Positions 1-64,000 of a stretch of DNA of 64,000 nt are shown one piece after another (position 1 is the first letter of the stretch; the number at the start of each line of letters is the position of its first letter). Position numbers and translations under genes: made by a program. Under the pieces are notes generated by a model. That model saw only the letters and a program-made list of their open reading frames with translations, was not told where the DNA came from and searched no databases. Source of the DNA: Cafeteria roenbergensis. Lineage: Eukaryota > Sar > Bigyra > Bicosoecida > Cafeteriaceae. Where the stretch lies: positions 62,001-126,000 of the forward strand of contig VLTN01000082.1 in the NCBI GenBank assembly GCA_008330645.1, read 5' to 3'.

Positions 1-2
1 TT

Positions 3-3000
3 CGCTCCAACGCCAAGGACGTCTGCTTTGCGTCCCAGGGCTCTGCCGACTTCATCCCGGACACAGTCAGCCAGGGCAGCGTGTGGTCCGGCAGCAACGA
101 CGGCAGCTGGGGCAGCCTGTGCGAGCCGCTTAACCCTAACTTTTACTTTCCCCGAACCAGGGACACGTTCGACCGCGACAAGGACGGCTTCGTGACCACG
201 GAGGAGTTTGACGAGGGGGTGGAGGCCCTGGACCGCTGCTGCGGGTCCGGCTGCCCCTACAGGTCCTTCTGCGGGTCGGTGTCCAACCAGCTCTTTGCGC
301 CCCGCCCCGCCGCGGCTGGCACCTCTGGCTCCGCCTGCTGCAGCCGCACCGGCGTCGTGGAGACGTTTGACTTTGTGAACCGGCTGCGGGAGCTGAACGA
401 CACCTCCTTCATCCCGCTCTGCCAGCGCAACATCGAGGTGAGAGACGCCGCGGTGCCCGCTCCGGCCGGGGCCGGCGCTTCATCGGTCACCGCGTCGCTC
501 TGGGCCGACGATGGCCACGTCCGCGTCCACCGGGTCACGGAGGCGGATCCAGCGTCGTCGACAGACTCCAACAGCAGCTTCACGGGGGCGACGACGTCGG
601 ACCCAGCGGCGGGGCTGGCGTTCTGGGCTCCGAACGGGGGAATCCCCGGCCTAAAGATGCACCGAAGCGACGCAGAGGAGCTCATCGCCGACATCCGCGA
701 CGTGTATGGCCCGACGTCGGCCACGGGCGACGTCTTCGTGACGATCGACGTCGTGGGCGCGCCCGGCGTCCCCGGGGGTCGCTGGGTTTGGACCACCCGC
801 CCCATCTTCCTGTACCTGCAGCCCTCCCTGCTGCAGTTCCTCTCGGGAGGCCTGCTCAACCCGCCGCTGCGCACCTACCGCGTGCACATGGCCACCAGCC
901 AGTGCGACGCAGCGGCAACCACGGGGGCGGGCGGCGCGTTCCGGCCCGGCAAACCGCTCAGCGACGTCGACCACGCGGACCTGGCTGCTCGGCGCGCGGC
1001 CGTGTTCCAGCAGCTGCGCACGGCGCTCACCCCGCGCTTCCAGCTCGAGATGCGGGGCGTGCTGGTGGAGGTGGGCGAGAACCACCAACCGCTCCCCGAC
1101 GCGCCGCACCTCACAGCCTACGCTCAGCGCACCGACGGCAGCATCGTCTCGGCGCCGTTCCAGACATCCAACGACGAGAGCACCACCGCGGCCGTGCTGC
1201 TCTCCGTCGGCATGGCGCTGCTCGTGGCCCTCGCCCTCACCGGGTTTCTCATGGTGTACATGCGCTCCGCCCTCAAGAGCCGGTACAGCCGCGAGCGGGT
1301 CAGGGCCAAGCTGCTCGCAGTTCGGGCCGAGGCTGCCAGGTCCCGGCAGGACAAGGACACGGCGGACAAGCTCGAGGCCGAGCCCCACGCCGCAGCCGGG
1401 GCGGCCGGGGCTGCTGCCGGCAGCCCGACGGGCTCTGCCGCCGTGGCCAGCGGCGGCGGCGGCGCCGCCGCCGCCTCTGGGAAGGCCTCCGCCGGCGCCG
1501 ATGGGGCCAGCGGGGCCTCCGCCCACACGCAGACGCAGCCGCTGCTCGCGGGGCAGTCGTCTCCGCCGCCTGCGCCGGGCGCGGTCCCCGGGGCTGCCCG
1601 GTCTGCGGACGGCAAGGTGGCGCCGCCCCAGGCTCCCGCCGCCGCTCGCGCCCCGGCTGGGCCCGCGGGGGCGCCGGGAAAGGCCCAGCCCTCGGTAGGC
1701 AAGACGGCGCCGGCGCCGGCAGCGCCTCTGCAGGTCAAGGTGGACGAGCGAGCTGCCGTGCCCGACGGGGCCGCCATCGAGGCCGCGGCGGGGGACGGCG
1801 CCGGGACCGACGGCGTTGACACCGGGGACCTGGACTCTGCCGTGGAGCGGCGCGGGTTCAACCCGCTGGAGACCCCGATCGAGGTGGTGAACATGCTGCT
1901 GGTGGCGCCGGTGCGGCGCCAGCTCGTCGACTCGGTGAACGCCTTTGTCAATGAGCGCTGCGCTGTGCACGTGAAGCCGCCGTCGGACGACGACGACGAC
2001 GACGACGACGACGATGGCGGATGCTGCGGCTGCTGCGGGGGCGGGGGCGCCAGCAGGAGCGACGCAAAGCGTCGCTCAGCGGCAGTCCGGCCCGCCGGGC
2101 CAGCGTCGGCGGCCGGCCAGGTCTCCCCCCGCCCGCGCGCCCCCGGCACCACCAACCTCGCCTCGCTGCCCAGCGTGACGTTTGACGAGTTCCACGACCG
2201 CTACTGCGCCTTCACCTATAGCCAGGACCTCAGCGAGGTGCAGAGCCGCGCCCAGATCCAGGGCCAGCTGATCATGCAGTTCAACATGCGCGTGCGGGGG
2301 CAGGTGCGGGAGACGCTCCAGGGGGTGCGCTGGCGAACGCCAGACGGCGCGGCGCCGACGTCCGTGGACGCGGGTGGCGTGACGGCGGGGCAGATGCTCG
2401 GCACTGAGCCCTTGCCTGGAGCGGCTGCCGGTGGCGAGGGCTCTGCCGCTTCCGGGGGCGAGGGCTCTGCCGCTTCCGGGGGCGAGGGCTCTGCCGCTGC
2501 CGAGAAGGGCGAGGCCGACGGAGGCAGCGCAGACGCCGGCACAGGGTCCGCGGCCAGCGCAGCTGCTGCCGCTGCCACCGCCGCCGTGGCCGCCACTGCT
2601 GGCGCGGACACGACTCCCGAGCAGCAGGCTGCCGTCGCTGCCGCCGCTGCCACCGCGGCGGCCGCCGCTGCAGACGCCTCCAAGGACAAGGCCCCGGCCA
2701 AGCCCGCCACGGCCGCAGAGCCCTCCAAGGAGGAGGACCCCCAGCCCGTGGCTGCCCCGGCGGCCCCCGCGTACGACGCCACCGACGCGCGCCTGGTGGA
2801 CGCGTTTCTGGCCCGCTATTGCGAGGTCACGAAGCGCTACTCGAGCGACTCCGTGCTGCTCACCGACGTCACGAACAAGCCGCGCCGCGCCGCCGACGGC
2901 AGCACCGTCCCGGGCTCCACCGAGCGCGGCTTCATGTCGCTCCTGAACGAGTTCTGCGCCAGCGTCGGCGTGGAGGAGCCCACGCACGAGGAGGCCATGA

Positions 3001-4286
3001 CCCTGCTGCGAGAGCGCGGCATGGTCACGCGCAAGCGACGCCACAAGCGCATCTACGGGGTGTCCTTCCTCGACGGCTCTGCTGCCGCGGCGCGGCCCCG
3101 GCTGGGCTGCATGTTCTTCGCGGTGGAAAGTTTCTCCGTGCTGGTGCACCTGGCGGTGTTCTGCGCGCTGCCGGCGCTGTGCCTCGTCTACGCGCTGCAG
3201 ATGCAGTACACCCACGGAGTGACGGTGGCCACTGCGTCGCAGCGGGCGCTCTCGCGGTACGACCTGGCCGAGTTCCCGCCGGTGCTGACGGGCAAGCTGG
3301 TGTTCGTCGTCCGACTCATCGTCATCGCCTGCCTGGCCTTCCTGGGGCTGGGGCTGCTGCGCATCCTGGTACGGTACCTCGCCCTGCCCAAGGGGATGCT
3401 TCGGACGGTGGTTCGCAAGGCCTTCGCCCTGGTGCTGGTCGTGGTCGTGTTTTCGATGTTCTTCGTGATCGGCCTGGTGCTGGCCTGGTTCGTGCTTGCT
3501 GCGGCGCTGGACCCGACCAGGTTCCTCCCGTACGGCGCTGGCGCCATCTGCGCCCTGGTGGTGGCCCTGACGACGTTCAAGCAGCTGAGCCGCGCGGCGC
3601 AGGTCTTGCGAGTGCGTATCCAGCAGGCGTTCAAGCAGTACATGGCCAAGGCGGCCTCCGCGGCCAAGTCGGCGATGGAGCAGACGGCCAAGTTTGAGCG
3701 GCAGCGCGAGGCACACGTGTTGCGTCGCAAGGCTGCCGGGGCAGGGGCGGCGGCGGGGGCGCCCGCGCCTCCCACGGAAGCCGAGGCTGCCGACTTCAAG
3801 GTCGAGGACATCTTCGCGCTCGTCAACTCGGACGGCGACGCAGAACTCACCCGCGCAGAGTTCGACGACCTATTCGAGCGGCTGAACGTGAATCTGAGCG
3901 CATCCAAGCGGGACCAGCTGTTCAGCATGAGCGACGCGGACGGCTCGGGCATGATCGACCAGCAGGAGTTCGTCGACGCGTGGGACCGGATCGAGGAGGA
4001 GATCATCCAGGACACGCTCGAGTCCCTGGGGGTCTCCGACGCCGCCATCGCCGGCTTCGTGCTGTACCTGCTGCTGCTGCTCGCCGTGGCGTTCGCGTTC
4101 ATCTTCACCGCCATCCGGGCGTGGGAGAACTCGTCCTCGTTCGAGGCCGTGGTGCAGTCGCTGCTCGTCACTGGGTCTGGCGTGCTTACGCAGGTCACCC
4201 GCGCCCGGCCCAAGGGCGAGGACGGCGACGAGCAGAGCATTTCCGAAATCGTGGACAGCGTCGTCAAGGGCGACGAGGCCTCATAG
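3..4286 (+). CDS. 5'-partial EF-hand multi-pass membrane protein
   Basis: The reading frame is open from the left edge of the window to a TAG-type stop at 4284-4286, so the N-terminus lies outside. An EF-hand (loop DRDKDGFVTTEE) lies near 165-215. A single hydrophobic segment near 1190-1265 is followed by a long Ala/Gly/Pro-rich linker with a run of about ten Asp (1985-2013) and a 24-nt tandem repeat. Four hydrophobic segments lie between about 3115 and 3600. Two further EF-hands (NSDGDAELTRAE and DADGSGMIDQQE) lie near 3825-3985, and a last membrane helix near 4045-4110. This suggests a Ca2+-regulated membrane protein, but I cannot assign it to a channel or transporter family. Bases 131-160 (CTAAC, pyrimidines, CAG) look like the 3' end of an intron, so part of 81-160 may be non-coding although it stays in frame. 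Family unknown; the function is inference. Confidence 0.7.
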   Translation, partial: RSNAKDVCFASQGSADFIPDTVSQGSVWSGSNDGSWGSLCEPLNPNFYFPRTRDTFDRDKDGFVTTEEFDEGVEALDRCCGSGCPYRSFCGSVSNQLFAPRPAAAGTSGSACCSRTGVVETFDFVNRLRELNDTSFIPLCQRNIEVRDAAVPAPAGAGASSVTASLWADDGHVRVHRVTEADPASSTDSNSSFTGATTSDPAAGLAFWAPNGGIPGLKMHRSDAEELIADIRDVYGPTSATGDVFVTIDVVGAPGVPGGRWVWTTRPIFLYLQPSLLQFLSGGLLNPPLRTYRVHMATSQCDAAATTGAGGAFRPGKPLSDVDHADLAARRAAVFQQLRTALTPRFQLEMRGVLVEVGENHQPLPDAPHLTAYAQRTDGSIVSAPFQTSNDESTTAAVLLSVGMALLVALALTGFLMVYMRSALKSRYSRERVRAKLLAVRAEAARSRQDKDTADKLEAEPHAAAGAAGAAAGSPTGSAAVASGGGGAAAASGKASAGADGASGASAHTQTQPLLAGQSSPPPAPGAVPGAARSADGKVAPPQAPAAARAPAGPAGAPGKAQPSVGKTAPAPAAPLQVKVDERAAVPDGAAIEAAAGDGAGTDGVDTGDLDSAVERRGFNPLETPIEVVNMLLVAPVRRQLVDSVNAFVNERCAVHVKPPSDDDDDDDDDDGGCCGCCGGGGASRSDAKRRSAAVRPAGPASAAGQVSPRPRAPGTTNLASLPSVTFDEFHDRYCAFTYSQDLSEVQSRAQIQGQLIMQFNMRVRGQVRETLQGVRWRTPDGAAPTSVDAGGVTAGQMLGTEPLPGAAAGGEGSAASGGEGSAASGGEGSAAAEKGEADGGSADAGTGSAASAAAAAATAAVAATAGADTTPEQQAAVAAAAATAAAAAADASKDKAPAKPATAAEPSKEEDPQPVAAPAAPAYDATDARLVDAFLARYCEVTKRYSSDSVLLTDVTNKPRRAADGSTVPGSTERGFMSLLNEFCASVGVEEPTHEEAMTLLRERGMVTRKRRHKRIYGVSFLDGSAAAARPRLGCMFFAVESFSVLVHLAVFCALPALCLVYALQMQYTHGVTVATASQRALSRYDLAEFPPVLTGKLVFVVRLIVIACLAFLGLGLLRILVRYLALPKGMLRTVVRKAFALVLVVVVFSMFFVIGLVLAWFVLAAALDPTRFLPYGAGAICALVVALTTFKQLSRAAQVLRVRIQQAFKQYMAKAASAAKSAMEQTAKFERQREAHVLRRKAAGAGAAAGAPAPPTEAEAADFKVEDIFALVNSDGDAELTRAEFDDLFERLNVNLSASKRDQLFSMSDADGSGMIDQQEFVDAWDRIEEEIIQDTLESLGVSDAAIAGFVLYLLLLLAVAFAFIFTAIRAWENSSSFEAVVQSLLVTGSGVLTQVTRARPKGEDGDEQSISEIVDSVVKGDEAS
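2433..2504 (+). repeat. 24-nt tandem repeat, three units, in coding sequence
   Basis: Three units starting at 2433, 2457 and 2481 share the pattern GGCGAGGGCTCTGCCGC; the last unit diverges at its end. Each unit encodes a Gly/Glu/Ser/Ala octapeptide and carries one copy of the GGCTCTGCC word discussed in the findings. Confidence 0.9.
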
Positions 4287-4811
4287 GACGGCCGGCACGG
4301 GGGCGAGAGCGGGACCGAGAGCGAGGGCCACAGCAATCCCTCGCCCCGGCCTGCCCGCGTGTGCCTTTGCTGGGCTGGCATTCTTGGGGGGACCGCGATT
4401 GCCGCTTGGCTGTGCGTGCGATTCAGTGCTTGGCGCCAGGTGCACCAACGGGACCCGTGCTTCGCGCGCAGCCGCGTTTGCGCGCCACGCCCGCTGCATC
4501 CCCGCCGGCTTTGCGCGCCCGTTCCCCCTCCTTTGAAGCCTCCGCGTGCGCTGTTGAAGTTCGCTACGCCGCCCTCAGGCATGTTTCGTCCACACGCAGC
4601 CGAGCGCAGGGGGCACCGCACGCCTCGCCGGCATCGTCCCTCAGCTAAGTTGTCACCATTGATGGCGCCATGCCGCTGGCATCCCGCGCGCGCCGAGGCG
4701 TGCTCGCGCTGCCGGAACACGAACGGGGCAGCGACCGGCAGAGCCACCGGCACAGCAACAACAGCCGCGAGCGCCAAATTGCACTCGGCCGAGGGGCGAG
4801 GGCTGCGCGCC
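4287..4811. other. intergenic region upstream of V-ATPase c''
   Basis: These 525 bases lie between the stop of the EF-hand gene and the start of the V-ATPase gene, in the same orientation. No coding, RNA or repeat signal was recognised. It presumably holds the 3' UTR of one gene and the promoter of the next; no TATA-like motif is obvious. Confidence 0.4.
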
Positions 4812-5925
4812 ATGTCGGACCTCCACAATGAGAGTGAGCAGCACCCCGGGCGGCGGACTCTGCGGGGCCGGTGGGTGCCTGGTGGACCCGGGATGCGCCT
4901 CGCAGGTCCCGTCAAGCCAGGCTCTCGCTGTTCCGCCGCGCCGCACCCTCTCTGCTCGACCCCGCCGCCACAGGTTGGCTGGACGTCTTCGCGAACATCT
5001 CGCCCTACATGCTCGCCCATATGGGCACGTTGCTGTCCCTTGTGCTCTGCGTCATCGGGGCGGGCTGGGGCATCTTCCTGACTGGCACGAGCATCATGGG
5101 CGCTGCCGTGAAAGCGCCCCGCGTGTCCAGCCGCAACCTTGTCAGGTGAGGGCAATCGGGCGCCTGCTCTCGCTCGTTGGCGCGCCTACCCCGTCGGTGG
5201 TTGCGCCTTGCCTGGACGTGGCGCGGCACCTCTGGGGCTGCCTGCGATAGGTTCCGCTTCCAGCCGACGCCCGATTGCCGCGTCCCCCTCTCGCCGCAAT
5301 GCCCCTGATCGCCCCCCCCCCCCCCCTCTCCGCCCAACCCGCAGCATCATCTTTTGCGAGGCCGTCGCCATCTTCGGCGTCATCGTCTCCCTGGTCATGT
5401 CAGGCCGCCTGCAAGCCTCTGCCACCACCGATGGCAACCCGCCGCCCGGCTTCGACGTGGCCCAGTTCCACTACGCCGGGTACTCCCTCTTCTCGGCGGG
5501 CCTCAGCTGCGGCATCTCCAACCTGGCCTCTGGGGTCTGCGTGGGCATCGCGGGCTCCAGCTGCGTGCTGGCTGACGCGCAAAACAAGTCCCTCTTCTCC
5601 CCGCTCCTGCTGGTGGAGGTATTCGGATCGGGTGAGCAACGCAGGCCCGCGCGGTCTGGCCCGGGCGGCGTCGTTGGAGCGCTCCCTTTCGCCTGCCCAG
5701 GCGCGCGCGCTGCCGCCGTGGCGGACGCGCCTGGCCCGGCGGCGCCAGTCGGCCGCGTGGCCGCCAGCCCGCTCAGCGCTGAGCCAACAGCCCAACCCCC
5801 CCTCCCCCCCCCCCCCCCTGTGTGCTGTGTGGAATTGTCTCGCTTGCGCAGCCATCGGCCTCTTCGGGCTCATCGTGTCCGTCCTGCAGATCGGCCAGGC
5901 GTACTTTCCGGGCACAGCCGCCTGA
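4812..5925 (+). CDS. VMA16: V-type ATPase 21-kDa proteolipid subunit c''
   Basis: Four exons: 4812-4833, 4974-5145, 5345-5631 and 5852-5925, giving 184 aa in phase. All introns are GT-AG with GTGAG donors. The protein starts MSDLHNESWLDVF, and the first junction joins exactly at that Ser codon. It reads through hydrophobic helices typical of the V0 ring c'' proteolipid. After the second junction comes NLVSIIFCEAVAIFG, whose Glu (about residue 70) is the proton-carrying carboxylate of this family; the C-terminus is AIGLFGLIVSVLQIGQAYF. The family role is to form the rotating membrane ring that pumps protons into vacuoles or acidic organelles. The length fits the family. Introns 2 and 3 contain long C runs (5311-5326 and 5794-5818) just before their acceptors. 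The assignment is secure. Confidence 0.95.
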
Positions 5926-6354
5926 CCCGCCCGCCTGACCCGCCCGAAGCAAAGCAGGGCAGGGCAGGGCGCCGACTGCCACTTCGCTCGCGCGAGGAGT
6001 GTGCGGGGCCGGGGCAGCGCTGCTGCTGCTGCTGCCGCCCCTCCTGTTGAGGCGTGCCACGGGGTGTGCGCGAGCGTGTCTGCCGCTGCGCCTGCCAGCG
6101 GTGTGGGCTGCGGAGTCCGCACGGAGATCCGGTCGAGCCGGCGAGCAGGCGGAGGGGGGGCGCGGCGTGTGTGCTTGGGCGGGGTGGGGGGCAGCTGGGG
6201 CCGAGGCCCCTGCGTGCGCGCGGCGGGAGGGCGCTTTCCAAGCAGAGCCACTTCGTGCACGCCTGGAGAGCATCCGCGGTAATGTCACTCGGCAGTCATT
6301 CGATAGTCACACAGGGGGGCGGGGGGCCGAGCTGCATGCCCCGTCGCAAGCAGG
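5926..6354. other. convergent intergenic region
   Basis: These 429 bases separate the convergent ends of the V-ATPase and ORP genes. The stretch is G-rich in its second half. No gene, RNA or repeat was recognised, and it most likely consists of the two 3' UTRs. Confidence 0.4.
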
Positions 6355-8363
6355 TCACTTGTCAGTCGCGGGCTTGTCACCCTGGGGTGCAGCGGCAGAA
6401 GGCGCTGTAGCCTCGCCTGCCCCAGACTCGGCGGCTTTGCCGTCAGCTGGCTTCGAGGCCTTGGACGCGGCTGCAGGGGCGGGCCGTGTGGTTGCGGCGG
6501 TGGGCGCGGGGGCTGGCTTGGCCGCGGCCGCAGCGGCGGCTGGGGCAGCCTTGGCCGCCTTTGCGGCTGCCACGGCGACGACGGCAGCAGGAGCGTGCGC
6601 CGACGAGACGAGGCCCTCTGCCGCCTTGCCCGTGGGGATGGGGCCGGGCTCGCCGCCGCGGATGTCGTGCGTGTTCCGCGACAGCGCGACGGCGTTGACC
6701 TCGTCAGTGCGCGTGAGGCCGAGCCTCTCCTCGTCCAGCGTCCAGATTGGCACGTCCGTGCTGGTCACTGGGTCGTGGACGGTGGCGGGCTTGAAGAGCT
6801 TGGCAGCCCAGCCCATGGTCAGCTGGCCGTGGCCGTGGCTGTGGCAGGGGAGGCGGCGCTGGTCCTCCTCCATCTGGTTCTTGAGGCGCGTCACGGCGTC
6901 CCAGTCGACGGTCGGCCGCGCGTTCATCGCCTCGAACATTGGCGCCCAGAGCCGGCGAGACTCCCACGGGCCCTGCAGGCCGAGCGGCAGCACCATCTTG
7001 GGGGCGACCGTGTGCTTGGAGAGGTCCATGACGACCTCGGGAGCGGCCGCGCCGCCGCGCGTGAGCATGACGATGCTGTCCCACTGGCCAGCAATGTCGC
7101 CGAGCTTCTCGTCCCCGCGCTTGAGCGCGCCGGTCACGCGGTTCTTCGAGTCAGCGCCCCCGAAGAAGGGCGCGATGTGGAAGGAGAGCTCGACAGCCAG
7201 GCCGGTCTTCGCGCAGGCGATGCGCACGTCGCCGCTGAGCTCCATGCGCAGAGTGCCGAACAGCAAGCCGAGCGCGTTTGCAGTCGGGAATGTGACAAAG
7301 TACTCCTCGCCGTGGTTGTGGAACTGCAGCGAGCAGCCGCCCTCCAGGATGGACTGCGCCGTCTGCGGGGCGCTGAACTTGGAGCGCGTGTGGATTGCGG
7401 CGTTGGCCTCGATGCCGTGCGTCACGTTGCGGACGTGCATGGCCGAGATGGGCGGACGGTGGCAGACCTGCTCAGCGAGGTAGGTGGACCGCGAGCCGTC
7501 CTCGTGCACCCAAAAGGTGCCCATGGTCTCGCCGATGATCGGGTTGGTCGGCTTCTTGACCCCCGTGGTGCGGTAGTGCCAGCCGCTGAGGTACCAGGCG
7601 GCCACGCCCAAAATTCTGGCCTCGGCGTCCTTGCCGCCCTCGGCCGCCAGCAGCATCTCGGGGTGCATCATGATGTCCGCAAAGCGCTCCAGCAGGGAGC
7701 GGGGCTCGAGGTACCAGGGCGGCACGGCCGTTCTGCGCGGCAACGGCGCACGGGTTCGGCGCGCGGCGTTAGTCGGCCCGAGGGCTGCGTCGCAACGCGC
7801 GGCGACCTCGGCGCCGCCCGGCGCGCCGGGCAGGCCGCGCGAGCCCGCAACACGCGCGTCGGACCAGATCGGCCTCTGCAGCGCTGCTGTTCCTCACCTG
7901 GTCAGGTCTTGGCCTGCAAGGGACGGGGGAGGGAGAGAGAGTCGGTTCAGTTCACCAAGTCGGTGCCGGAGCAGTGGCAAGCGCGCCATGTCCGCGGAGC
8001 CGCGAGCGGGAGCCTCGGCGCTGCCACGCAGCGGCACTCACCAGGGATGAGCTGCCGAATCAGGTGCATGGCGACGGATGGGTGGCTCGGTTCTGCGTGC
8101 GCGGGGCCAAGATTCCGAGACGAGCACCAGGAGCTTGAGACTACCCCAGCCCGCGAGCGCAGAGTCCAGGGCGCCCCGCGCTTGGCTGCAGGCTTACCGG
8201 TGTCCCCGTGGATGCCGCCGAGGGTGTACTCTGGGTCGGGGACGCAGAGGCTGCGCAGGAGCTCGCTGTCGGCGACTGCCGCCGCCGCGGCGCCAGCGTG
8301 TTCGGCAGCAGTGGCTGCCGGCTTGGCAGCCGCCCCCGAGGATGCTGCAGCAGATGCAGCCAT
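6355..8363 (-). CDS. oxysterol-binding protein-related protein (ORP/Osh family)
   Basis: Four exons on the minus strand: 8198-8363, 8042-8092, 7898-7913 (only 16 nt) and 6355-7732, in phase for 536 aa. The junctions rebuild LIRQLIPG-QDLTR-TAVPPWYLEPRSLLE, the usual start of the lipid-binding domain. Further on come KPTNPIIGETMG and the family signature EQVCHRPP, in which the usual His-His is Arg-preceded (CHRPP). Known ORPs transfer sterols or PI4P between membranes at contact sites; this one shows no PH domain or FFAT motif, so it resembles the short yeast Osh types. Both ends are Ala-rich, and the C-terminal 90 residues look disordered. The last intron has a clear ACTAAC branch point near 7770. 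The start ATG is at 8361-8363. Confidence 0.9.
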
Positions 8364-8935
8364 TGTCAGCGCGGGCTGGAGTGCTCGCGAGCGCCGCCGC
8401 GAGTGAGCCAGAGCGCGGCGCCTGAACTGCCGCTCGGGGGGTCACGCGGCGGGATCGCCATCGCAGGCAGAGTTGCGAAAACTCCCGCTGGCCATCAGCA
8501 GCTCTGCGACACCTGATGGGCGGCCGCCCCACGCCCCAGGGCGTCTGCCGAGCCGGCCGCGCCCCGTGATCCGGCGCCACGGGACTGGCTCTGTGCCATC
8601 ATCCCTGAAAGCGAGGCCAGGGGAGGGCGGCGCGCGCACGCCGCTGGGTTGAAGGCGGGCTCTCGCTCCGCCATCGAGTCACGAAGCGCAGCGCTCCGGG
8701 CAGCGATGGTCGCAGGCGATGCGCAGCGGGCCCACGAAAGGCATCGGGCCAGGCCAATCGCCCAGTGCAACGGCTTCCCACTTGCGCATGAAAGACGTGG
8801 CGCGTGGCCCGGGCGGCGCGACGCCGCGCGCAAAATTGAAATCGCATTGGAGTGCCAGCTCGCCTTGCTGACGCAACGCCGAGCCCAACCCGCGCACAAG
8901 GCTGCCAATCGTCTGCGCGACTGAAGGGTCACGGC
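8364..8935. other. intergenic region between two minus-strand genes
   Basis: These 572 bases hold the presumed promoter of the ORP gene and the 3' UTR of the unknown gene to its right. No feature was recognised. Confidence 0.35.
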
Positions 8936-10555
8936 TCACCGCCTCCTGGCCTGCGGGCCTCGCCACAGCGCTGGCGTGATGGGCACGCCCGCGTCCACGA
9001 ACAGCACTGCCACGCTGCAACCCCGCCCAGCGTCCACCCACACGCTGTCCGCGTCGGCCCCTCCGACTCGCGCGCCAGCTGGCGACGCCACCGCACGGGC
9101 TGGCTGCAAGTGCGGCAGCAGAGGCAACGGGATCCCGAGGCATCGCCGGAACACTGCCACAACGCGGCCCGCAACGCCGCTCGCCGCGTCGCGCTCGGCA
9201 GAGCTCGCCATTTCGCCGCCCTCCCTGAAGGACCACCGCCCCCCCGCGCCCCCGCCAGGGCCCCGCGCCGCCCTGGTCGTCGCGCTCACGCCCTCCACGT
9301 CGACCAGCCGAAAGACCACAGGCGCCTCCACCTCGCCAACCACGCCCGCCTCCCAGCCCGCCCCGCCAGACCAGAAGCCCCCAGCCGATACGTCAATCGT
9401 GGCGGGGATCCCCACCGCCGAGTCCGGCAGCAGCTCCAGCCCCTGCGCCGCCGCCACCGGCCCCACGGCGGCGCGCACAACTGCGAAGGCCACCGCACCC
9501 GACTCGGTCCGGCACGCCGTTCGCACGAGCTGCGAGGCTGCGGCGCCTCCGACGGAGCGCAGCACCGCGTCGCGATCCGCGCGCTCCTCCGCCCCGCCCG
9601 CTCGCCCGCGGCCCCCGGGAGACTCGCCGGATCCGGCCTTGGCGCCTCCGCCGCACGCAGCCTGACGCCCCCCCACCGTGGCTTGCGGGCCTGCCCCCGA
9701 GGAGGGCCCGGCACCGCCGGCCGCCGCCGCGGAGGGCTCTGCGCAGTCGTCCGAGCCCTCCTCCTGTGATGCCTCGATGACCGAGTGCTGACCCAGCAGC
9801 GACTGGGCGGCCTCCATCACCCTGCCTCGGCACATGGCAAGCACGGCCTCCGCGCCGACGTCGGCTCCTGTGACGGCTCTGCCGGCGATGACAAACTCGT
9901 CGCGCGCGATATCCAGCCGGAGCTGTGACAAGGACGTGTCACGGCTCGGGGCCGGGAGAGCGGCTGTGGCGGCGGCGGCGGCGGCGTCACCGGGAGTCGC
10001 TAATTGGCTGGCGGGTCGAGCGGCTCTGCCACCAGCAGCAGCGCCAGCTGGGGGCTCCTCGCCCCCGGGCTGGGCTCGCCCAGCGCCGTGGGTGCCCCTC
10101 TCCACAGCTGCCGCCAGCTGGGCCAGGGCCTCCGCGGCCGAGGCGGGCGGTCCAGTCGTCGAACCAGTTGCCGGCTCGACGCGCGCCATTGACGGGCCTG
10201 TAGCCGCCGTGCCGGCTGCAGCGAGCCCGGCACTGTAGCCCCCGGAACGCGCGGCTGCTGCCGCTTCGTCATTGGACAGCCGGATCAGCAAGCCGGGCGG
10301 CTGGAGCAGCATCGCGAGCGCTGAGAGCGAGTCGGCGCCCGCCGCTGCCGAGCCAGCCGCGTGGAAAGGCACTGACCCGTCCTCGTCGTTGGGCTCTCGT
10401 AGGCGGCGCGGCACACGAGCCAGGAGCGCGGCCAGCTCCTCGCCGCCCGCTCCCTGGCCGGGCGCCTCGGCGCTCTGGAGCGTGCGCAACTCGACCGCCG
10501 CGGCCGCGGAGAGCATCGCGTCCCGGGACGCCAAGGCCGCAGCGTGGCTTGCCAT
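8936..10555 (-). CDS. hypothetical Ala/Gly-rich protein
   Basis: A continuous frame of 539 codons is read from an ATG at 10553-10555 to a stop at 8936-8938. The frame stays open further upstream, with another ATG at 10685-10687. That upstream start would leave only 53 bases before the divergent FAD gene, so the downstream start is preferred. The product alternates compact stretches (near residues 50-110, 195-255 and 325-440, the last with GGFWSGGAGWEAGVVGEVEAP) with Ala/Gly-rich linkers. No signal peptide, membrane segment or known domain was recognised. That it is a gene is supported by frame length and a protein-like Glu/Asp/Val/Leu content; no function is proposed. Confidence 0.5.
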   Translation of the reverse strand: MASHAAALASRDAMLSAAAAVELRTLQSAEAPGQGAGGEELAALLARVPRRLREPNDEDGSVPFHAAGSAAAGADSLSALAMLLQPPGLLIRLSNDEAAAAARSGGYSAGLAAAGTAATGPSMARVEPATGSTTGPPASAAEALAQLAAAVERGTHGAGRAQPGGEEPPAGAAAGGRAARPASQLATPGDAAAAAATAALPAPSRDTSLSQLRLDIARDEFVIAGRAVTGADVGAEAVLAMCRGRVMEAAQSLLGQHSVIEASQEEGSDDCAEPSAAAAGGAGPSSGAGPQATVGGRQAACGGGAKAGSGESPGGRGRAGGAEERADRDAVLRSVGGAAASQLVRTACRTESGAVAFAVVRAAVGPVAAAQGLELLPDSAVGIPATIDVSAGGFWSGGAGWEAGVVGEVEAPVVFRLVDVEGVSATTRAARGPGGGAGGRWSFREGGEMASSAERDAASGVAGRVVAVFRRCLGIPLPLLPHLQPARAVASPAGARVGGADADSVWVDAGRGCSVAVLFVDAGVPITPALWRGPQARRR

Positions 10556-10740
10556 AGAGGAGAGCCACGAACCCTGGCGACAGGCGGGAGCACGCCACGG
10601 CGCAGCGGTCGGCTCTCTTGTGCCAGGTTGGGGGGCGGCGCTGCGCATATTAGCGGCGCGCCCCAATATTGCGGGTGCAGTTGCCATGCCGCGCGCGAGG
10701 CCGGCACCTGCGCCCAAGGCTCGCGCGGCTGGAGGCCCCC
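10556..10740. promoter_or_regulatory. short divergent promoter region
   Basis: This is the gap between the divergent starts of the unknown gene (minus) and the FAD oxidoreductase (plus). It contains the only locally AT-richer words, ATATTA and CAATATTG, at about 10646-10673, which may be core promoter elements. This is inferred from position and base composition only. Confidence 0.35.
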
Positions 10741-12945
10741 ATGCGCGCGGCTGTGGTGCTGCTGCTGGCGTCAGCCTTGGGCAGCGCGCTTCGGAGCTGC
10801 AGGGCTGCGCCGGTGCGCATCTCGTGCGATATTGTGGTTGCCGGCGGGTCGACGGCAAGCGTTGCCGCCGCCATCACCGCGGCCGAAGCGGCCCCGGAGC
10901 TGCGGGTTTGCCTAACCGAACTAACGGACTGGCCGGGGGGGCAGCTGACCGCTGGAGGCGTTCCGGCCATTGACTTTGGCGAGCTCAACTGGCTGCCGGA
11001 GAACCAGCCGCGCTCCTTCCGCGAGATGATCGACTTCCTCGGAGGGGCCAGCCACAACCCCGGCGCGTGCTGGGTCTCGCGCACGTGCTACATGCCAAAC
11101 GCCCTCGCGGAAGGGTACCTCCTGCCCAAGCTTCGGTCGTTGCCCAACCTGCGGCTGCTGCTGCGGACGGCTGTGGTGGATACCATCCGCGACCCGAGCG
11201 GCCGGATCAGCTCGCTCACTGCTGTGCAGCGCACGCCTCGCAACGCGTCCTCCGAGTGGACAGCGCGCCTGAGCGACGAGCTCCCGGACTGGTACGACCC
11301 GAACGACAGCCCCGCGTTCACCAAGGCAACGCTGCACTTGTCGGGATCCGTCTTCGTCGACGCCACGGAGCTGGCGGACGTCTTGGTCACGGGCAACTTC
11401 TCGTGGACGCAGGGCGCGGAGTCCCCCACGGAGAACGCCACGGATGCCCTCTCTGGCTGCGGGCAGGCCTGGACCATGACGTTTTACATGACGCTGCTCG
11501 CCGAGGCGCCGGTGGAGCCGCACGTGGTGCCGCCCGGCTCGGCGGAGGGCTCTCCCTGGCCCGCGTGGTCGGGCGACGGCAAGGAGGGATGGGTGTTCCG
11601 CACGTGGAACTACCGCCGCAGCGCGTGCGCGGGCAATACCAGCCTGTTCGCCGCCAACGTGGGAGACGTGTCCCAGCAGAACCTCGGCAACGACCTGGAC
11701 ACGGCGTACGTGCCGCTGCCGGCCGACCTTGTGCGCGCCGAGCGCCCCTGGCAGGGCGGCCTGAACCTCACTGCCCTTCGCATGCTGGAGGACAGGGCGT
11801 TCGGATACTTCCACTACGTCAGGAGTTCCGCGCCGGACCCGGCGTGGACGCCGCGCCTGACGATGGACCGGAACGCCTCGGGAACGCAGCACGGTCTCTC
11901 CAAGTTCATCTACCTCAGGGACACGCGCCGGGGCTTCGGGCTCCCGGCAGGCGGCACCGGCCTCGGTGCGGACGCAGCGCAGCACAGCGAGCAGCCGGCC
12001 AGCCAACGGCACGCCAGCGGCAGCGACGCGGGTAGCACCGCCCGCGGTGGCAAACGTTCAGGGAGCGCCTCCGCATCGCCCGCTGCCGCTGCAGCGGCAG
12101 CGGCGGTGAGCTGGCCTCCGCCCGCGCCCGCGCGGCCCGCGGAAGGCTTCCGCCTCATGTACTACGACCTGTCGCAGCGAAACGCGTCCGCAAAGGGCGT
12201 GCCGTCGGTCCGGCCGGCTGATGCGGTCGGCATCCAGGTGTACAACGACGACTGCCACCGCCTGGCCCCTTCGGTGTGCAGCCTGCCCGGCTACATGGCC
12301 GAGCATGACACACGCCCCTTCTGGCTCCCGGCCCGCATGCTGCTGCAGCGGGGGGCGCCGAACCTCCTGCTTGCCGGGAAGACTGCGGCGCAGACTTTCC
12401 ATGCCAACGGCGCGGTCAGGCTGCACCCGGGCGAATGGACAATGGGGGTTGCCTCCGGCGCAGCCGCGGTGCTGTTCGTGCGGGGACGCATGGCCGACAC
12501 AGCCGAGCTGCTCCAGGACGACGCCGCCCAGCTGCGCACGTTCGTGAACTCAACTGCCGTGGGGCAGCCCCTGGACTGGACGGGGGGTGCCAGCGCAGAC
12601 CCGCAGATCGGGTACCAGTGCCAGCCTTTCGGCACTCTCGGGCGGTGTGTGGGAGTGGACCAGCCTCACCGCAACAGCTCGCAGCCAGTCGAGCCGGACG
12701 CCACCTGCGCTGCTCGCTGCCCCGCCCTCGCCAAGAACGAGTGGCTCGCTGACGGAGCGTTCTGGACCAAGCCGGACGCGAGCGGCGACATTCATGCGCT
12801 GGTGGCCACTCTGCTCAAGAAGTCTGTGGCCCAGAGCGTCGTGCTTCCGCCCTCCGAAGTGGCCAGTGCGCCGGCCGGCACACCTTGCCACGTCCTGGCC
12901 GATGGCATGACGCGCGGATATTGGCTGTGCCGGGCAAGTGTGTGA
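10741..12945 (+). CDS. secreted FAD-dependent oxidoreductase (FAD_oxidored family)
   Basis: A single exon of 734 aa from ATG 10741 to stop 12943-12945. The first 22 residues (MRAAVVLLLASALGSALRSC) form a signal peptide. Next is a Rossmann-type dinucleotide fold, IVVAGGSTASVAAAITAAE, followed by the WPGGQLTAGGVPAID loop typical of the FAD-dependent oxidoreductases related to xanthan-lyase-associated proteins. Conserved later segments include the VDATELADVL and GYMAEHDTRPFWLPARML regions. Several Asn-X-Ser/Thr sites and many Cys fit an extracellular or endomembrane location. A low-complexity Ser/Ala insertion interrupts the domain near residues 415-465. The substrate is not predictable from sequence. 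Confidence 0.85.
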   Translation: MRAAVVLLLASALGSALRSCRAAPVRISCDIVVAGGSTASVAAAITAAEAAPELRVCLTELTDWPGGQLTAGGVPAIDFGELNWLPENQPRSFREMIDFLGGASHNPGACWVSRTCYMPNALAEGYLLPKLRSLPNLRLLLRTAVVDTIRDPSGRISSLTAVQRTPRNASSEWTARLSDELPDWYDPNDSPAFTKATLHLSGSVFVDATELADVLVTGNFSWTQGAESPTENATDALSGCGQAWTMTFYMTLLAEAPVEPHVVPPGSAEGSPWPAWSGDGKEGWVFRTWNYRRSACAGNTSLFAANVGDVSQQNLGNDLDTAYVPLPADLVRAERPWQGGLNLTALRMLEDRAFGYFHYVRSSAPDPAWTPRLTMDRNASGTQHGLSKFIYLRDTRRGFGLPAGGTGLGADAAQHSEQPASQRHASGSDAGSTARGGKRSGSASASPAAAAAAAAVSWPPPAPARPAEGFRLMYYDLSQRNASAKGVPSVRPADAVGIQVYNDDCHRLAPSVCSLPGYMAEHDTRPFWLPARMLLQRGAPNLLLAGKTAAQTFHANGAVRLHPGEWTMGVASGAAAVLFVRGRMADTAELLQDDAAQLRTFVNSTAVGQPLDWTGGASADPQIGYQCQPFGTLGRCVGVDQPHRNSSQPVEPDATCAARCPALAKNEWLADGAFWTKPDASGDIHALVATLLKKSVAQSVVLPPSEVASAPAGTPCHVLADGMTRGYWLCRASV

Positions 12946-13548
12946 GGTTGTTGGGGCCGTTGCCTTGCTTGCAAGTGATTTTGCGAGTAGCCACAGGCGC
13001 AGCAAGGAGCGCAGCACGCCTGTGCTTGCTTCAAAAAGGAGTCAAAGTCTGAGACTGGGACTGCACAATACTAGTGCGGCATTTGAAGTGTGCCACGGAC
13101 GGACGCACAATTGCTAAACAGCATGTGGCTGCCATCTCCAAGCCCAAGAACTTGCTCGTTTGCTGCGCTGAACAAGTCGCCATCTTTCGCTCCGATGTGC
13201 TCCAGTCCTGTGTGCACTTTGTGCGGCTATTTGCGACTGCAGCTTGCTCTTCAAGCAGGGGCGAGAACACGTATTCGTATCCAGGTGAGTTTCAATGGCG
13301 AGTCGACGACGTGGGATCAAACTGTTCGGGCTGCTACCCATCGCGCAGGCATTGAGCAAAAGGCGAGCTCATTCTATTGGTTGTCACGCGACACCCCCGC
13401 GATAGGGCTTTTCCCCGTTGATTCAACTTGCGCGCCGCGGCGTCGTGAGCGCAACGTCGCCCGCCTTGGGCCGTCGGCAGAGCGCACCAATGCTTGCGCT
13501 GCAAAGAGTGACGAGGCAGACCGAGCGTGCGCACCTGGCGAGACCGCC
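12946..13548. other. intergenic region, locally lower GC
   Basis: About 600 bases between two plus-strand genes. Bases 13020-13420 are visibly poorer in GC than the surroundings. Short open frames exist on both strands, but none resembles a protein. It probably contains the promoter of the pseudouridine synthase gene. Confidence 0.4.
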
Positions 13549-16500
13549 ATGCTCGCGTTTGCCAAGGGCAGGCGCGCAGCCAGCCGGCGCGGAGTGCGCG
13601 CGCTCGCATCCGGTGCGCGCCGGCCGGGGGGGGCGCCTATGCCAGACAATATGAAGGTGCACGCTCGGTTCAAGCAGCTGGTGCTCGTGCTGTCGTATGA
13701 GGGAACCAATTACCACGGCATCCAGTACGCAGGAGCCAACGTGCCCAGTGAGGAGTCGGATGTGCCGCTTGCCCCTCGCTCCCGAGGCCTTGTGCGCCTG
13801 GGGGGAGGGCCGTTCGGCGCCGAAGAGTCGCGCAGACTCTCTGTGCCCAATTGCCGCCGTGCCGTGGGCGTGTCGCGACGCCCCTGTGCGCTGGGGCGGC
13901 TTCCACGATCGGGGCTGATCCTCTCGCTGTGGCTATCCTCGCCCGCCTGTGATGCGCAGCTGTGACGCGAGAGGTTGTGCGGGCGCTGCAGCAGACGGGC
14001 ATGTGTCCGCGACGCGCAGGCGGCCACTTGTTGCCCGTCGACCGCGAGCCCAACCCCGCTCCCTACAACTTCACCATGATGAGCCGCACCGACGCACAAG
14101 TGCACGCGTGCCGGAGCGTCGTGGCCCTGGCAGCCAACTCGCTGGAGCCCGCCACCGTGCACCCTTCGGGCCACGTTCCCGAGGTGGTCGACCGGCTCAA
14201 CGCGGCTCTGCCGGACGACATTCGCGTGCTCTCGGCAGTGCGGTGCCCCGCCGGGCTGCCCGCCCGGAACGACATCTCCAACCGCCGGTACGAGATGCAC
14301 GTGCCTCTGGCGTCTCTCCTGCCCGACGCGGCCGCGTCGGCGGTGCGCCAGTGGCCCCTCGCCCTGGCGGCGGCTCGGTCCGGGCGGCTCGAGGTGTCCA
14401 CGTCGAGCTTCGACCCGGAGGAGCCGTTGGCTGCCCCCGTGCCTGCCCTCGGGTCGCGCGTTGCCTACCCCAAGGAGTCGCTCACCGCCGCCGAGGAGCG
14501 CGCCATCTCGAGGTTTCGCGAGGCTCTGTCCCAGCTCGTGGGCTGGAACGACTTCCACAACTTCACGGACAAGAGGAGCCGCTCTGACGGCGTGCGGTGG
14601 CGGCGGCACGGACAGCGGCGCCTCGGGGAGGAGTGGGTGCGCTTCCCTCCAGCCTACTACGACAGGGTGTCGCCAGGGGGGGTCAGAGGGCCCGCTGGCG
14701 CTGGCGCTGGCGCTGACGGAGGGGCGTCGGGACCGGGGCTGGCGGCGCGGGCAGCCGCCTCGGCCGCTGGAGCGGCCGACGCTGGCGTCCACGGTGTGGC
14801 GGCGGACGGCACCACGCACGTCGAGGGCGACGAGGACGTCTTCGGGGCCACCGACGCTAGCGGCGGGACCGACGCCCACGCCCCTGGTGCGTACGCGGAC
14901 GACAGGGGTGGGCCCGCCGAGGGCGTCGAGGGCGGCGGCGGCGGCAACGGCAGGCTGGGAGGCCGCGGCGGACGGCGCCGCCGTGCCCCGACGGACCTGC
15001 GGGAGCGCCTCAAGGACAAGCCGAGGAGCCTGCCCGACCCCTCCCCCGTGCGGGACTCATCGGGCCGGCTCCAGAACCAGCACGACAACTGGAAGGACTG
15101 GCCCGAGGAGGCGTGGAGCTACGGCATGCGAGGCTGGGCCACGGACAAGGGCATGCGACGGTGCGTGACCCGCTGCTCGGCCGAGGACCCCGTGGTGTTC
15201 GTGGCGGCGGACGCGGCGGGGGCGGCGCAGGCGGCGGCGGCCGACAGGGCGGCAGAGCAAGCGGCCGACGCGCTCGACGTTCCCGAGGGCGGCTGGGCGG
15301 GCGCCCGGGCGCGTGGCTACCAGGGGGTGAGCCTGCGCCACCTCGTCATCCCCGACGTGCGCCAGCTCAGCCCTGGCTCTGCCGGAGACTTCAGGTCGAC
15401 CGGCAACGACGGCTCTGCCGGGTCGGGGGGCCCCCCGCCGGTGGGCTGCCCCGAGGACGTGTCGCTCCCCGTGCTGCGTGTGCGGGTGGAGGGATCCTCC
15501 TTCATCCTGCACCAGATCCGGAGCATGGTGGGGCTGGCGGCGTGGGTCGCCAGGGGCGAGGGCTCGCTCGAGGACCTGTCTCCGAGCGACGTGCGTGCCT
15601 TCCTCGACCTCCCGCGGGCCCCCACCCTGCCGCTGGCCCCGGCCTCCACGCTGATCCTCCGCGACATGGAGCTCGGCGCGCACCTGCCCGCAGTGATGCA
15701 GCCGCAGCCGCCGCTGCACCCCTGGCCCCGCGGCGAGGACGGCGCAACGGCCCGCGCGTCGAGTCTGGAGCCGGTCACCGGGCCCAAGGCCCTTTCAGCG
15801 CACCTCGCCTCCATCGCGAGGGGCGAAACCCCCCTGCCCCCGCTCCCCTCTGCCTCCGGCTCTGCCGAGGACGACGTCGTCCCCGGCTCTCTCCGCGCGG
15901 CGGCAGCCCTCCTGCCTCCCAAGATCCACCTGCTGCCCCCGGCGGCGGCAGAGCCGGAGGCGGAGTTCTTCCGCCGCCGCCTGCAGCCGCGCATCGCCGG
16001 CATGTCCACGGCGCTGCTGCACACGGCGCGGATCCAGGCGCTGCTCGACGCGCTCAAGCACCGCGCCGTCACCCTGCAGAGCTGGTCGGAGGGCCTTTGC
16101 GAGGACAGCCTCGCGCTGGAGCGAGCCCTCCGCCTCGCCGTTCCGGCCGCGCCCCACGGAAGGATGCTCTCGCCCGCCGACGCGGGCCGCCTGTCCATGC
16201 CAGCCGACGCCGACGACGCCAGGCCCGACGACGATCCGTCGCCCGACGCCCTCATGCGGCCGTGGACCGCCATCCACCCACCGCCCGCGTCGCCCCCCCA
16301 CGGGGGCTTCACGGACGCGGCGCGGGAGCGACTCGCCGACTCGCCGGTCGAGCTGGCGGCGAAGCTGCTCGCGCCCCCCTCCCTGGGCGGACGAGCGGCG
16401 CCCGACGCCCTGGACGAGTTTCTCGCCTTGCAGGCGGCGACGGCGGACGGCGCCTCATACGAGGACGGCAGCCCCGTGCTGGCCCCGCCGCCGGCGCCTC

Positions 16501-17262
16501 ATCAGCGCGACGAGGCCTTTGCAGAGGCGATGGCGGCGCTGGGCGTGGCCCTTCCGGCACTGCCAGACCGAAGCGACGTCGACGGCGCGTCGCTCGCGGC
16601 CGGGCAGCCCTGCGGGCCTGCCAGCCCCACCGCGCCCGCCGCCGCCGCCGAGCGCGGCGCGGTCCCTGAGGAAGGCTCCGCCGACTCCGCGGGGCTGCGC
16701 CGCGGGTGGGTGGGGTCCCGCTCGGCGCCCGACCCGGCCGACCGACTCCCGCTGGTGCCCCGCGCGCGGCCCGTGAGCGCGCTGGAGGCGGCGCTGTGCG
16801 TGGCCAACGGCGTCACGTCCGTGTCGCGCCTCGTGAACAGCCGGCGGGTCAGGCTCTCCTTCCCGGGCTTCGCCGTGTCGCTGGCGGCCCTGCCCGCGGA
16901 CGACCTCACCCTGCTCCGCAGGAACGCGGCGGCATACGCGGCGGCCTCGGCCCCTCGCCACATCGAGCTGGCGCAGCAGCGGTTCGACGCGCAGCGCGCC
17001 TGCGCGGAGGAGCTGCTAGGGAGGGAGGCGGTGGAGCTCTGCCTCGCACTTCGCGACGGAGTGTTGGAGGCGGAGGCGTCGCCGGCCCTGGCGGCAGGAT
17101 CCGACCTGCAGAGCCCGCTGGGCCCCGACCCGGAGCTGATTCACCCCATTCGCGACGCGCCGACGCTGGCTAGCGGCGGAGTTCGGGCGGAGTGCGGCTA
17201 TTCGATTCCCCGGGTGCTCCGCTCCCCCAGCCCGCCCACCCCGCCCCCAGCAGACGCAGCGG

Positions 17263-17296
<34 letters not shown>

Positions 17297-17789
17297 TCCG
17301 CCAGGTGCCCTGGCTGGGCCCGCCGCCGGGCACCTGGCCCCGGACGCCGCGGCTCCCCTCCTGCCCCGGCACCTGCCCGTCGCGCTCAGGGCCGCCCTCG
17401 GCCTCCACGGCACTGCGCTCCAGTGCGTCGTGCGCGCCGCGGCTCTCCGTGTGGCGGGAGGCGTCTGGCCCCTCCTGGCCCCGGCTGAGGCCTACGTCCG
17501 CCTGGTGGAGGCCGAGGGACCGTGGGCGCTCGTGGAGGAGGGGCTGATGGCGGGTGTGGTCCAGTCTGCGATCGACGCGGCCGCCATCACGCCTCCGCCG
17601 GAGCCAGAGACGGCTGGCGCATCCACCGACGAGGACGGGGCCGCCTCGGATTCCGACGGCGGAGGCAGCCTCCTCGATGAGGACGAAGAGGCTCTGCAGC
17701 AACACAAGCTCAAGTCGCTCCCCGGCAGAGCCGCGCTCGAGGAGAGACTGCAAGCCTTGCAGGAGGCCGCCGCCTCGGACAGGCGCTGA
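13549..17789 (+). CDS. PUS1: TruA/Pus1-type tRNA pseudouridine synthase with a large C-terminal extension
   Basis: Two exons, 13549-13747 and 13960-17789, are joined in phase (GANVPTVTREVVRAL) for 1342 aa. The N-terminal 30 residues are Arg/Ala-rich and may be a mitochondrial transit peptide; an alternative start is the ATG at 13639. The family core begins with LVLSYEGTNYHGIQYAG. The catalytic motif SRTDAQVHA places the nucleophilic Asp at about residue 111. Other core motifs are HNFTDKR and, near residue 580, SFILHQIRSMVGLAAW. The family converts uridine to pseudouridine in tRNA and other RNAs. Unusual points are an Ala/Gly-rich insert of about 130 residues inside the core and roughly 720 residues after it with no recognised domain, including a poly-Ser run encoded near 17265-17297. 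Pus1 proteins are usually 400-500 residues long. Confidence 0.85.
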
Positions 17790-18008
17790 TGCGCGCTCTG
17801 CGCCGAGCAGCGGCGGCGCGCCAGTGCGCGTGTGCAGCGCTTGTGCAGCGTGCGGCGTGTGTGCAGCGTGCAGCGCGTGCTGGGCCGGCGCACACCGAGA
17901 CGACGAGTGCCGCACTGACCGTGCCGGCAGGCCGCCGAACACCCGCTCTCACACAGCCACGCACGCGAGCCAGCAAGGCCGCCTCCAGTGCGCCCCATCA
18001 CCGAGCAA

Positions 18009-18719
18009 TCACTCTTCGTTGAGCTCTGCCTGAGCGACGGCGGCCGCAAGCCGGTGAAGGCTCTGCCAGACGGCCGGAAGAGCCTGAAGCTCAGCCTCGC
18101 TGACGGCGACGGGAACGGTGCGCTTGCCGGGGCTGCCTGCGCGCTGGGCCTGCAGGGCGAAGGCGGCCAGCTCTGCCGCCGACCTGCGCTCGCTGGGAAG
18201 GCCTCGGGGCATACGGGCGGTCAGCGCGGCGTCGAGCAGGCTCTGCTTGTCCTCCACGGCGACGCCACGGCTGGACTTGAACGGGAAGGCCGCGAACCCG
18301 CTCAAGGGCAGGGCCAGCGCGCCGCCCCAGGTCTGCGAAACCGCCCGAGCCGCGGCCTCGTCGACGTCCGCCTGTTGCCCGCTGTCGGATCCTTCCGGGG
18401 CGGGCAGGTTCTGCGCCGCGCGCCACAGCCGAAGCTCGAAGTGTCTCTGCCGGCAGAGCGGCACGGCCAGCGTGTAACCGTGCACTGAGGCAAAGAGCGA
18501 CACCAGCGTCTGGGCAGGGGTCGCGCGGCCCCACGCCCAGGACAGGGAGGCCCCGGTGCGACGGTGCACGCGGCTGGGCCGCGGGGGGTCCTCTGGCGAC
18601 GAGGACGCGTCCTCGGGGTCTGCTGCCCCCGCCCAGCGCGGAGCGATCGACGAGCCGGCAGAGCCGGGCGCCGAGACCGCGTCGCTGCTCTTGCCACGCG
18701 CCCCGGCTGACGAGGAGGA

Positions 18720-18752
<33 letters not shown>

Positions 18753-20983
18753 ACCATCGGCTCCGCGCCTAGCCAGCCGCGCGGCCCGCACGCTGTCCAG
18801 TGCCGCCTGTTGCGCCGCCGACAGGCGGCTTCCTCCAGCGGCCAGGGGGGCTCCGGCACGTGCCGCAGTGCTGGGTCGGGCAGAGCCGGGGGCGCGGGCC
18901 CCGCCCCTGGCAAGAGACTGCCGCTCAGCGTCGCGGGCCAATCGACTGCCCGCCTCCTCCAGCGCGGCCCTGCTGGCCACCGAGGCGGCAAGCCGCGTCG
19001 CAGACCCGCCGTCCCCCCAGCGGGGCGCGGCGGCAGCCGCCTCCCACTCGGACGGCACGGGCGCCAGCACCAGCCGCAGCCGCGCGTAGAGGCCCCTCAG
19101 CGCGTCGTCGCGCGCCTCCGCCTCCAGCCCCACCGCCGCGGCGCGGGCCGCCGCCTTGGCGCTCTCCCCTGCATCGGCAAGCAGCCTCGCTGCGGCAGAG
19201 CCAAGGTACTGCATGGCAGAGCCCTGGGACGCACTCCCCCCGAACCGGCCGCTGGCTACCGCCTCCACCGGCGGCCTGGCACCGGTGGCTTGCAGCTCGG
19301 CTCCGACCGTCCACACCTGCGGGAAGTGGCAGAGCAGCGACTCTGCCGCGTCGCTCACGCGTTTCGCCTCCAGCACGTCAGACGTCGACTGCTCTGCCGC
19401 CGCTGCAAGGAGGGTCAGCGACCCCGCGCCGCGTTCGGCCGAAAGTTGCGCCGCCGCGTCGACCAGCTGGCCGTGCAAGGCGGCGGCCTCCACGGAGGAG
19501 CCCGAGGGTGCGCACGCGGTCGCGGCGCTAGCGTGCCGGAGCAGGTCGTCGACGACGAGGACCACGGCTCTGCCGGAATCGCGGAGCTCTGCCGCGAGGC
19601 TGAGAGCCGCAAAGGGGGCGACGAACTGCTCTGCCGGGTGGACGTCGACGGGGGCGGCGATGACGACGCAGTCAGCCATTGCGCCGGACGCTGTCAGCTG
19701 ATCGATGAGCGTGCGAGTGGCGCGCCGGCTGCGGCCCACCAGGCACACCACCGAAGTGACCTGCAGAGCCTGTTCGGCAGAGCCGCCGGACTCTGACCTG
19801 GCTGCGCGGGCGGATGCGGCAGTGAATGCGAGGACGTCGGCGGCGAGCGCGCCCGGCTCTGCCGAGGCAGGGCCGGCGATGGCGACTGCGCCCCCGAGCT
19901 GGAGCGGGTGCAGCGCGTCGATGCCGCGGAACCCCGTTGGCAGGCACGCGGAGGGGACGCGGGCCCGGTGGAGCACCCGCGGGACTGCCATTGATGGCGG
20001 CATGATGGGCCGGTGATGGACGCGTGGCCCGGTCGGCGCAGGCCCTCCGTCAAGCGGCACCCCCAGCGGCGAGAAGACGCGACCTGCGGGCGGCGGGGGC
20101 GGTAGGGGCGGCAGGGCAGGCGGCAGGTCGAAGCGCGCGGCGTCGATTGAGCGGGGCTGCGGCGGGCCGCGGCAGGTGGGATGCGCGATGGCGGGGTCGT
20201 TCCGGGCGGGCTGCTCGTTCCGGGCGAGTCGGGAGGCAGGGGGGAGGGGGGGACAGGGAGGGGGGGAAGCCGCGCTCGCCCGTGTGATGGCGGTGGTGCA
20301 CGGGCAGAGAGGCTGCCCTGACTCACCCGTGAGGCCGGCTCCCACTGGGAACGTCAGCGGTGACTCGGCGCAGCGCGCGCGGGCCTGGGCGCCGACTGCG
20401 TCGCCGGAGAGGGGCGCCGCCACGACGGTGCCGTCGGCTAGCAGCTCAGTGACCAGAGCGCGGGCGCCGTTGTCGAACTCGAGGAGGTGGTGGAGGCGGG
20501 CGTCCCAGGCGCCTGCGGCGTTTGTGGCCTCGGCCGGGATGACGGGGAATGACGGGTATACGGGGAGCGGTTGGGTGGTGGCGGGGGCGACGCGCACAGG
20601 CGAGGGCTCGGAGGGCCATTACACGCGACGAAAGGTTTGCTGGTCGCGGCGCGCGTGCTGCGCGAGCCGGGAGCAGGTGCGAGCAGCGACGTGAGGGCCG
20701 CGACCGCAGCAGGCGATTTCCAAGGGCAGGCGCGACTTGACCTGCCGCTTGCTGCCTCACCGCGAACAAAGATCTTCCCTCCGGGCTCAACGGACTCCAC
20801 ATAGCCCCGGAACCGGCGGCCGGACGGCGCTGGCGCGGCGCTCGCCTCGGCCGCTGCAGCACTGCTCAGTGCTCGCGATGCCACCCGCGACGGGCGGGCA
20901 GTCGCGACGGCGCGGGCCGCATGCCGGCAAGCTTGCGCCCCAGTGGCCGATCTGCCGAAGCGCGCGAGGGCCCTGCGCTGCAT
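18009..20983 (-). CDS. divergent F1-ATPase alpha-subunit-like protein lacking the P-loop
   Basis: Three exons on the minus strand: 20761-20983, 20327-20512 and 18009-20083, in phase for 827 aa. The N-terminus (MQRRALARFGRSATGAQA, Arg/Ala/Ser-rich) looks like a mitochondrial presequence. The protein then follows the F1 alpha order: the barrel (GKIFVRG-AWDARLHHLLEFDNG), FPVGAGLTGRVFSPLGVPLDGG, and PTGFRGIDALHPLQLGGAVAI, then the Walker B region VVLVVDDLLRHA and a GAGSLTLL segment matching the alpha GGGSLTALP region. The Walker A position GDRQTGKT of true alpha is GPASAEPG here, so Gly-Lys-Thr is gone. An Ala/Ser-rich insert and an unmatched C-terminal part make it about 270 residues longer than a normal alpha. 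It is probably a paralogue that cannot bind nucleotide normally, perhaps structural in a modified ATP synthase. A canonical alpha would be expected elsewhere in the genome. Confidence 0.75.
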
Positions 20984-21113
20984 GGCTCGGCGGGCGGTGC
21001 CGGGTAGGTGGCGGACCGGCGCGCCGCGCGCGGCTCTGCCACACGGCCTCGTTGCCGGCCGGCGCAGGCAAGGCCGCCGCGGAGAACGAGGGAGCACCTC
21101 CGAGCAGCTCGCC
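20984..21113. promoter_or_regulatory. 130-bp bidirectional promoter region
   Basis: Only 130 bases separate the start codons of the F1-alpha-like gene (minus) and prefoldin 4 (plus), so both 5' UTRs and the promoters must overlap here. No defined motif was recognised apart from one GGCTCTGCC word at 21032. Confidence 0.5.
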
Positions 21114-22145
21114 ATGTACAACCCCGTGCCCCTGCGCCCGTCCGAGGTGGAGGTCGACATCCCGGTGAGCCCGCGGGGCGGACGCAGCGTTGCGGGAGCC
21201 TCGCGTGGCATGCTCGCCGTTTCAATTTCCGCCGCCCCGTGCGCCGCTCCCTGGCCGCGTCCCTGGCGCGCCCGCAGGTCCGCTGGGAAGACCAGAAGCA
21301 GATCAACGAGTTTGGCGGCTTGAACAACCGCCGCGTGGAGCTGCGCGCCAAGGTGGACTCCCTCAAGGTTCGCTCTCAGCCATGCCGAGCGCAACTCGCC
21401 CACCACGCCCGCCACAGTACCCCCTCCGCCGCGCAGCACCCGCTGCCGCGACCCGGACGCGGCCTTGCATCTGTGCTATTTTGGCCGCCTCTTCCGCCGC
21501 AGAAGCAGCTCACCGACCTGGAGGACGCCGAAGAGGCCGTGCTCATGGCCGAGGACGACGGCGAGAACCCGGCGGTCATGTGAGCAGCGCAGCGGGCCCC
21601 CGTGGCGCTACGCCAGGCACGCAGTCGTGCAGGCCCCACTGCGCCGCGCTGCGTCGGGCAGGGCCGCTATCGGTGTCGGGGGTGCTGGGCGATCGGGCTG
21701 CGCCGGCGGCCGCAGGCGCGGGCACCCTCTCACCCGCCGGCTCGCCCTCCCCCCAGCCCCGACGCGGCCGCGCGCACGCACTCGTACCGCGCTCTCGTCT
21801 GGATTGGGGCACCGTTTGCCGCGGGAGCGCCTGCGAGCGTCCTCCCCCCCTCTTCCCCCCCCCCCCCCCCCAAAAAAATGCTCTCCCCGCGCCCGCCCCC
21901 CCCCCCCAAATGCTCTCACCGGCCCCCGTCGGCGCAGGGTGGCCATCGGAGAGAGCTTCGTCACGGAGGACGACGACGCCGTCACCGCCTTCGTCGAGGC
22001 CGAGACCGAGCGCGTCAAGACTGCGCTCGACGACGCCGACGCCGAGCTGACCCGCATCGCGGACCGCATGGGCGAGCTCAAGAAGGCGCTCTACGGCCGC
22101 TTCGGCAAGGCCATTCACCTCGAAAACGACGACGATGATGAGTAG
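21114..22145 (+). CDS. PFDN4: prefoldin subunit 4
   Basis: Four exons: 21114-21164, 21278-21367, 21503-21579 and 21938-22145, in phase for 141 aa. The beta-type prefoldin pattern is clear. RWEDQKQINEFGGLNNRR opens the first helix, KQLTDLEDAEEAVLMAEDD matches the LEDA-D-LMLADDD hairpin region, and the second long helix (ERVKTALDDADAELTRIADRM) ends in LKKALYGRFGKAIHLE before an acidic tail. The known role is as one of six subunits of the jellyfish-shaped chaperone that delivers actin and tubulin to CCT. The donor after exon 2 (AAG|GTTCGC) is weaker than the GTGAG donors used elsewhere. Intron 3 holds a C run at 21855-21871. Confidence 0.93.
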
Positions 22146-22469
22146 ACGATGTGCGGGTGATGCGCGGATGATGCGTGCTTGACTGCCTCTGCTCTCGCCG
22201 CGAGATTGCACTCAACTCGACCCGAGATTCGACGGCAGAGCTTCGAGCGCTCATGCCGGCTCTGCTCATGCTGGCTCTCAGCCGTTTGGACCCGCTCGCA
22301 AGCCGCATCTGCAGTGCATTCACTCCAGCGGGCTGGCTGCAGCATTCGAAGCCAACCTCTTCACGCAGGGCAATATAGCATTCGAAACGCGCCGCCGCAG
22401 CGCAGTCGGCCCACGCCGCCAACTACTGCCCCGCCTGCCAAGGACAGGCGCGGGCGCATCACGGCTCCA
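22146..22469. other. convergent intergenic region
   Basis: These 324 bases lie between the convergent ends of prefoldin 4 and the SulP transporter. They are somewhat lower in GC and hold no recognised feature. Confidence 0.4.
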
Positions 22470-25235
22470 TCAGTGGCCAGTCTTTGTGAGGGGCAGGTCG
22501 ACCTCCCACGCGGCCCTCGGCACCACGCTCTCCACCGCAGCCGCGACGGTGATGAACCGGCTGCGGGTGCCGAGCGCGTCGTCCAGCGGTTTCATCACTC
22601 CGAAACGCTCCATGACGTCGCGTGACGGCCCAGGCAGGGCCGCGAAGAGGAGGCAGATCCCCTTGTCGGCGTAGCTGCCCACGATGTCCTGCAGCTCCCG
22701 GCAGGCGGTCAGGTCCACGGCGGACACGCGCACGCAGTCCACCACCACGGCCCTGAGCACGCTGGAGGCCAGCATGGCCGCGCGCTCGGCGTCTAGGCGC
22801 TCCAGAGCAGAGGCACGACGCGCGTGAGCGGGGCCGTCGCCGGGGGCGGGCGCGCCGGCGTCGGCGCAGCCATCGCCGCAGTCGCAGCTGCCGCCGGCGA
22901 CACACGCGCCGGCGTCGTCGCAGCAGTCTGCAGCGCCCGCCGTCACCGGGGCCAGCTGGCGGGGGCTGGCGCCGCTCCCCGCCCTGATGTGAGCGACGCT
23001 GTCGTCGTCCCCACAGGCCCTGTCGGCGCCGTCGGCGCAGTCGGCATGAATTCCAAGAGCCCTGCTGGTCGCTGCCCCGCCCCCGCGCGGGCTCGGCCGC
23101 TGCCCGCTGCCAGTCGCACCCGAAGACCCGCCGCTGACCCGCCGCTCAACTCCACGCGAAACCGCTGTAGCGTCGTGCTGGCCGGCGACCACGGACGGAC
23201 CCGACGTGCTCTTGGCCGTGGCAGAGCCGCTGCCGACGTCGGCACCAGCAGCGCCGTCAACCACCACCCCGGTCAGCTCCACCGCAGACGGCTTGGCCTT
23301 GCCGCCCAGGCCGTCGGTAGAGCCGTCGGCGCCCTCGCTGGCAGAGCCGTCTGCAGAGCCTCCCTCCAGGGGCGCGAACGGCTCCGGCAGAGCGCCCGCC
23401 GCGATGGCCGAGGCGAGGGTGCGCTGCAGCAGCGTGGCCACCGTCTTGATGTTCCCAAAGTGGAGGTCGCCGTCGACGCGGTACACGATGGTGCCAGGGA
23501 CCATCTTCGCCTCCGGGTACCTCGCGCGATCGACGAAGACGTCCGTTCCGGTGAGGTTCCCGAGCTCCGTGATGCGCGGCTTGAATGACTTGAGAACGAG
23601 AATGGCGAGGGCGACGCCCACCGCGGCGATGATGCCCCAGTCCACGCCCAGCCAGAGGGTGAGGATGAAGGTGAGGGCGGTCTGGAAGGCGTCGAGGCGC
23701 TTTCGGCGCCAGAAGTTGAGGAACTCTACCGGCTTAATTAGGGACTGAGTTGAAGCGATTACCATGGAGGCCAGCGCCGCCTTGGGCAGCAGCTCGAAGA
23801 GCGGGGAGATGAACAGGAGCGTGATAATGATCAGCGTGCCGGTGAAGGCCACGGACATAGGTGTCTTGGCGCCGATGCTGGCGTTGACGGCGGTGCGCGT
23901 GAATGAGCCGGCGATGGCGAAGCCCTGGAAGAATGACCCCACCAGGCAGGCGGAACCGCTTGCCAGCAGCTCCATGTTGGGGGAAACCTCCTCGTTGTCC
24001 TTTCGGGCAAACGATACGCCGAGGGAGATTGTTCCGACGTAGGCGATGACTGCAAGCACGAAGGACTGCGGGAGGAGGCGGAGGAACGTTTCGCCGTCCT
24101 TGATGGGAAAGGCGGGCGTAGGGAAGCCGGGGGGGATGGTGCCCACGACGGCGACGCCTTTGTTGTCCTGGAGCGTGACGCCCAGCCCGACCGCGATGCC
24201 GATGGTGGCGACGACGACGAGCAGCTGAAGGGGGATCCAGGCGGGCGGCTTGGGCCCGCAGGTGCGGCGGCAGACGGGCCGCCACAGGCCGCAGGCGGGG
24301 AGGTACTTGAAGCCCACCAGGACGAAGAGGCACCCCAGGCTGATGAGGGTGGTGGGGAGCGAGGCGGTCCCGATGTAGGTGAAGAAGTTGGCTATGCGCT
24401 CGTAAAAGAGCCGGTCGTTGACGTCGTCCGGGTATGACAGTCCGAAGAAATCGTGAAGCTGCGACACGACGATGGTGATGGCTGCGCCGGCGAGGTAGCC
24501 GGACATGACCGGCCAGGAGAGCAGCTGCGCCACGAAGCCGAAGCGCAGGAGCCCCAGGACGATCTGCAGGAGGCCGCAGCAGAAGGCGACGGCCGAGGCC
24601 AGAGTGGCGAGCTCGGCCGGGTCGTTCTTGTTGGCTGCGGCCGAGATGATGATGCCGTTGATGAGGATTGCGGTGGGCGCTACGGGGCCGAGCGAGACCT
24701 TGGTCGAGGAGGCCAGGAGCGCGTACACGAAGAGGGGGATGGTGGACGAGTAGAGGCCGTGGATGGGGGGCAGCCCGGCCAGGAGGCTGTACGCCATGCT
24801 CTGGGGGATGAGCAGCACGCCCACCGAGAGGCCAGCAATCAGGTCCGACCGCAGCGTCCCGAGGCTGTACCGCGGGAGCCAGTTGGCGATGGGCAGGTCC
24901 GTCACGCTCATGCACGAGCAAGTGTCGCGGACCATGCGGCCCGCATCGCCGCACGAGAACTCGCCCGCTGGCACCTCAGCAAACTCCTGGCCGCGCTTGG
25001 TCACCACCTTGCGGATGGGCGCGGCATCCGGGTCGCCCCGCGACGTGGCCGCGGACGCAGTCGAAGACCTCCTCGCCGCCACCATGCGCCCGGGGGGCAC
25101 GAGCTGGTGCGTGATCTCCGGAAAGCGGCGGCAGTCGGGGTGCACGGCGAAAGGCGCCTTGTCATGCTCAGCTGACCGCGGGCCGGTAACGTCCGGAAGC
25201 GAGGGCGGCTGGCTGTCTTTGCTCGTCGAGCGCAT
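22470..25235 (-). CDS. SulP/SLC26 anion transporter with STAS domain
   Basis: A single exon of 921 aa if translation starts at the ATG 25233-25235; the frame is also open from an ATG at 25365-25367. After about 110 hydrophilic residues comes the SulP core, beginning DLPIANWLPRYSLGTLRSDL, with signature segments SVGVLLIPQSMAYSLLAGLP and ASGSACLVGSFFQGFAIAGS and ten or more hydrophobic helices. The C-terminus holds a STAS domain (VVVDCVRVSAVDLTACRELQ; FAALPGPSRDVMERFGVM), interrupted between its first strand and the rest by about 190 Gly/Ala/Asp-rich residues. Family members carry sulfate, bicarbonate, oxalate or chloride across the plasma or organelle membrane; the substrate cannot be chosen here. 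The C-terminal linker has two GGCAGAGCC words. Confidence 0.92.
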   Translation of the reverse strand: MRSTSKDSQPPSLPDVTGPRSAEHDKAPFAVHPDCRRFPEITHQLVPPGRMVAARRSSTASAATSRGDPDAAPIRKVVTKRGQEFAEVPAGEFSCGDAGRMVRDTCSCMSVTDLPIANWLPRYSLGTLRSDLIAGLSVGVLLIPQSMAYSLLAGLPPIHGLYSSTIPLFVYALLASSTKVSLGPVAPTAILINGIIISAAANKNDPAELATLASAVAFCCGLLQIVLGLLRFGFVAQLLSWPVMSGYLAGAAITIVVSQLHDFFGLSYPDDVNDRLFYERIANFFTYIGTASLPTTLISLGCLFVLVGFKYLPACGLWRPVCRRTCGPKPPAWIPLQLLVVVATIGIAVGLGVTLQDNKGVAVVGTIPPGFPTPAFPIKDGETFLRLLPQSFVLAVIAYVGTISLGVSFARKDNEEVSPNMELLASGSACLVGSFFQGFAIAGSFTRTAVNASIGAKTPMSVAFTGTLIIITLLFISPLFELLPKAALASMVIASTQSLIKPVEFLNFWRRKRLDAFQTALTFILTLWLGVDWGIIAAVGVALAILVLKSFKPRITELGNLTGTDVFVDRARYPEAKMVPGTIVYRVDGDLHFGNIKTVATLLQRTLASAIAAGALPEPFAPLEGGSADGSASEGADGSTDGLGGKAKPSAVELTGVVVDGAAGADVGSGSATAKSTSGPSVVAGQHDATAVSRGVERRVSGGSSGATGSGQRPSPRGGGAATSRALGIHADCADGADRACGDDDSVAHIRAGSGASPRQLAPVTAGAADCCDDAGACVAGGSCDCGDGCADAGAPAPGDGPAHARRASALERLDAERAAMLASSVLRAVVVDCVRVSAVDLTACRELQDIVGSYADKGICLLFAALPGPSRDVMERFGVMKPLDDALGTRSRFITVAAAVESVVPRAAWEVDLPLTKTGH

Positions 25236-25839
25236 CCTGGGAGCACCGCCTCGTCTGCCGGGGCCCAGCGGGTCGTCCGGCGGGGGGCAGGTGCGGGCTG
25301 CGCTTCGCCCCAACCGCCGAGGCGAAGCGCTTCGGCAACTCGAACACCGACAGAGCCCGTCCCGCATCCCGGCCCGAACAGTCGCGGCGCTCGTCGCGCC
25401 GCCGGCAGCCCTCGCCCACGGCCGCGAAGCGGCCAGCTGGCCATGCTCTTGCCGTGGCGCTCGACTGTTTGCGAGTTGCGCGGTCCGTGTGGTCGGAGCC
25501 AAGCGCGATGACGGCGCGCAGGCGCCCCGCAAAGGCGCGTCCCATGCTTGCGGCCCCGCACTCGCCAGCGCGGCCGGCTAGTGTGGCTGCCGGCCCCACC
25601 CAGGCCCAGCGACCCGAGCGCTGCCCCGGGCAGTGCTCTTTTTTGTTGTTGTTGCGCATCAAACCGCGGTGGCCCCGCGCCACTCGCTCGGGCCGGCCGC
25701 GCTGCTCTGCGCCGCCCTCTGCGACAGCCACCGACGACGGTCCGTCGGCAGCGACCCCGCGCCCCCAGTCCGCACAGGGCGCAAGCGGCGGCCGCCTCAA
25801 CCTCCACCCAGCCCCCGCCACGCGCGCACGCGCCGGACC
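25236..25839. other. divergent intergenic region
   Basis: About 600 bases between the divergent SulP and nucleotidylyltransferase starts, probably containing both promoters. The only AT-rich word is a TTTTTTGTTGTTGTTG-like stretch at about 25629-25646. Part of it may code if the upstream SulP start is used. Confidence 0.4.
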
Positions 25840-27878
25840 ATGGCTGCCGCTCTCGCTCCGGGAGTCGACGCGGCCGTCGCCGCGCTGCACGCGCTGTGCC
25901 GCAAGTCCGGGCGCCGCGCCTGCCTGGTCGCTGCGGGCGCTGGGCAAGGCCTTCACTCCCGGCTCCTTGAGGTGCCTGGCGCGTCCGCCACCGTGCTCTC
26001 CGCGCACGTTCCCTACGCCCGGGAGGAGTTCCTCGCGTTCCTGGGCGCGCACGCCGATGCCGGCCCGGCGTCGTTTTGCTCGGCCGAGGCCGCCGACTTG
26101 CTTGCGGACGCAGCCCGGCGCCGCGCCGTGGACATGGTCCTCCGGCAGTCCGCGGGCGCAGGCCGAGCCGACGAGGACCACCCCCCAGGCGAGCTGGTCC
26201 GGCTGGCCACGGGCGTGGCCTGTTCGGCCACGCTTGCGACCTCGCGCGAGCACAAGGGCGAGCTCCGCGCCTTTGGCTGCGTCATGGACGGCGTCCACAC
26301 CTGGCGCATGCGGGTGCAGCTGGCAAAGACTGGCGATGCCGCCCTTGGCAGGGCGGCCCAGGAGCGCGCAGTGAGCCTTCTGTCGCTCTGGGCGCTCGCC
26401 GTCGCCGCCGGGCTTCCGGCCGGCCACTCCGAGGCAATTGCGCGCGCCGTCGGCGAGCAGGGCTTTCCGGTACCGAGCCTGCCGGCCGACGCGACGCTGC
26501 TCTCCCGTCACGGGCCCGTCGCGATTGCAGGGCTTGGCGCCGCAGCATCGGCCCCGGCAGCCAGCGAGGGCGCGGGCGTAGCCTCGCCAGCGCGCGAATC
26601 ATCATCCTCCTCGTCGTCGTCGTCGTCGTTGTCATCCTCCTCCGTCGCCGCCACAGCAGCAGCAGCAGCAGCAGAACCAGCAGCAGCAGCAGCAGCACTG
26701 CCGTCGAGCCGCGCCAACGTTGCGTGGCTGGAGCGCCTTCCGACTGCGCCCTCCCTCGCCCAAGTCGCGTCCGCGGCTCTGCCGTGCGCGCTGGTACTCC
26801 CCCGCGCAGCGTCGGCTGCAGAGGCGGAGCCCGCAGACACCGCCGCTGTGACGGCCCGCGCCACGCCGCCCCCCGGCTCCGTCGTGCTCAGCGGCTCGTT
26901 CAACCCCCTCCACGCAGGACACGAGGCGCTGCTCGCCGCCGCAGCGGCAGAGGCGGCCGCAGAAGACGCCAGGCTTGCTCTGGCGGGCACGCCCCACCCG
27001 CACGCCCCGCCTCCGCACTCCGACGCGGGCAGAGCCACGCTGGTAGAGCTCTCGGCCGTGAACGCTGACAAGGGCACCATCGACGCCGCAGCCCTTGCAG
27101 CGCGCCTCGAGCAGCTCTGCGGCCCGCTTCCCCGGGCAGAGCTGGCCGCGCTCGGCCTGGCAGAGCCGCCAGCGCGACTCCGAGACACCTACCCCGCCAC
27201 CCTCACTGGGTCCAGCGGGCGGTCGCTGCCGGCGCTGGTGACTTCCCGGCCGCTCTTCCCGGACAAGGCGGCCCTCATGCGGGGCTGCTGGCTGGTGCTG
27301 GGCGTGGACACTGTGGAGCGGCTCTGCAGCCCGCGGTACTTCGGGGGCGCCGCCTCAGGGGTCGCAAGAGCCCTCGCGAGGATCGAGGCGGCGGGCTGCC
27401 GGATCGTGGTGGCGGCGCGCCCGGCCGACGCCGCCACAGGCAGCGGACGGCTGGTCACACTGGCGGGTGAGTGGCGAGTGATACCGGCATGACAGGGGCG
27501 AAGGGGGGGCAGGGGGGGTGTAGGGGGGGGGGGCGAGGGCGATTGGTGGGAAGGCAGGGGTGGGGCTGTTCCTCGAGGAAGCAGCGGCAGTCGGGGATGC
27601 GAGCGGTTTTGCTGCCGAACGGCGTGTCTGTCCAACTATGGCTTGAACTCTCCCTCTCAACTATCCCCCCTGATTCGTGCGCAGATATCGCCCACATGAT
27701 TCCCTCGGCCTTCGCCCTGCGGCTGCCAGACGGCACACTGAGGCCGGCGGCAGGGTTCGAGGCGGAGGGCGCCTCTGCCGGCCCGCCTCCGCTCTTCGTG
27801 GCTCTGCCGGAGGCGGCGTTCCGTTCCGGCGCGTCGTCGTCGCTGGTCCGGGCGCAGGCTGCGGCCACGCCGCCTTGA
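25840..27878 (+). CDS. CinA-C-like / nucleotidylyltransferase fusion protein
   Basis: Two exons, 25840-27466 and 27685-27878, joined at a Gly/Asp boundary, give 606 aa. The first 210 residues resemble the CinA C-terminal (nicotinamide-nucleotide amidase-like) domain: the region VPYAREEF, then LATGVACSATLATSREHKGE. After a Ser/Ala-rich linker encoded by 26590-26700, a nucleotidylyltransferase begins with VVLSGSFNPLHAGHEALL, whose GSFNPLHxGH motif binds the nucleotide triphosphate. It continues with ELSAVNADK, LVTSRPLFPDKAALM and LVLGVDTVERLCSPRYF and ends with a segment matching the FVSIPADRFR / S-S-T-ELR end of plant proteins of this type. The same two-part layout is known from plant nucleotidylyltransferase-superfamily proteins. 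The reaction is unproven; NMN or a related nucleotide is a reasonable guess. Confidence 0.82.
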
Positions 27879-28091
27879 CTGGACGGCTGTCGGCGCCGCC
27901 TCGGCTCGCTTGTTCGCTTGCGTGGGTGCGTGGGTGCGGGGGCCGCTCGGGCGCTGCGATTGAAGCGAAGTGGCGCGTCAGCCGGGCACACAGCCACCCG
28001 CCGGCAGTCGGAGGGCTCAGCGCCCTGGGAGCAGGTCGCTGCTCGCCACGCATCGGCTCTGCGCTCGGCGGCGTGGCGCGCAGCGGCCCGG

Positions 28092-29334
28092 TCACTGGAT
28101 GTACTTGCGCATAAACCGCAGGTGAAAGTCGTTCCTGAGAGTGTCGTTGATGAACCGCCGGCCCGGCGCCGGGGCGGCTGATGCCTGGTTGCGGAACACC
28201 ACGTCTTCGTCCCATCGGCGCTTAATTGCGCCGCCCCCGTCACCGCCCAATCGAAGCAGCGGGTTGCCCGCAGCCGCCGCCCGCTCCGCCTCCGCGGCCG
28301 CCGCCGCCTCCTCCTCCTCCCGCTGCTTCGCCGCCTCCGCTTCGCGCTCCCGCCTCACTTCGGCAAGCTCTGCCAGAAGAGCTGCCTCGTCGTCGCTGTC
28401 GCTGTCACTGTCGTCGTCGTCGCCGTCGTCATCGCTCCAGCCCGATGCCGCCGCGGCAGCCGGCGCTGTATCTCTCGGCCGCGGCGCCGCCGCCGCCGCC
28501 GCCGCCCCGTCCGCAGTCTCGCCATCCTCCTCCCGGGGCCGCTTGGCCGCCCTGGCCACGCCGACGTCGACGTCGGCGTCGGCTTCCTCCAGCTCCGCCA
28601 GCATGGCCTGCTCCTCTGCCGTCAGCTCTGCCTGCAGAGCCTCTTGGTCGACGGAGGCGGCGAGGCCGCTGGTGTCCGTGAGCGCGGGGGCGCTCGGGGC
28701 CTCCCTGGCAGCGAGCGAGGCAGCGGCCCGGCGCGCGGCGGCGGCTGCCTCGTGGTCGCCCTTTGACAGGAAGTGAGCTGCCTCGCGCTCTGCCAGCTCT
28801 GCAGCCCGCGCCGCGCGCGACGCGTCATCCGCCGTTGTCGCTGGGGCGCTGCGACAATCAGTGGCCGGAGGCGGAGGGGGGGGGGGGGGGAGATGGTGGA
28901 GCGGGCGGGCAGGCGCTCCATCGCGCGGAGCCGCGGCGGGGGCGAAAGGGGGCGAAAGGGGCGCGCAGGCAGCGCCAGCGAGAAGGGACACCGCAAGATC
29001 ACACTGAGAGGCCCCTCAGGCGCGAGCTGGGCGCCAGCGAGGCCGGGGTCAGCGATCGCAGGCGCTGCCTCACCGAAGCTTCATCTTGGTCTGGCTCGCA
29101 ATGGCACGCACTGAAAAGTGGTGCGACTTGGGCCCTGCGAGCGAAAAGGTCGTGACACAGGGACAAGGAAGCGCGGCGCTTGAGGGCTGCGGGGCCGCCC
29201 GCGGGTGAGGCAGCGCCGCGATTGCGGTGGCGCGCGCCGTTGCCGGCAGCTTGCTGGTGCTCACCGGCGAATCCGCCCTCCATCCCGTTGCCGCCCGAGC
29301 GCCCGACGGCCGGGTTCCATGTGGGCTTGTGCAT
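28092..29334 (-). CDS. CWC15: pre-mRNA-splicing factor Cwc15
   Basis: Three exons on the minus strand: 29265-29334, 29074-29134 and 28092-28848, in phase for 295 aa. The rebuilt N-terminus (MHKPTWNPAVGRSGGNG, then FAGPKSHHFSVRAIASQTKM) matches the Cwc15 family start (ARPTWAPAKGG ... SSRDxxSHTxLK). An acidic/Ala-rich middle is followed by the near-invariant C-terminus IKRRWDEDVVFRNQA and RRFINDTLRNDFHLRFMRKY. Cwc15 is a component of the Prp19-associated complex in the activated spliceosome, which fits the intron-rich genes here. Intron 2 (28849-29073) contains a C run on the sense strand (G run at 28875-28890). It lies 193 bases downstream of the Ap4A phosphorylase-like gene on the same strand. 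Confidence 0.93.
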
Positions 29335-29527
29335 TGCGCCGGCCCGCCCTGCCGCGCAGCAGCAGCGAGTGAGCTCGGCCCGGCAGCTCGTCTCCCCCTT
29401 CTCGGTATTTGCTTCCAGCACGCGATTGTTCGGAGGCGGCTCTGCCGGAATCACGATGCAGTTTCGAGCGCGCACAGAGTGGCCTCCCGGGCCGCACACA
29501 AGGTTCTATCGGGCCACCCGAGAGCAC

Positions 29528-30889
29528 TCACTCGCCAGCTGCAACCGCCCGCAAGGCGGTCAACGGGCCGGCCTCGGAAAGCGCCTCCCCTGCGTCCCCA
29601 CGGGCCAGCAGCAGCCCTGCAAAGCCCACAGCGTTCACGCTCACGGGCCCCCATCGCTCACGCGTGCGCGGCACGACCATCATCCACCGCCTGGTCAGCA
29701 GCAGGTTGTAGGCCGAGTCGCACGCGCCGACCTCTCGCAACAGCGCTCCGTAGAGCGAGCAGAGCGCGTCGCCTGCGGCCGAGCGGGCGGCTTCCGGGCT
29801 GGCGGCGCTCGCTGCAGATGCAGCGGGGGGCACGGGTGCCAGCACGTGAGGAAAGTCAAAGGCCGCGACTCGGGCGGTGGAAGCGCCGGCGGCAGCCGCT
29901 TCTGCCAGGGCAGCTTCTGCTGCCGCTTCGACGGGGAACGCGTGGGGGGGGTGGCCCGGGGGAGGGCGCGGGCGCGGGATTGCCTGCGTGTGCTTGCGGG
30001 GCTGCGACGCCCCCGCGATCCTGCCAGCGTTGAAGAAGCCTAAGCCATCGGTGGACTCAACGCTGCGGGCAGGCCGGGCGGGGAGCGAGGCGGGGGCGTT
30101 GCTGGGCGAGGTGGGGGGGGGGAGGGGGGGACCGAGATGGAAGTCTTCGTCGCTGCCTGGGGTGTAGCTGGGCACAGCCCTGTGGCGCTTCACTGGGTGC
30201 CCCACCACGTGCGATGGAGTGCAAGGCTCCGCTGGCTGGCGTGGGGTCAGCCGCCAGAGCAAAAGCCGGCACATCGGCGTGGCATGCTCACACCATCCAC
30301 AGCGCAAGGAGGTCTGACGGCGTGAGAGGCTCGCTCTGCGGATGGAACTCGCGAGTGGCTATGACCAGGTGGCCAGTTACCACAGGAAACTTGTTCAGCA
30401 CAATGTTGTGGTCCGGAAACGCGCCATCGCCGCCGCAGACGAGCAGGTCGGGGTCGACCGTCTCGAACGCGTCCAGCGGAGCCAGGGCGGCCGCGTCCTT
30501 CGCCCGCGGCTTGGCTTTCATCGCCGTCTTCTCCACCACGGATACCACAAACTGCAGGGCCAAGTGGACGGCGGTGTGCGCTGACTGTGGCCGAGGCAAT
30601 TGCAAGCGGCAGCGATCGCGAGGCGCGCGGCGCAAAATGCTGCGGGAGGCACGCTTCCGGAGGGCCTTACGGGAATGCCGCCGTCAAGAACAATGTGGGG
30701 CTTTGTGGCAATTGGTAGAAGCTTGCCCGCCTCTGCGGCCGCGTGGTCTCGCCGAGCAATGCGTGCAAGCAGACTCATGTCGGCACTGCCACGGCGCAGG
30801 CGCGCTCGGGTAGCTCCCCACAGCACGAGGGCACCTGCCACTGACAGGGCGGCGGGCATTGCCCAGCTGTCGCCGTGAACCGGCTCCAT
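29528..30889 (-). CDS. ATP adenylyltransferase / Ap4A phosphorylase-like protein
   Basis: Three exons on the minus strand: 30671-30889, 30292-30551 and 29528-30062, in phase for 337 aa. Exon 2 encodes FPDHNIVLNKFPVVTGHLVI and ATREFHPQSEPLTPSDLLAL. The next junction reads ALWMVVESTDGLGFFNAGRI, leading to AGASQPRKHTQAIP, the HIT-superfamily active-site region. The usual HKHxQ reads RKHTQ, so the first His of the triad is Arg while the central His is kept. The end (AYNLLLTRRWMMVVPR, NAVGFAGLLLARGD, PLTALRAVA) fits the yeast Apa1/Apa2 family. The known reaction is phosphorolysis of Ap4A to ADP and ATP. The first 20 or so residues are hydrophobic, suggesting a signal anchor or targeting peptide. 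Confidence 0.88.
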
Positions 30890-31200
30890 GCCCTTGCGGG
30901 CGAGGGTGTGTGCGTGCGGGTGGCGCGCCGCAGTCTGCCGTGGCAGAGCGCAATCCTCGCAGTCGCGCGTGCGTCGGCCAGCAGCGCTTGCAGCCGGCTG
31001 CGCAGGGGCGGTGTTGGGCTTTGCGCGTGCGCTTCTGCATTAAGACTCTGCCGGACACCTGCCCAAACATGCCAATGACACACGCTGGTCACCGTTGCGG
31101 TGCACAACAAACGATCCGCCAAGCCCGCTTGCAACTGACGGAGTCGAAAGCATGCCGTCACGTACGCCCTTCCTGGAGCAGCGTTGTACCCGGCCTGCCG
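30890..31200. other. intergenic region between minus-strand genes
   Basis: About 310 bases separate the stop of the glycosyltransferase-like gene from the start of the Ap4A phosphorylase-like gene. No feature was recognised. Confidence 0.35.
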
Positions 31201-33142
31201 TCAAGACTTCGCCGAGCCGCCTGCATCGCATGTGACTCGCTTCAGGTACCGGAGGAGCGCCGCAGCGTCCTGGGCATCGAACAGCAGCTCCACGACCCGA
31301 GTGAGGGACTTGGCGGCCTCGCCGCCGCACTCGCCAGGCATGATGTAGTGCATGTGGTGATCGATTGCGTCCTCTTTGCAGTCTCGCCAGTTGTCAACGT
31401 GTTGGTGGAAGGTGGACGGTGGCGAGATGCGATCCAGCCGCCAGCCTGGAAAGGTCGCGACGGGAACCCTCTGCCCCTCCAACTGCCACTTGCCCCAGTT
31501 CGTGATCTTCTTCGTGACCTCAACCTGATCCATGGCCCAGTGCGGGGCAGGAGCCTGGCCAAAAGTTGCCGCGACTGCTTCGGGGAACGTTTCGTAGGGC
31601 TTCGTGGCTGGAATGCCGAGGAACTCCCGCCACAGCCTCGACGGGGCCTGAATATAGCACATGGCGAATTGATCGGAAATGATTCCGTAGTTATACACCA
31701 CCATCGAGTCGCGGCGCCCCTGCTGCAAGTACCGCGCCGACAGCGGCATCATGTCAGCGTCTGTGGTGACGACCGTCTCGGCGTCCCACAGTGGCGCAGC
31801 GGCAGGCGCTGCGATCCGAACCAACTGCCCCGTGAGCTGAGGCGAGTAGCGTGGCGGCGGAGCAGTCACATGCACCTCCACGCCCATCGCACGAAGCTCG
31901 AGCAGCGGTTCCACGCCGTCCGCATCCTCGCCCTGCAGCCGTGCCGCGTGGGCCTCGTCCTGTGCCACCACGATCACAAGCGGCTCGTACCCAAGCCGCC
32001 GCCACGCAGCGGCCACGAACGGCGCCGGGTTGTCGTACCTGGCGTCCATCCCCAGCTGGTGCTTGGCCTCCCCCACCGTGAAGGCCCACACTGCACGAGG
32101 CGGTTTGACCATGGCCCCTCCCGCAGCGCCCACCGGGCGCCTCACGCCCACTCGGATGTCATTTGCTGTCGCGCACTTGAGCATTTTACTCGTGTCGGGC
32201 ACGTAGGGGCGAGCCTCGCTGCCGCTGCTGCCGCCATCTGCGGGAAGCAAGAACGCGGAGGCTCCAAGCGAACGCGGGGAGGGAACGTGTTCAAGGACCG
32301 GACCATGCACAGCCGCCTGTGGCAGCTGCGGCCGCGGCGAGGACGCGGCGAGCCTAGGCGCAGGACACCTGGGGGGTCGCCTGGGCACACCTCCCATTGA
32401 CCTGGGCACTCGTCGACTGCGACAGCTCACCTGTGACCTTGGCAACCGTCGTCGGCTTGGGCGATGGTGTGCACTCGACTGCCTGAGGGACCGGCGCGCA
32501 CGAACAGGCAGCCTTCGCACCGCCATCTGCGATTCAGCGTGCGTCAACGGCGTGAGCAAGAACGCAGCTCGCCACAGCTTCAGGGCGGGGCGCACTGGCG
32601 GCGACGCGCGATTCCAGGCGGAGCTCAGACACTGGACAGGCCCCAGCTTCGGAGTGAGCGGCCCAGAACAGAGTGCACCACCCTGCAAACGCGAAACACG
32701 CGCAGGTCGAGCGCACCTGCGAGCCCACCGGCTGATTTCGGCGGCAGCGATGGCTTCGCGGCCGACGACGTGACAGCGCCCTGGCGGTTTTCGGTGTCCT
32801 CGCCTGCGAGTCCACGTCGGCAACAAGCACCAGTTCGCAAGCACACTGTCAGATCGCTCCGGGGAACGGTGGTGCAGGGGTCAGACGCCATTCGGCCGCG
32901 AGGAAAGCAGTCCGAAACCAGACATCCCCGCGCTGCGCGCGACTCGAGACGAGCAACCCCCAGGCGCCGCCATTGCTGTCCGCACCCGATGCCTTGTCTT
33001 GCAGCTGCAGCCGGAACGCCGGCTTCTGATCCTCCGCGGTCGTTCCTGGCCCCAACCCAGTTGCGAGCATCAGCAGCAGAAGCAACGCGAGGCCGGCCGC
33101 GACAGCGAGGACATAGTGAGAGCTGCAGCGCGGCTGCGGCAT
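31201..33142 (-). CDS. type II membrane glycosyltransferase-like protein
   Basis: Two exons are proposed on the minus strand, 32986-33142 and 31201-32237, in phase for 397 aa; the 748-base intron between them is longer than the others in this window and is the weakest part of the model. Exon 1 encodes a short basic tail and a signal anchor (YVLAVAAGLALLLLLMLATG), as in Golgi enzymes. Exon 2 begins GGSSGSEARPYVPD and continues with VWAFTVGEAK, PLVIVVAQDEAHAARLQGED and a DxD-type motif in VVTTDADMMPL. Then come the segments YNYGIISDQFAMCYIQAPS and HWAMDQVEVTKKI. The DxD motif binds metal and sugar nucleotide in GT-A enzymes, so nucleotide-sugar transfer is inferred; no specific CAZy family is recognised. 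This gene is lower in GC than its right-hand neighbours. Confidence 0.65.
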
Positions 33143-34895
33143 CCCACTACCAGAACCAGGGCGCCCAGCGGTCTCGCTGAGAGTGGCCCTTGCTTGGAAT
33201 GCGCGAGAAGGCTTTTTGTCCGTCGCTGAATGCTGCAGAGCTCGCTGTGATTTCGTCGGCCAGGGTTGTGGCCGGAGATGTTGCGTCGCCGGGTGTCGAC
33301 GCCGAACGCGTCACCAAGTGTGTTCCCGCGGAACCTGGCTCGTGGCGATCGAGGGGACTCGTCGCCCGCCGGGGAGGGGGCCAGTGGCGGCTGCGTTTCG
33401 CAGCGCGCCGTGGCTGACACCCTTGTCCGTGGTCGGCGGGTCATGCTCTGCAGGCTCCTCGCGACCTTCCCGGGCCCTGCCCGGTTGCGCCTCCACTCCA
33501 GTAGCCAAGGTCGCTGCGGCGATGACTGTCGCCACTCGTACGGCGGTGAGGCACCGAGGTTCTTCCTCCGCTGGTGTGACGAGAGATTGTGTGCGTCGTC
33601 GCTGTAGGTTTTCAGCGGGGTCCGGCCGCGGGTCGGCGAAACTGTTCTGGACCCGAGCGATGACTTCTTTCCCACGGGGACGCGAGGCCACTCGTGGGCG
33701 CCGCGGAATCCCCGCGCTGGTTGCCGGCCCGAGCCCTGTCGTCCGTCAACAGCTTTGGTGGCACTCCCGTGTGGATCGACGACCCGACGGCGCGGTGAGT
33801 ATATTCGGGATCGGGTTGCCCCGGCCTCGATCGAGGCGCCGTCGAGACCTCGTCTGGCGCGGCTGGGCCTCAAGGCGTGCGAACTCCCCACGCCCCAAGA
33901 ACCCCGTCGTCTGCAACTGCGCCCGAAGGACAAGACTCTCCGTGTCGAGGCTTCCGAAATCGGCCAAATGCCTTGTTCGGCCAGGGGTGCCGTCGCAATC
34001 GCCACGCTCGCTGCTAAACTGCGAGGTCTGGGGGAGGAAGGCTCGGCCGTGCCTCGAAGGTGGAAGGACCCGTCCCTCGATGGGGCGCTCGATGGGGTCT
34101 GCAGCAGGGTTCTGGTGCTTCTCCGCCCGCAGCCTGGGGCTCTGCGTCTGCGCGCAAGCCTGGCTGCGCTCGCCATGGCCGCGGGCGCATCTGGATAGCC
34201 GCCGACCAATCCCCGGCCTCGACTTGGGCCGCGTGCCTGCGCGTGCCCCTGGTACTCGAGCCCGAGCCTGGGAGGGCCGTGCCATGCGCCCCGACTCCGC
34301 GAAACCAATTTCGAAGTCCCTTGCGTTTTATCTGGGAATGACGACCCGTGGCCACCCGCATGGGTCATTGCCGTCAGGGCCCTGCTCGGGGTGCTTTTCG
34401 GTGCCGACCCGGCGTGTCCGCGACCTGGGATCACCCCCAATCACGTGCCCAGAGCGTTGGGCTCCACTGAAGCAAGCGGGGGGATCCATTCCCGTGTTCC
34501 TTGCCTCTCGGTCGGAGCGGAGCGGAGGGGAGGGCGGGGAGAAGGAGCAGGAAAAACGAAAGAAGAGGAAACTTGGCCCCGCGCTGGCACACGGGGCCCG
34601 TTCCCGGGATTCTGTTGGGTCGGAATGGGTGCCCGCCTCCCGCTTGCTTGCTCTGCACACGGAGCAGAGGCTCAGTTCGGCAGAGCCCGTGCTCGTTTCG
34701 CAACAACGAGTGCCGCAGCGCATGGACGACGGCAACACGAACACAAGCGATCCAGCACGTGTGAGGTTCGGTCAAGAGGCACAGAGCCATGCCAACCCTG
34801 AAGCGCCATTCAAATAGCATATGAGTTGCAAAGGCGCGCGGCAAGGGCTTGGGAAAACTCGCAAAAGACCAACGCGCCTGAGCATTCGCGCCAGA
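33143..34895. other. 1.75-kb lower-GC stretch without a recognisable gene
   Basis: This region is visibly less GC-rich (about 60-63% by eye) than the coding DNA to its right. Frames of about 540 codons on the plus strand (33183-34817) and 450 on the minus strand (33070-34440) overlap, but both give Arg/Ser/Cys-rich, domain-free translations that look like by-products of composition. No rRNA or tRNA was seen. A 12-base palindrome (CCTCGATCGAGG) lies near 33824-33836. It may hold the promoters of flanking genes, a non-coding RNA or a decayed insertion; I cannot tell which. Confidence 0.4.
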
Positions 34896-37800
34896 TCACC
34901 GCATGCGGGGCGCTGCGTGCCTTTCCCCGGCCGCGTTGGCCCCCTGCAGGTCGCCGGCGCCCCGCGAGCCGCGCACACGCGTGGACACCCTCCTGGGGCC
35001 GGCTGCGCTGCCGGTGGGGCTGCTGTATCCCGACTGCAGTCCCAGCCCATCCAGCGGCCGCCGGGACAGCGATGCCTCCGCTTGCGATCGACGAAGCCGC
35101 TCCTGGCTCCGCTCGAGCTCCAGCTGGCTCTCCCGGATCTCGCGGATTCGGGAAAGCAAGCCAGCGTCGGCCACGGTGCCCTCGCGGGCAGGCGCTGAGC
35201 CGGCCGCAGCAGGCCGCCGGGAGGGCAGCCGCGGCGGCGTCACAGCGCGCTGGTCAGAGCCTGGCCGCCCTGGGTGTGGCAGCGCCGCGTAGCCGCGCAT
35301 GCCCTGGCCGGGCACAGCCGGCAGCCCGCCGCCGGGACCAGCAACCGCGCCGCCAGCCACGCCGGCCGCAGCACCCTGGGGCTCACCCGTTGCCCGCTGG
35401 CCTCCACCAAGCGCCATCTCCCTGGCAGACGACGCCACATATGTGCCCGCGGCTCCCACTGGGGTGGGCCGTGGCTGGTGGCGCTGATGGGGCCGGGGCT
35501 TGGCCCGGGAGCGCCGACGCAAGTGTAGCATCACCGCGAGCACTTCGGCGAAACGATCCGCCGCGGCCTCCTCGCTGCACCCCACCATCATGCGGGCGCG
35601 CAAGGACACGAGCTCCCACGGGGTAGAGCCGTGAAGTGCCATGGCGGCCTCCACTTCGTCGAGGCGTCGCCGCACTGCAATGAGCGCATCGGCCGCGGCT
35701 GCCAGCACGCCCGACACCCCGGGCGGCCCAGTGCGGCTGGCAGAGCCCTGCGCGCACGCCTCGAGGAGTTCGGCGCAAAGCCTGGCCGACGCGAACCGGG
35801 GCGTCCGGCGGCGGCGACGCCTTCGAAGCCGGCGGGAGCGGCCCCGCCTCCTGCCGGCGGCGGCGGCGGCGGCGGCGGCGTGGCCAAGCAAGGCCGTAGC
35901 CACCTCGTCCTCGTCAGAGACGTCGTCTAGAGCGCCGTCAGAGATGTCGTGATCCACCCCCTCCCCGTCGCTGCCGCCATCGCTGGAGCCGCTGCTGTCG
36001 CTGCTGTCGCTGCCGCTGCTGCCATCGCTGCCGCTGCCACCGCTGCTGCGGCTGCGAGACCGATGGACGTCGCCCCTGGCCACTGCACGGTGACCTAGGA
36101 TGCGATGGAGCAACACGTGTCCGTTGGGCGCCATCAGGCACGGGTCAGCGCCGGCGAAACCCTTGGCCGCACCCATGCCAACAAGTACCATCACTCCTGC
36201 AGGAGTCACGGCGAGGTCACAGGGCTGTCGCGAACCCATCGCCAGCACGTACGTGGTGGCGAGCACCGCTGCCAGGGACGATGCGAGGTTCGACGACACC
36301 TCCACCAGAGCATCCCCAATGCTGGTCCCGCCGGCAGCGCCAGCAGCAGCAGCAGCAGCAGAGGCAGAGGCGGCGTCAGCTGAGGCGGCGGCGCCAGCAG
36401 CGGCGGCGGCGCCCCCTCTGAGGGCCGGGGACCCTCCGCTGGCAGGACCGACGTCAGCGCCGTCGCTGTCACTGCCGTCACTGTCGTCCCCTCCAGCCGA
36501 AGAGCTGATCCTGCCGCCGGCTCTGCCCGCGCGGGACGCCCCCCTCGCTGCCCCCCGCGCCACGTCATCCGTATGACTGCCTCGTCCCGCCGCGGGCTGA
36601 CCGATGCGCTCAAGCAAGGTGGCGGCGAGCCACCGAACGAGGCCCCGCTTCCCGTAGCCCCACAGGCCGCTGGTGCCAGCTCCGCGGCCGGCAGCCAGCT
36701 CTGCCGGGAGGGCAGCCCCTGGAGCCCTGGGAGGCGAGGGCAGAGCCATGCTCGCTGTGATGCCGCCGGTGGGTCTGGGCGAGAGACGGCGAGCCCTGCC
36801 GCCCCCACCGCCGCCAGCGGCGCCTCTGCGGGCAGCATCCCCGCCGGCACCGTCGCTGTCGCTGTCACCATCGATGCCGGAGCTGTCGGATCCGCTGTCA
36901 GCTGACTGACCGCGGGCTGAGGCTGCCCCACCATCATACGACGTCAGTGCAAAGTCGCTCACTGATGCGAGCTCTGCTGAACGGCCACGCCCCTTCGCGG
37001 CTGCGCTGCCGCGACGCAGCCTGCCAGCCGACCCCGACCGCCCGGCAGCTGCGTTCCCACTTCGTCTGGAAGGGTCCTCGTCGTCGAGCTCTGCCTCCCG
37101 CACGCCCAGCACCTCTGCCAGGGTTCGGGCCTCTGGCGGCGAGAGCGTCAGCCCCAGGAGGGCCGCCGCGCCGCTCCCCGCAGACCCACCGAGCGACCCG
37201 GGGGGCCCCAGCGGGGTCAGACCCATCACGGTCGGCAGAGCCGCGTCACCGACGGGGAGGCCTGCCTGCCGCCAAATCCCTCCCAGCAGAGCCCCGAGCC
37301 GTGACAGCTCCACTTCGCGGTGAAGTGCCTCTGCCGGTCCGTACGTGGCAGTCACGCACAGAGTCTGGCCCGACGTCAGCAGGGGCCTGGGAACGTGTCT
37401 CCGCAGAGTCACCCGCCCATCAGCCTCGCTGCCACCGCCGCCGCTGGCTGCCCCGCCAGCATCCAGCTCTGCATCCAGCTCCACCATGGCCCTCAGCCGC
37501 GCGGCCTCCTCCGCCTCCGCCGCCAGCACAGCAGCCGCCGCCTCCGAGTCAGCAGCCGTCGCCTCGGCCTCAGGGCCGTCGACGTCGTCCATGGGGATGA
37601 AGTGGATCATGGCTCTGCACGATCCTTCCGATTTCGAAGAGGCGATCACCCGGCTCGCGGAGGGAAGGATGCGCCGAGCGCAGAGCCCGGCAACCGGCAG
37701 AGCCACCCCAGCCACAGAGCGCAGCCCCGACGCCGACGAGTCCTTCCCGGCGGCGTCCTTGTAGCGGCCCCGGGCAGCAGCCTCGGCGGAGAAGGGGTCT

Positions 37801-40800
37801 GCCACAGCCGCAGCGGCGGCGGCCGGGCCGGACGCGGCTCGCGGACTGGCGTCAGTGGCCGCGGGCGCGCGACGAGAGGCGCTGCAGAGTTCGTCCAGGG
37901 CGGCGTCGTCGTCTGCGTCAGCGAGGGCCAGCAGCCCCAGTGGCCTGAGGAGCAGGACTGTGCCCTCACGCGCCGCCTCCGCCTCCGCCCACAGCGCCTC
38001 CGCCTCCGCCTCTGCTTCCGCCTCCGCCTTCGCCTCCGCGTCGGCCGCGACAGCGTCTGCGTCGGAGCCTGCGTCAGTGGCTGCGTCAGGCTTACGTTCC
38101 GGGGAATCGCGGGACGCTGCCTGCGCCTGCGAAACGCGCCGCCTCGCCCGGCGCTGGTCGATCGCCGCTCGCAGCGCCACCAGCCGAAACAGCGCCGACG
38201 GCAGGGCAGCGTCCGCCGAGCCGACGGACAGTCGGACCACTCGCGGAAACACGCACCGGTGCAGGGAGGAAGCCAGCTCTGCCGAGCGACGTCCCCTCGG
38301 GGCCGCCGCCGCGGTGGCGCAGGCAGCAGCTAGCTGGGAGCCCACCAGCGCGAGGAGACCAGCCTCCGCCGAGAAGGAGGGCCCCGCCAGCGACGCGTCC
38401 AGCACGGAGCGCGAGAGAGCGGCCGCGGCGGGGCCGAGGGCGGGCCGGGCTGCTGCGGCTTCGAACGCCGACCACAGAGTTCTGCGGCCGGCTGTAAGCG
38501 GGTGCAGCGCCGCGCGGTGGACCAGCACCCGGCAGAGCCCCTCGGCAGCGGCATGGCGGCCTGACGAGGGGCCCAGGCCGCTCTGGGCATCGGCGCTGAC
38601 GTCGCTGCCGCTTCGGCGCCACGACGCAGCCCGCACTGGTGGCGTTGCTCCCCCCACGGGGGCGCTTGGCAGCAGCAGCAGCAGCAGCGCAGAGACCAGC
38701 TCCGGGGTGATGGACACGTGATGCGCCAGCGACACCCGGGACACGGCAGCGACCGCGGCAGACGCAACGGCCGGGTCTGACGCCAGTGGCGAGGCCAGCA
38801 GCGACAGCGCCGCCCCCACAGGCAGCCCGCCGCGCCGGCGGAGCAACGCGTGTCGCGCAGCGGACAGAGCCGGGGCGGTTACGCGCGCCACCGGCGGGAA
38901 TCGCAGCACCGCTCTGGACTCGTCGCGTGTCGACCCCGGCGCGGTGGATGCCTCGTCGGACTGGCGCCTGATCTGCGCGCGATGGCGTTCTGCCACAAGG
39001 TAGACCGGGGCGCCTGACGGGGGACACGCCGCCAGGAGAGCGGAGAGCGCGGCAGGGTCGCCGAGCAAGGCGAAGCGGCCTGCCCAGAGCACGCAGCGCA
39101 CTTCACTCCAGAGGCCGCCGGAGCGGTGCATCGTTTCGCCAATGGGGACGCCACCGACGGCCGACGCCTGGGGCGGCCCAATCACCCGCCCATCAGCTGA
39201 TGGCGCCGAGATGACCGCGTCCCACGGTGCCCCGCTTGGCTCTGCTGACGAGTGGCCACCAAGCGCATGACACGCTGCAGATGCCGTCATGACGGCCGTT
39301 TGACGACGCGAAACCGCAGAGGCGGCAAGCAGCGCCGACCGTGAAACCGCCGCGGAAGCGTCGCGGAGGTCTCTCGCGGCAAGAGACTCGTCCGACGCGT
39401 CGCTGAGCGCGCTCGTCAGCGCAGCAGCAGCAGCGTCCGAAACCGCGCTGCTGACGTCGCCGCCGTCGTCGCCGCCGTCGTCGCCGCCGTCGCCATCGAC
39501 ACTGCCTTCCCCTCGTGAAGCTACGGCTCTGCCAGCAGCAGCAGCAGCAACAACAACAGCTGCAGCGCCGGCCGCTCCAGCGCCCAGCGGCGTCAGCAGC
39601 ATCGAGGGGAGAGCCGTTGGAAGGGTCCCAGTCCACACAGCGTCGAACGACGCCGGCAGCGCCTCTGCAAACACCTGCGACGCTGCCAGGTCCAGCGCCG
39701 CAGCAACCGCAGCAGCGGCCGGCCGGGCGTCTTGGTCGATCGCAGGCCCTGCCCGCAGCAAGACTGCCGACGGCGACACAAGCGGCGCCGGCGCATGGTC
39801 GATCGCAGATCCTGCCGCCTCCAGAGCAAACGAAAACCAACCGTCGGCTCTGCCGGCAGAGCTGTTGACGATGACCGCAGCTGTGGGGTCTGCCAGCAGC
39901 GGCGTCGAGGCGGCCACCGCTGCGAGCGACGCGGCGCACGACGCCAGCGCACGGCTCTGCCCGGTCCAAGACGCCTGGCTCTGCCGGTCGGGGCCAGCTG
40001 GTGGTTGGTGGCTGACCGCACCGTGACTCTCTGCTGCAACTGCGGCTGCGGCTTGCAGGAGTGAGGCCACGAGACGGCGGGCCGATCCTGCCGTCGATCC
40101 TTCCAGAAGCGGGCTGCGAAGTTGCGCCGAGCGCCCCTGGGGTTGCAGTGGCGCCTCCCTGCCATCGTCGGCATGCGCTGTTGCTGTTGCTGTTGCTGCT
40201 GCTGGCGGCGCTGCCGTGATCGTCGCAGCGGTCGCTCCGAGCGTGCCCCCGCCCAGCGCCAGCACGAGCGCTGCCACTGCTGCAGCCAGGCGGCGCCGGC
40301 GCCGACAACTCTCCGCTCGCGCGGATGCGGAGTTTCGCGCGGCGTCTGACGCATGCTTTCCGACCGTTTCGCGTCCATCCATCTGCTCGGCATCAGTGAC
40401 AGCTGCCTCAACCAGCGCAACATCCGCACGTGTCACCGCGACATCAGCGTCGCTCACTGCCACTGCTTCCGCCAGCACGCGCCACGCGAGCGCCACCCCT
40501 GGGTTGCAGCTAGCCTCAAGCAGCAGCTCTCCACACGACCACGACGAGCTCGAAGCCGCCGCCTCCGCCTCGGTGCCCGGCCAGTCACCCGGGTACAACG
40601 AAACTGCCACCCTTCCTGACACAACCCGCCCTTGGCGATCGACCAAGGGGAATGCCCCCCAGGCAACGGCCCCGCCTCGCGCCGCCGCGCCCCCGCCCGC
40701 GCCGCCGCCCGCGCCCCCGCCTGAGCCGGATGCTGACCCCTCCCTGGGCCGGCCGGGCCTGCTGCCTGCGGAACCCGCCGCAGCGGAGGCAGAGGGCACT

Positions 40801-43800
40801 CCGCCGTCCTGATGAACCACAACGACCAGCCGCGCGTCAGCCGGTAAGTCGCACACACGGCAGGGCAGAGCCGACCACGAAGTGCCCCGCCCCCACTTCG
40901 CGCCTTCCACAGCGGCTGCCCATCCGCCTCTGCTGCTGCGGCCAGCGTCGCCTCCCACGGGTCTCGAAACCGCGGGGCGTGAGACGGCGTCGCCGCAGAC
41001 CACGCCGGCGGAGGCGACGACGACCATTCTGCACCTCACGCGCGACACGGACGCTCTGGGCGGAACCCGATGCCATGCTGACTGGGCTGCGATGGGTTCG
41101 TGATCGGCCAGGCGTCCCGACGCCACGTCTCGCGGCTCTGCAGGCTCGAACTGCGATAGGTACGAAGCGCTCCTGAGCTCAGCCGTCCTTGGCACTGGCG
41201 GCGAGGACTGCGCGAGCCAGGGGCTGCCACCGAGCGACGCAGCTGCGGCCTGCGATGGGGCGAGGCGCAGGGAGAGGGGCCTGGCCAGCAGCGGCCAGGC
41301 GGCCTCGTGCTGCGGCGACGAAACCGCTCCCTGGCTCCGTCCCGCCACGGCCCTTGCGATGGACGACAGAGACGGCGCCCGGAGCGCGGAGGGCAGCGAC
41401 GCGGAGATGGCGGCGCTGACGCGCTGAGATGTCGTCACGGTGGATCCTTCCGCCGATCCTTCCGCAAACCCTTCCGCCGCGGCCTCGTCCGCCTCGGCCT
41501 GCTCGGCTGCAGCTTGCAGCGCCGCACTGACCACCGAGTCAGCGTCGAATCCCGCGGCCCTCAGTTCGCCGTCAACCGCGGCCTGGTCAATGGTCGCGCT
41601 GCCGCTCTGGCAGTGAGCCCGGCCACGGCCCAGCAGCAGCGCCGTGAGCGACACGGCGCGTCGCTCAGCCTCGTCCTCGGAAGACGTCGCCCCAGCCGCA
41701 ACCGGCAGCCACGGCAGAGCCAGCTCCACCGCCTGGTCCACCGCCGCCTGCACAGCGACGCCAGCCAGCGCCGCCGCTGCCTGCAGAGCCACCATATCCG
41801 CCGGAGAGAACGACCCCCTCCCAGAGGCGTCCGAGCGGGGCGCCGGACTCGCTTGAGCGCCACCGCGGGCAGCCGGCGTCGCCCCGCTGAACAGCTCTGC
41901 CGGCGAGAGACGCCCCGGCAGAGCTCTCCCGTCCTTGTCGGTGACCAGCATCACTCCCACGCAACGACGGCGCTGCAGAGCCGGTCCACTTCCCGGCAGA
42001 GCCACCACGACTGGCAGCGCCACTGCGTGGTTGCAGCGATACTCCTCGTTCACCGCCGTGGCGTTCACCTCGTCCGCCCACGCCTCGGCGGTCTCGGCGC
42101 CATTCGGGTGCACCGGCAGAGCCGACGGCCCACGCGCCGAGACGGTGACCTGGCCGTCCGGCGAAACCGCCATCACCATGACCCTGCCTGTCCGGGCGGC
42201 GATGGCGCAGAGCCCGACCATGGGCAGAGCCTCGCCGAAGGGGAAGGCGAGCGTCTCCGCCGCCTTGGCCGACTCCGCCTGGGCCTCTGCGGATCGATCA
42301 GCTGACTCCTTGTCGCCGTCCGGCGGGCTGCCCGTGGGTAGGGCCACGCCGTTGGCGGCAGGCAGGGTGGCCACCGACGGCGGGCCGCCGATGAGGCCTG
42401 ACAGCAGCGACTGCTCCGGCAGCTGCTGCCACACCCCGGCAGCCACGGCGGCTTGGGCGGCCGGCTTGCCCCTGCCAAGCGCCCCCCGTGAACCAGGTCC
42501 ACGCCCACCGGGGCGCGCCCCCGCCTCGGCCTCCGGCAGAGCCGCAGCGGCTAAAAGGCGAGACGTCGCCGTGGGCGCGGCCCCGGCTGGGTGGCCGGCC
42601 GCACGACGCACCAGCATGGCGGGTGGCGCGAGGGCGGCCGGCGTCGGCGTCGGCGCGCCGCTCGACCCGGCCAGCGCGCTCGCCGGTGCGGCATCGGCGG
42701 CAGCACGTGCAGCAGTGTGGGCGGCGCCGCCACTCTCAGCTGCTGCGGCAGCCGCAGCAGCTGCGGCAGCGACAGAATAGCGCGCGAACGAGGAGAATGC
42801 CTCCGGCCGCCACGGGCCCGGGGCCGCGGTGGTGGCGTCGGCCGCTACCTCGAACAGCACGGCGTCGGTGGCGCAGAACCACCCAGACACCGCGTCCAGA
42901 ACAGCCGACAGCGTCATTGGCAACGTCGCCATGGGGTCACTTCGCTCGCTCTGCCACGTTCCCTGCCACCTGGCATGCGCTCGCGGCGCTGCAGCGCCCG
43001 GGGCGCCGCCCGAACCAGCCGCGCTATGCCTGGCAGCCCCCCCTTCAGTTGCATTTGTATCTGCAGTTGTATCTGCAGTTGCAGTTGTATATGCTAGTTC
43101 AATGTGGCCAGCGGCGTGCTGGGCTCCGCACTCCCCAATCACGGCAGCGGCGGAACGTACCGCGGCGACGTCGGCGCAGCCTGCCCGCAGCACTGCCATG
43201 AGGAGGGGTGACGCGAGCGCGAGGTCGGGATGGAGGAGCGACGCAGAGTCGCTCGCTTCGGCCGCCGACGTCGCTGCTTCGGCCACTTCGCCGACATCGT
43301 CGTCACCACCGCCACCGCCACTGGCACCAACACCGGCACCAGCACCAGTCTCAGCACCACCACCACCGGTACCACCACCTGTCTGGGCAGAGCTGTCGGC
43401 GTCCGCGTGAACCAGCTCTGCCGCAGCCTGCCGCGCCCGACGACGCTCTGCCGCCCGCGCCCGCGCTAGCGCCGCCTCTGCACGCACGGCGCCGACGTCC
43501 GAATCCTGGCTCTGCCGGCAGAGCGCCAGCTCCCTGAGCGCACCAAAGTCTGCAGCGGCCTCCGACGCCGCCACCGCCACCACAGCCGCGCCGGCAGAGC
43601 CGTCCACGGAGGAGCCCCCCACGGCGTCTCGCGGGTGCGGCTGCACGGGGCTGTAGAGCGGGGAGAGGAGGGCTGCCAGCACGGTGTCGCTCCACCCGCC
43701 CACCGTGGCGGCTTCGCTGAACAGAGCTCGTCGCAGCAGCCGGGCCGACACCACCGCCAGCCGCACGCCGCCGCGGCCAGCCACCCACTGGCTCACGTCG

Positions 43801-46800
43801 GCAGAGCCCTCCGCGGACCGCGCCAGCAGTGCTTGCGCGCCGAGCACGTCGCCCACACCGGCAGAGCCGGCCTCAGGTCCCGGTGCAGAGCCACTTCGAG
43901 CCACGTCCAGGTCAATGCTCCACTGCCGAGCGGCAGCTGCTGCCGCGGCTGCCGGTGCAGCGAGGGGCGCGGTGGTCCCGGTAGAGCCGCTGAGAGCATC
44001 CACTCGCCTGACCAACACTCCCGAACCATCGGACCCCTTGTGACGGGGGGAAATGCGGGCCGATCCTTCCAGAATCACCAGCACCCCGAGGTGCGCGACC
44101 CGCGGCAGCGCATCGGCGGGCACAGCGGCAGAGCCAACGACGACGGGCCTTGCGCGGTGCAGGCGCTCTCCTGGCGGCACCGTGGCTGGCAGAGCCCTCG
44201 ACGCGATCTCGACCACCACTCTCCAGGGCAGAGCCGCGGTGAGTGACTCCCTGCAGAGAGCAGCTGCAACTGCTTCGGCTGCAGGCCCGGCGCCGAGCAA
44301 CGCTGCGTCGCTCAGGTGCACTCCAGGACGACGCGCGGCACCGGCACCGGCACCGGCACCGGCACCGGCACCGGCAAGTTCACCACCAGCACCACCACCT
44401 CCAGCAGCGGATGCCGCAGCGGCGGCGGCGGCGGCGGCAGCAGCAGCAGAGGCGGCAGCAGCAGCAGAGGCGGCGGCAGATGCCAGAGCCGCCTCCGTGC
44501 CGATGGGTGCGCTCCCCCTCAGGTGGATTGGCGCGGCGGCACTGCCCGCCGCAGCGCCGCTCGCGGGTCCAGCCGCCGCTGCTGCTGCCTCCACGCCCGG
44601 CGCCGCCCACCCGGCGGCCCGTCCGCCTGCGACAGCGGAGGCCGACGCTACCCTGGCGCCCTCCCGACCCGCTGCCGGCGAGGCTGTCGCCGTCGCGCGG
44701 CTGCTGTGGTGCCGGTGAGCGTCGTTGAGACCGGGTGACGAGAACCCGGCCGATCGTTTCGCCGCGGCGAAGAGAGACAGCAGGGGTGAGCGACGCCGAG
44801 CGACGGTCCTGTGCGCTCGACGAGAGGCGGTGAGAGACGCTTCAAGGCGCTCCTGCTCCGTGAGAGACGCCGAGAGATCCACCTCCATTACAGCAAGGCG
44901 TTGCTGGGAGTCGCTCAAGCGTTGCTCCAGGCGAGCAATGCGCTCTGCCAGCGCAACCAGCGTCACGCGCACATCACGATCGGCATCCGACACCCCATCC
45001 GGCATCGCCACCCCACCGGGATAGACGGCCCCGCCAGCAGAGCCGTGGTGCGCCGCGCCGACGGACCGCGTCTCCAGGGGCGCCGGCTCCCGCGCTGCAG
45101 CGCTCGGCCAGTCCTGCTGAAACGACAGGCTCACGCCCGCCACCTCGCCGTAGCCAGCGGCAGGCCAAACGGGCTCTGCCACCGAGCCTCCCCGCGTGCC
45201 TGCGGCAGAGCCAGCCCTGGCAGAGCCGTGCGACGGGTGCACGAGCGCCACCGGGGGGGTGGGCGCCGTGGCTCTGTCGGGGCCGGGGCTCCGCGCTGCG
45301 GGGGCGGTTTCGCCGCTCTGTGAGCCGCGGCGCGACCTCCTCTGTGCGGGGGTGGCGGAGGCGTCGGCGGCGGCGGCGGTGACTCCCGTCACAGAGGCTG
45401 GCGGCGGCCTAACTGCTGCTGCTGCTGCTGATGCCGCTGCCGCCTCCGAGGCAGGGGCGGCAGAGGCGAATCCCGTGCCGGCTCCGGGCTGGTGGCCCCG
45501 TGACCGGCTCACGGCTGGGCCGAACGCGGCGAGTGCCGATGGCGGCAGCGGCGACGGCAGACTGGGTCGCTCGGTCGAAAGATCGTCCGGGCGGAGCGGG
45601 CGGTCGGCAGCTGATTGGCCGAGCGCGCCCGCCTGCGAGCTCGCGCCCGCGGCCGCCCTGCCGCCGTCCGACGATCGTCGAAGGCGGCTCTGCCGGTGCT
45701 GCAGGGGGGACGACGTGTCGCCGTCGCGACCGCCAGCGTCGACGTCTGAGGCAGCGGCCCCGCGGCGGAGCGGCGACGAGACAATGGGCGCTCGACCGCG
45801 GCTGGCCATCGATATGGCTGCTTTGGTCTCCGCCTCCGCCCTGTGGTGGCGCTCCCTCGAGGCAGCGCGGCTGCGGTCGACGCGGGACACCACCCGAGCT
45901 GCCGCGTCCACGGCGTCGCCGGAGCCGCCGGCGCCGGCTCCGGACACGCTACCGGGGCCGCTGCCGCCGCTGCCGCCGCTGCCGCCGCCGGTGGCACGGG
46001 CGTGGGCGGCGTCCGCCTCCCAGCCGTGCAGCGCCTCTCGCGGCGAGGCCGCGCGGCTGTGGCCCGAGGCGGACTCTGGGCTGTGCATGTGGCTCTGCCA
46101 CCCGTCTGCCCAGCCGCCCTGCCACGCAGAGCCCGCGTGGCCGGGCGTGCCTGCCATGTAGGGAGGGCTGGGCTGCGAGTGCGCTCCCAAGAAGGAGGAG
46201 TGATCGTGCACTGACAGGCCGCTGACTCCGGCCTGATGATAGAAGCCCCCGTGGTGGGGCTGCTGCGGCTGGTAGTGCAGCCGGCGCTGCTGGTCGAAGC
46301 GGTCGCCGCTGACCACCGGGTGCTCCGACTCGGCTGCGGCGGGCAGCGCCCCCGCACGGGAGGCCGCGCTGTAGGCCAGCACCGCGGCCTCCACCTCTCG
46401 GGGGGAAAGCCGCGCAACCGGGAGAGGGCCGCCCATGGGGATGCCGGGCGAGGCCTGGCCGGGGTGGACAGGCCCGCGGGGCGAATACGCCCCCGACTGG
46501 TCCGGCGAGGGCGCGCGCACAGCCAGCGGGCTGGCGGCGTAAGGGTGGCCAGCCGGGAAGAATGCGCCCGGGGCAGTCCCGGCAAAGGGCGGCGGCATGG
46601 CGAGGGGAGCGGGCTGGCCGGCGGTCGACCAGCCGTGCGCGGGCGCTCGCCCTGCGGCTGTTGGGGACGCAGGCTCGCCCGCCGCCGGCTCCGCGCGCCG
46701 GGATGGCGACACGCCGTCCTTCCGGGGGCGGCTTCGGCTCCGGTGGCGGTCGGAGCGGCGATCAGCGGCGGGTCTGCCGGCGGATTGCATTGGCGACGCC

Positions 46801-46913
46801 GGCTCCGCAAGCGTTGCGCCGCTCGCCCGCGTCCACGACTGGGGCCGGTGGTCCGCAGGCCTGTCAGATGGTGCCCTGAGGGCAAGCCCGTCTGGCGCGC
46901 GCGGAAGGGCCAT
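34896..46913 (-). CDS. giant PI3-kinase-family-like pseudokinase
   Basis: A single uninterrupted frame on the minus strand, 4005 aa from the ATG 46911-46913 (the frame is open to 47399). Approximate order by residue: Pro/Ser/Gly-rich region 1-640; coiled coil 650-710 (LAERIARLEQRLSDSQQRLA); cyclic-nucleotide-binding-like barrel 900-1100 (HLGVLVILEGSARIS); GAF-like region 1320-1700; PI3K-type C2 2010-2110 (CDLPADARLVVVVHQ, then AVAWGAFPLVDRQGRVVSGR); a hydrophobic stretch near 2195; Ala-rich helices 2500-2950; kinase N-lobe from about 3070 (LPVAGLCARRILPSASRVI); C-lobe 3500-3800. ATTYVLAMGSRQPCDLAV aligns without gaps to the PI3K segment VATYVLGIGDRHNDN, and 18 positions on the DFG is GMG. The lysine of VIFK is also replaced (VTAT). 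The family is inferred from these patterns; loss of catalysis follows if the alignment is right. The C-terminal helix (CSEEAAADRFAEVLAVML) resembles the PI3K end. Confidence 0.68.
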   Translation of the reverse strand: MALPRAPDGLALRAPSDRPADHRPQSWTRASGATLAEPASPMQSAGRPAADRRSDRHRSRSRPRKDGVSPSRRAEPAAGEPASPTAAGRAPAHGWSTAGQPAPLAMPPPFAGTAPGAFFPAGHPYAASPLAVRAPSPDQSGAYSPRGPVHPGQASPGIPMGGPLPVARLSPREVEAAVLAYSAASRAGALPAAAESEHPVVSGDRFDQQRRLHYQPQQPHHGGFYHQAGVSGLSVHDHSSFLGAHSQPSPPYMAGTPGHAGSAWQGGWADGWQSHMHSPESASGHSRAASPREALHGWEADAAHARATGGGSGGSGGSGPGSVSGAGAGGSGDAVDAAARVVSRVDRSRAASRERHHRAEAETKAAISMASRGRAPIVSSPLRRGAAASDVDAGGRDGDTSSPLQHRQSRLRRSSDGGRAAAGASSQAGALGQSAADRPLRPDDLSTERPSLPSPLPPSALAAFGPAVSRSRGHQPGAGTGFASAAPASEAAAASAAAAAVRPPPASVTGVTAAAADASATPAQRRSRRGSQSGETAPAARSPGPDRATAPTPPVALVHPSHGSARAGSAAGTRGGSVAEPVWPAAGYGEVAGVSLSFQQDWPSAAAREPAPLETRSVGAAHHGSAGGAVYPGGVAMPDGVSDADRDVRVTLVALAERIARLEQRLSDSQQRLAVMEVDLSASLTEQERLEASLTASRRAHRTVARRRSPLLSLFAAAKRSAGFSSPGLNDAHRHHSSRATATASPAAGREGARVASASAVAGGRAAGWAAPGVEAAAAAAGPASGAAAGSAAAPIHLRGSAPIGTEAALASAAASAAAAASAAAAAAAAAAAASAAGGGGAGGELAGAGAGAGAGAGAARRPGVHLSDAALLGAGPAAEAVAAALCRESLTAALPWRVVVEIASRALPATVPPGERLHRARPVVVGSAAVPADALPRVAHLGVLVILEGSARISPRHKGSDGSGVLVRRVDALSGSTGTTAPLAAPAAAAAAAARQWSIDLDVARSGSAPGPEAGSAGVGDVLGAQALLARSAEGSADVSQWVAGRGGVRLAVVSARLLRRALFSEAATVGGWSDTVLAALLSPLYSPVQPHPRDAVGGSSVDGSAGAAVVAVAASEAAADFGALRELALCRQSQDSDVGAVRAEAALARARAAERRRARQAAAELVHADADSSAQTGGGTGGGGAETGAGAGVGASGGGGGDDDVGEVAEAATSAAEASDSASLLHPDLALASPLLMAVLRAGCADVAAVRSAAAVIGECGAQHAAGHIELAYTTATADTTADTNATEGGAARHSAAGSGGAPGAAAPRAHARWQGTWQSERSDPMATLPMTLSAVLDAVSGWFCATDAVLFEVAADATTAAPGPWRPEAFSSFARYSVAAAAAAAAAAAESGGAAHTAARAAADAAPASALAGSSGAPTPTPAALAPPAMLVRRAAGHPAGAAPTATSRLLAAAALPEAEAGARPGGRGPGSRGALGRGKPAAQAAVAAGVWQQLPEQSLLSGLIGGPPSVATLPAANGVALPTGSPPDGDKESADRSAEAQAESAKAAETLAFPFGEALPMVGLCAIAARTGRVMVMAVSPDGQVTVSARGPSALPVHPNGAETAEAWADEVNATAVNEEYRCNHAVALPVVVALPGSGPALQRRRCVGVMLVTDKDGRALPGRLSPAELFSGATPAARGGAQASPAPRSDASGRGSFSPADMVALQAAAALAGVAVQAAVDQAVELALPWLPVAAGATSSEDEAERRAVSLTALLLGRGRAHCQSGSATIDQAAVDGELRAAGFDADSVVSAALQAAAEQAEADEAAAEGFAEGSAEGSTVTTSQRVSAAISASLPSALRAPSLSSIARAVAGRSQGAVSSPQHEAAWPLLARPLSLRLAPSQAAAASLGGSPWLAQSSPPVPRTAELRSASYLSQFEPAEPRDVASGRLADHEPIAAQSAWHRVPPRASVSRVRCRMVVVASAGVVCGDAVSRPAVSRPVGGDAGRSSRGGWAAAVEGAKWGRGTSWSALPCRVCDLPADARLVVVVHQDGGVPSASAAAGSAGSRPGRPREGSASGSGGGAGGGAGGGAAARGGAVAWGAFPLVDRQGRVVSGRVAVSLYPGDWPGTEAEAAASSSSWSCGELLLEASCNPGVALAWRVLAEAVAVSDADVAVTRADVALVEAAVTDAEQMDGRETVGKHASDAARNSASARAESCRRRRRLAAAVAALVLALGGGTLGATAATITAAPPAAATATATAHADDGREAPLQPQGRSAQLRSPLLEGSTAGSARRLVASLLQAAAAVAAESHGAVSHQPPAGPDRQSQASWTGQSRALASCAASLAAVAASTPLLADPTAAVIVNSSAGRADGWFSFALEAAGSAIDHAPAPLVSPSAVLLRAGPAIDQDARPAAAAVAAALDLAASQVFAEALPASFDAVWTGTLPTALPSMLLTPLGAGAAGAAAVVVAAAAAGRAVASRGEGSVDGDGGDDGGDDGGDVSSAVSDAAAAALTSALSDASDESLAARDLRDASAAVSRSALLAASAVSRRQTAVMTASAACHALGGHSSAEPSGAPWDAVISAPSADGRVIGPPQASAVGGVPIGETMHRSGGLWSEVRCVLWAGRFALLGDPAALSALLAACPPSGAPVYLVAERHRAQIRRQSDEASTAPGSTRDESRAVLRFPPVARVTAPALSAARHALLRRRGGLPVGAALSLLASPLASDPAVASAAVAAVSRVSLAHHVSITPELVSALLLLLLPSAPVGGATPPVRAASWRRSGSDVSADAQSGLGPSSGRHAAAEGLCRVLVHRAALHPLTAGRRTLWSAFEAAAARPALGPAAAALSRSVLDASLAGPSFSAEAGLLALVGSQLAAACATAAAAPRGRRSAELASSLHRCVFPRVVRLSVGSADAALPSALFRLVALRAAIDQRRARRRVSQAQAASRDSPERKPDAATDAGSDADAVAADAEAKAEAEAEAEAEALWAEAEAAREGTVLLLRPLGLLALADADDDAALDELCSASRRAPAATDASPRAASGPAAAAAAVADPFSAEAAARGRYKDAAGKDSSASGLRSVAGVALPVAGLCARRILPSASRVIASSKSEGSCRAMIHFIPMDDVDGPEAEATAADSEAAAAVLAAEAEEAARLRAMVELDAELDAGGAASGGGGSEADGRVTLRRHVPRPLLTSGQTLCVTATYGPAEALHREVELSRLGALLGGIWRQAGLPVGDAALPTVMGLTPLGPPGSLGGSAGSGAAALLGLTLSPPEARTLAEVLGVREAELDDEDPSRRSGNAAAGRSGSAGRLRRGSAAAKGRGRSAELASVSDFALTSYDGGAASARGQSADSGSDSSGIDGDSDSDGAGGDAARRGAAGGGGGGRARRLSPRPTGGITASMALPSPPRAPGAALPAELAAGRGAGTSGLWGYGKRGLVRWLAATLLERIGQPAAGRGSHTDDVARGAARGASRAGRAGGRISSSAGGDDSDGSDSDGADVGPASGGSPALRGGAAAAAGAAASADAASASAAAAAAGAAGGTSIGDALVEVSSNLASSLAAVLATTYVLAMGSRQPCDLAVTPAGVMVLVGMGAAKGFAGADPCLMAPNGHVLLHRILGHRAVARGDVHRSRSRSSGGSGSDGSSGSDSSDSSGSSDGGSDGEGVDHDISDGALDDVSDEDEVATALLGHAAAAAAAAGRRRGRSRRLRRRRRRRTPRFASARLCAELLEACAQGSASRTGPPGVSGVLAAAADALIAVRRRLDEVEAAMALHGSTPWELVSLRARMMVGCSEEAAADRFAEVLAVMLHLRRRSRAKPRPHQRHQPRPTPVGAAGTYVASSAREMALGGGQRATGEPQGAAAGVAGGAVAGPGGGLPAVPGQGMRGYAALPHPGRPGSDQRAVTPPRLPSRRPAAAGSAPAREGTVADAGLLSRIREIRESQLELERSQERLRRSQAEASLSRRPLDGLGLQSGYSSPTGSAAGPRRVSTRVRGSRGAGDLQGANAAGERHAAPRMR
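44337..44376. repeat. hexanucleotide GGCACC/GGTGCC repeat in coding sequence
   Basis: About six tandem GGCACC units lie inside the giant frame and encode an alternating Gly-Ala run on the minus strand. The codons stay in frame. Confidence 0.9.
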
Positions 46914-47358
46914 GGCAACGACGCCCGGCCGCTCCGCAATGCGTGGCGGTCGCAGTCGACTGGCGCAACTGCTGTGGGTCCTCCCCGCAGCGCTGCGCCG
47001 GGACGGGTGGCTTCCGTCCGATTGGCGGGCAAGCGGTCCAGGCAGGAGTTGCGGCCTGCGAGGGGGGCAAGTGGGGCCGCTCTGGGCCTTCCGGCCACAT
47101 GCGGGCTGGCCAGCCGCGCGATGACAACGGACGATGGGGCTGTCATTCCGGGCTCTGCAGGCGTCGGCCCGACGCCAGTCAAGGCCCGCCTGCAGGCGAC
47201 GACACGCCGCCCGGAGTCCGCCAGGGCGGGCCACCGCCGCCAGGCCGCGCACCCCCTCCGTGCCGTGTGGCCGCCGTTGCTTTAGCAAGAGCCGCGCGCT
47301 TCCGCTGCTATCGGGAGTTCCTCCGCCTGCGCTCGCGACCGCGGCTCTCGAGCCCGCC
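46914..47358. other. divergent intergenic region
   Basis: About 445 bases lie between the preferred start of the giant gene (minus) and the small membrane protein (plus). The minus frame stays open through it, so part may encode a longer N-terminus; otherwise it holds both promoters. Confidence 0.4.
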
Positions 47359-47823
47359 ATGCGCACCATCAACACGTCTGCCAAGTTCCGCTTGGACACG
47401 CTGTTCCTGGTTCACTCCGTCGTGGCGTGGGCGTCGGGCGCGTTCGCGTTCCTCCTGCCGCACGTGTTCGAAGCGTTCATGGTGCCGCACACGGACACTG
47501 AGGGATGGCACCCCGGAGGCTCCGAGAAGATCGTCCACCTCGTCGTCCGGCTTTACGGGGCCATCATCCTGGCGCAGGGCTTCATCACGTGGACCGCCCG
47601 GTCGGTTGGGGACGGCGCGATGCGGAAGGGTCTGGTGCAAACGTATGCTCTGATGTTTGCGCTGACCTTTATTGCGCTGCTGCGCGCCCAGCTCACAGGC
47701 GGCATGCTCGCCCTGAACTGGCTCAACGTGTTCATGTTCGGCGCGCTGAGCGGGTTCTACTCCTGGTTCGTGTTCGTGCAGCCGCCCACGGTGTACGAGC
47801 TTCCGGGCAGGACCACCGCGTGA
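47359..47823 (+). CDS. small four-helix membrane protein of unknown function
   Basis: A single exon of 154 aa from ATG 47359 to the stop at 47821-47823. Four hydrophobic segments are seen at about residues 10-32 (TLFLVHSVVAWASGAFAFLL), 58-78 (HLVVRLYGAIILAQGFITW), 88-108 (YALMFALTFIALLR) and 115-138 (LNWLNVFMFGALSGFYSWFVF). There is no signal peptide or catalytic motif. Proteins with this size and layout occur in plants and algae without known function. It is convergent with the ABM-domain gene 304 bases away. That it is a real gene is well supported; the function is unknown. Confidence 0.75.
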   Translation: MRTINTSAKFRLDTLFLVHSVVAWASGAFAFLLPHVFEAFMVPHTDTEGWHPGGSEKIVHLVVRLYGAIILAQGFITWTARSVGDGAMRKGLVQTYALMFALTFIALLRAQLTGGMLALNWLNVFMFGALSGFYSWFVFVQPPTVYELPGRTTA

Positions 47824-48127
47824 AACGCTCGGCGCTGCTGCCAGGCCCCGCCGCGCCTGTCGCCTTGCGGGGACGGGGCGCGCGCGGCCGCGCCTGCACT
47901 TTCGCGAGACGGTTTGGTTGCGATTGCGGTTGCGAGTGTGAGTGTGTGCGCTGGTGTGCATAAGCGCAACCCGCGACTCTCCGCCAGCGTTGGCCTTCTG
48001 CCGCCATGGGGCCCGCCGTGCGGCGCCACACTGTCTCGCGCCCCGCCAGCGGCGGCCACAGCACCTCCTCCCGCGGGCCGCAACACGCAGCGGCGAGTGG
48101 CTCCATCCTCCGAGCCAGCCGCCTGCG
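47824..48127. other. convergent intergenic region
   Basis: These 304 bases lie between the convergent ends of the membrane-protein gene and the ABM-domain gene. A GT-rich stretch lies at 47925-47960. No gene was recognised. Confidence 0.4.
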
Positions 48128-48910
48128 TCAGGCTCGGCCCACAGCCGCCGCCACAACGCCCGCGGTCACGACCGGGTCGCCCTCGAAGCAGCTTGCCAGC
48201 GCCCGCATCGCCCGCTGGTAGGCGGGCTGGCTGCCAGCAGCGGCCGCAGCGCCCTCGTCCTCCCACTCAGTGATGCTCACGGCTCGCCCAGACCCCGCCT
48301 CCAGCAGCAAGCGCGCCCCCACACACCCAGCGCTCTCGGCGTACATGGGGCCGGCCTCCTCCCGGTACAGCCTCACGAGGCGCTCCGCCTGGCCCTCGCG
48401 CACGCTGGCCGTAGAAACCCGCACGAACGCGGCAGGAGAGGGGTGCGAGTGGACCGTGACGGCAGCGGGCGGGGCTGGGCTTGCGGCGGCGCCGCGCTCG
48501 GGCTGGCCGGCGCTCGGTGGGGCGCTGGCGGCAGGCTGGGCGGTGCTGGCGGCCTCCGACGCAGACCCACTGCTGGCCGCAGCCGCGACGGGCCACCGCT
48601 TGGAGGTCTTGGCCGTGTTCCCCTCGTAGCCCGGGGCGTCCGCGGCTAGCCAGTAGTCCTCCTCCGACCGGCCGGGCCGGGTTCGCCCGAGGCCCGAGGC
48701 TGGCCGCACGCGCCGGCGAGCGATGCGCGACATTACCGATGCCTCGGAGAACGACGCATAGTCCACGAGGGTGGGGCCGGAGCCGTCCTTTGCGTCGCCG
48801 GAGCGCGCAGCGCAGGTGGTAGCGAGGCTTTTTCTTGCAAGCGCGGCGTCAGCAACCGCGCATGCGCGGCGAACCAACGCGCGCCCCGAGCGAAGAGCGA
48901 CCGACGGCAT
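48128..48910 (-). CDS. ABM-domain (antibiotic biosynthesis monooxygenase-like) protein
   Basis: A single exon of 260 aa if the ATG at 48908-48910 is used. The first 50 residues are rich in Arg, Ala and Ser (MPSVALRSGRALVRRACA) and may target a plastid or mitochondrion. A low-complexity middle leads to a C-terminal dimeric alpha+beta barrel of about 95 residues: AAFVRVSTASVREGQAERLV, REEAGPMYAESAGCVGARLL, AVSITEWEDEGAAAAAGSQP. ABM-fold proteins include small monooxygenases, haem-degrading enzymes and stress proteins of unknown activity, so only the fold can be claimed. Confidence 0.7.
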   Translation of the reverse strand: MPSVALRSGRALVRRACAVADAALARKSLATTCAARSGDAKDGSGPTLVDYASFSEASVMSRIARRRVRPASGLGRTRPGRSEEDYWLAADAPGYEGNTAKTSKRWPVAAAASSGSASEAASTAQPAASAPPSAGQPERGAAASPAPPAAVTVHSHPSPAAFVRVSTASVREGQAERLVRLYREEAGPMYAESAGCVGARLLLEAGSGRAVSITEWEDEGAAAAAGSQPAYQRAMRALASCFEGDPVVTAGVVAAAVGRA

Positions 48911-49082
48911 TCCGTGCGCGCACGCCCGCCGGGTGTGGTGGCGCGCAGGGGCGCGGGAGCTGTGCGTGGCCACGACCCGGGGCCGGCGCTCTGCCGGAAT
49001 CGCCCTGCAGAGCTCGGCGCGAGTGCGTCATCGTCCGGATTCGAACCAGGCAGAAAACACAAGGCCCGCACGTGCACACATT

Positions 49083-49128
49083 CACGCACGCACGCACGCA
49101 CGCACGCATGCACGCATGCACGCACGCA
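49083..49128. repeat. ACGC tetranucleotide microsatellite
   Basis: Eleven or so ACGC/ATGC units in a row lie just downstream of the ABC1 kinase gene, between it and the ABM-domain gene. Confidence 0.95.
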
Positions 49129-49171
49129 AAGGTCGGCGATAGGCCACGGAAGCAGGAGGAATCTGACGGAG

Positions 49172-51073
49172 CTACCTGCGCTCGGCGATTGCCGCGTCGT
49201 CATCCACGCCAGTGCCGCCCTCCGCGCCCCCCGCCTGGCCCACCATGGTCACCCCGTTGCCCGAGGCCGCAGGCCCCGTGTTGGCCTCGTCCCCGAGCCA
49301 CCACCCGGCCGCGTGGAACACTGCGAACCGGCTCTCGAGGCCCACCCAGTCGAGGGCGTTCTGCCACGCGCTGGCCCAGCCTGGGGCCGTAGCGGAGCGC
49401 TCCTCGCAGATGCGAGCGAGGCAGGCCCTGGCGGTCACCTCAAAGGTGTCCACGGGGTTGCCCAGCGCCGCGTCGATCGAGCGGAGGCAGTCGAGCGTCT
49501 TGAGGAGCAGCAGCAACTCGCGCGGGACCCTGCCCAGAATCGAGTTGATCTGGGAGGCGTTTTCCGTCGCGTAGTTGCTCGTCACCGCGCGGCCCTCCGG
49601 CGACCGGTCGATGCGCAGCGACTCCATGCTCGGGTTGAGCACCTGGTCCCAGGGCTTGGCCGTCAGCATGCAGGCGAACAGCGCGTAGTCCTCGCCAACC
49701 CCCATGGTCTCGGCCGCCGCGCGGATGCCCTCCTCGTCGGCGAAGATGATGGAGGTCCACAGCCTGGCGTAGTCGCCGCGGAACTTCTCGTCGAGCTCGC
49801 GGTAGAGCCCGTGGTCGAGCAGCACGAGCTGCGCTCGGCGCGCGTCGGCAGGGTGCGGCCGCACCAGGATGTTCCCGGCGTGGGGGTCGCAGTGGAGAAA
49901 GCCGTGCTTGAAGGTCTGGTCGCTGAACACCTGCGCCATCGACAGCGCCACCTGCGCTGCGGGCAGCCCCATGGCCTCAATGCGCTCCCTGTTGGTGATG
50001 TAGCAGCCGTCCTCGAACGACATGGTCAGCACCCGCCCCGAGGAGGCGTCGTGGAACACCGACGGGACGACCACGTCGTCGCGCCCGGCCAGCAGCCGGC
50101 CAGTCCGCTCGATGTTGGCCGCCTCCAGGCGGAAGTCCAGCTCCCGAGGCAGGTTCACCCGGATCTCGTTCACCAGCCAGCGGTACTCGAACCGCGGGAA
50201 GCGCGCGCGAACGGCGTCCACGAGCGCGGAGATGGTGCGGAGGTCGACGGCGCTGGCCTCCCGCAGGCCGCGGTGCTGCACCTTGACCGCCACGGTCTGG
50301 CCGGTGCTGCGGAGCACGGCCTTGTGCACTTGCGCGAGCGATGCCGAGGCGATGGGCCGCTGATCGAACGAGCTGAACACCTCCTCAAGGGGCCTCCCCA
50401 GGTCGGCCTCCACCACGGAGCGCACGTCCTCGAAGCGGCTGGTCGGCGCCGTGTGGCAGAGCGGCTGCATCGCCTTGACGTACTCGGCGGGGAGCAGGTG
50501 CTCGAGCATCGCAACGTGCTGCCCCAGCTTGATGTACACGCCGCGGTTGGCCGCGCACAGAACGAGGAGCCGCTGGGCCGCGCGGGAGTGGGCGGCGGAC
50601 CAGTCGGGCGTGTCCTGGCGAGACTCCCGCAAATACGTGGCCACCATCAGCCCGGCCGTGAAAGCATCGCGGATGAGCCGGTCGGACGCCTCGCTCATCA
50701 AAAACCAGGCAGACACGCCCACGTCCTCGAGGCGGAAGCTCCCGGCAGCTGGGGCGTTCTCAAACGTGGACATGCCCTTGGCGGGCAAACTCCTGGCGTC
50801 CTCTTCCGACCACAGCGGCAGAAGCGCGTTCACCACCTTGGCAAGAGGCAGCCCGAGGGCCGCCGCCAGCAAGGCCCACCGATACCACCGAGAGCCGCCC
50901 GCGCCGGACGAGGGCTGCTCCGCCGCAGGGGCCACGCCAGAGGCAGGGCGCCGGGCAGCTGCTTGCACCCTCGCGCGGCGCCCAGCAGCCGCGAGCCGGG
51001 GCCCGGCGCCCCTCGCAGCCAGCCGCAATGCCGACGGCACGCACACGGACGCGGCTGCACCAGCGCGGAGCAT
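49172..51073 (-). CDS. ABC1/ADCK (UbiB-type) atypical kinase
   Basis: A single exon of 633 aa from the ATG 51071-51073 to a stop at 49172-49174. The N-terminal 60 residues (Arg/Ala-rich) look like a mitochondrial targeting sequence, followed by a hydrophobic segment (RWALLAAALGLPLAKVVNAL). Family hallmarks are present: the KxGQ motif in GVYIKLGQHVAM, PIASASLAQVHKAVLR in place of an Ala-rich loop, TVAVKVQHRGLREA with the ATP lysine, KHGFLHCDPHAGNILVR with catalytic Asp near residue 396, and LVLLDHGLYREL with the metal-binding Asp. It most resembles ADCK1-type members. Relatives act in mitochondrial lipid or coenzyme Q homeostasis. The C-terminal tail is Gly/Ala-rich. Confidence 0.93.
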   Translation of the reverse strand: MLRAGAAASVCVPSALRLAARGAGPRLAAAGRRARVQAAARRPASGVAPAAEQPSSGAGGSRWYRWALLAAALGLPLAKVVNALLPLWSEEDARSLPAKGMSTFENAPAAGSFRLEDVGVSAWFLMSEASDRLIRDAFTAGLMVATYLRESRQDTPDWSAAHSRAAQRLLVLCAANRGVYIKLGQHVAMLEHLLPAEYVKAMQPLCHTAPTSRFEDVRSVVEADLGRPLEEVFSSFDQRPIASASLAQVHKAVLRSTGQTVAVKVQHRGLREASAVDLRTISALVDAVRARFPRFEYRWLVNEIRVNLPRELDFRLEAANIERTGRLLAGRDDVVVPSVFHDASSGRVLTMSFEDGCYITNRERIEAMGLPAAQVALSMAQVFSDQTFKHGFLHCDPHAGNILVRPHPADARRAQLVLLDHGLYRELDEKFRGDYARLWTSIIFADEEGIRAAAETMGVGEDYALFACMLTAKPWDQVLNPSMESLRIDRSPEGRAVTSNYATENASQINSILGRVPRELLLLLKTLDCLRSIDAALGNPVDTFEVTARACLARICEERSATAPGWASAWQNALDWVGLESRFAVFHAAGWWLGDEANTGPAASGNGVTMVGQAGGAEGGTGVDDDAAIAERR

Positions 51074-51665
51074 GGCCTGCGCGCTCGAATGCGACCAAGG
51101 ATGCGCGCGGTGCGGAGGTGCGCGGTCGTCATCGTGCAGAGCTTCGACCGAGCGTGTGCAAAATTGTTCTCGCTGTCGCGATTTCGAGAATGCGGAACGG
51201 GGAGCGAGGCAACTCTGCGAGCCCGCCGGCATCCGCCAGGCCCGCGCGCCCTGCCAAAGCGACATTCCAAAGCCGTGCCGGTCAGCCGTGTCGCCCCCAC
51301 TGCGGAGCCCGTCGCGAGAGAGGGCGACTCCGCAGCCGCGAAGCGAGGCTTGCCGCCCGTGCCTCGACTCGGCCGTGCAGCCGCACAGATGCAGCCGCTG
51401 CCGGGAGGGGTGTGCGAAATCGCGACCTGCGGGGGAGGGGGAGTCATAATTGTGAGTGTGGGTGGATGGGAGTGGGTGGGGGGGGGGGAGGAGCGCGAGC
51501 GAAACCCGCTCCAAGTCCAGCAGCATGTGTCGAGTGACCATTCTCCCGTTGCAGCTGACTTGCCCTCCGAGTCTCTTTCGTGACCACACCGCGCCCAGTC
51601 CACGCAGCGCCTCGGAGCGCGCGGCGACGGCCTTGCCAGTCGGCCGCCGCCACGGGCCTCTTGGA
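51074..51665. other. divergent intergenic region
   Basis: About 590 bases between the ABC1 kinase (minus) and the NTF2-like gene (plus), with a G run at 51478-51490. It probably holds both promoters; no gene was recognised. Confidence 0.4.
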
Positions 51666-52887
51666 ATGGCAGCCAAGGCCATGCAGCCATTCCAGTCCCT
51701 GACGCTGCAGGAGCGGCACTGCCAGCAACTGGCGGCGCTGTACAACCCGTGCCTCTTGACAACGCCGCAGGCCTTGGAAGCGGCTGTTGCCCGTCTGTAC
51801 ACCCCTGACGCGTGGTTCGTCGATCCTCTAGTCGCTGTGTCGGGCCGCAGCGACATAGTGGACCAGTTCTGGCTCCTGCGCTGGATGTTCGGGCGCGCTG
51901 GGGCGGACGCAGTGGCAGTGCGCTGGTTGTCGCAGCTCGAGGTGTTGCGCCGCGGCGCTGTAACGTCAACGGCCACGCGTGTTCCGCTCGTTACGATTCG
52001 CCAGGACACGGAGCCAGCCGTGTCGGGCACCGCAGCAGCGTCGCCGCTGACGCGAAGGCCGTCGAAGCCTGCGGGGTTTCCCGCACAGTCCGGCACGAGC
52101 AGCCGCGCCACATCGGTGGTCGGGGAGGCCCAGCCGGAGGATGGAGACTCTGGTGGCACGCCCTTCAGCTTCTCCGCAGCAGACGCGGCGTGTGGCACGC
52201 CGCCGCAAGCTGTGCGGCTCGAGCTGGTCGCGCGCCTGCCGCTGCTCGCGCTCGGCTGCGAGACAGGGTGCGCGATCCGCCTTAGGTGAGCAAGGCGGCC
52301 GACTTTCGCGGGCAGGTTGTGGCTGCTGCCGTTGCTTAGAAATGCCCGGCAGGACTTGTTGACCGGGTGGCTGCTTGCGGCTCGGGGGCAAGGGGGGGGC
52401 GTTTGGAGTGGCCGGCTGCCCGAGTCGGCGCCCCTCGGCAACGGGACGGGCAGCATGCGCACGACCCCGAGTTCCCCCTCCCGATCGAAAGGCCTGCGCG
52501 CGCAGAGTGTTCATGCTGCTGCACTTGGACTCGCTTGGGCAAATTCTCAGGCACGAGGACCACTGGAGCGTCGCCGATGCGCTTGAGGGCTCAGCATGCA
52601 GCGACGCATACTGGTTTTGCCGTCGGGGCGCTGGCTGGGCAGGAGGGGCGTTGCGGCGCCTGCTGGCGCCGTGCTGTGCTTTGCGAGGAGCGGGGCCCGG
52701 CCCTGCGCGCGCGCCCTCCTTGAGCGTGGAGACTATTGCGCGGCAAGGCAGCGACAAGACGCGAACGCAAGCTCGGAAGGAGGCCGCGGCTGCCCGGGCG
52801 GCAGCAGCCAAGGGCAAGGCCCCCCCAACCCCGCCCCCCGCGGCTACAGCATCTCGGCGCTTGAAACGCCGGTCTCGCGAAGAGTGA
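51666..52887 (+). CDS. NTF2-like / DUF2358-type protein
   Basis: Two exons, 51666-52285 and 52506-52887, in phase for 333 aa. The start MAAKAMQPFQSLTLQER leads to LEAAVARLYTPDAWFVDPLV and SGRSDIVDQFWLLRWMF, the helix-strand opening of an NTF2-like cone. After a Ser/Thr/Pro-rich insert comes LELVARLPLLALGCETGCAI. The splice junction (RV-FMLLHLDSLGQILRHEDHWS) restores the final strands, with the L-D--G-I--HEDHW pattern common in plant and algal proteins of this kind. The C-terminal 80 residues are Ala/Lys/Arg-rich. No catalytic role can be assigned; such folds bind small hydrophobic ligands or form dimers. Confidence 0.78.
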
Positions 52888-53081
52888 CATGCCGATGAGG
52901 GCTGCTTGTGAGCCCTCCTTCGGGGCGAAGGAAGCAATGCGACTCGGAGCCTGCCCTGCTGTCTGCGCCCACGATGCCCCACGCATGTCCCACTCCACCT
53001 GCAACAACGCTGGCACTCGCTGCGTGCGCAGCATCGGCAATGCATCGTCGCTCCGCACGCCCCGCGTGCGCCCCGACGCGC

Positions 53082-54028
53082 TCACTGCCCGAAGGTGTCT
53101 GCGGACTTGAGATAGTCGACCTCCGCCTGCGTGGACTCCCTGCCGAGCACGGCGTTGCGGTGCGGGTAGCGCCCGAAGCGCTCGAGGATGTCGGCGTGCG
53201 TCTTGGCAAAGTCGAGAGCGGCGGGCACCTCGGTGATGTCAGCCATCTTGCTGAGGCAGAGGCGCATCATGGTGGGGTCCTCGGAGTGCTCCAGCGGCAT
53301 GTACAGGAACATGCGCTCCATGGGCGACATGCTCTTGTCCCAGCCGTGCGCCATGCAGACCAGGCACACCTTGAGGGCCAGGGCGTCGCCCGCAAACGCC
53401 TCGGCGCTGCCTCTGTGCACGGAACGACCGAACTGGTCGAGGAGGATGACCAGGGCAAGCGCCGAGCGCGCGTTGCCCTCCCAGCCGGCCAGCTCACCCC
53501 GCTTGGCGGCGGCGATGGCATCGCCGAACTTGGCCTTGAGCGCTTCGTCGTCCTCCTTTGAGCTCATGAACCACTTGCGACTGCAGCCAGCTCAACGACA
53601 CAAGTTGCGCGCCCGAGAGCGACCCGCAGATGGCAGCAGCGGCGCTAGGAGCACAGCGCGCGCGCACACACACACACACGATTTGCACCTCGCGCCGTCG
53701 GCGACGGGCCCCGCAGCGCCACCAGCGCGCCACGGGCGTGGTCGGGAAAATCGCATGCCCGCCCGCTGGAACAGTGGCGCCGCACGCGAGCCCAGGCTCA
53801 CCGGAACTGGGTCTTGTCATCCTCGAACCAGTAGGACAGCACATCTGTCGGGGAGGCGGAGGCGGCGGCGTCCGCCACGGGCGCGGCCTTGCTTGACGAC
53901 TTGCGGGGGGTCGCCGCGGCTGTCGCTGCCACGGGCGCGGCAGCAACAGCTGTGACCATGGCGCAAGCGACGCGAGCACCCGCCACACGGCGAGCCGTCC
54001 TCGCAACGGTGCGAATAGCAGAGGCCAT
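53082..54028 (-). CDS. DUF924 family protein with organelle-targeting N-terminus
   Basis: Two exons on the minus strand, 53802-54028 and 53082-53580, in phase for 241 aa. The first 55 residues (MASAIRTVARTARRVAGARV, then Ala/Thr-rich) look like a mitochondrial or plastid presequence. The DUF924 domain starts with VLSYWFEDDKTQFRRKWFMS and continues through ALALVILLDQFGRSVHRGSA, MERMFLYMPLEHSEDPTMM and ILERFGRYPHRNAVLGREST. DUF924 is a TPR-like helical family, common in proteobacteria and algae, with no settled biochemical function. A CA microsatellite lies in the intron near 53664-53681. Confidence 0.9.
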
Positions 54029-54293
54029 GGCGGTAGCAGAAGCCCGGAGTGCGCGGCACCGCCGGCGGCGTCGCGTGCGCGGCAGTTCATCGTGAATATT
54101 GACGATGCATCTCAATATTTGAAAGGTAGTCGCGCTCCACGCGCCACGTGCAAGCCCGGAACGCAGCACACACAAGGGCACCAAGCATGAAATCGGAAGT
54201 CGGGTGTAGCGGGCCTGCCTTGGCGACCAGGTGAAGGGCCCAGGGCGGTCCTGGGGCCCCAATCAGTCTCGCCGTATGCCTGGTGCTCTTTCC

Positions 54294-56287
54294 TTAGAGC
54301 TGCGACTGCGACGCGGCAGCCGCGCTCTTGGCGTCGGCGGGGGAGTCCGAGTGGGCGGCGCGAGCACCATCCCTGCCAGGCGTGCGCCGGTCGTCTGTCT
54401 GGGCATCTCCTGGCGCGCCAGCTGGAGACGGTGGCGACGTCGGCATCGCGGCGCCGACTGCGGTGCCGTGGTTGGCCGGCGCAGAACCTCGCGACTGGGC
54501 GCCCAAGAAGCTTCCAGCGCCCGATTGTCTCAAGGATATTCCTTGCTCCAGGGCCTGTGCGCGCTTTCTCCGCTGCTTGAAAGCTAGCCGGACGAGGGAC
54601 TTGATCTCCTCGTTGAGCTCGAGCGCCGACTGCTCGAAGAGCTCTTCGACGTCCTTGCGCAGCTCCATGGTATTGCGCTGGACGAGCTCTTCGACTTCAT
54701 CGAGCATGGCGTCCAGCCCCGTGCGCTTGGTCTTGAACTGGTTCTTCAAGAGCATCATCTGAGCTCGAAGACGCTGCCGCGACCGCTTCAGCTTGTCGTA
54801 CTGTTCGTTGAAGTTGGTGGAAATGACGGTGATTGGCACGGCAAGCACCAAGATGCCACAAAACGACGTCACCACGGCAATGACCTTGCCAAGAGGCGTA
54901 ATTGGGACCTCGTCCCCATACCCAACTGCGTCGAGCCGATGCGGTTGGACGGACAGCAGGGCAAGGCAAGTGTTTGTTCGGACAGAGCCACGGGGACCGG
55001 GCAGGGGAAGGACGTCGACTGCGCGCGCAAACGTGCGGCCGCCGCTCGTGCGCGTGGCCTCTCACCTGTGGTCATGGTGATGATGCACCACCAAAATGCC
55101 GCAGGAATTGAAATGAACGGAGTGCACTTGTTGTCGAAACGGACGAAGCACTGCTGCTTTTCGTCCCACTGGCCATGCTCAGCATAGAAAATGGCCGTCG
55201 AAAACAGCACCGTGCCAATCAGGATGACAACCAGAAGCATGAGGAGCGGCTGGAACGATGTCGCCATCGCCTTGGTAAAAACTTTGACCCACGAAAGGTA
55301 CCTAGAGAGCTTGAACACCCGAAATACCCGGACCAGCCGAATGATTCGAAACACGGCGCTTGAACCACCCGTGGCGCTCGAGCCCATCGCAAGTTCCACA
55401 TAAAAGGGCATGATGGCAAGAAAGTCGATGACATTCAGCGGCGACTTGATAAAGTGGCCCAGCCTTGGGGTTGAGATGACACGGCCCACGAATTCGAACG
55501 TGAAGCAAATGATGCAAACCAGCTCGATGGTCGACCACACGATGTCGTCGTCGGTCGACTGGTCGAAGTCCGGAAGAGTCTCCAGCACAAACGCAGTGCT
55601 GGACACGCCGATCAGCAGCATGATGAGCACTGCAAGAAAGTACGCTGCCGGTGAGGAGTTGGGGTCATCAAGTAGAGCCCACAGCCCTTCGCGGATTCGA
55701 GACACGAGCTTCTGCGTCTCGGGCTCCTGGCCCAGCGGCCGCGAGTCCGCCTCGACCGTGTCCTCGCCCCACTTGAGTCCCTCTTCGTCGGACGACCCCG
55801 ACAACTCATCCGAAACGCTTCGCTCCCGCCTGGAGGCCCGCCTGCGAGCGCTTGTCGTGTGCCCCCTGGTGGCTGCGGAAGTCGGCTCCGATTGCGGAGC
55901 AGCAGGAGCCGAGCTTCGGCGCCCTTCCTGGGGAAAGGCGCGAGGACCCACCACGACAGTCGCTGGGGCCTGGCCTGGACTCAGTGTTCTGCGCTCAACG
56001 GGGGCGGAGCGCGTGGCCCTGGGCGGAGGCAGCGTGGACGACGCAAGGGAAGCAAGCGCATCCCTCGCCCCCAACGCGGGAGCATTGCGATGCACGCGCT
56101 GCAGCCACGCCGGAATGAGCCGCGAAGCCACCGCTAGTTTGCCCTCACGCGCCCTCTGAGCTGGCAGACGCTGCCACCGTGCCCCTCGCAACTGTGGAAA
56201 ACGTTTCGACTGTCGTCTCCAGCCCTCCTGAGGCACTTGCCTGGCCTCCCAAGCTGCAAGGGGCGCGACAAGGCGGGAAAGCGGCAA
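54294..56287 (-). CDS. voltage-gated potassium channel subunit, 5' end unresolved
   Basis: Two clear exons on the minus strand: up to 55066, and 54294-54925. Six membrane segments are present: S1 near YFLAVLIMLLIGVSSTAFVL, S2 near IELVCIICFTFEFVGRVI, S3 near LNVIDFLAIMPFYVEL, S4 with regularly spaced Arg in FRIIRLVRVFRVFKLSRYL, S5 FQPLLMLLVVILIGTVLF and S6 SFCGILVLAVPITVIST. The junction rebuilds the selectivity filter exactly: TMTT-VGYGDEVP. A cytoplasmic coiled coil (DAMLDEVEELVQRNTMELR) follows. No N-terminal T1/BTB domain is seen. The frame is open to 56287 but has no ATG, so a 5' exon is missing from the model. One candidate runs 56431-56495 with a GTGAGC donor and would join at about 56246; this is tentative. 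Confidence 0.85.
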
Positions 56288-56650
56288 CGGCGCGATGACA
56301 GCACTCGCGCGTGCTTGCTTGGCCTAGCACGGGCACGTCCACGCGGACTAAGGTTTCCTTCGTCTGACAGCCTCGCCAAGCCGGCACTGTTGGCGGCTTT
56401 TCTGGGCTCAGCGCCACCGACCGCGCTCACGGGCCGCGAACAGCGCCTCCCATCATTCCATCGGGCGTCCCAGACGGCCCGACGCGCCCGGCCATGCCGG
56501 ACTCGCGCGCGGCCGGGGGTGACGCGCGAAACGGGCAGCGAGCAGCAAGTGCAGAGCGGCGATACTTGCTCTCGCAAGCATGCCGCCAGGCCCGCGACGC
56601 GGCGCGGCATCCACGCGCGGCCCAGAGGCAGGGCAGCAGGGAGCAGGACC
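56288..56650. promoter_or_regulatory. divergent region upstream of the K+ channel and RPC11
   Basis: About 360 bases separate the open frame of the channel from the RPC11 start. It must contain the RPC11 promoter and probably the missing 5' exon of the channel. No defined element was recognised. Confidence 0.4.
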
Positions 56651-57592
56651 ATGTTGTTCTGCCCCACGTGCGGAAACATGCTGCTCATCGAGGGCGGGGT
56701 GAGCGAAAGTGGCGGCTTGCCGTCCTTCCGAACCTTGACCTGCGTGTTCGCTGTCACGCACGTCCTCGCCACCGCGCTCGCTCACCTGCCCGCAGGCGGG
56801 GACCAAGTTCTTTTGCACGACGTGCCCGTACATCCAGCGTGTGACCACCAAGGTGAGGGGGCCTTGGCTTCGGTGCGCCTTGCCAAGGCGCTTCGCCTAG
56901 CGCTTCGCCCGTCGCTCCGGAGTTGATGCGCGCAGTCCTCACCCCTCGCGCCCGCGTGCAGATCACAAAGAGCATCACTCTAGAGCGGAAGACGGTCGAC
57001 GATGTCCTGGGCGGGGCTGCGGCGTGGGAAAACGTCGACCAAACCGACGGTGAGGCCGCCCCACCTGCCCGCGCTTTCCGCCAGCGCCGCCAGCGGCAGC
57101 CCGCCTGGGCAGTGCGCACGGGGCCAGCCCTTGCGCAGCCGTGCTACCCCCCGAAAACGCCCGCCTGTGGAGGACGCAACGGCCGCCATCCAGCCCCCAC
57201 CGCGCTCGCCCGCGCCACCGCCGGCCGGATCACCAAGCTCCCCTCGCCGACAGCCCCTCGCCCACACACGCCGCCTCCTCGTCCTCCCCGCAGCGCTGTG
57301 CCCGGCCTGCGGTCACCGGCGCGCCTACTTCATGCAGCTGCAGATCCGTTCTGCGGACGAGCCGATGACCACGTTCTACAAGGTGAGTGCCAACAGCGGC
57401 CTCAGCGGCCCCGCCGCGCCCACAGCGGCCCCAGCGCGCCAACAGCGGCCTCAGCGCGCCCACAGCGGCCCACTCGCTCTGGGCCCCTCCCCCCCCCCCC
57501 CTCCACTGCCCCCGCCGCCCCCCCTCGGCTTCAACGCGTCTCTCGCTTCGCCTTCGCAGTGCGTGGCTTGCAGCGGCCGGTGGAACGATTGA
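56651..57592 (+). CDS. RPC11: RNA polymerase III subunit RPC11 (POLR3K)
   Basis: Five exons: 56651-56698, 56796-56852, 56962-57049, 57294-57382 and 57560-57592, in phase for 104 aa (human POLR3K is 108). The N-terminal zinc ribbon uses MLFCPTCGNML (Cys4, Cys7) and FFCTTCPYIQ (Cys23, Cys26). The linker ITKSITLERKTVDDVLGGAA is the typical one. The TFIIS-like C-terminal ribbon has CPACGHRRAYFMQLQ (Cys67, Cys70), the acidic hairpin RSADEPMTTFYK and CVACSGRW (Cys95, Cys98). The family provides Pol III RNA cleavage and termination-reinitiation activity. Intron 4 contains a degenerate tandem array of about 20 bases and a C run at 57488-57501. Confidence 0.96.
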
Positions 57593-58081
57593 CCGCGGCC
57601 TGGGGTCGGCCTGCACCCCAGCCTCCACACCTGTGCCTGTCCAGTCTGCGTGCCCGGGCGCGAGCGGGGGCGCTGCTGCCCCAGACGCTCTCTCCGCCTC
57701 CATAAATTTGCTTGCGACGTTGCAGGGGCCAGTGGCGCGCTGTTTCAGTGGCGACTGTGGGTCGGTTGCTGCGCCCCGCGGTCCTGGGCACAGCGCCCCC
57801 AGGCGTCCGGCTGGTTATCCTCACAAACTGACAAAACGCACATATACACACGCACGCACACACGCACGCTCGTGCGCGGGCTCGCGCTGGAGGGCAGCGC
57901 GAGCGACGCTCAAGCACGTGCAGGCGACACGCCGTCGCCCGTGAGCGCCCGGGGGCATCGGCGCGCCAGCAGGGGGCAACAGCGGAAGCCCTGCTCTGCC
58001 AAGCAGGGCGCCAGCGGCCGCTCGGGGCCTCACCCGGCAGCATTGCCCCCGCACCCCGCACCGCCGCAGCCCCGCGCCAGC
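57593..58081. other. convergent intergenic region with CA/ACGC repeats
   Basis: About 490 bases between RPC11 and TRAPPC2L, which converge. A CACACGCACG-type microsatellite lies at 57843-57873. Nothing else was recognised. Confidence 0.45.
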
Positions 58082-59104
58082 TCAGACGGCTGGCAGGCTG
58101 TCGGCCGCCGCCGCCGTGACGGCGTCCACCTTGGCGGCGAACGCCGCGCCGAGAGCCTCGGACGGGTCGTCGACGTCTGTGAAGGGTCCGCACACAGCGT
58201 CCGCGAATGCCACGTGCAGGGCTTCCAGCAGGGTGGTGACCGATCGCTCATGCAGGCGCCTGTCGTGCGTGACGAGAAAGATCTTGATGCCGGTGCCCGT
58301 GACCCAGCCGAACCTGCGCGCACCACACACAGCGCAAGCGCAGCGGGGTCGGCACAGAGATCGTGACCGTGCGGTGCCCGCGCGCACGCAGGGAGAGAGC
58401 GAGAGAAAGAGCGAGAGAGGGAGAGAGGGAGGGAGACGGGTTGAAAGAGAACAGCAACGCAGCATCGCGGTCCCCGGACCGTGCGGCCAGGGCTCACGTC
58501 TTCTCATCGTCGACCAGCTGCAGCAGGCCCGTGAAGGGCGACCTTGCCACGCCCCCGCAGGCCTCGATGGACAAGTCCTTGTCTGCGACCGACGGAACAG
58601 CGCAGCAGCAGGACTGGCGCGTCAAGAATCTGCACTCGACACCCACGAGGCAGACCAGCGCGCCGCCGGCGACGGCCCTTGAGGGCCCGCGCCACGCAGC
58701 CGAGGAGCAGCTCCTGGACATGCCCCCCCGCCCCAACCGTCATGCAGGAGCCCGTTGGGTGGTCGGGAGCGCGTCCCAGCGCGCAAAACTCGGCGCGCTC
58801 GGTGTGCGCTCACGCAGCGCATCCACGCCGTCCATTGCGGTGTACATGGCGAGCTGGTGCGCCGCCTCCCGTGAGGCCACGTAGCTCTTCAGGAACAGCG
58901 GCTTCTTCTGCGTCTCGGCGCGACGGGAGGAGGGGGCTAGCGGGGCCACGCTGGCGGCGCGCAAGTCGCGGAGCAGGCTTGCTCCCCTGGGCCTGCCTCT
59001 GACAGTGGAGCTGCGCTCCTCACGTGGCGCGAGAGGATGCCCACGGCCCTGATCAGCGGCAGCGGCGCAACTGCGACAATGTCTCCATCGACCCTGGCCG
59101 CCAT
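58082..59104 (-). CDS. TRAPPC2L: TRAPP complex subunit 2-like (sedlin family)
   Basis: Four exons on the minus strand: 59024-59104, 58814-58907, 58498-58582 and 58082-58313, in phase for 163 aa. The joined protein reads RAVGILSRH-KKPLFLKSYV, then HQLAMYTAMDGVDAL, then SPFTGLLQLVDDEKT-FGWV and TGTGIKIFLVTHDRRLHERS. These match the TRAPPC2L order of an opening strand with PLYIRS, the HTSLDVVDEK helix, [21 protein letters not shown], and the final helix with DAVCGPFTDVDDP for the CNPFYNPGD segment. The known role is in the TRAPP tethering complexes acting on Rab GTPases at the Golgi. The last intron carries a long pyrimidine tract on the sense strand (purine-rich at 58391-58438 on the plus strand). 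Confidence 0.9.
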
Positions 59105-59227
59105 GGGGCGCGAGTGCCGGCGGCAGCCGAGGGCTCAGCAACTGCGAGCTCTGCAATCGGCTTCCCGCGCGCAGGCCGCCCCGGAGCACTGGTCGGCGAC
59201 TGCGGGCGGGGGCAGTGCCGCACCGCG
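59105..59227. promoter_or_regulatory. 123-bp bidirectional promoter region
   Basis: Only 123 bases separate the start codons of TRAPPC2L (minus) and the PIG-B gene (plus), both endomembrane-system genes. Overlapping 5' UTRs and a shared promoter are inferred from distance alone. Confidence 0.5.
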
Positions 59228-61965
59228 ATGGCAACTCGCTGCTTGTCTGCGCCCCTTCGCGGGCTGGGCGACTGGCGAGTCGTTTCCGCCGCGCTGCTGC
59301 TTCGCGCACTGAATGCGGCCACGCTCACCACGTCCTCCGCGCCGGACGAAAACTGGCAGGGCCCAGAGGTTGCCCACCGACTTGTGTTTGGCTACGGGGA
59401 GCTGACGTGGGAGTGGCGGTCCGGTGCGCGGCTTCGGAGTCTGATCCACCCGCTGCTTCTGGCGCTGCCACTGTGGCTGCTCAAGGCAACCGTGAGAACG
59501 CCCCCGTGGCCTGCAATGTCGTGGGTTCGGGGGGCAGGGGCAAAGGGTCGGGCTCACTGTTCCTCGCGGCAGCGCCGCAGGCCGCGTGATGCTGGCTGGC
59601 GTGAGCTCGGGGCGGGCGCAGCGGGCACCCGCTCGCGTCCCGTCGGCCGCCACACTCGCTGCTTGCCTCAGGCCACCTCCCTTCCCCCCCTTCGGTTCCT
59701 GCGCGTGCCATGCTCGCCCCACCCCTCGTCCCTCGTCCCCCCCGTCCCGTCCCCCCCCTGCTTCCCGCGCCCCCGCAGGGCACGGACTCGGCCTGGGCGG
59801 TGTGGGCTGCCCCCCGGCTGGTCCACGCGCTGCTCGCGGGGCTCACGGACCTCGCGACGGCGCGATTCGCGAGCCGGCTCTTCGGCGCGCGGGCGGCTCT
59901 GCCGACCCTGGCTCTGTCGCTCACGTCCTGGTTCCACTGGTACTCCTTGCCGAGGCCGCTGGCGAACTCGCTTGAAACCGCGCTGCTCGCCGCCGCGCTG
60001 GCGCTGTGGCCTTGGCTCGCCGGCGCCCGCGCGCGCGGCCCCGCCCCCGACCGCGGCCCAGCCACCCCCGCTCTCGCTCTGGCTCTGCTCATCGGAGGCC
60101 TGGCCTGCGCTGTGCGACCCACGGCGGCGCTGGCGTTCGCGCCGCTCGGAATCGACTTGCTCTGCCGGCAGCGCTCCGTCACGGCTGCGGGGACGGTGGC
60201 TGCCCTTGCAGCCGGGTGCGTGGCCGTGGCGGTCGTGGCCAGCGCTGCCGCTGACTCGGCCGGCTACGGCGCCATCACCTGGAGTCCCGCCAACTTCGCC
60301 GCGTTCAACGTCGTGAGCGGCCTCAGCAGGCTCTACGGCGAAACCGCCTGGTGGTTCGGCGGCATAGTGGCTCTGCCGGTCGTGCTGGGCGCGGCTCTGC
60401 CGCTGGTTACGCTGGGAGCGGTGGCGGCGGTGTGGCGTGGGTCCGACCGTCGCGCCGTCGTCCGTCGCGCAGCGCTCCGGGGAGGCATCGTCGGCGCGCC
60501 CAGCCGCTGGCCGGTGGTGCCCGAGGAGGCAGTGCCGCTGCTGGCGGCTGTCCTGGTGGTCCTTGGCCTCTGCTCTAGCCCGCACGTGGAGTTCCGCTTC
60601 CTGCACCCAGTGCTGCCGCTGCTGCTGCCGTACGCGGGCGTGTGGCTGGCAGGAACTCTGCCGCAGCGGCTCCTCGCCGTGGCGGATCACAATCCGGAAG
60701 GATTGGAAGGATTGGAGGGAGCAGACGCGTCGCGCCGTCACTCGACCCCAGACGCCTCAGCGTCCAGTGGCGATTCTGCGAGTGACGCATCGGTGATGCG
60801 CCGACGACTGGCTCGTGATGGCGAGCGCAAGCCCGTTGCCGGCCTCGCCAGCAAGGGCAAGGCGCGAGCGCGGCCAGCGAGGGGAGCTGGCCAGGGCTTG
60901 CTTGCTCTGCCCGTGTGTGGCGACGTCGACGTGGCAGAGCCGCCGGACATTCGGCTGTCCCCAGGCCGGAGGAGGGCCGAGGCGCCTCTCTGGCGCCCCG
61001 GCGGTTTCGCCGTCCCTTCGGCGTTCCTGCTTGCCACCATGGCCAACGTCGTCCTAGCCATCGTGACGGGGCACGTGCTGAAGACGGGCCCCTCGGGAAT
61101 CCTTCCGCCCATCAGGGCAGAGCTCGCGGCCAGCGCCAGGACCAGCCAGGACGCCCCGCCTCCGATGACGATCCACGTGTGGGGCTCCTGTCATGCCATG
61201 CCGGGGTGGGCGGCTCTGCATGCGCCGGTAGAGCTGCTGTACTTCGACTGCTCGCCTGGCGCCAGACTGGCAGATGATGCGGCTGCGATGGAGCGGCGAC
61301 TGGTGTCGTCTCGCTCTCCGGAAGGATCATCCGATCTGTCCGCGGCTGGGCCGAAGTGGCGCCTCGACACTGGCGGGTCAGTCTCCACGGCGTGGTTTGA
61401 CGACCCGCGGCGGCTCCTGGGGCGCCTCTACGGGGAAGCCCCGGCCCCTCCCGCCGGGCCCGGGCAGGCGGGCGACGCGGCGGCGGCCGGGCCACCTCCG
61501 CCGGGTGGCACAGCAAGCTTGTCCGCCGCGGCTGGCGGGGCTGGCAGTGGCGGTGCTGGCACCATCGGGGAGGGGCAGGGGTGGCTGCGGGTGGGAGCGG
61601 TTTCGCACGGTGCCGTGACGGGGCCCGGCGCTGCAGCCAGTGCACCGGCTGCCTCGGGCGTGGCCGGAGCGGGTCACGGCGTTGCCCCACGCGTGCGCGG
61701 GGTGGTGATGGGGTCGCTGCGGCTGCCAAGCCACGTGGTGGTGTGGTCGGGGTCGCTTGGCAGGGTGAGGGACGCGGTTTCGTCGCTTGGCTACGAGCAG
61801 GTCGCGTCCGCGCCGCACAATCCCATCGCGCGGCTGACGGGGGCGGACCGCGCAGCCGACGGGGAGGAGGTGGACGAGACGTCGGCAGAGGTGGTGCTGC
61901 TCAGGCATGTGAGCTGGGCAGCGTGGGCAGAGCGCTGGGGTCTGCCGGCGGGGTTGGCGCTCTGA
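59228..61965 (+). CDS. PIGB: GPI mannosyltransferase 3 (PIG-B/Gpi10), GT22 family
   Basis: Two exons, 59228-59491 and 59779-61965, joined in phase (WLLKAT-GTDSAW) for 816 aa. Exon 1 contains the GT22 luminal motif in DENWQGPEVAHRLVFGYGEL, followed by TWEWRSGARLRSLIHPLL. Many hydrophobic helices follow, with ACAVRPTAALAFAPLG and the signature HVEFRFLHPVLPLLLPYAG. The enzyme adds the third mannose to the GPI anchor precursor at the ER, using dolichol-phosphate mannose. After about residue 480 there are low-complexity insertions, including Ala/Gly/Pro-rich residues encoded by 61430-61690, which make the protein longer than yeast or human PIG-B (about 550-620). The late segment IHVWGSCHAMPGW fits the family's luminal C-terminal part. 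Confidence 0.9.
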
Positions 61966-62033
61966 GATGTGCGATCCAGTTTCGCCTCTGCAGGCTATGC
62001 GAGGGGGGAGCGTGGCCCGACTCCGTTCGGCGT

Positions 62034-62117
62034 GGGTGCTGGCGCTGCTGTTGCGGGTGCTGGCGCTGCTGTTGCGGGTGCTGGCGCTGCTGTTGCGGGT
62101 GCTGGCGCTGCTGTTGC
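62034..62117. repeat. 21-nt tandem repeat, four perfect units
   Basis: The unit GGGTGCTGGCGCTGCTGTTGC starts at 62034 and repeats exactly at 62055, 62076 and 62097. It lies in the convergent gap between the PIG-B and FAM98 stop codons and so is probably in a 3' UTR. Confidence 0.95.
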
Positions 62118-62233
62118 GGGAGCGAACAAGCCTAAAGGTTGGCCCCGAATGTCGCGGGCCAGTGTTGGAGCCGCCCGCTGGGCTGGCCGCCCACTCACCA
62201 GCGCAGAGCAATCGGGCGCACACCGCAGCGCGT

Positions 62234-63929
62234 TCACGCCTTCTGCTTGAACCTGCCACGGCCACGGCCTCCGCCGCCGCCCCTGCCGCCGCCCCCGCGG
62301 CGGCCGCCTCTGCTGCCGCCACTTGCCACGCTGCCAGCATCGCCACCGTCCCGGCCGCCCTTGGCGCGGCCACGGCCGCCGCCGCCTCCGCCGCCCCCGC
62401 CGCGCCTGCCGCGGCCGCCTCCGCCCCTGCCGCGGCCACCGCCGCCACCGCCGCCAGCGGATCTCGCTGTCCACTCGGGCATGTCCGCCCGCGCCGGCCG
62501 CGCCTTCTCGGCGGCCCGCCCCCCCCTGTCGGGCACGCTCCCGATCAGCACCCGCTTCACCGCCGCCTTGGACTGCGACGCCGTCACGCGCGCCAGCTGG
62601 TTGCCCACCGCGGACCCCTCCCCGGCCTGCAGAGCGTCCGCTGCGCTGAAGGAGGGGAAGGGCTGTCCAAGCAGCGCCCGCTCCTCCTTCACGGCGGCCA
62701 AGGCCTCGGCCTCCCTGCCCTCGGCACGGGGGCCCACAGCAGCGACTGGACGGTGACGTCGAGCCGCTTGACCAACATCTGGCGGCGCGTCTCGTAGTCG
62801 GCCCGCAGCTCTGCATTCATCACTTCGAGGGCGGCCACAGTCTCAGAATCGGCCTCGGCGACGGCGGAGGAGGCAGCGGCGGTGGCAGCAGCAGCACCCC
62901 CAGACGACGACGACGATGACGACGACGATGAGGATGATGATGATGAGGAGGATGATGAGGATGTGGACGCCGTTGGCGCCGCCGCCGCCGCGGCTTGCAC
63001 AAGGCGGGAGGCCAGCGGCTCCTCGGCGCGCGGGGGGGCCGGCAGGGTGCTGAGGAGCGCTCGCGCTGCCGCGGCGGACCGGGCGATCATCCGTGAAACC
63101 GCCTGCGTCGAGGGGGCGGCGAGCAGCGAGGCCGCCCCCGGCACGTGCAGGAGCTTGGCGACCTCGGCGGTTTCATGGGCCAGCGCGCTGGCGTCCCGCG
63201 CGGAGGAGTCGGCCGCCGTGAGCATGCCGATGGAGGAGGTGGCGGCAGGCGCGCCGGCGGCGCTGGCGGCTGCCGCCTGCTCCGCGTGCCCGGGGGCCGT
63301 GGCAACGCCGTCGCTGGTCCATCCGGCTAGCATCATGTCAGCTGCCTGCAGGTCGGCGCACAGGAATGAGAGCCGCTCGACGGGGTCCGCGACTGCGGCG
63401 GGGCAGTCCATGATTGACGCTGCGCGCTCCAGGCGGCTCTCGACGGGGCCGGCTGCTGTCCCTGCAACGAGCTCGGATGCCAGCTCAGTGTCGCCGCATT
63501 TTCGCAAGCGGGAGGCGAGCTGCGGCCATCTCGCGAAGGAACTCGGCAGGGAGGGGCGCGGCAAGCTTGGGGGGCGACGGCGCGGCATGCCGCGCCGGAG
63601 CCCGCCGATGCGCGCTGCTGCGAGCCGGTCGCAGCTGCTGGAAAGCTCCAGTGACAAGTTCACGCGCCCAGCCGCGCACCCAGGGCTGACCCCTCGCCAC
63701 GCAGCCGAGGCGCCCGCCTTGCGGGGCGATGCAGCACCGATGTCCTCGACCTTGCGGGGCGCGGGGCAAGCTGGTGGTCGTGCTGCAGGGAGGCATGCTA
63801 GGCCATTTTGCCGGCGGGGCTCACCTGCTGAAGCAGCGAGTCTGTGGCGACCTGGAAAGAGACGTGCGGCGGTCTCGCCGACACCGCGGGGATTCCAAGG
63901 TCCTCCAGTCGGTCGTTCAGGGCGTCCAT
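62234..63929 (-). CDS. FAM98-like protein with RGG tail; apparent one-base frameshift
   Basis: On the minus strand, exon 1 (63825-63929) encodes MDALNDRLEDLGIPAVSARP. The second exon is taken to start at 63519 (LASRLRKCGD); this acceptor is the best in-phase choice but is not certain. The FAM98 core is clear: ERLSFLCADLQAADMM, YETRRQMLVKRLDVTVQSLL, then ALLGQPFPSFSA, KRVLIGSVPDRGGRAAEKAR and MPEWTARS, ending in a glycine/arginine-rich tail encoded by 62240-62460. Animal FAM98 proteins belong to the tRNA-ligase (RTCB-DDX1) complex. A poly-Ser run is encoded by 62898-62965. Between SLLWAP and RAEGREAE the frame changes at a run of five G (62728-62732). One base too few there would explain it, so either the assembly lost a base or the allele is broken. 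Confidence 0.85.
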
Positions 63930-64000
63930 GGCCGCCGGGCGCTGCACGCGCGGCGCCTTCACAGTGCAGCAAACTGTCGTGCCCTGTCGCAGGTGTTTGG

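Follow-up and report, generated by a model that had tools for sequence, protein, structure and literature searches.

The window, ie the whole stretch of 64,000 nucleotides that was analysed, has a GC content of 62-76% in 2-kb bins, mostly about 72%. Its nuclear-type eukaryotic genes include those for Cwc15, an oxysterol-binding protein, an Alg9-type mannosyltransferase, a sulfate permease, an ABC1 kinase and an ion channel. No tRNA gene was found in the window and no Rfam family was matched. A GC content of about 70% and 1.67-1.89 introns per gene are among the values given for Cafeteria-like bicosoecids in one report (PMC6972860).

The minus strand carries an open reading frame, P0001, of 4005 codons plus the stop. 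The existence of a 12-kb frame at 34896-46913, and both of its ends, had been proposed from the letters alone and were borne out by the frame listing and by stop counts. The stop-to-stop frame has no stop in 4171 codons, compared with 45, 39, 46, 54 and 59 stops in the other five frames. A longer form of the protein could begin at a GTG at 47399, which is an unlikely start because it would fall within a plus-strand frame of 154 residues (47359-47823). That frame is head to head with P0001 and encodes a hydrophobic protein which matched no Pfam family at E<=1. The GC3 of P0001, in windows of 200 codons, is 0.64-0.86, compared with 0.80-0.90 in eight training genes, and its codon bias is weaker than that of the neighbouring genes. 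Alanine makes up 24% of the residues, and 57% of the protein is of low complexity by an entropy measure. The features assigned to the locus, in order along the protein, are as follows.

34896-46913, minus strand: open reading frame P0001, first ATG at 46913
44814-44996, minus strand: residues 640-700, charged stretch with a heptad-like pattern, candidate coiled coil (judged by eye from the sequence)
43722-44246, minus strand: residues 890-1064, region resembling a cyclic-nucleotide-binding (cNMP) fold
41739-42236, minus strand: residues 1560-1725, claimed GAF-like region, unsupported
40590-41033, minus strand: residues 1961-2108, PI3K-type C2 with a Gly-rich insert inside
40224-40304, minus strand: residues 2204-2230, Arg cluster followed by a hydrophobic stretch, possible membrane helix (Kyte-Doolittle)
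38244-39122, minus strand: residues 2598-2890, weak PIK helical-like region
37194-37706, minus strand: residues 3070-3240, N-lobe candidate of ambiguous placement (hhalign)
36114-36311, minus strand: residues 3535-3600, catalytic loop with the segment after it
36216-36236, minus strand: GSRQPCD where GDRHxxN is expected (alignment)
36171-36179, minus strand: GMG where DFG is expected (alignment)
35538-35603, minus strand: residues 3771-3792, possible C-lobe end, weak
35079-35162, minus strand: residues 3918-3945, another charged stretch, candidate coiled coil (judged by eye from the sequence)

Within the possible membrane helix, the 19 residues from 2209 onwards are more hydrophobic than any other stretch of that length in P0001 (Kyte-Doolittle mean 1.98).

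Resemblance to the PI3K family was measured with a profile built from eight aligned PI3K/PI4K sequences, of which two were checked. In the least selected test, every six-frame open stretch of the window that was 100 codons or longer was cut up, and the resulting 511 pieces were scored against this profile with hhalign. The first three ranks all fell to P0001: the C2 piece (29.6), the catalytic piece (27.6) and a C2 piece overlapping that of rank 1 (23.5). Rank 4 was a noise frame (22.9), and ranks 5 and 6 (22.7 and 22.6) were the ABC1 kinase of the window, a true kinase-fold gene which provided an unplanned yardstick for the profile scores. The hhalign scores were reached by none of 150 shuffles for the C2, none of 60 for the kinase span and none of 150 for the catalytic piece. 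When the C-terminal half was aligned, its two best local matches were again the C2 (E 0.013) and the catalytic loop (E 0.034). The HH-suite probabilities were low, 3.4% for the C2, 1.5% for the catalytic loop and 1.5-7% across the matches, and the case therefore rests on ranks and shuffles.

With hmmsearch and the same profile, the C-terminal half came first of 350 targets with three pieces in order, at an E-value (0.93) that is not significant alone. In an ordered-block test, where each target was scored with its own composition and its own shuffles, P0001 scored 23.3; 5000 local shuffles gave a mean of 8.3 and a maximum of 22.6, and 14 control rows had z-values of -1.5 to 1.34. The block traceback puts the N-lobe block at 3053 and also uses pieces at 2173, 2252 and 3921, which were judged spurious. 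In a previous form of the block-chain test P0001 came out above all of 1000 shuffles, yet scores as high or higher were obtained by 217 of the 363 six-frame windows and by 6 of the 11 control rows; that comparison was dropped because all targets had been scored against the unusual composition of P0001. Unfiltered BLASTP searches of the eight sequences ranked the C2 and catalytic matches first, at 38% over 34 residues to the C2 of PIK3CA and 40% over 35 to the catalytic loop of yeast Vps34, both with E in the range 0.017-0.044 for this tiny database. An off-diagonal match at 655-689 had an E of 0.54-1.1. Filtering for low complexity removed the catalytic match and left a shorter C2 match, at E 9.7. 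Together these comparisons support a resemblance of the C-terminal half to PI3K which appears faint and better than chance.

The first strand of the C2 taken alone (segment 1880-1975) scored at chance level, 54 of 60 shuffles being as good. The first C2 block is identical at 7 of 27 positions to each of three sequences, with Vps34 giving the top score, and the second is identical to PIK3CA at 11 of 27; for the catalytic loop the best match is yeast Vps34. The C2 and the catalytic loop are both above chance and stand in the order that the sequence-only reading had given. The parts said to lie between and behind them are weaker: in the helical region, residues 2598-2627 aligned by hhalign to template positions 232-261, in order, a match equalled by 5 of 60 shuffles. 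For the end of the C-lobe, residues 3771-3792 aligned to 695-716, also in order, and shuffles did as well in 21 and 23 of 60 cases for two cuts. The N-lobe gave two matches that are mutually out of order. The weaker, at 3209-3220 (template 506-517), is in order, with 10 of 60 shuffles as good. The stronger, at 3095-3111 (template 527-543), is out of order, and was equalled by 0 of 60 shuffles with a short cut and 1 of 60 with a longer cut. Because the placement of the N-lobe is contradictory, loss of the ATP lysine (VIFK) cannot be called, and the earlier claim to that effect was not accepted.

Of the curated PI3K-type models, only that of the C2 responded. The whole of P0001 matched no Pfam family at E<=1, and NCBIfam gave nothing for P0001 and 4 of its segments. 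Among 8 segments and 10 tighter ones, the sole PI3K-type Pfam model to respond was PI3K_C2: one of the 8 segments matched at E 0.019 and a further, longer segment at E 0.091, and the best match, in one of the 10 tighter segments, was at E 0.0039 and 17.6 bits (cut-off 26.4). Neither PI3_PI4_kinase nor PI3Ka, the helical model, matched any of the 18 segments at E<=10. Among the profiles that had been put forward for this protein, PI3K_C2 thus responded below its cut-off, and the PI3Ka, PI3_PI4_kinase, CNMP-binding and GAF models had no Pfam match. There was no FAT or FATC match in the 18 segments, residues 3800-4005 included, at E<=10, with the kinase model missed equally. PIPK models had no match in the whole protein (E<=1) or the 18 segments (E<=10), Pfam being insensitive on P0001. 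The C-lobe is expected to end within residues 3700-3830, which instead matched DUF7551 at E 0.034 and 14.6 bits (cut-off 52.6), a match taken as chance.

At E<=1 the PDB gave 6 distinct sequences for the whole protein, most of them of the Gly/Ser-linker type and none a PI3K. With the C2 segment, the C2 of PI3K-alpha (2enq) was seventh of 10 chains, at E 1, and the first six align to the Gly-rich insert. The catalytic segment, as a single sequence, found one chain only, an unrelated rubredoxin reductase, at E 0.47. AlphaFold models made without an alignment were unusable, with a mean pLDDT of 39.5 for residues 2980-3830 and 36.4 for 1930-2180. With P0001 or a part of it as query, no relative was confirmed in viral contigs scanned twice (41 and 4 pattern stretches) or in genome contigs scanned once (11), the collections being without eukaryotic genomes as such. 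A scan of the viral contigs with human Vps34 likewise confirmed no relative (1 pattern stretch).

At the catalytic site the letters are as had been read, GSRQPCD from 36236 and GMG at 36179. In an ungapped block of 43 residues, DRH is aligned with SRQ, the metal-binding Asn with Asp, and HIDFG with LVGMG. Identities in this block are 14 for yeast Vps34, 12 for PI3KC2A, 11 each for human and Arabidopsis Vps34, 9 and 10 for two class I enzymes and 8 each for the PI4Ks. Provided that the alignment is right, P0001 has neither the DRHxxN nor the DFG by which an active PI3K or PI4K is recognised.

Sensor-like domains had been claimed in front of this core, and of these the cNMP-like fold was weakly supported and, on the alignment, without ligand residues. 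Residues 890-1064 were equalled by none of 100 shuffles in hhalign, with no Pfam match. Against a profile of six cyclic-nucleotide domain sequences, residues 1014-1064 ranked first of 511 by a small margin (19.4 compared with 17.8). The phosphate-binding residues of a cyclic-nucleotide domain are a Glu and an Arg. Neither is kept in the alignment, and a classical cyclic-nucleotide site is consequently unlikely. The GAF part of the claim was not supported: 24 of 100 shuffles were as good, the region was outside the top 10 of 511 and there was no Pfam match, a negative which may partly reflect the small profile, of three sequences only. In the PDB the cNMP-like and GAF-like segments matched two transferrin-binding chains (E 1.4-1.5) and a chain of uncharacterised function (E 1), and these hits were taken as chance.

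Of the readings of P0001, descent from a PI3K whose catalytic residues were lost has the best support, and that support is partial. What had been described as a PI3K-derived pseudokinase shows C2 and catalytic-loop matches in the claimed order; no curated cut-off was reached, and the N-lobe and helical evidence is weak or contradictory. Judged on the sequence, the protein is probably a non-catalytic relative of PI3K with a C2-helical-kinase core, and its most likely role is that of a scaffold or allosteric partner. The analysis shows the frame, the letters at the aligned site and the C2 and catalytic-loop matches, in order and above chance. We infer that the entire domain set is of PI3K descent, that activity is absent and, from the anatomy, that the protein works as a scaffold.

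It is unlikely that only the C2, and perhaps the helical region, derives from a PI3K; the catalytic loop would then be a coincidence in a protein rich in Ala, and P0001 a C2-bearing scaffold and no pseudokinase. The response of Pfam to the C2 alone would fit such a protein, as would the preference of the catalytic segment for an unrelated PDB chain, the loss of its BLASTP match under filtering and the contradictory N-lobe. Against this, the catalytic piece took the second rank of 511, scored above all of its 150 shuffles and is placed and ordered as expected after the C2. Somewhat less likely again is a complete lack of PI3K ancestry, every match being a coincidence in low-complexity sequence. 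Curated thresholds were never reached, the lowest E-values of single matches lie at about 0.004-0.04 and the HH-suite probabilities at 1.5-7%, all of which such a coincidence would explain; it would not readily explain why two separate regions of one frame took the top two ranks of 511, nor an ordered-block score above all of the 5000 shuffles.

A gene that is decaying or mis-read, ie a once-active PI3K drifting unconstrained or a frame with retained introns, is highly improbable. The weak codon bias of P0001 and the presence of a GT-AG intron in another gene of the window could be taken that way, but 4171 codons are free of stops where the other frames have 39-59, and several catalytic positions are changed while the adjoining pattern residues are kept.

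If P0001 is indeed a non-catalytic relative of PI3K, its C2-helical-kinase core, of PI3K descent, would have retained the domain order and some of the sequence pattern. The catalytic Asp and His would be gone, together with the metal-binding Asn and the Asp of DFG, and the protein would have acquired long inserts rich in Ala, Gly and Ser and about 1900 residues at its N-terminal end. The surfaces of the C2 and the pseudokinase might then dock membranes or the partners of true PI3K complexes. Oligomerisation could be provided by the helical stretches seen by eye near both ends (640-700 and 3918-3945), and the long low-complexity stretches may be linkers.

The C2 motif, the catalytic-loop pattern and the order C2 - (helical) - kinase appear to be common to P0001 and to the class III and class I enzymes, Vps34 and p110. 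P0001 differs from them in the substitution, on the alignment, of the catalytic Asp and His, the metal Asn and the DFG Asp, and in its large inserts and about 1900 extra N-terminal residues. TRRAP/Tra1 acts as a scaffold, and the kinase domain of such PIKK pseudokinases is flanked by FAT and FATC domains. Vps15 is a pseudokinase of the protein-kinase type and not of the PI3K type. As the pseudokinase partner of Vps34 (PMC7619004), Vps15 offers a precedent for a non-catalytic regulatory partner, a role proposed for P0001 by analogy only. In the same source the PIKK TRRAP is the pseudokinase named among the members of the PI3K superfamily (PMC7619004). P0001 is, like TRRAP/Tra1, very large, and would likewise have a catalytically dead kinase domain of that superfamily. 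Unlike TRRAP/Tra1, P0001 has a match to a PI3K-type C2 and gave no FAT/FATC match in the segments scanned, with a method (Pfam) that is insensitive on this protein. According to a 2013 survey, no pseudo-phosphoinositide-kinase had previously been described, and pseudo-PIPKs were then reported (PMC3823935). Those of ciliates and other protists are, as P0001 would be, relatives of lipid kinases with substituted catalytic residues (PMC3823935). They belong to a different kinase family, and the two from Tetrahymena are strong in Pfam (e-53 and e-45; PMC3823935), whereas P0001 is not.

No PI3K-type pseudokinase was named in titles or abstracts among the literature matches listed, subscription papers lying mostly outside that coverage. 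P0001 might be the first such protein (C2-helical-kinase, non-PIKK), a giant scaffold with an inert cNMP-like fold in front and a non-enzymatic regulator of PI3K complexes, though we incline very slightly towards doubting it. If true, P0001 would be a natural test of what the body of a PI3K does without catalysis.

A second frame in the window, P0002 (18012-20618, minus strand), resembles the alpha subunit of F1-ATPase (PDB 3oee, E 8.1e-19; Pfam ATP-synt_ab, E 8.8e-19). It has GPASAEPG opposite the P-loop GDRQTGKT of 3oee, and appears to be a pseudo-ATPase subunit enlarged by long Ala/Ser-rich sequences. Since P0002 seems to have kept an enzyme fold and lost its nucleotide site, a pseudo-enzyme reading of P0001 is made less odd.

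The ion-channel gene has a 140-base GT-AG intron (54926-55065, minus strand) between two frames, which join, when the interval is removed, at the filter motif TVGYGD. The frame at 25582-27489 on the plus strand has weak CinA-like (E 0.0013) and cytidylyltransferase-like (E 0.0048) parts, both under the curated cut-offs, and contains the sequence SFNPLHAGH.
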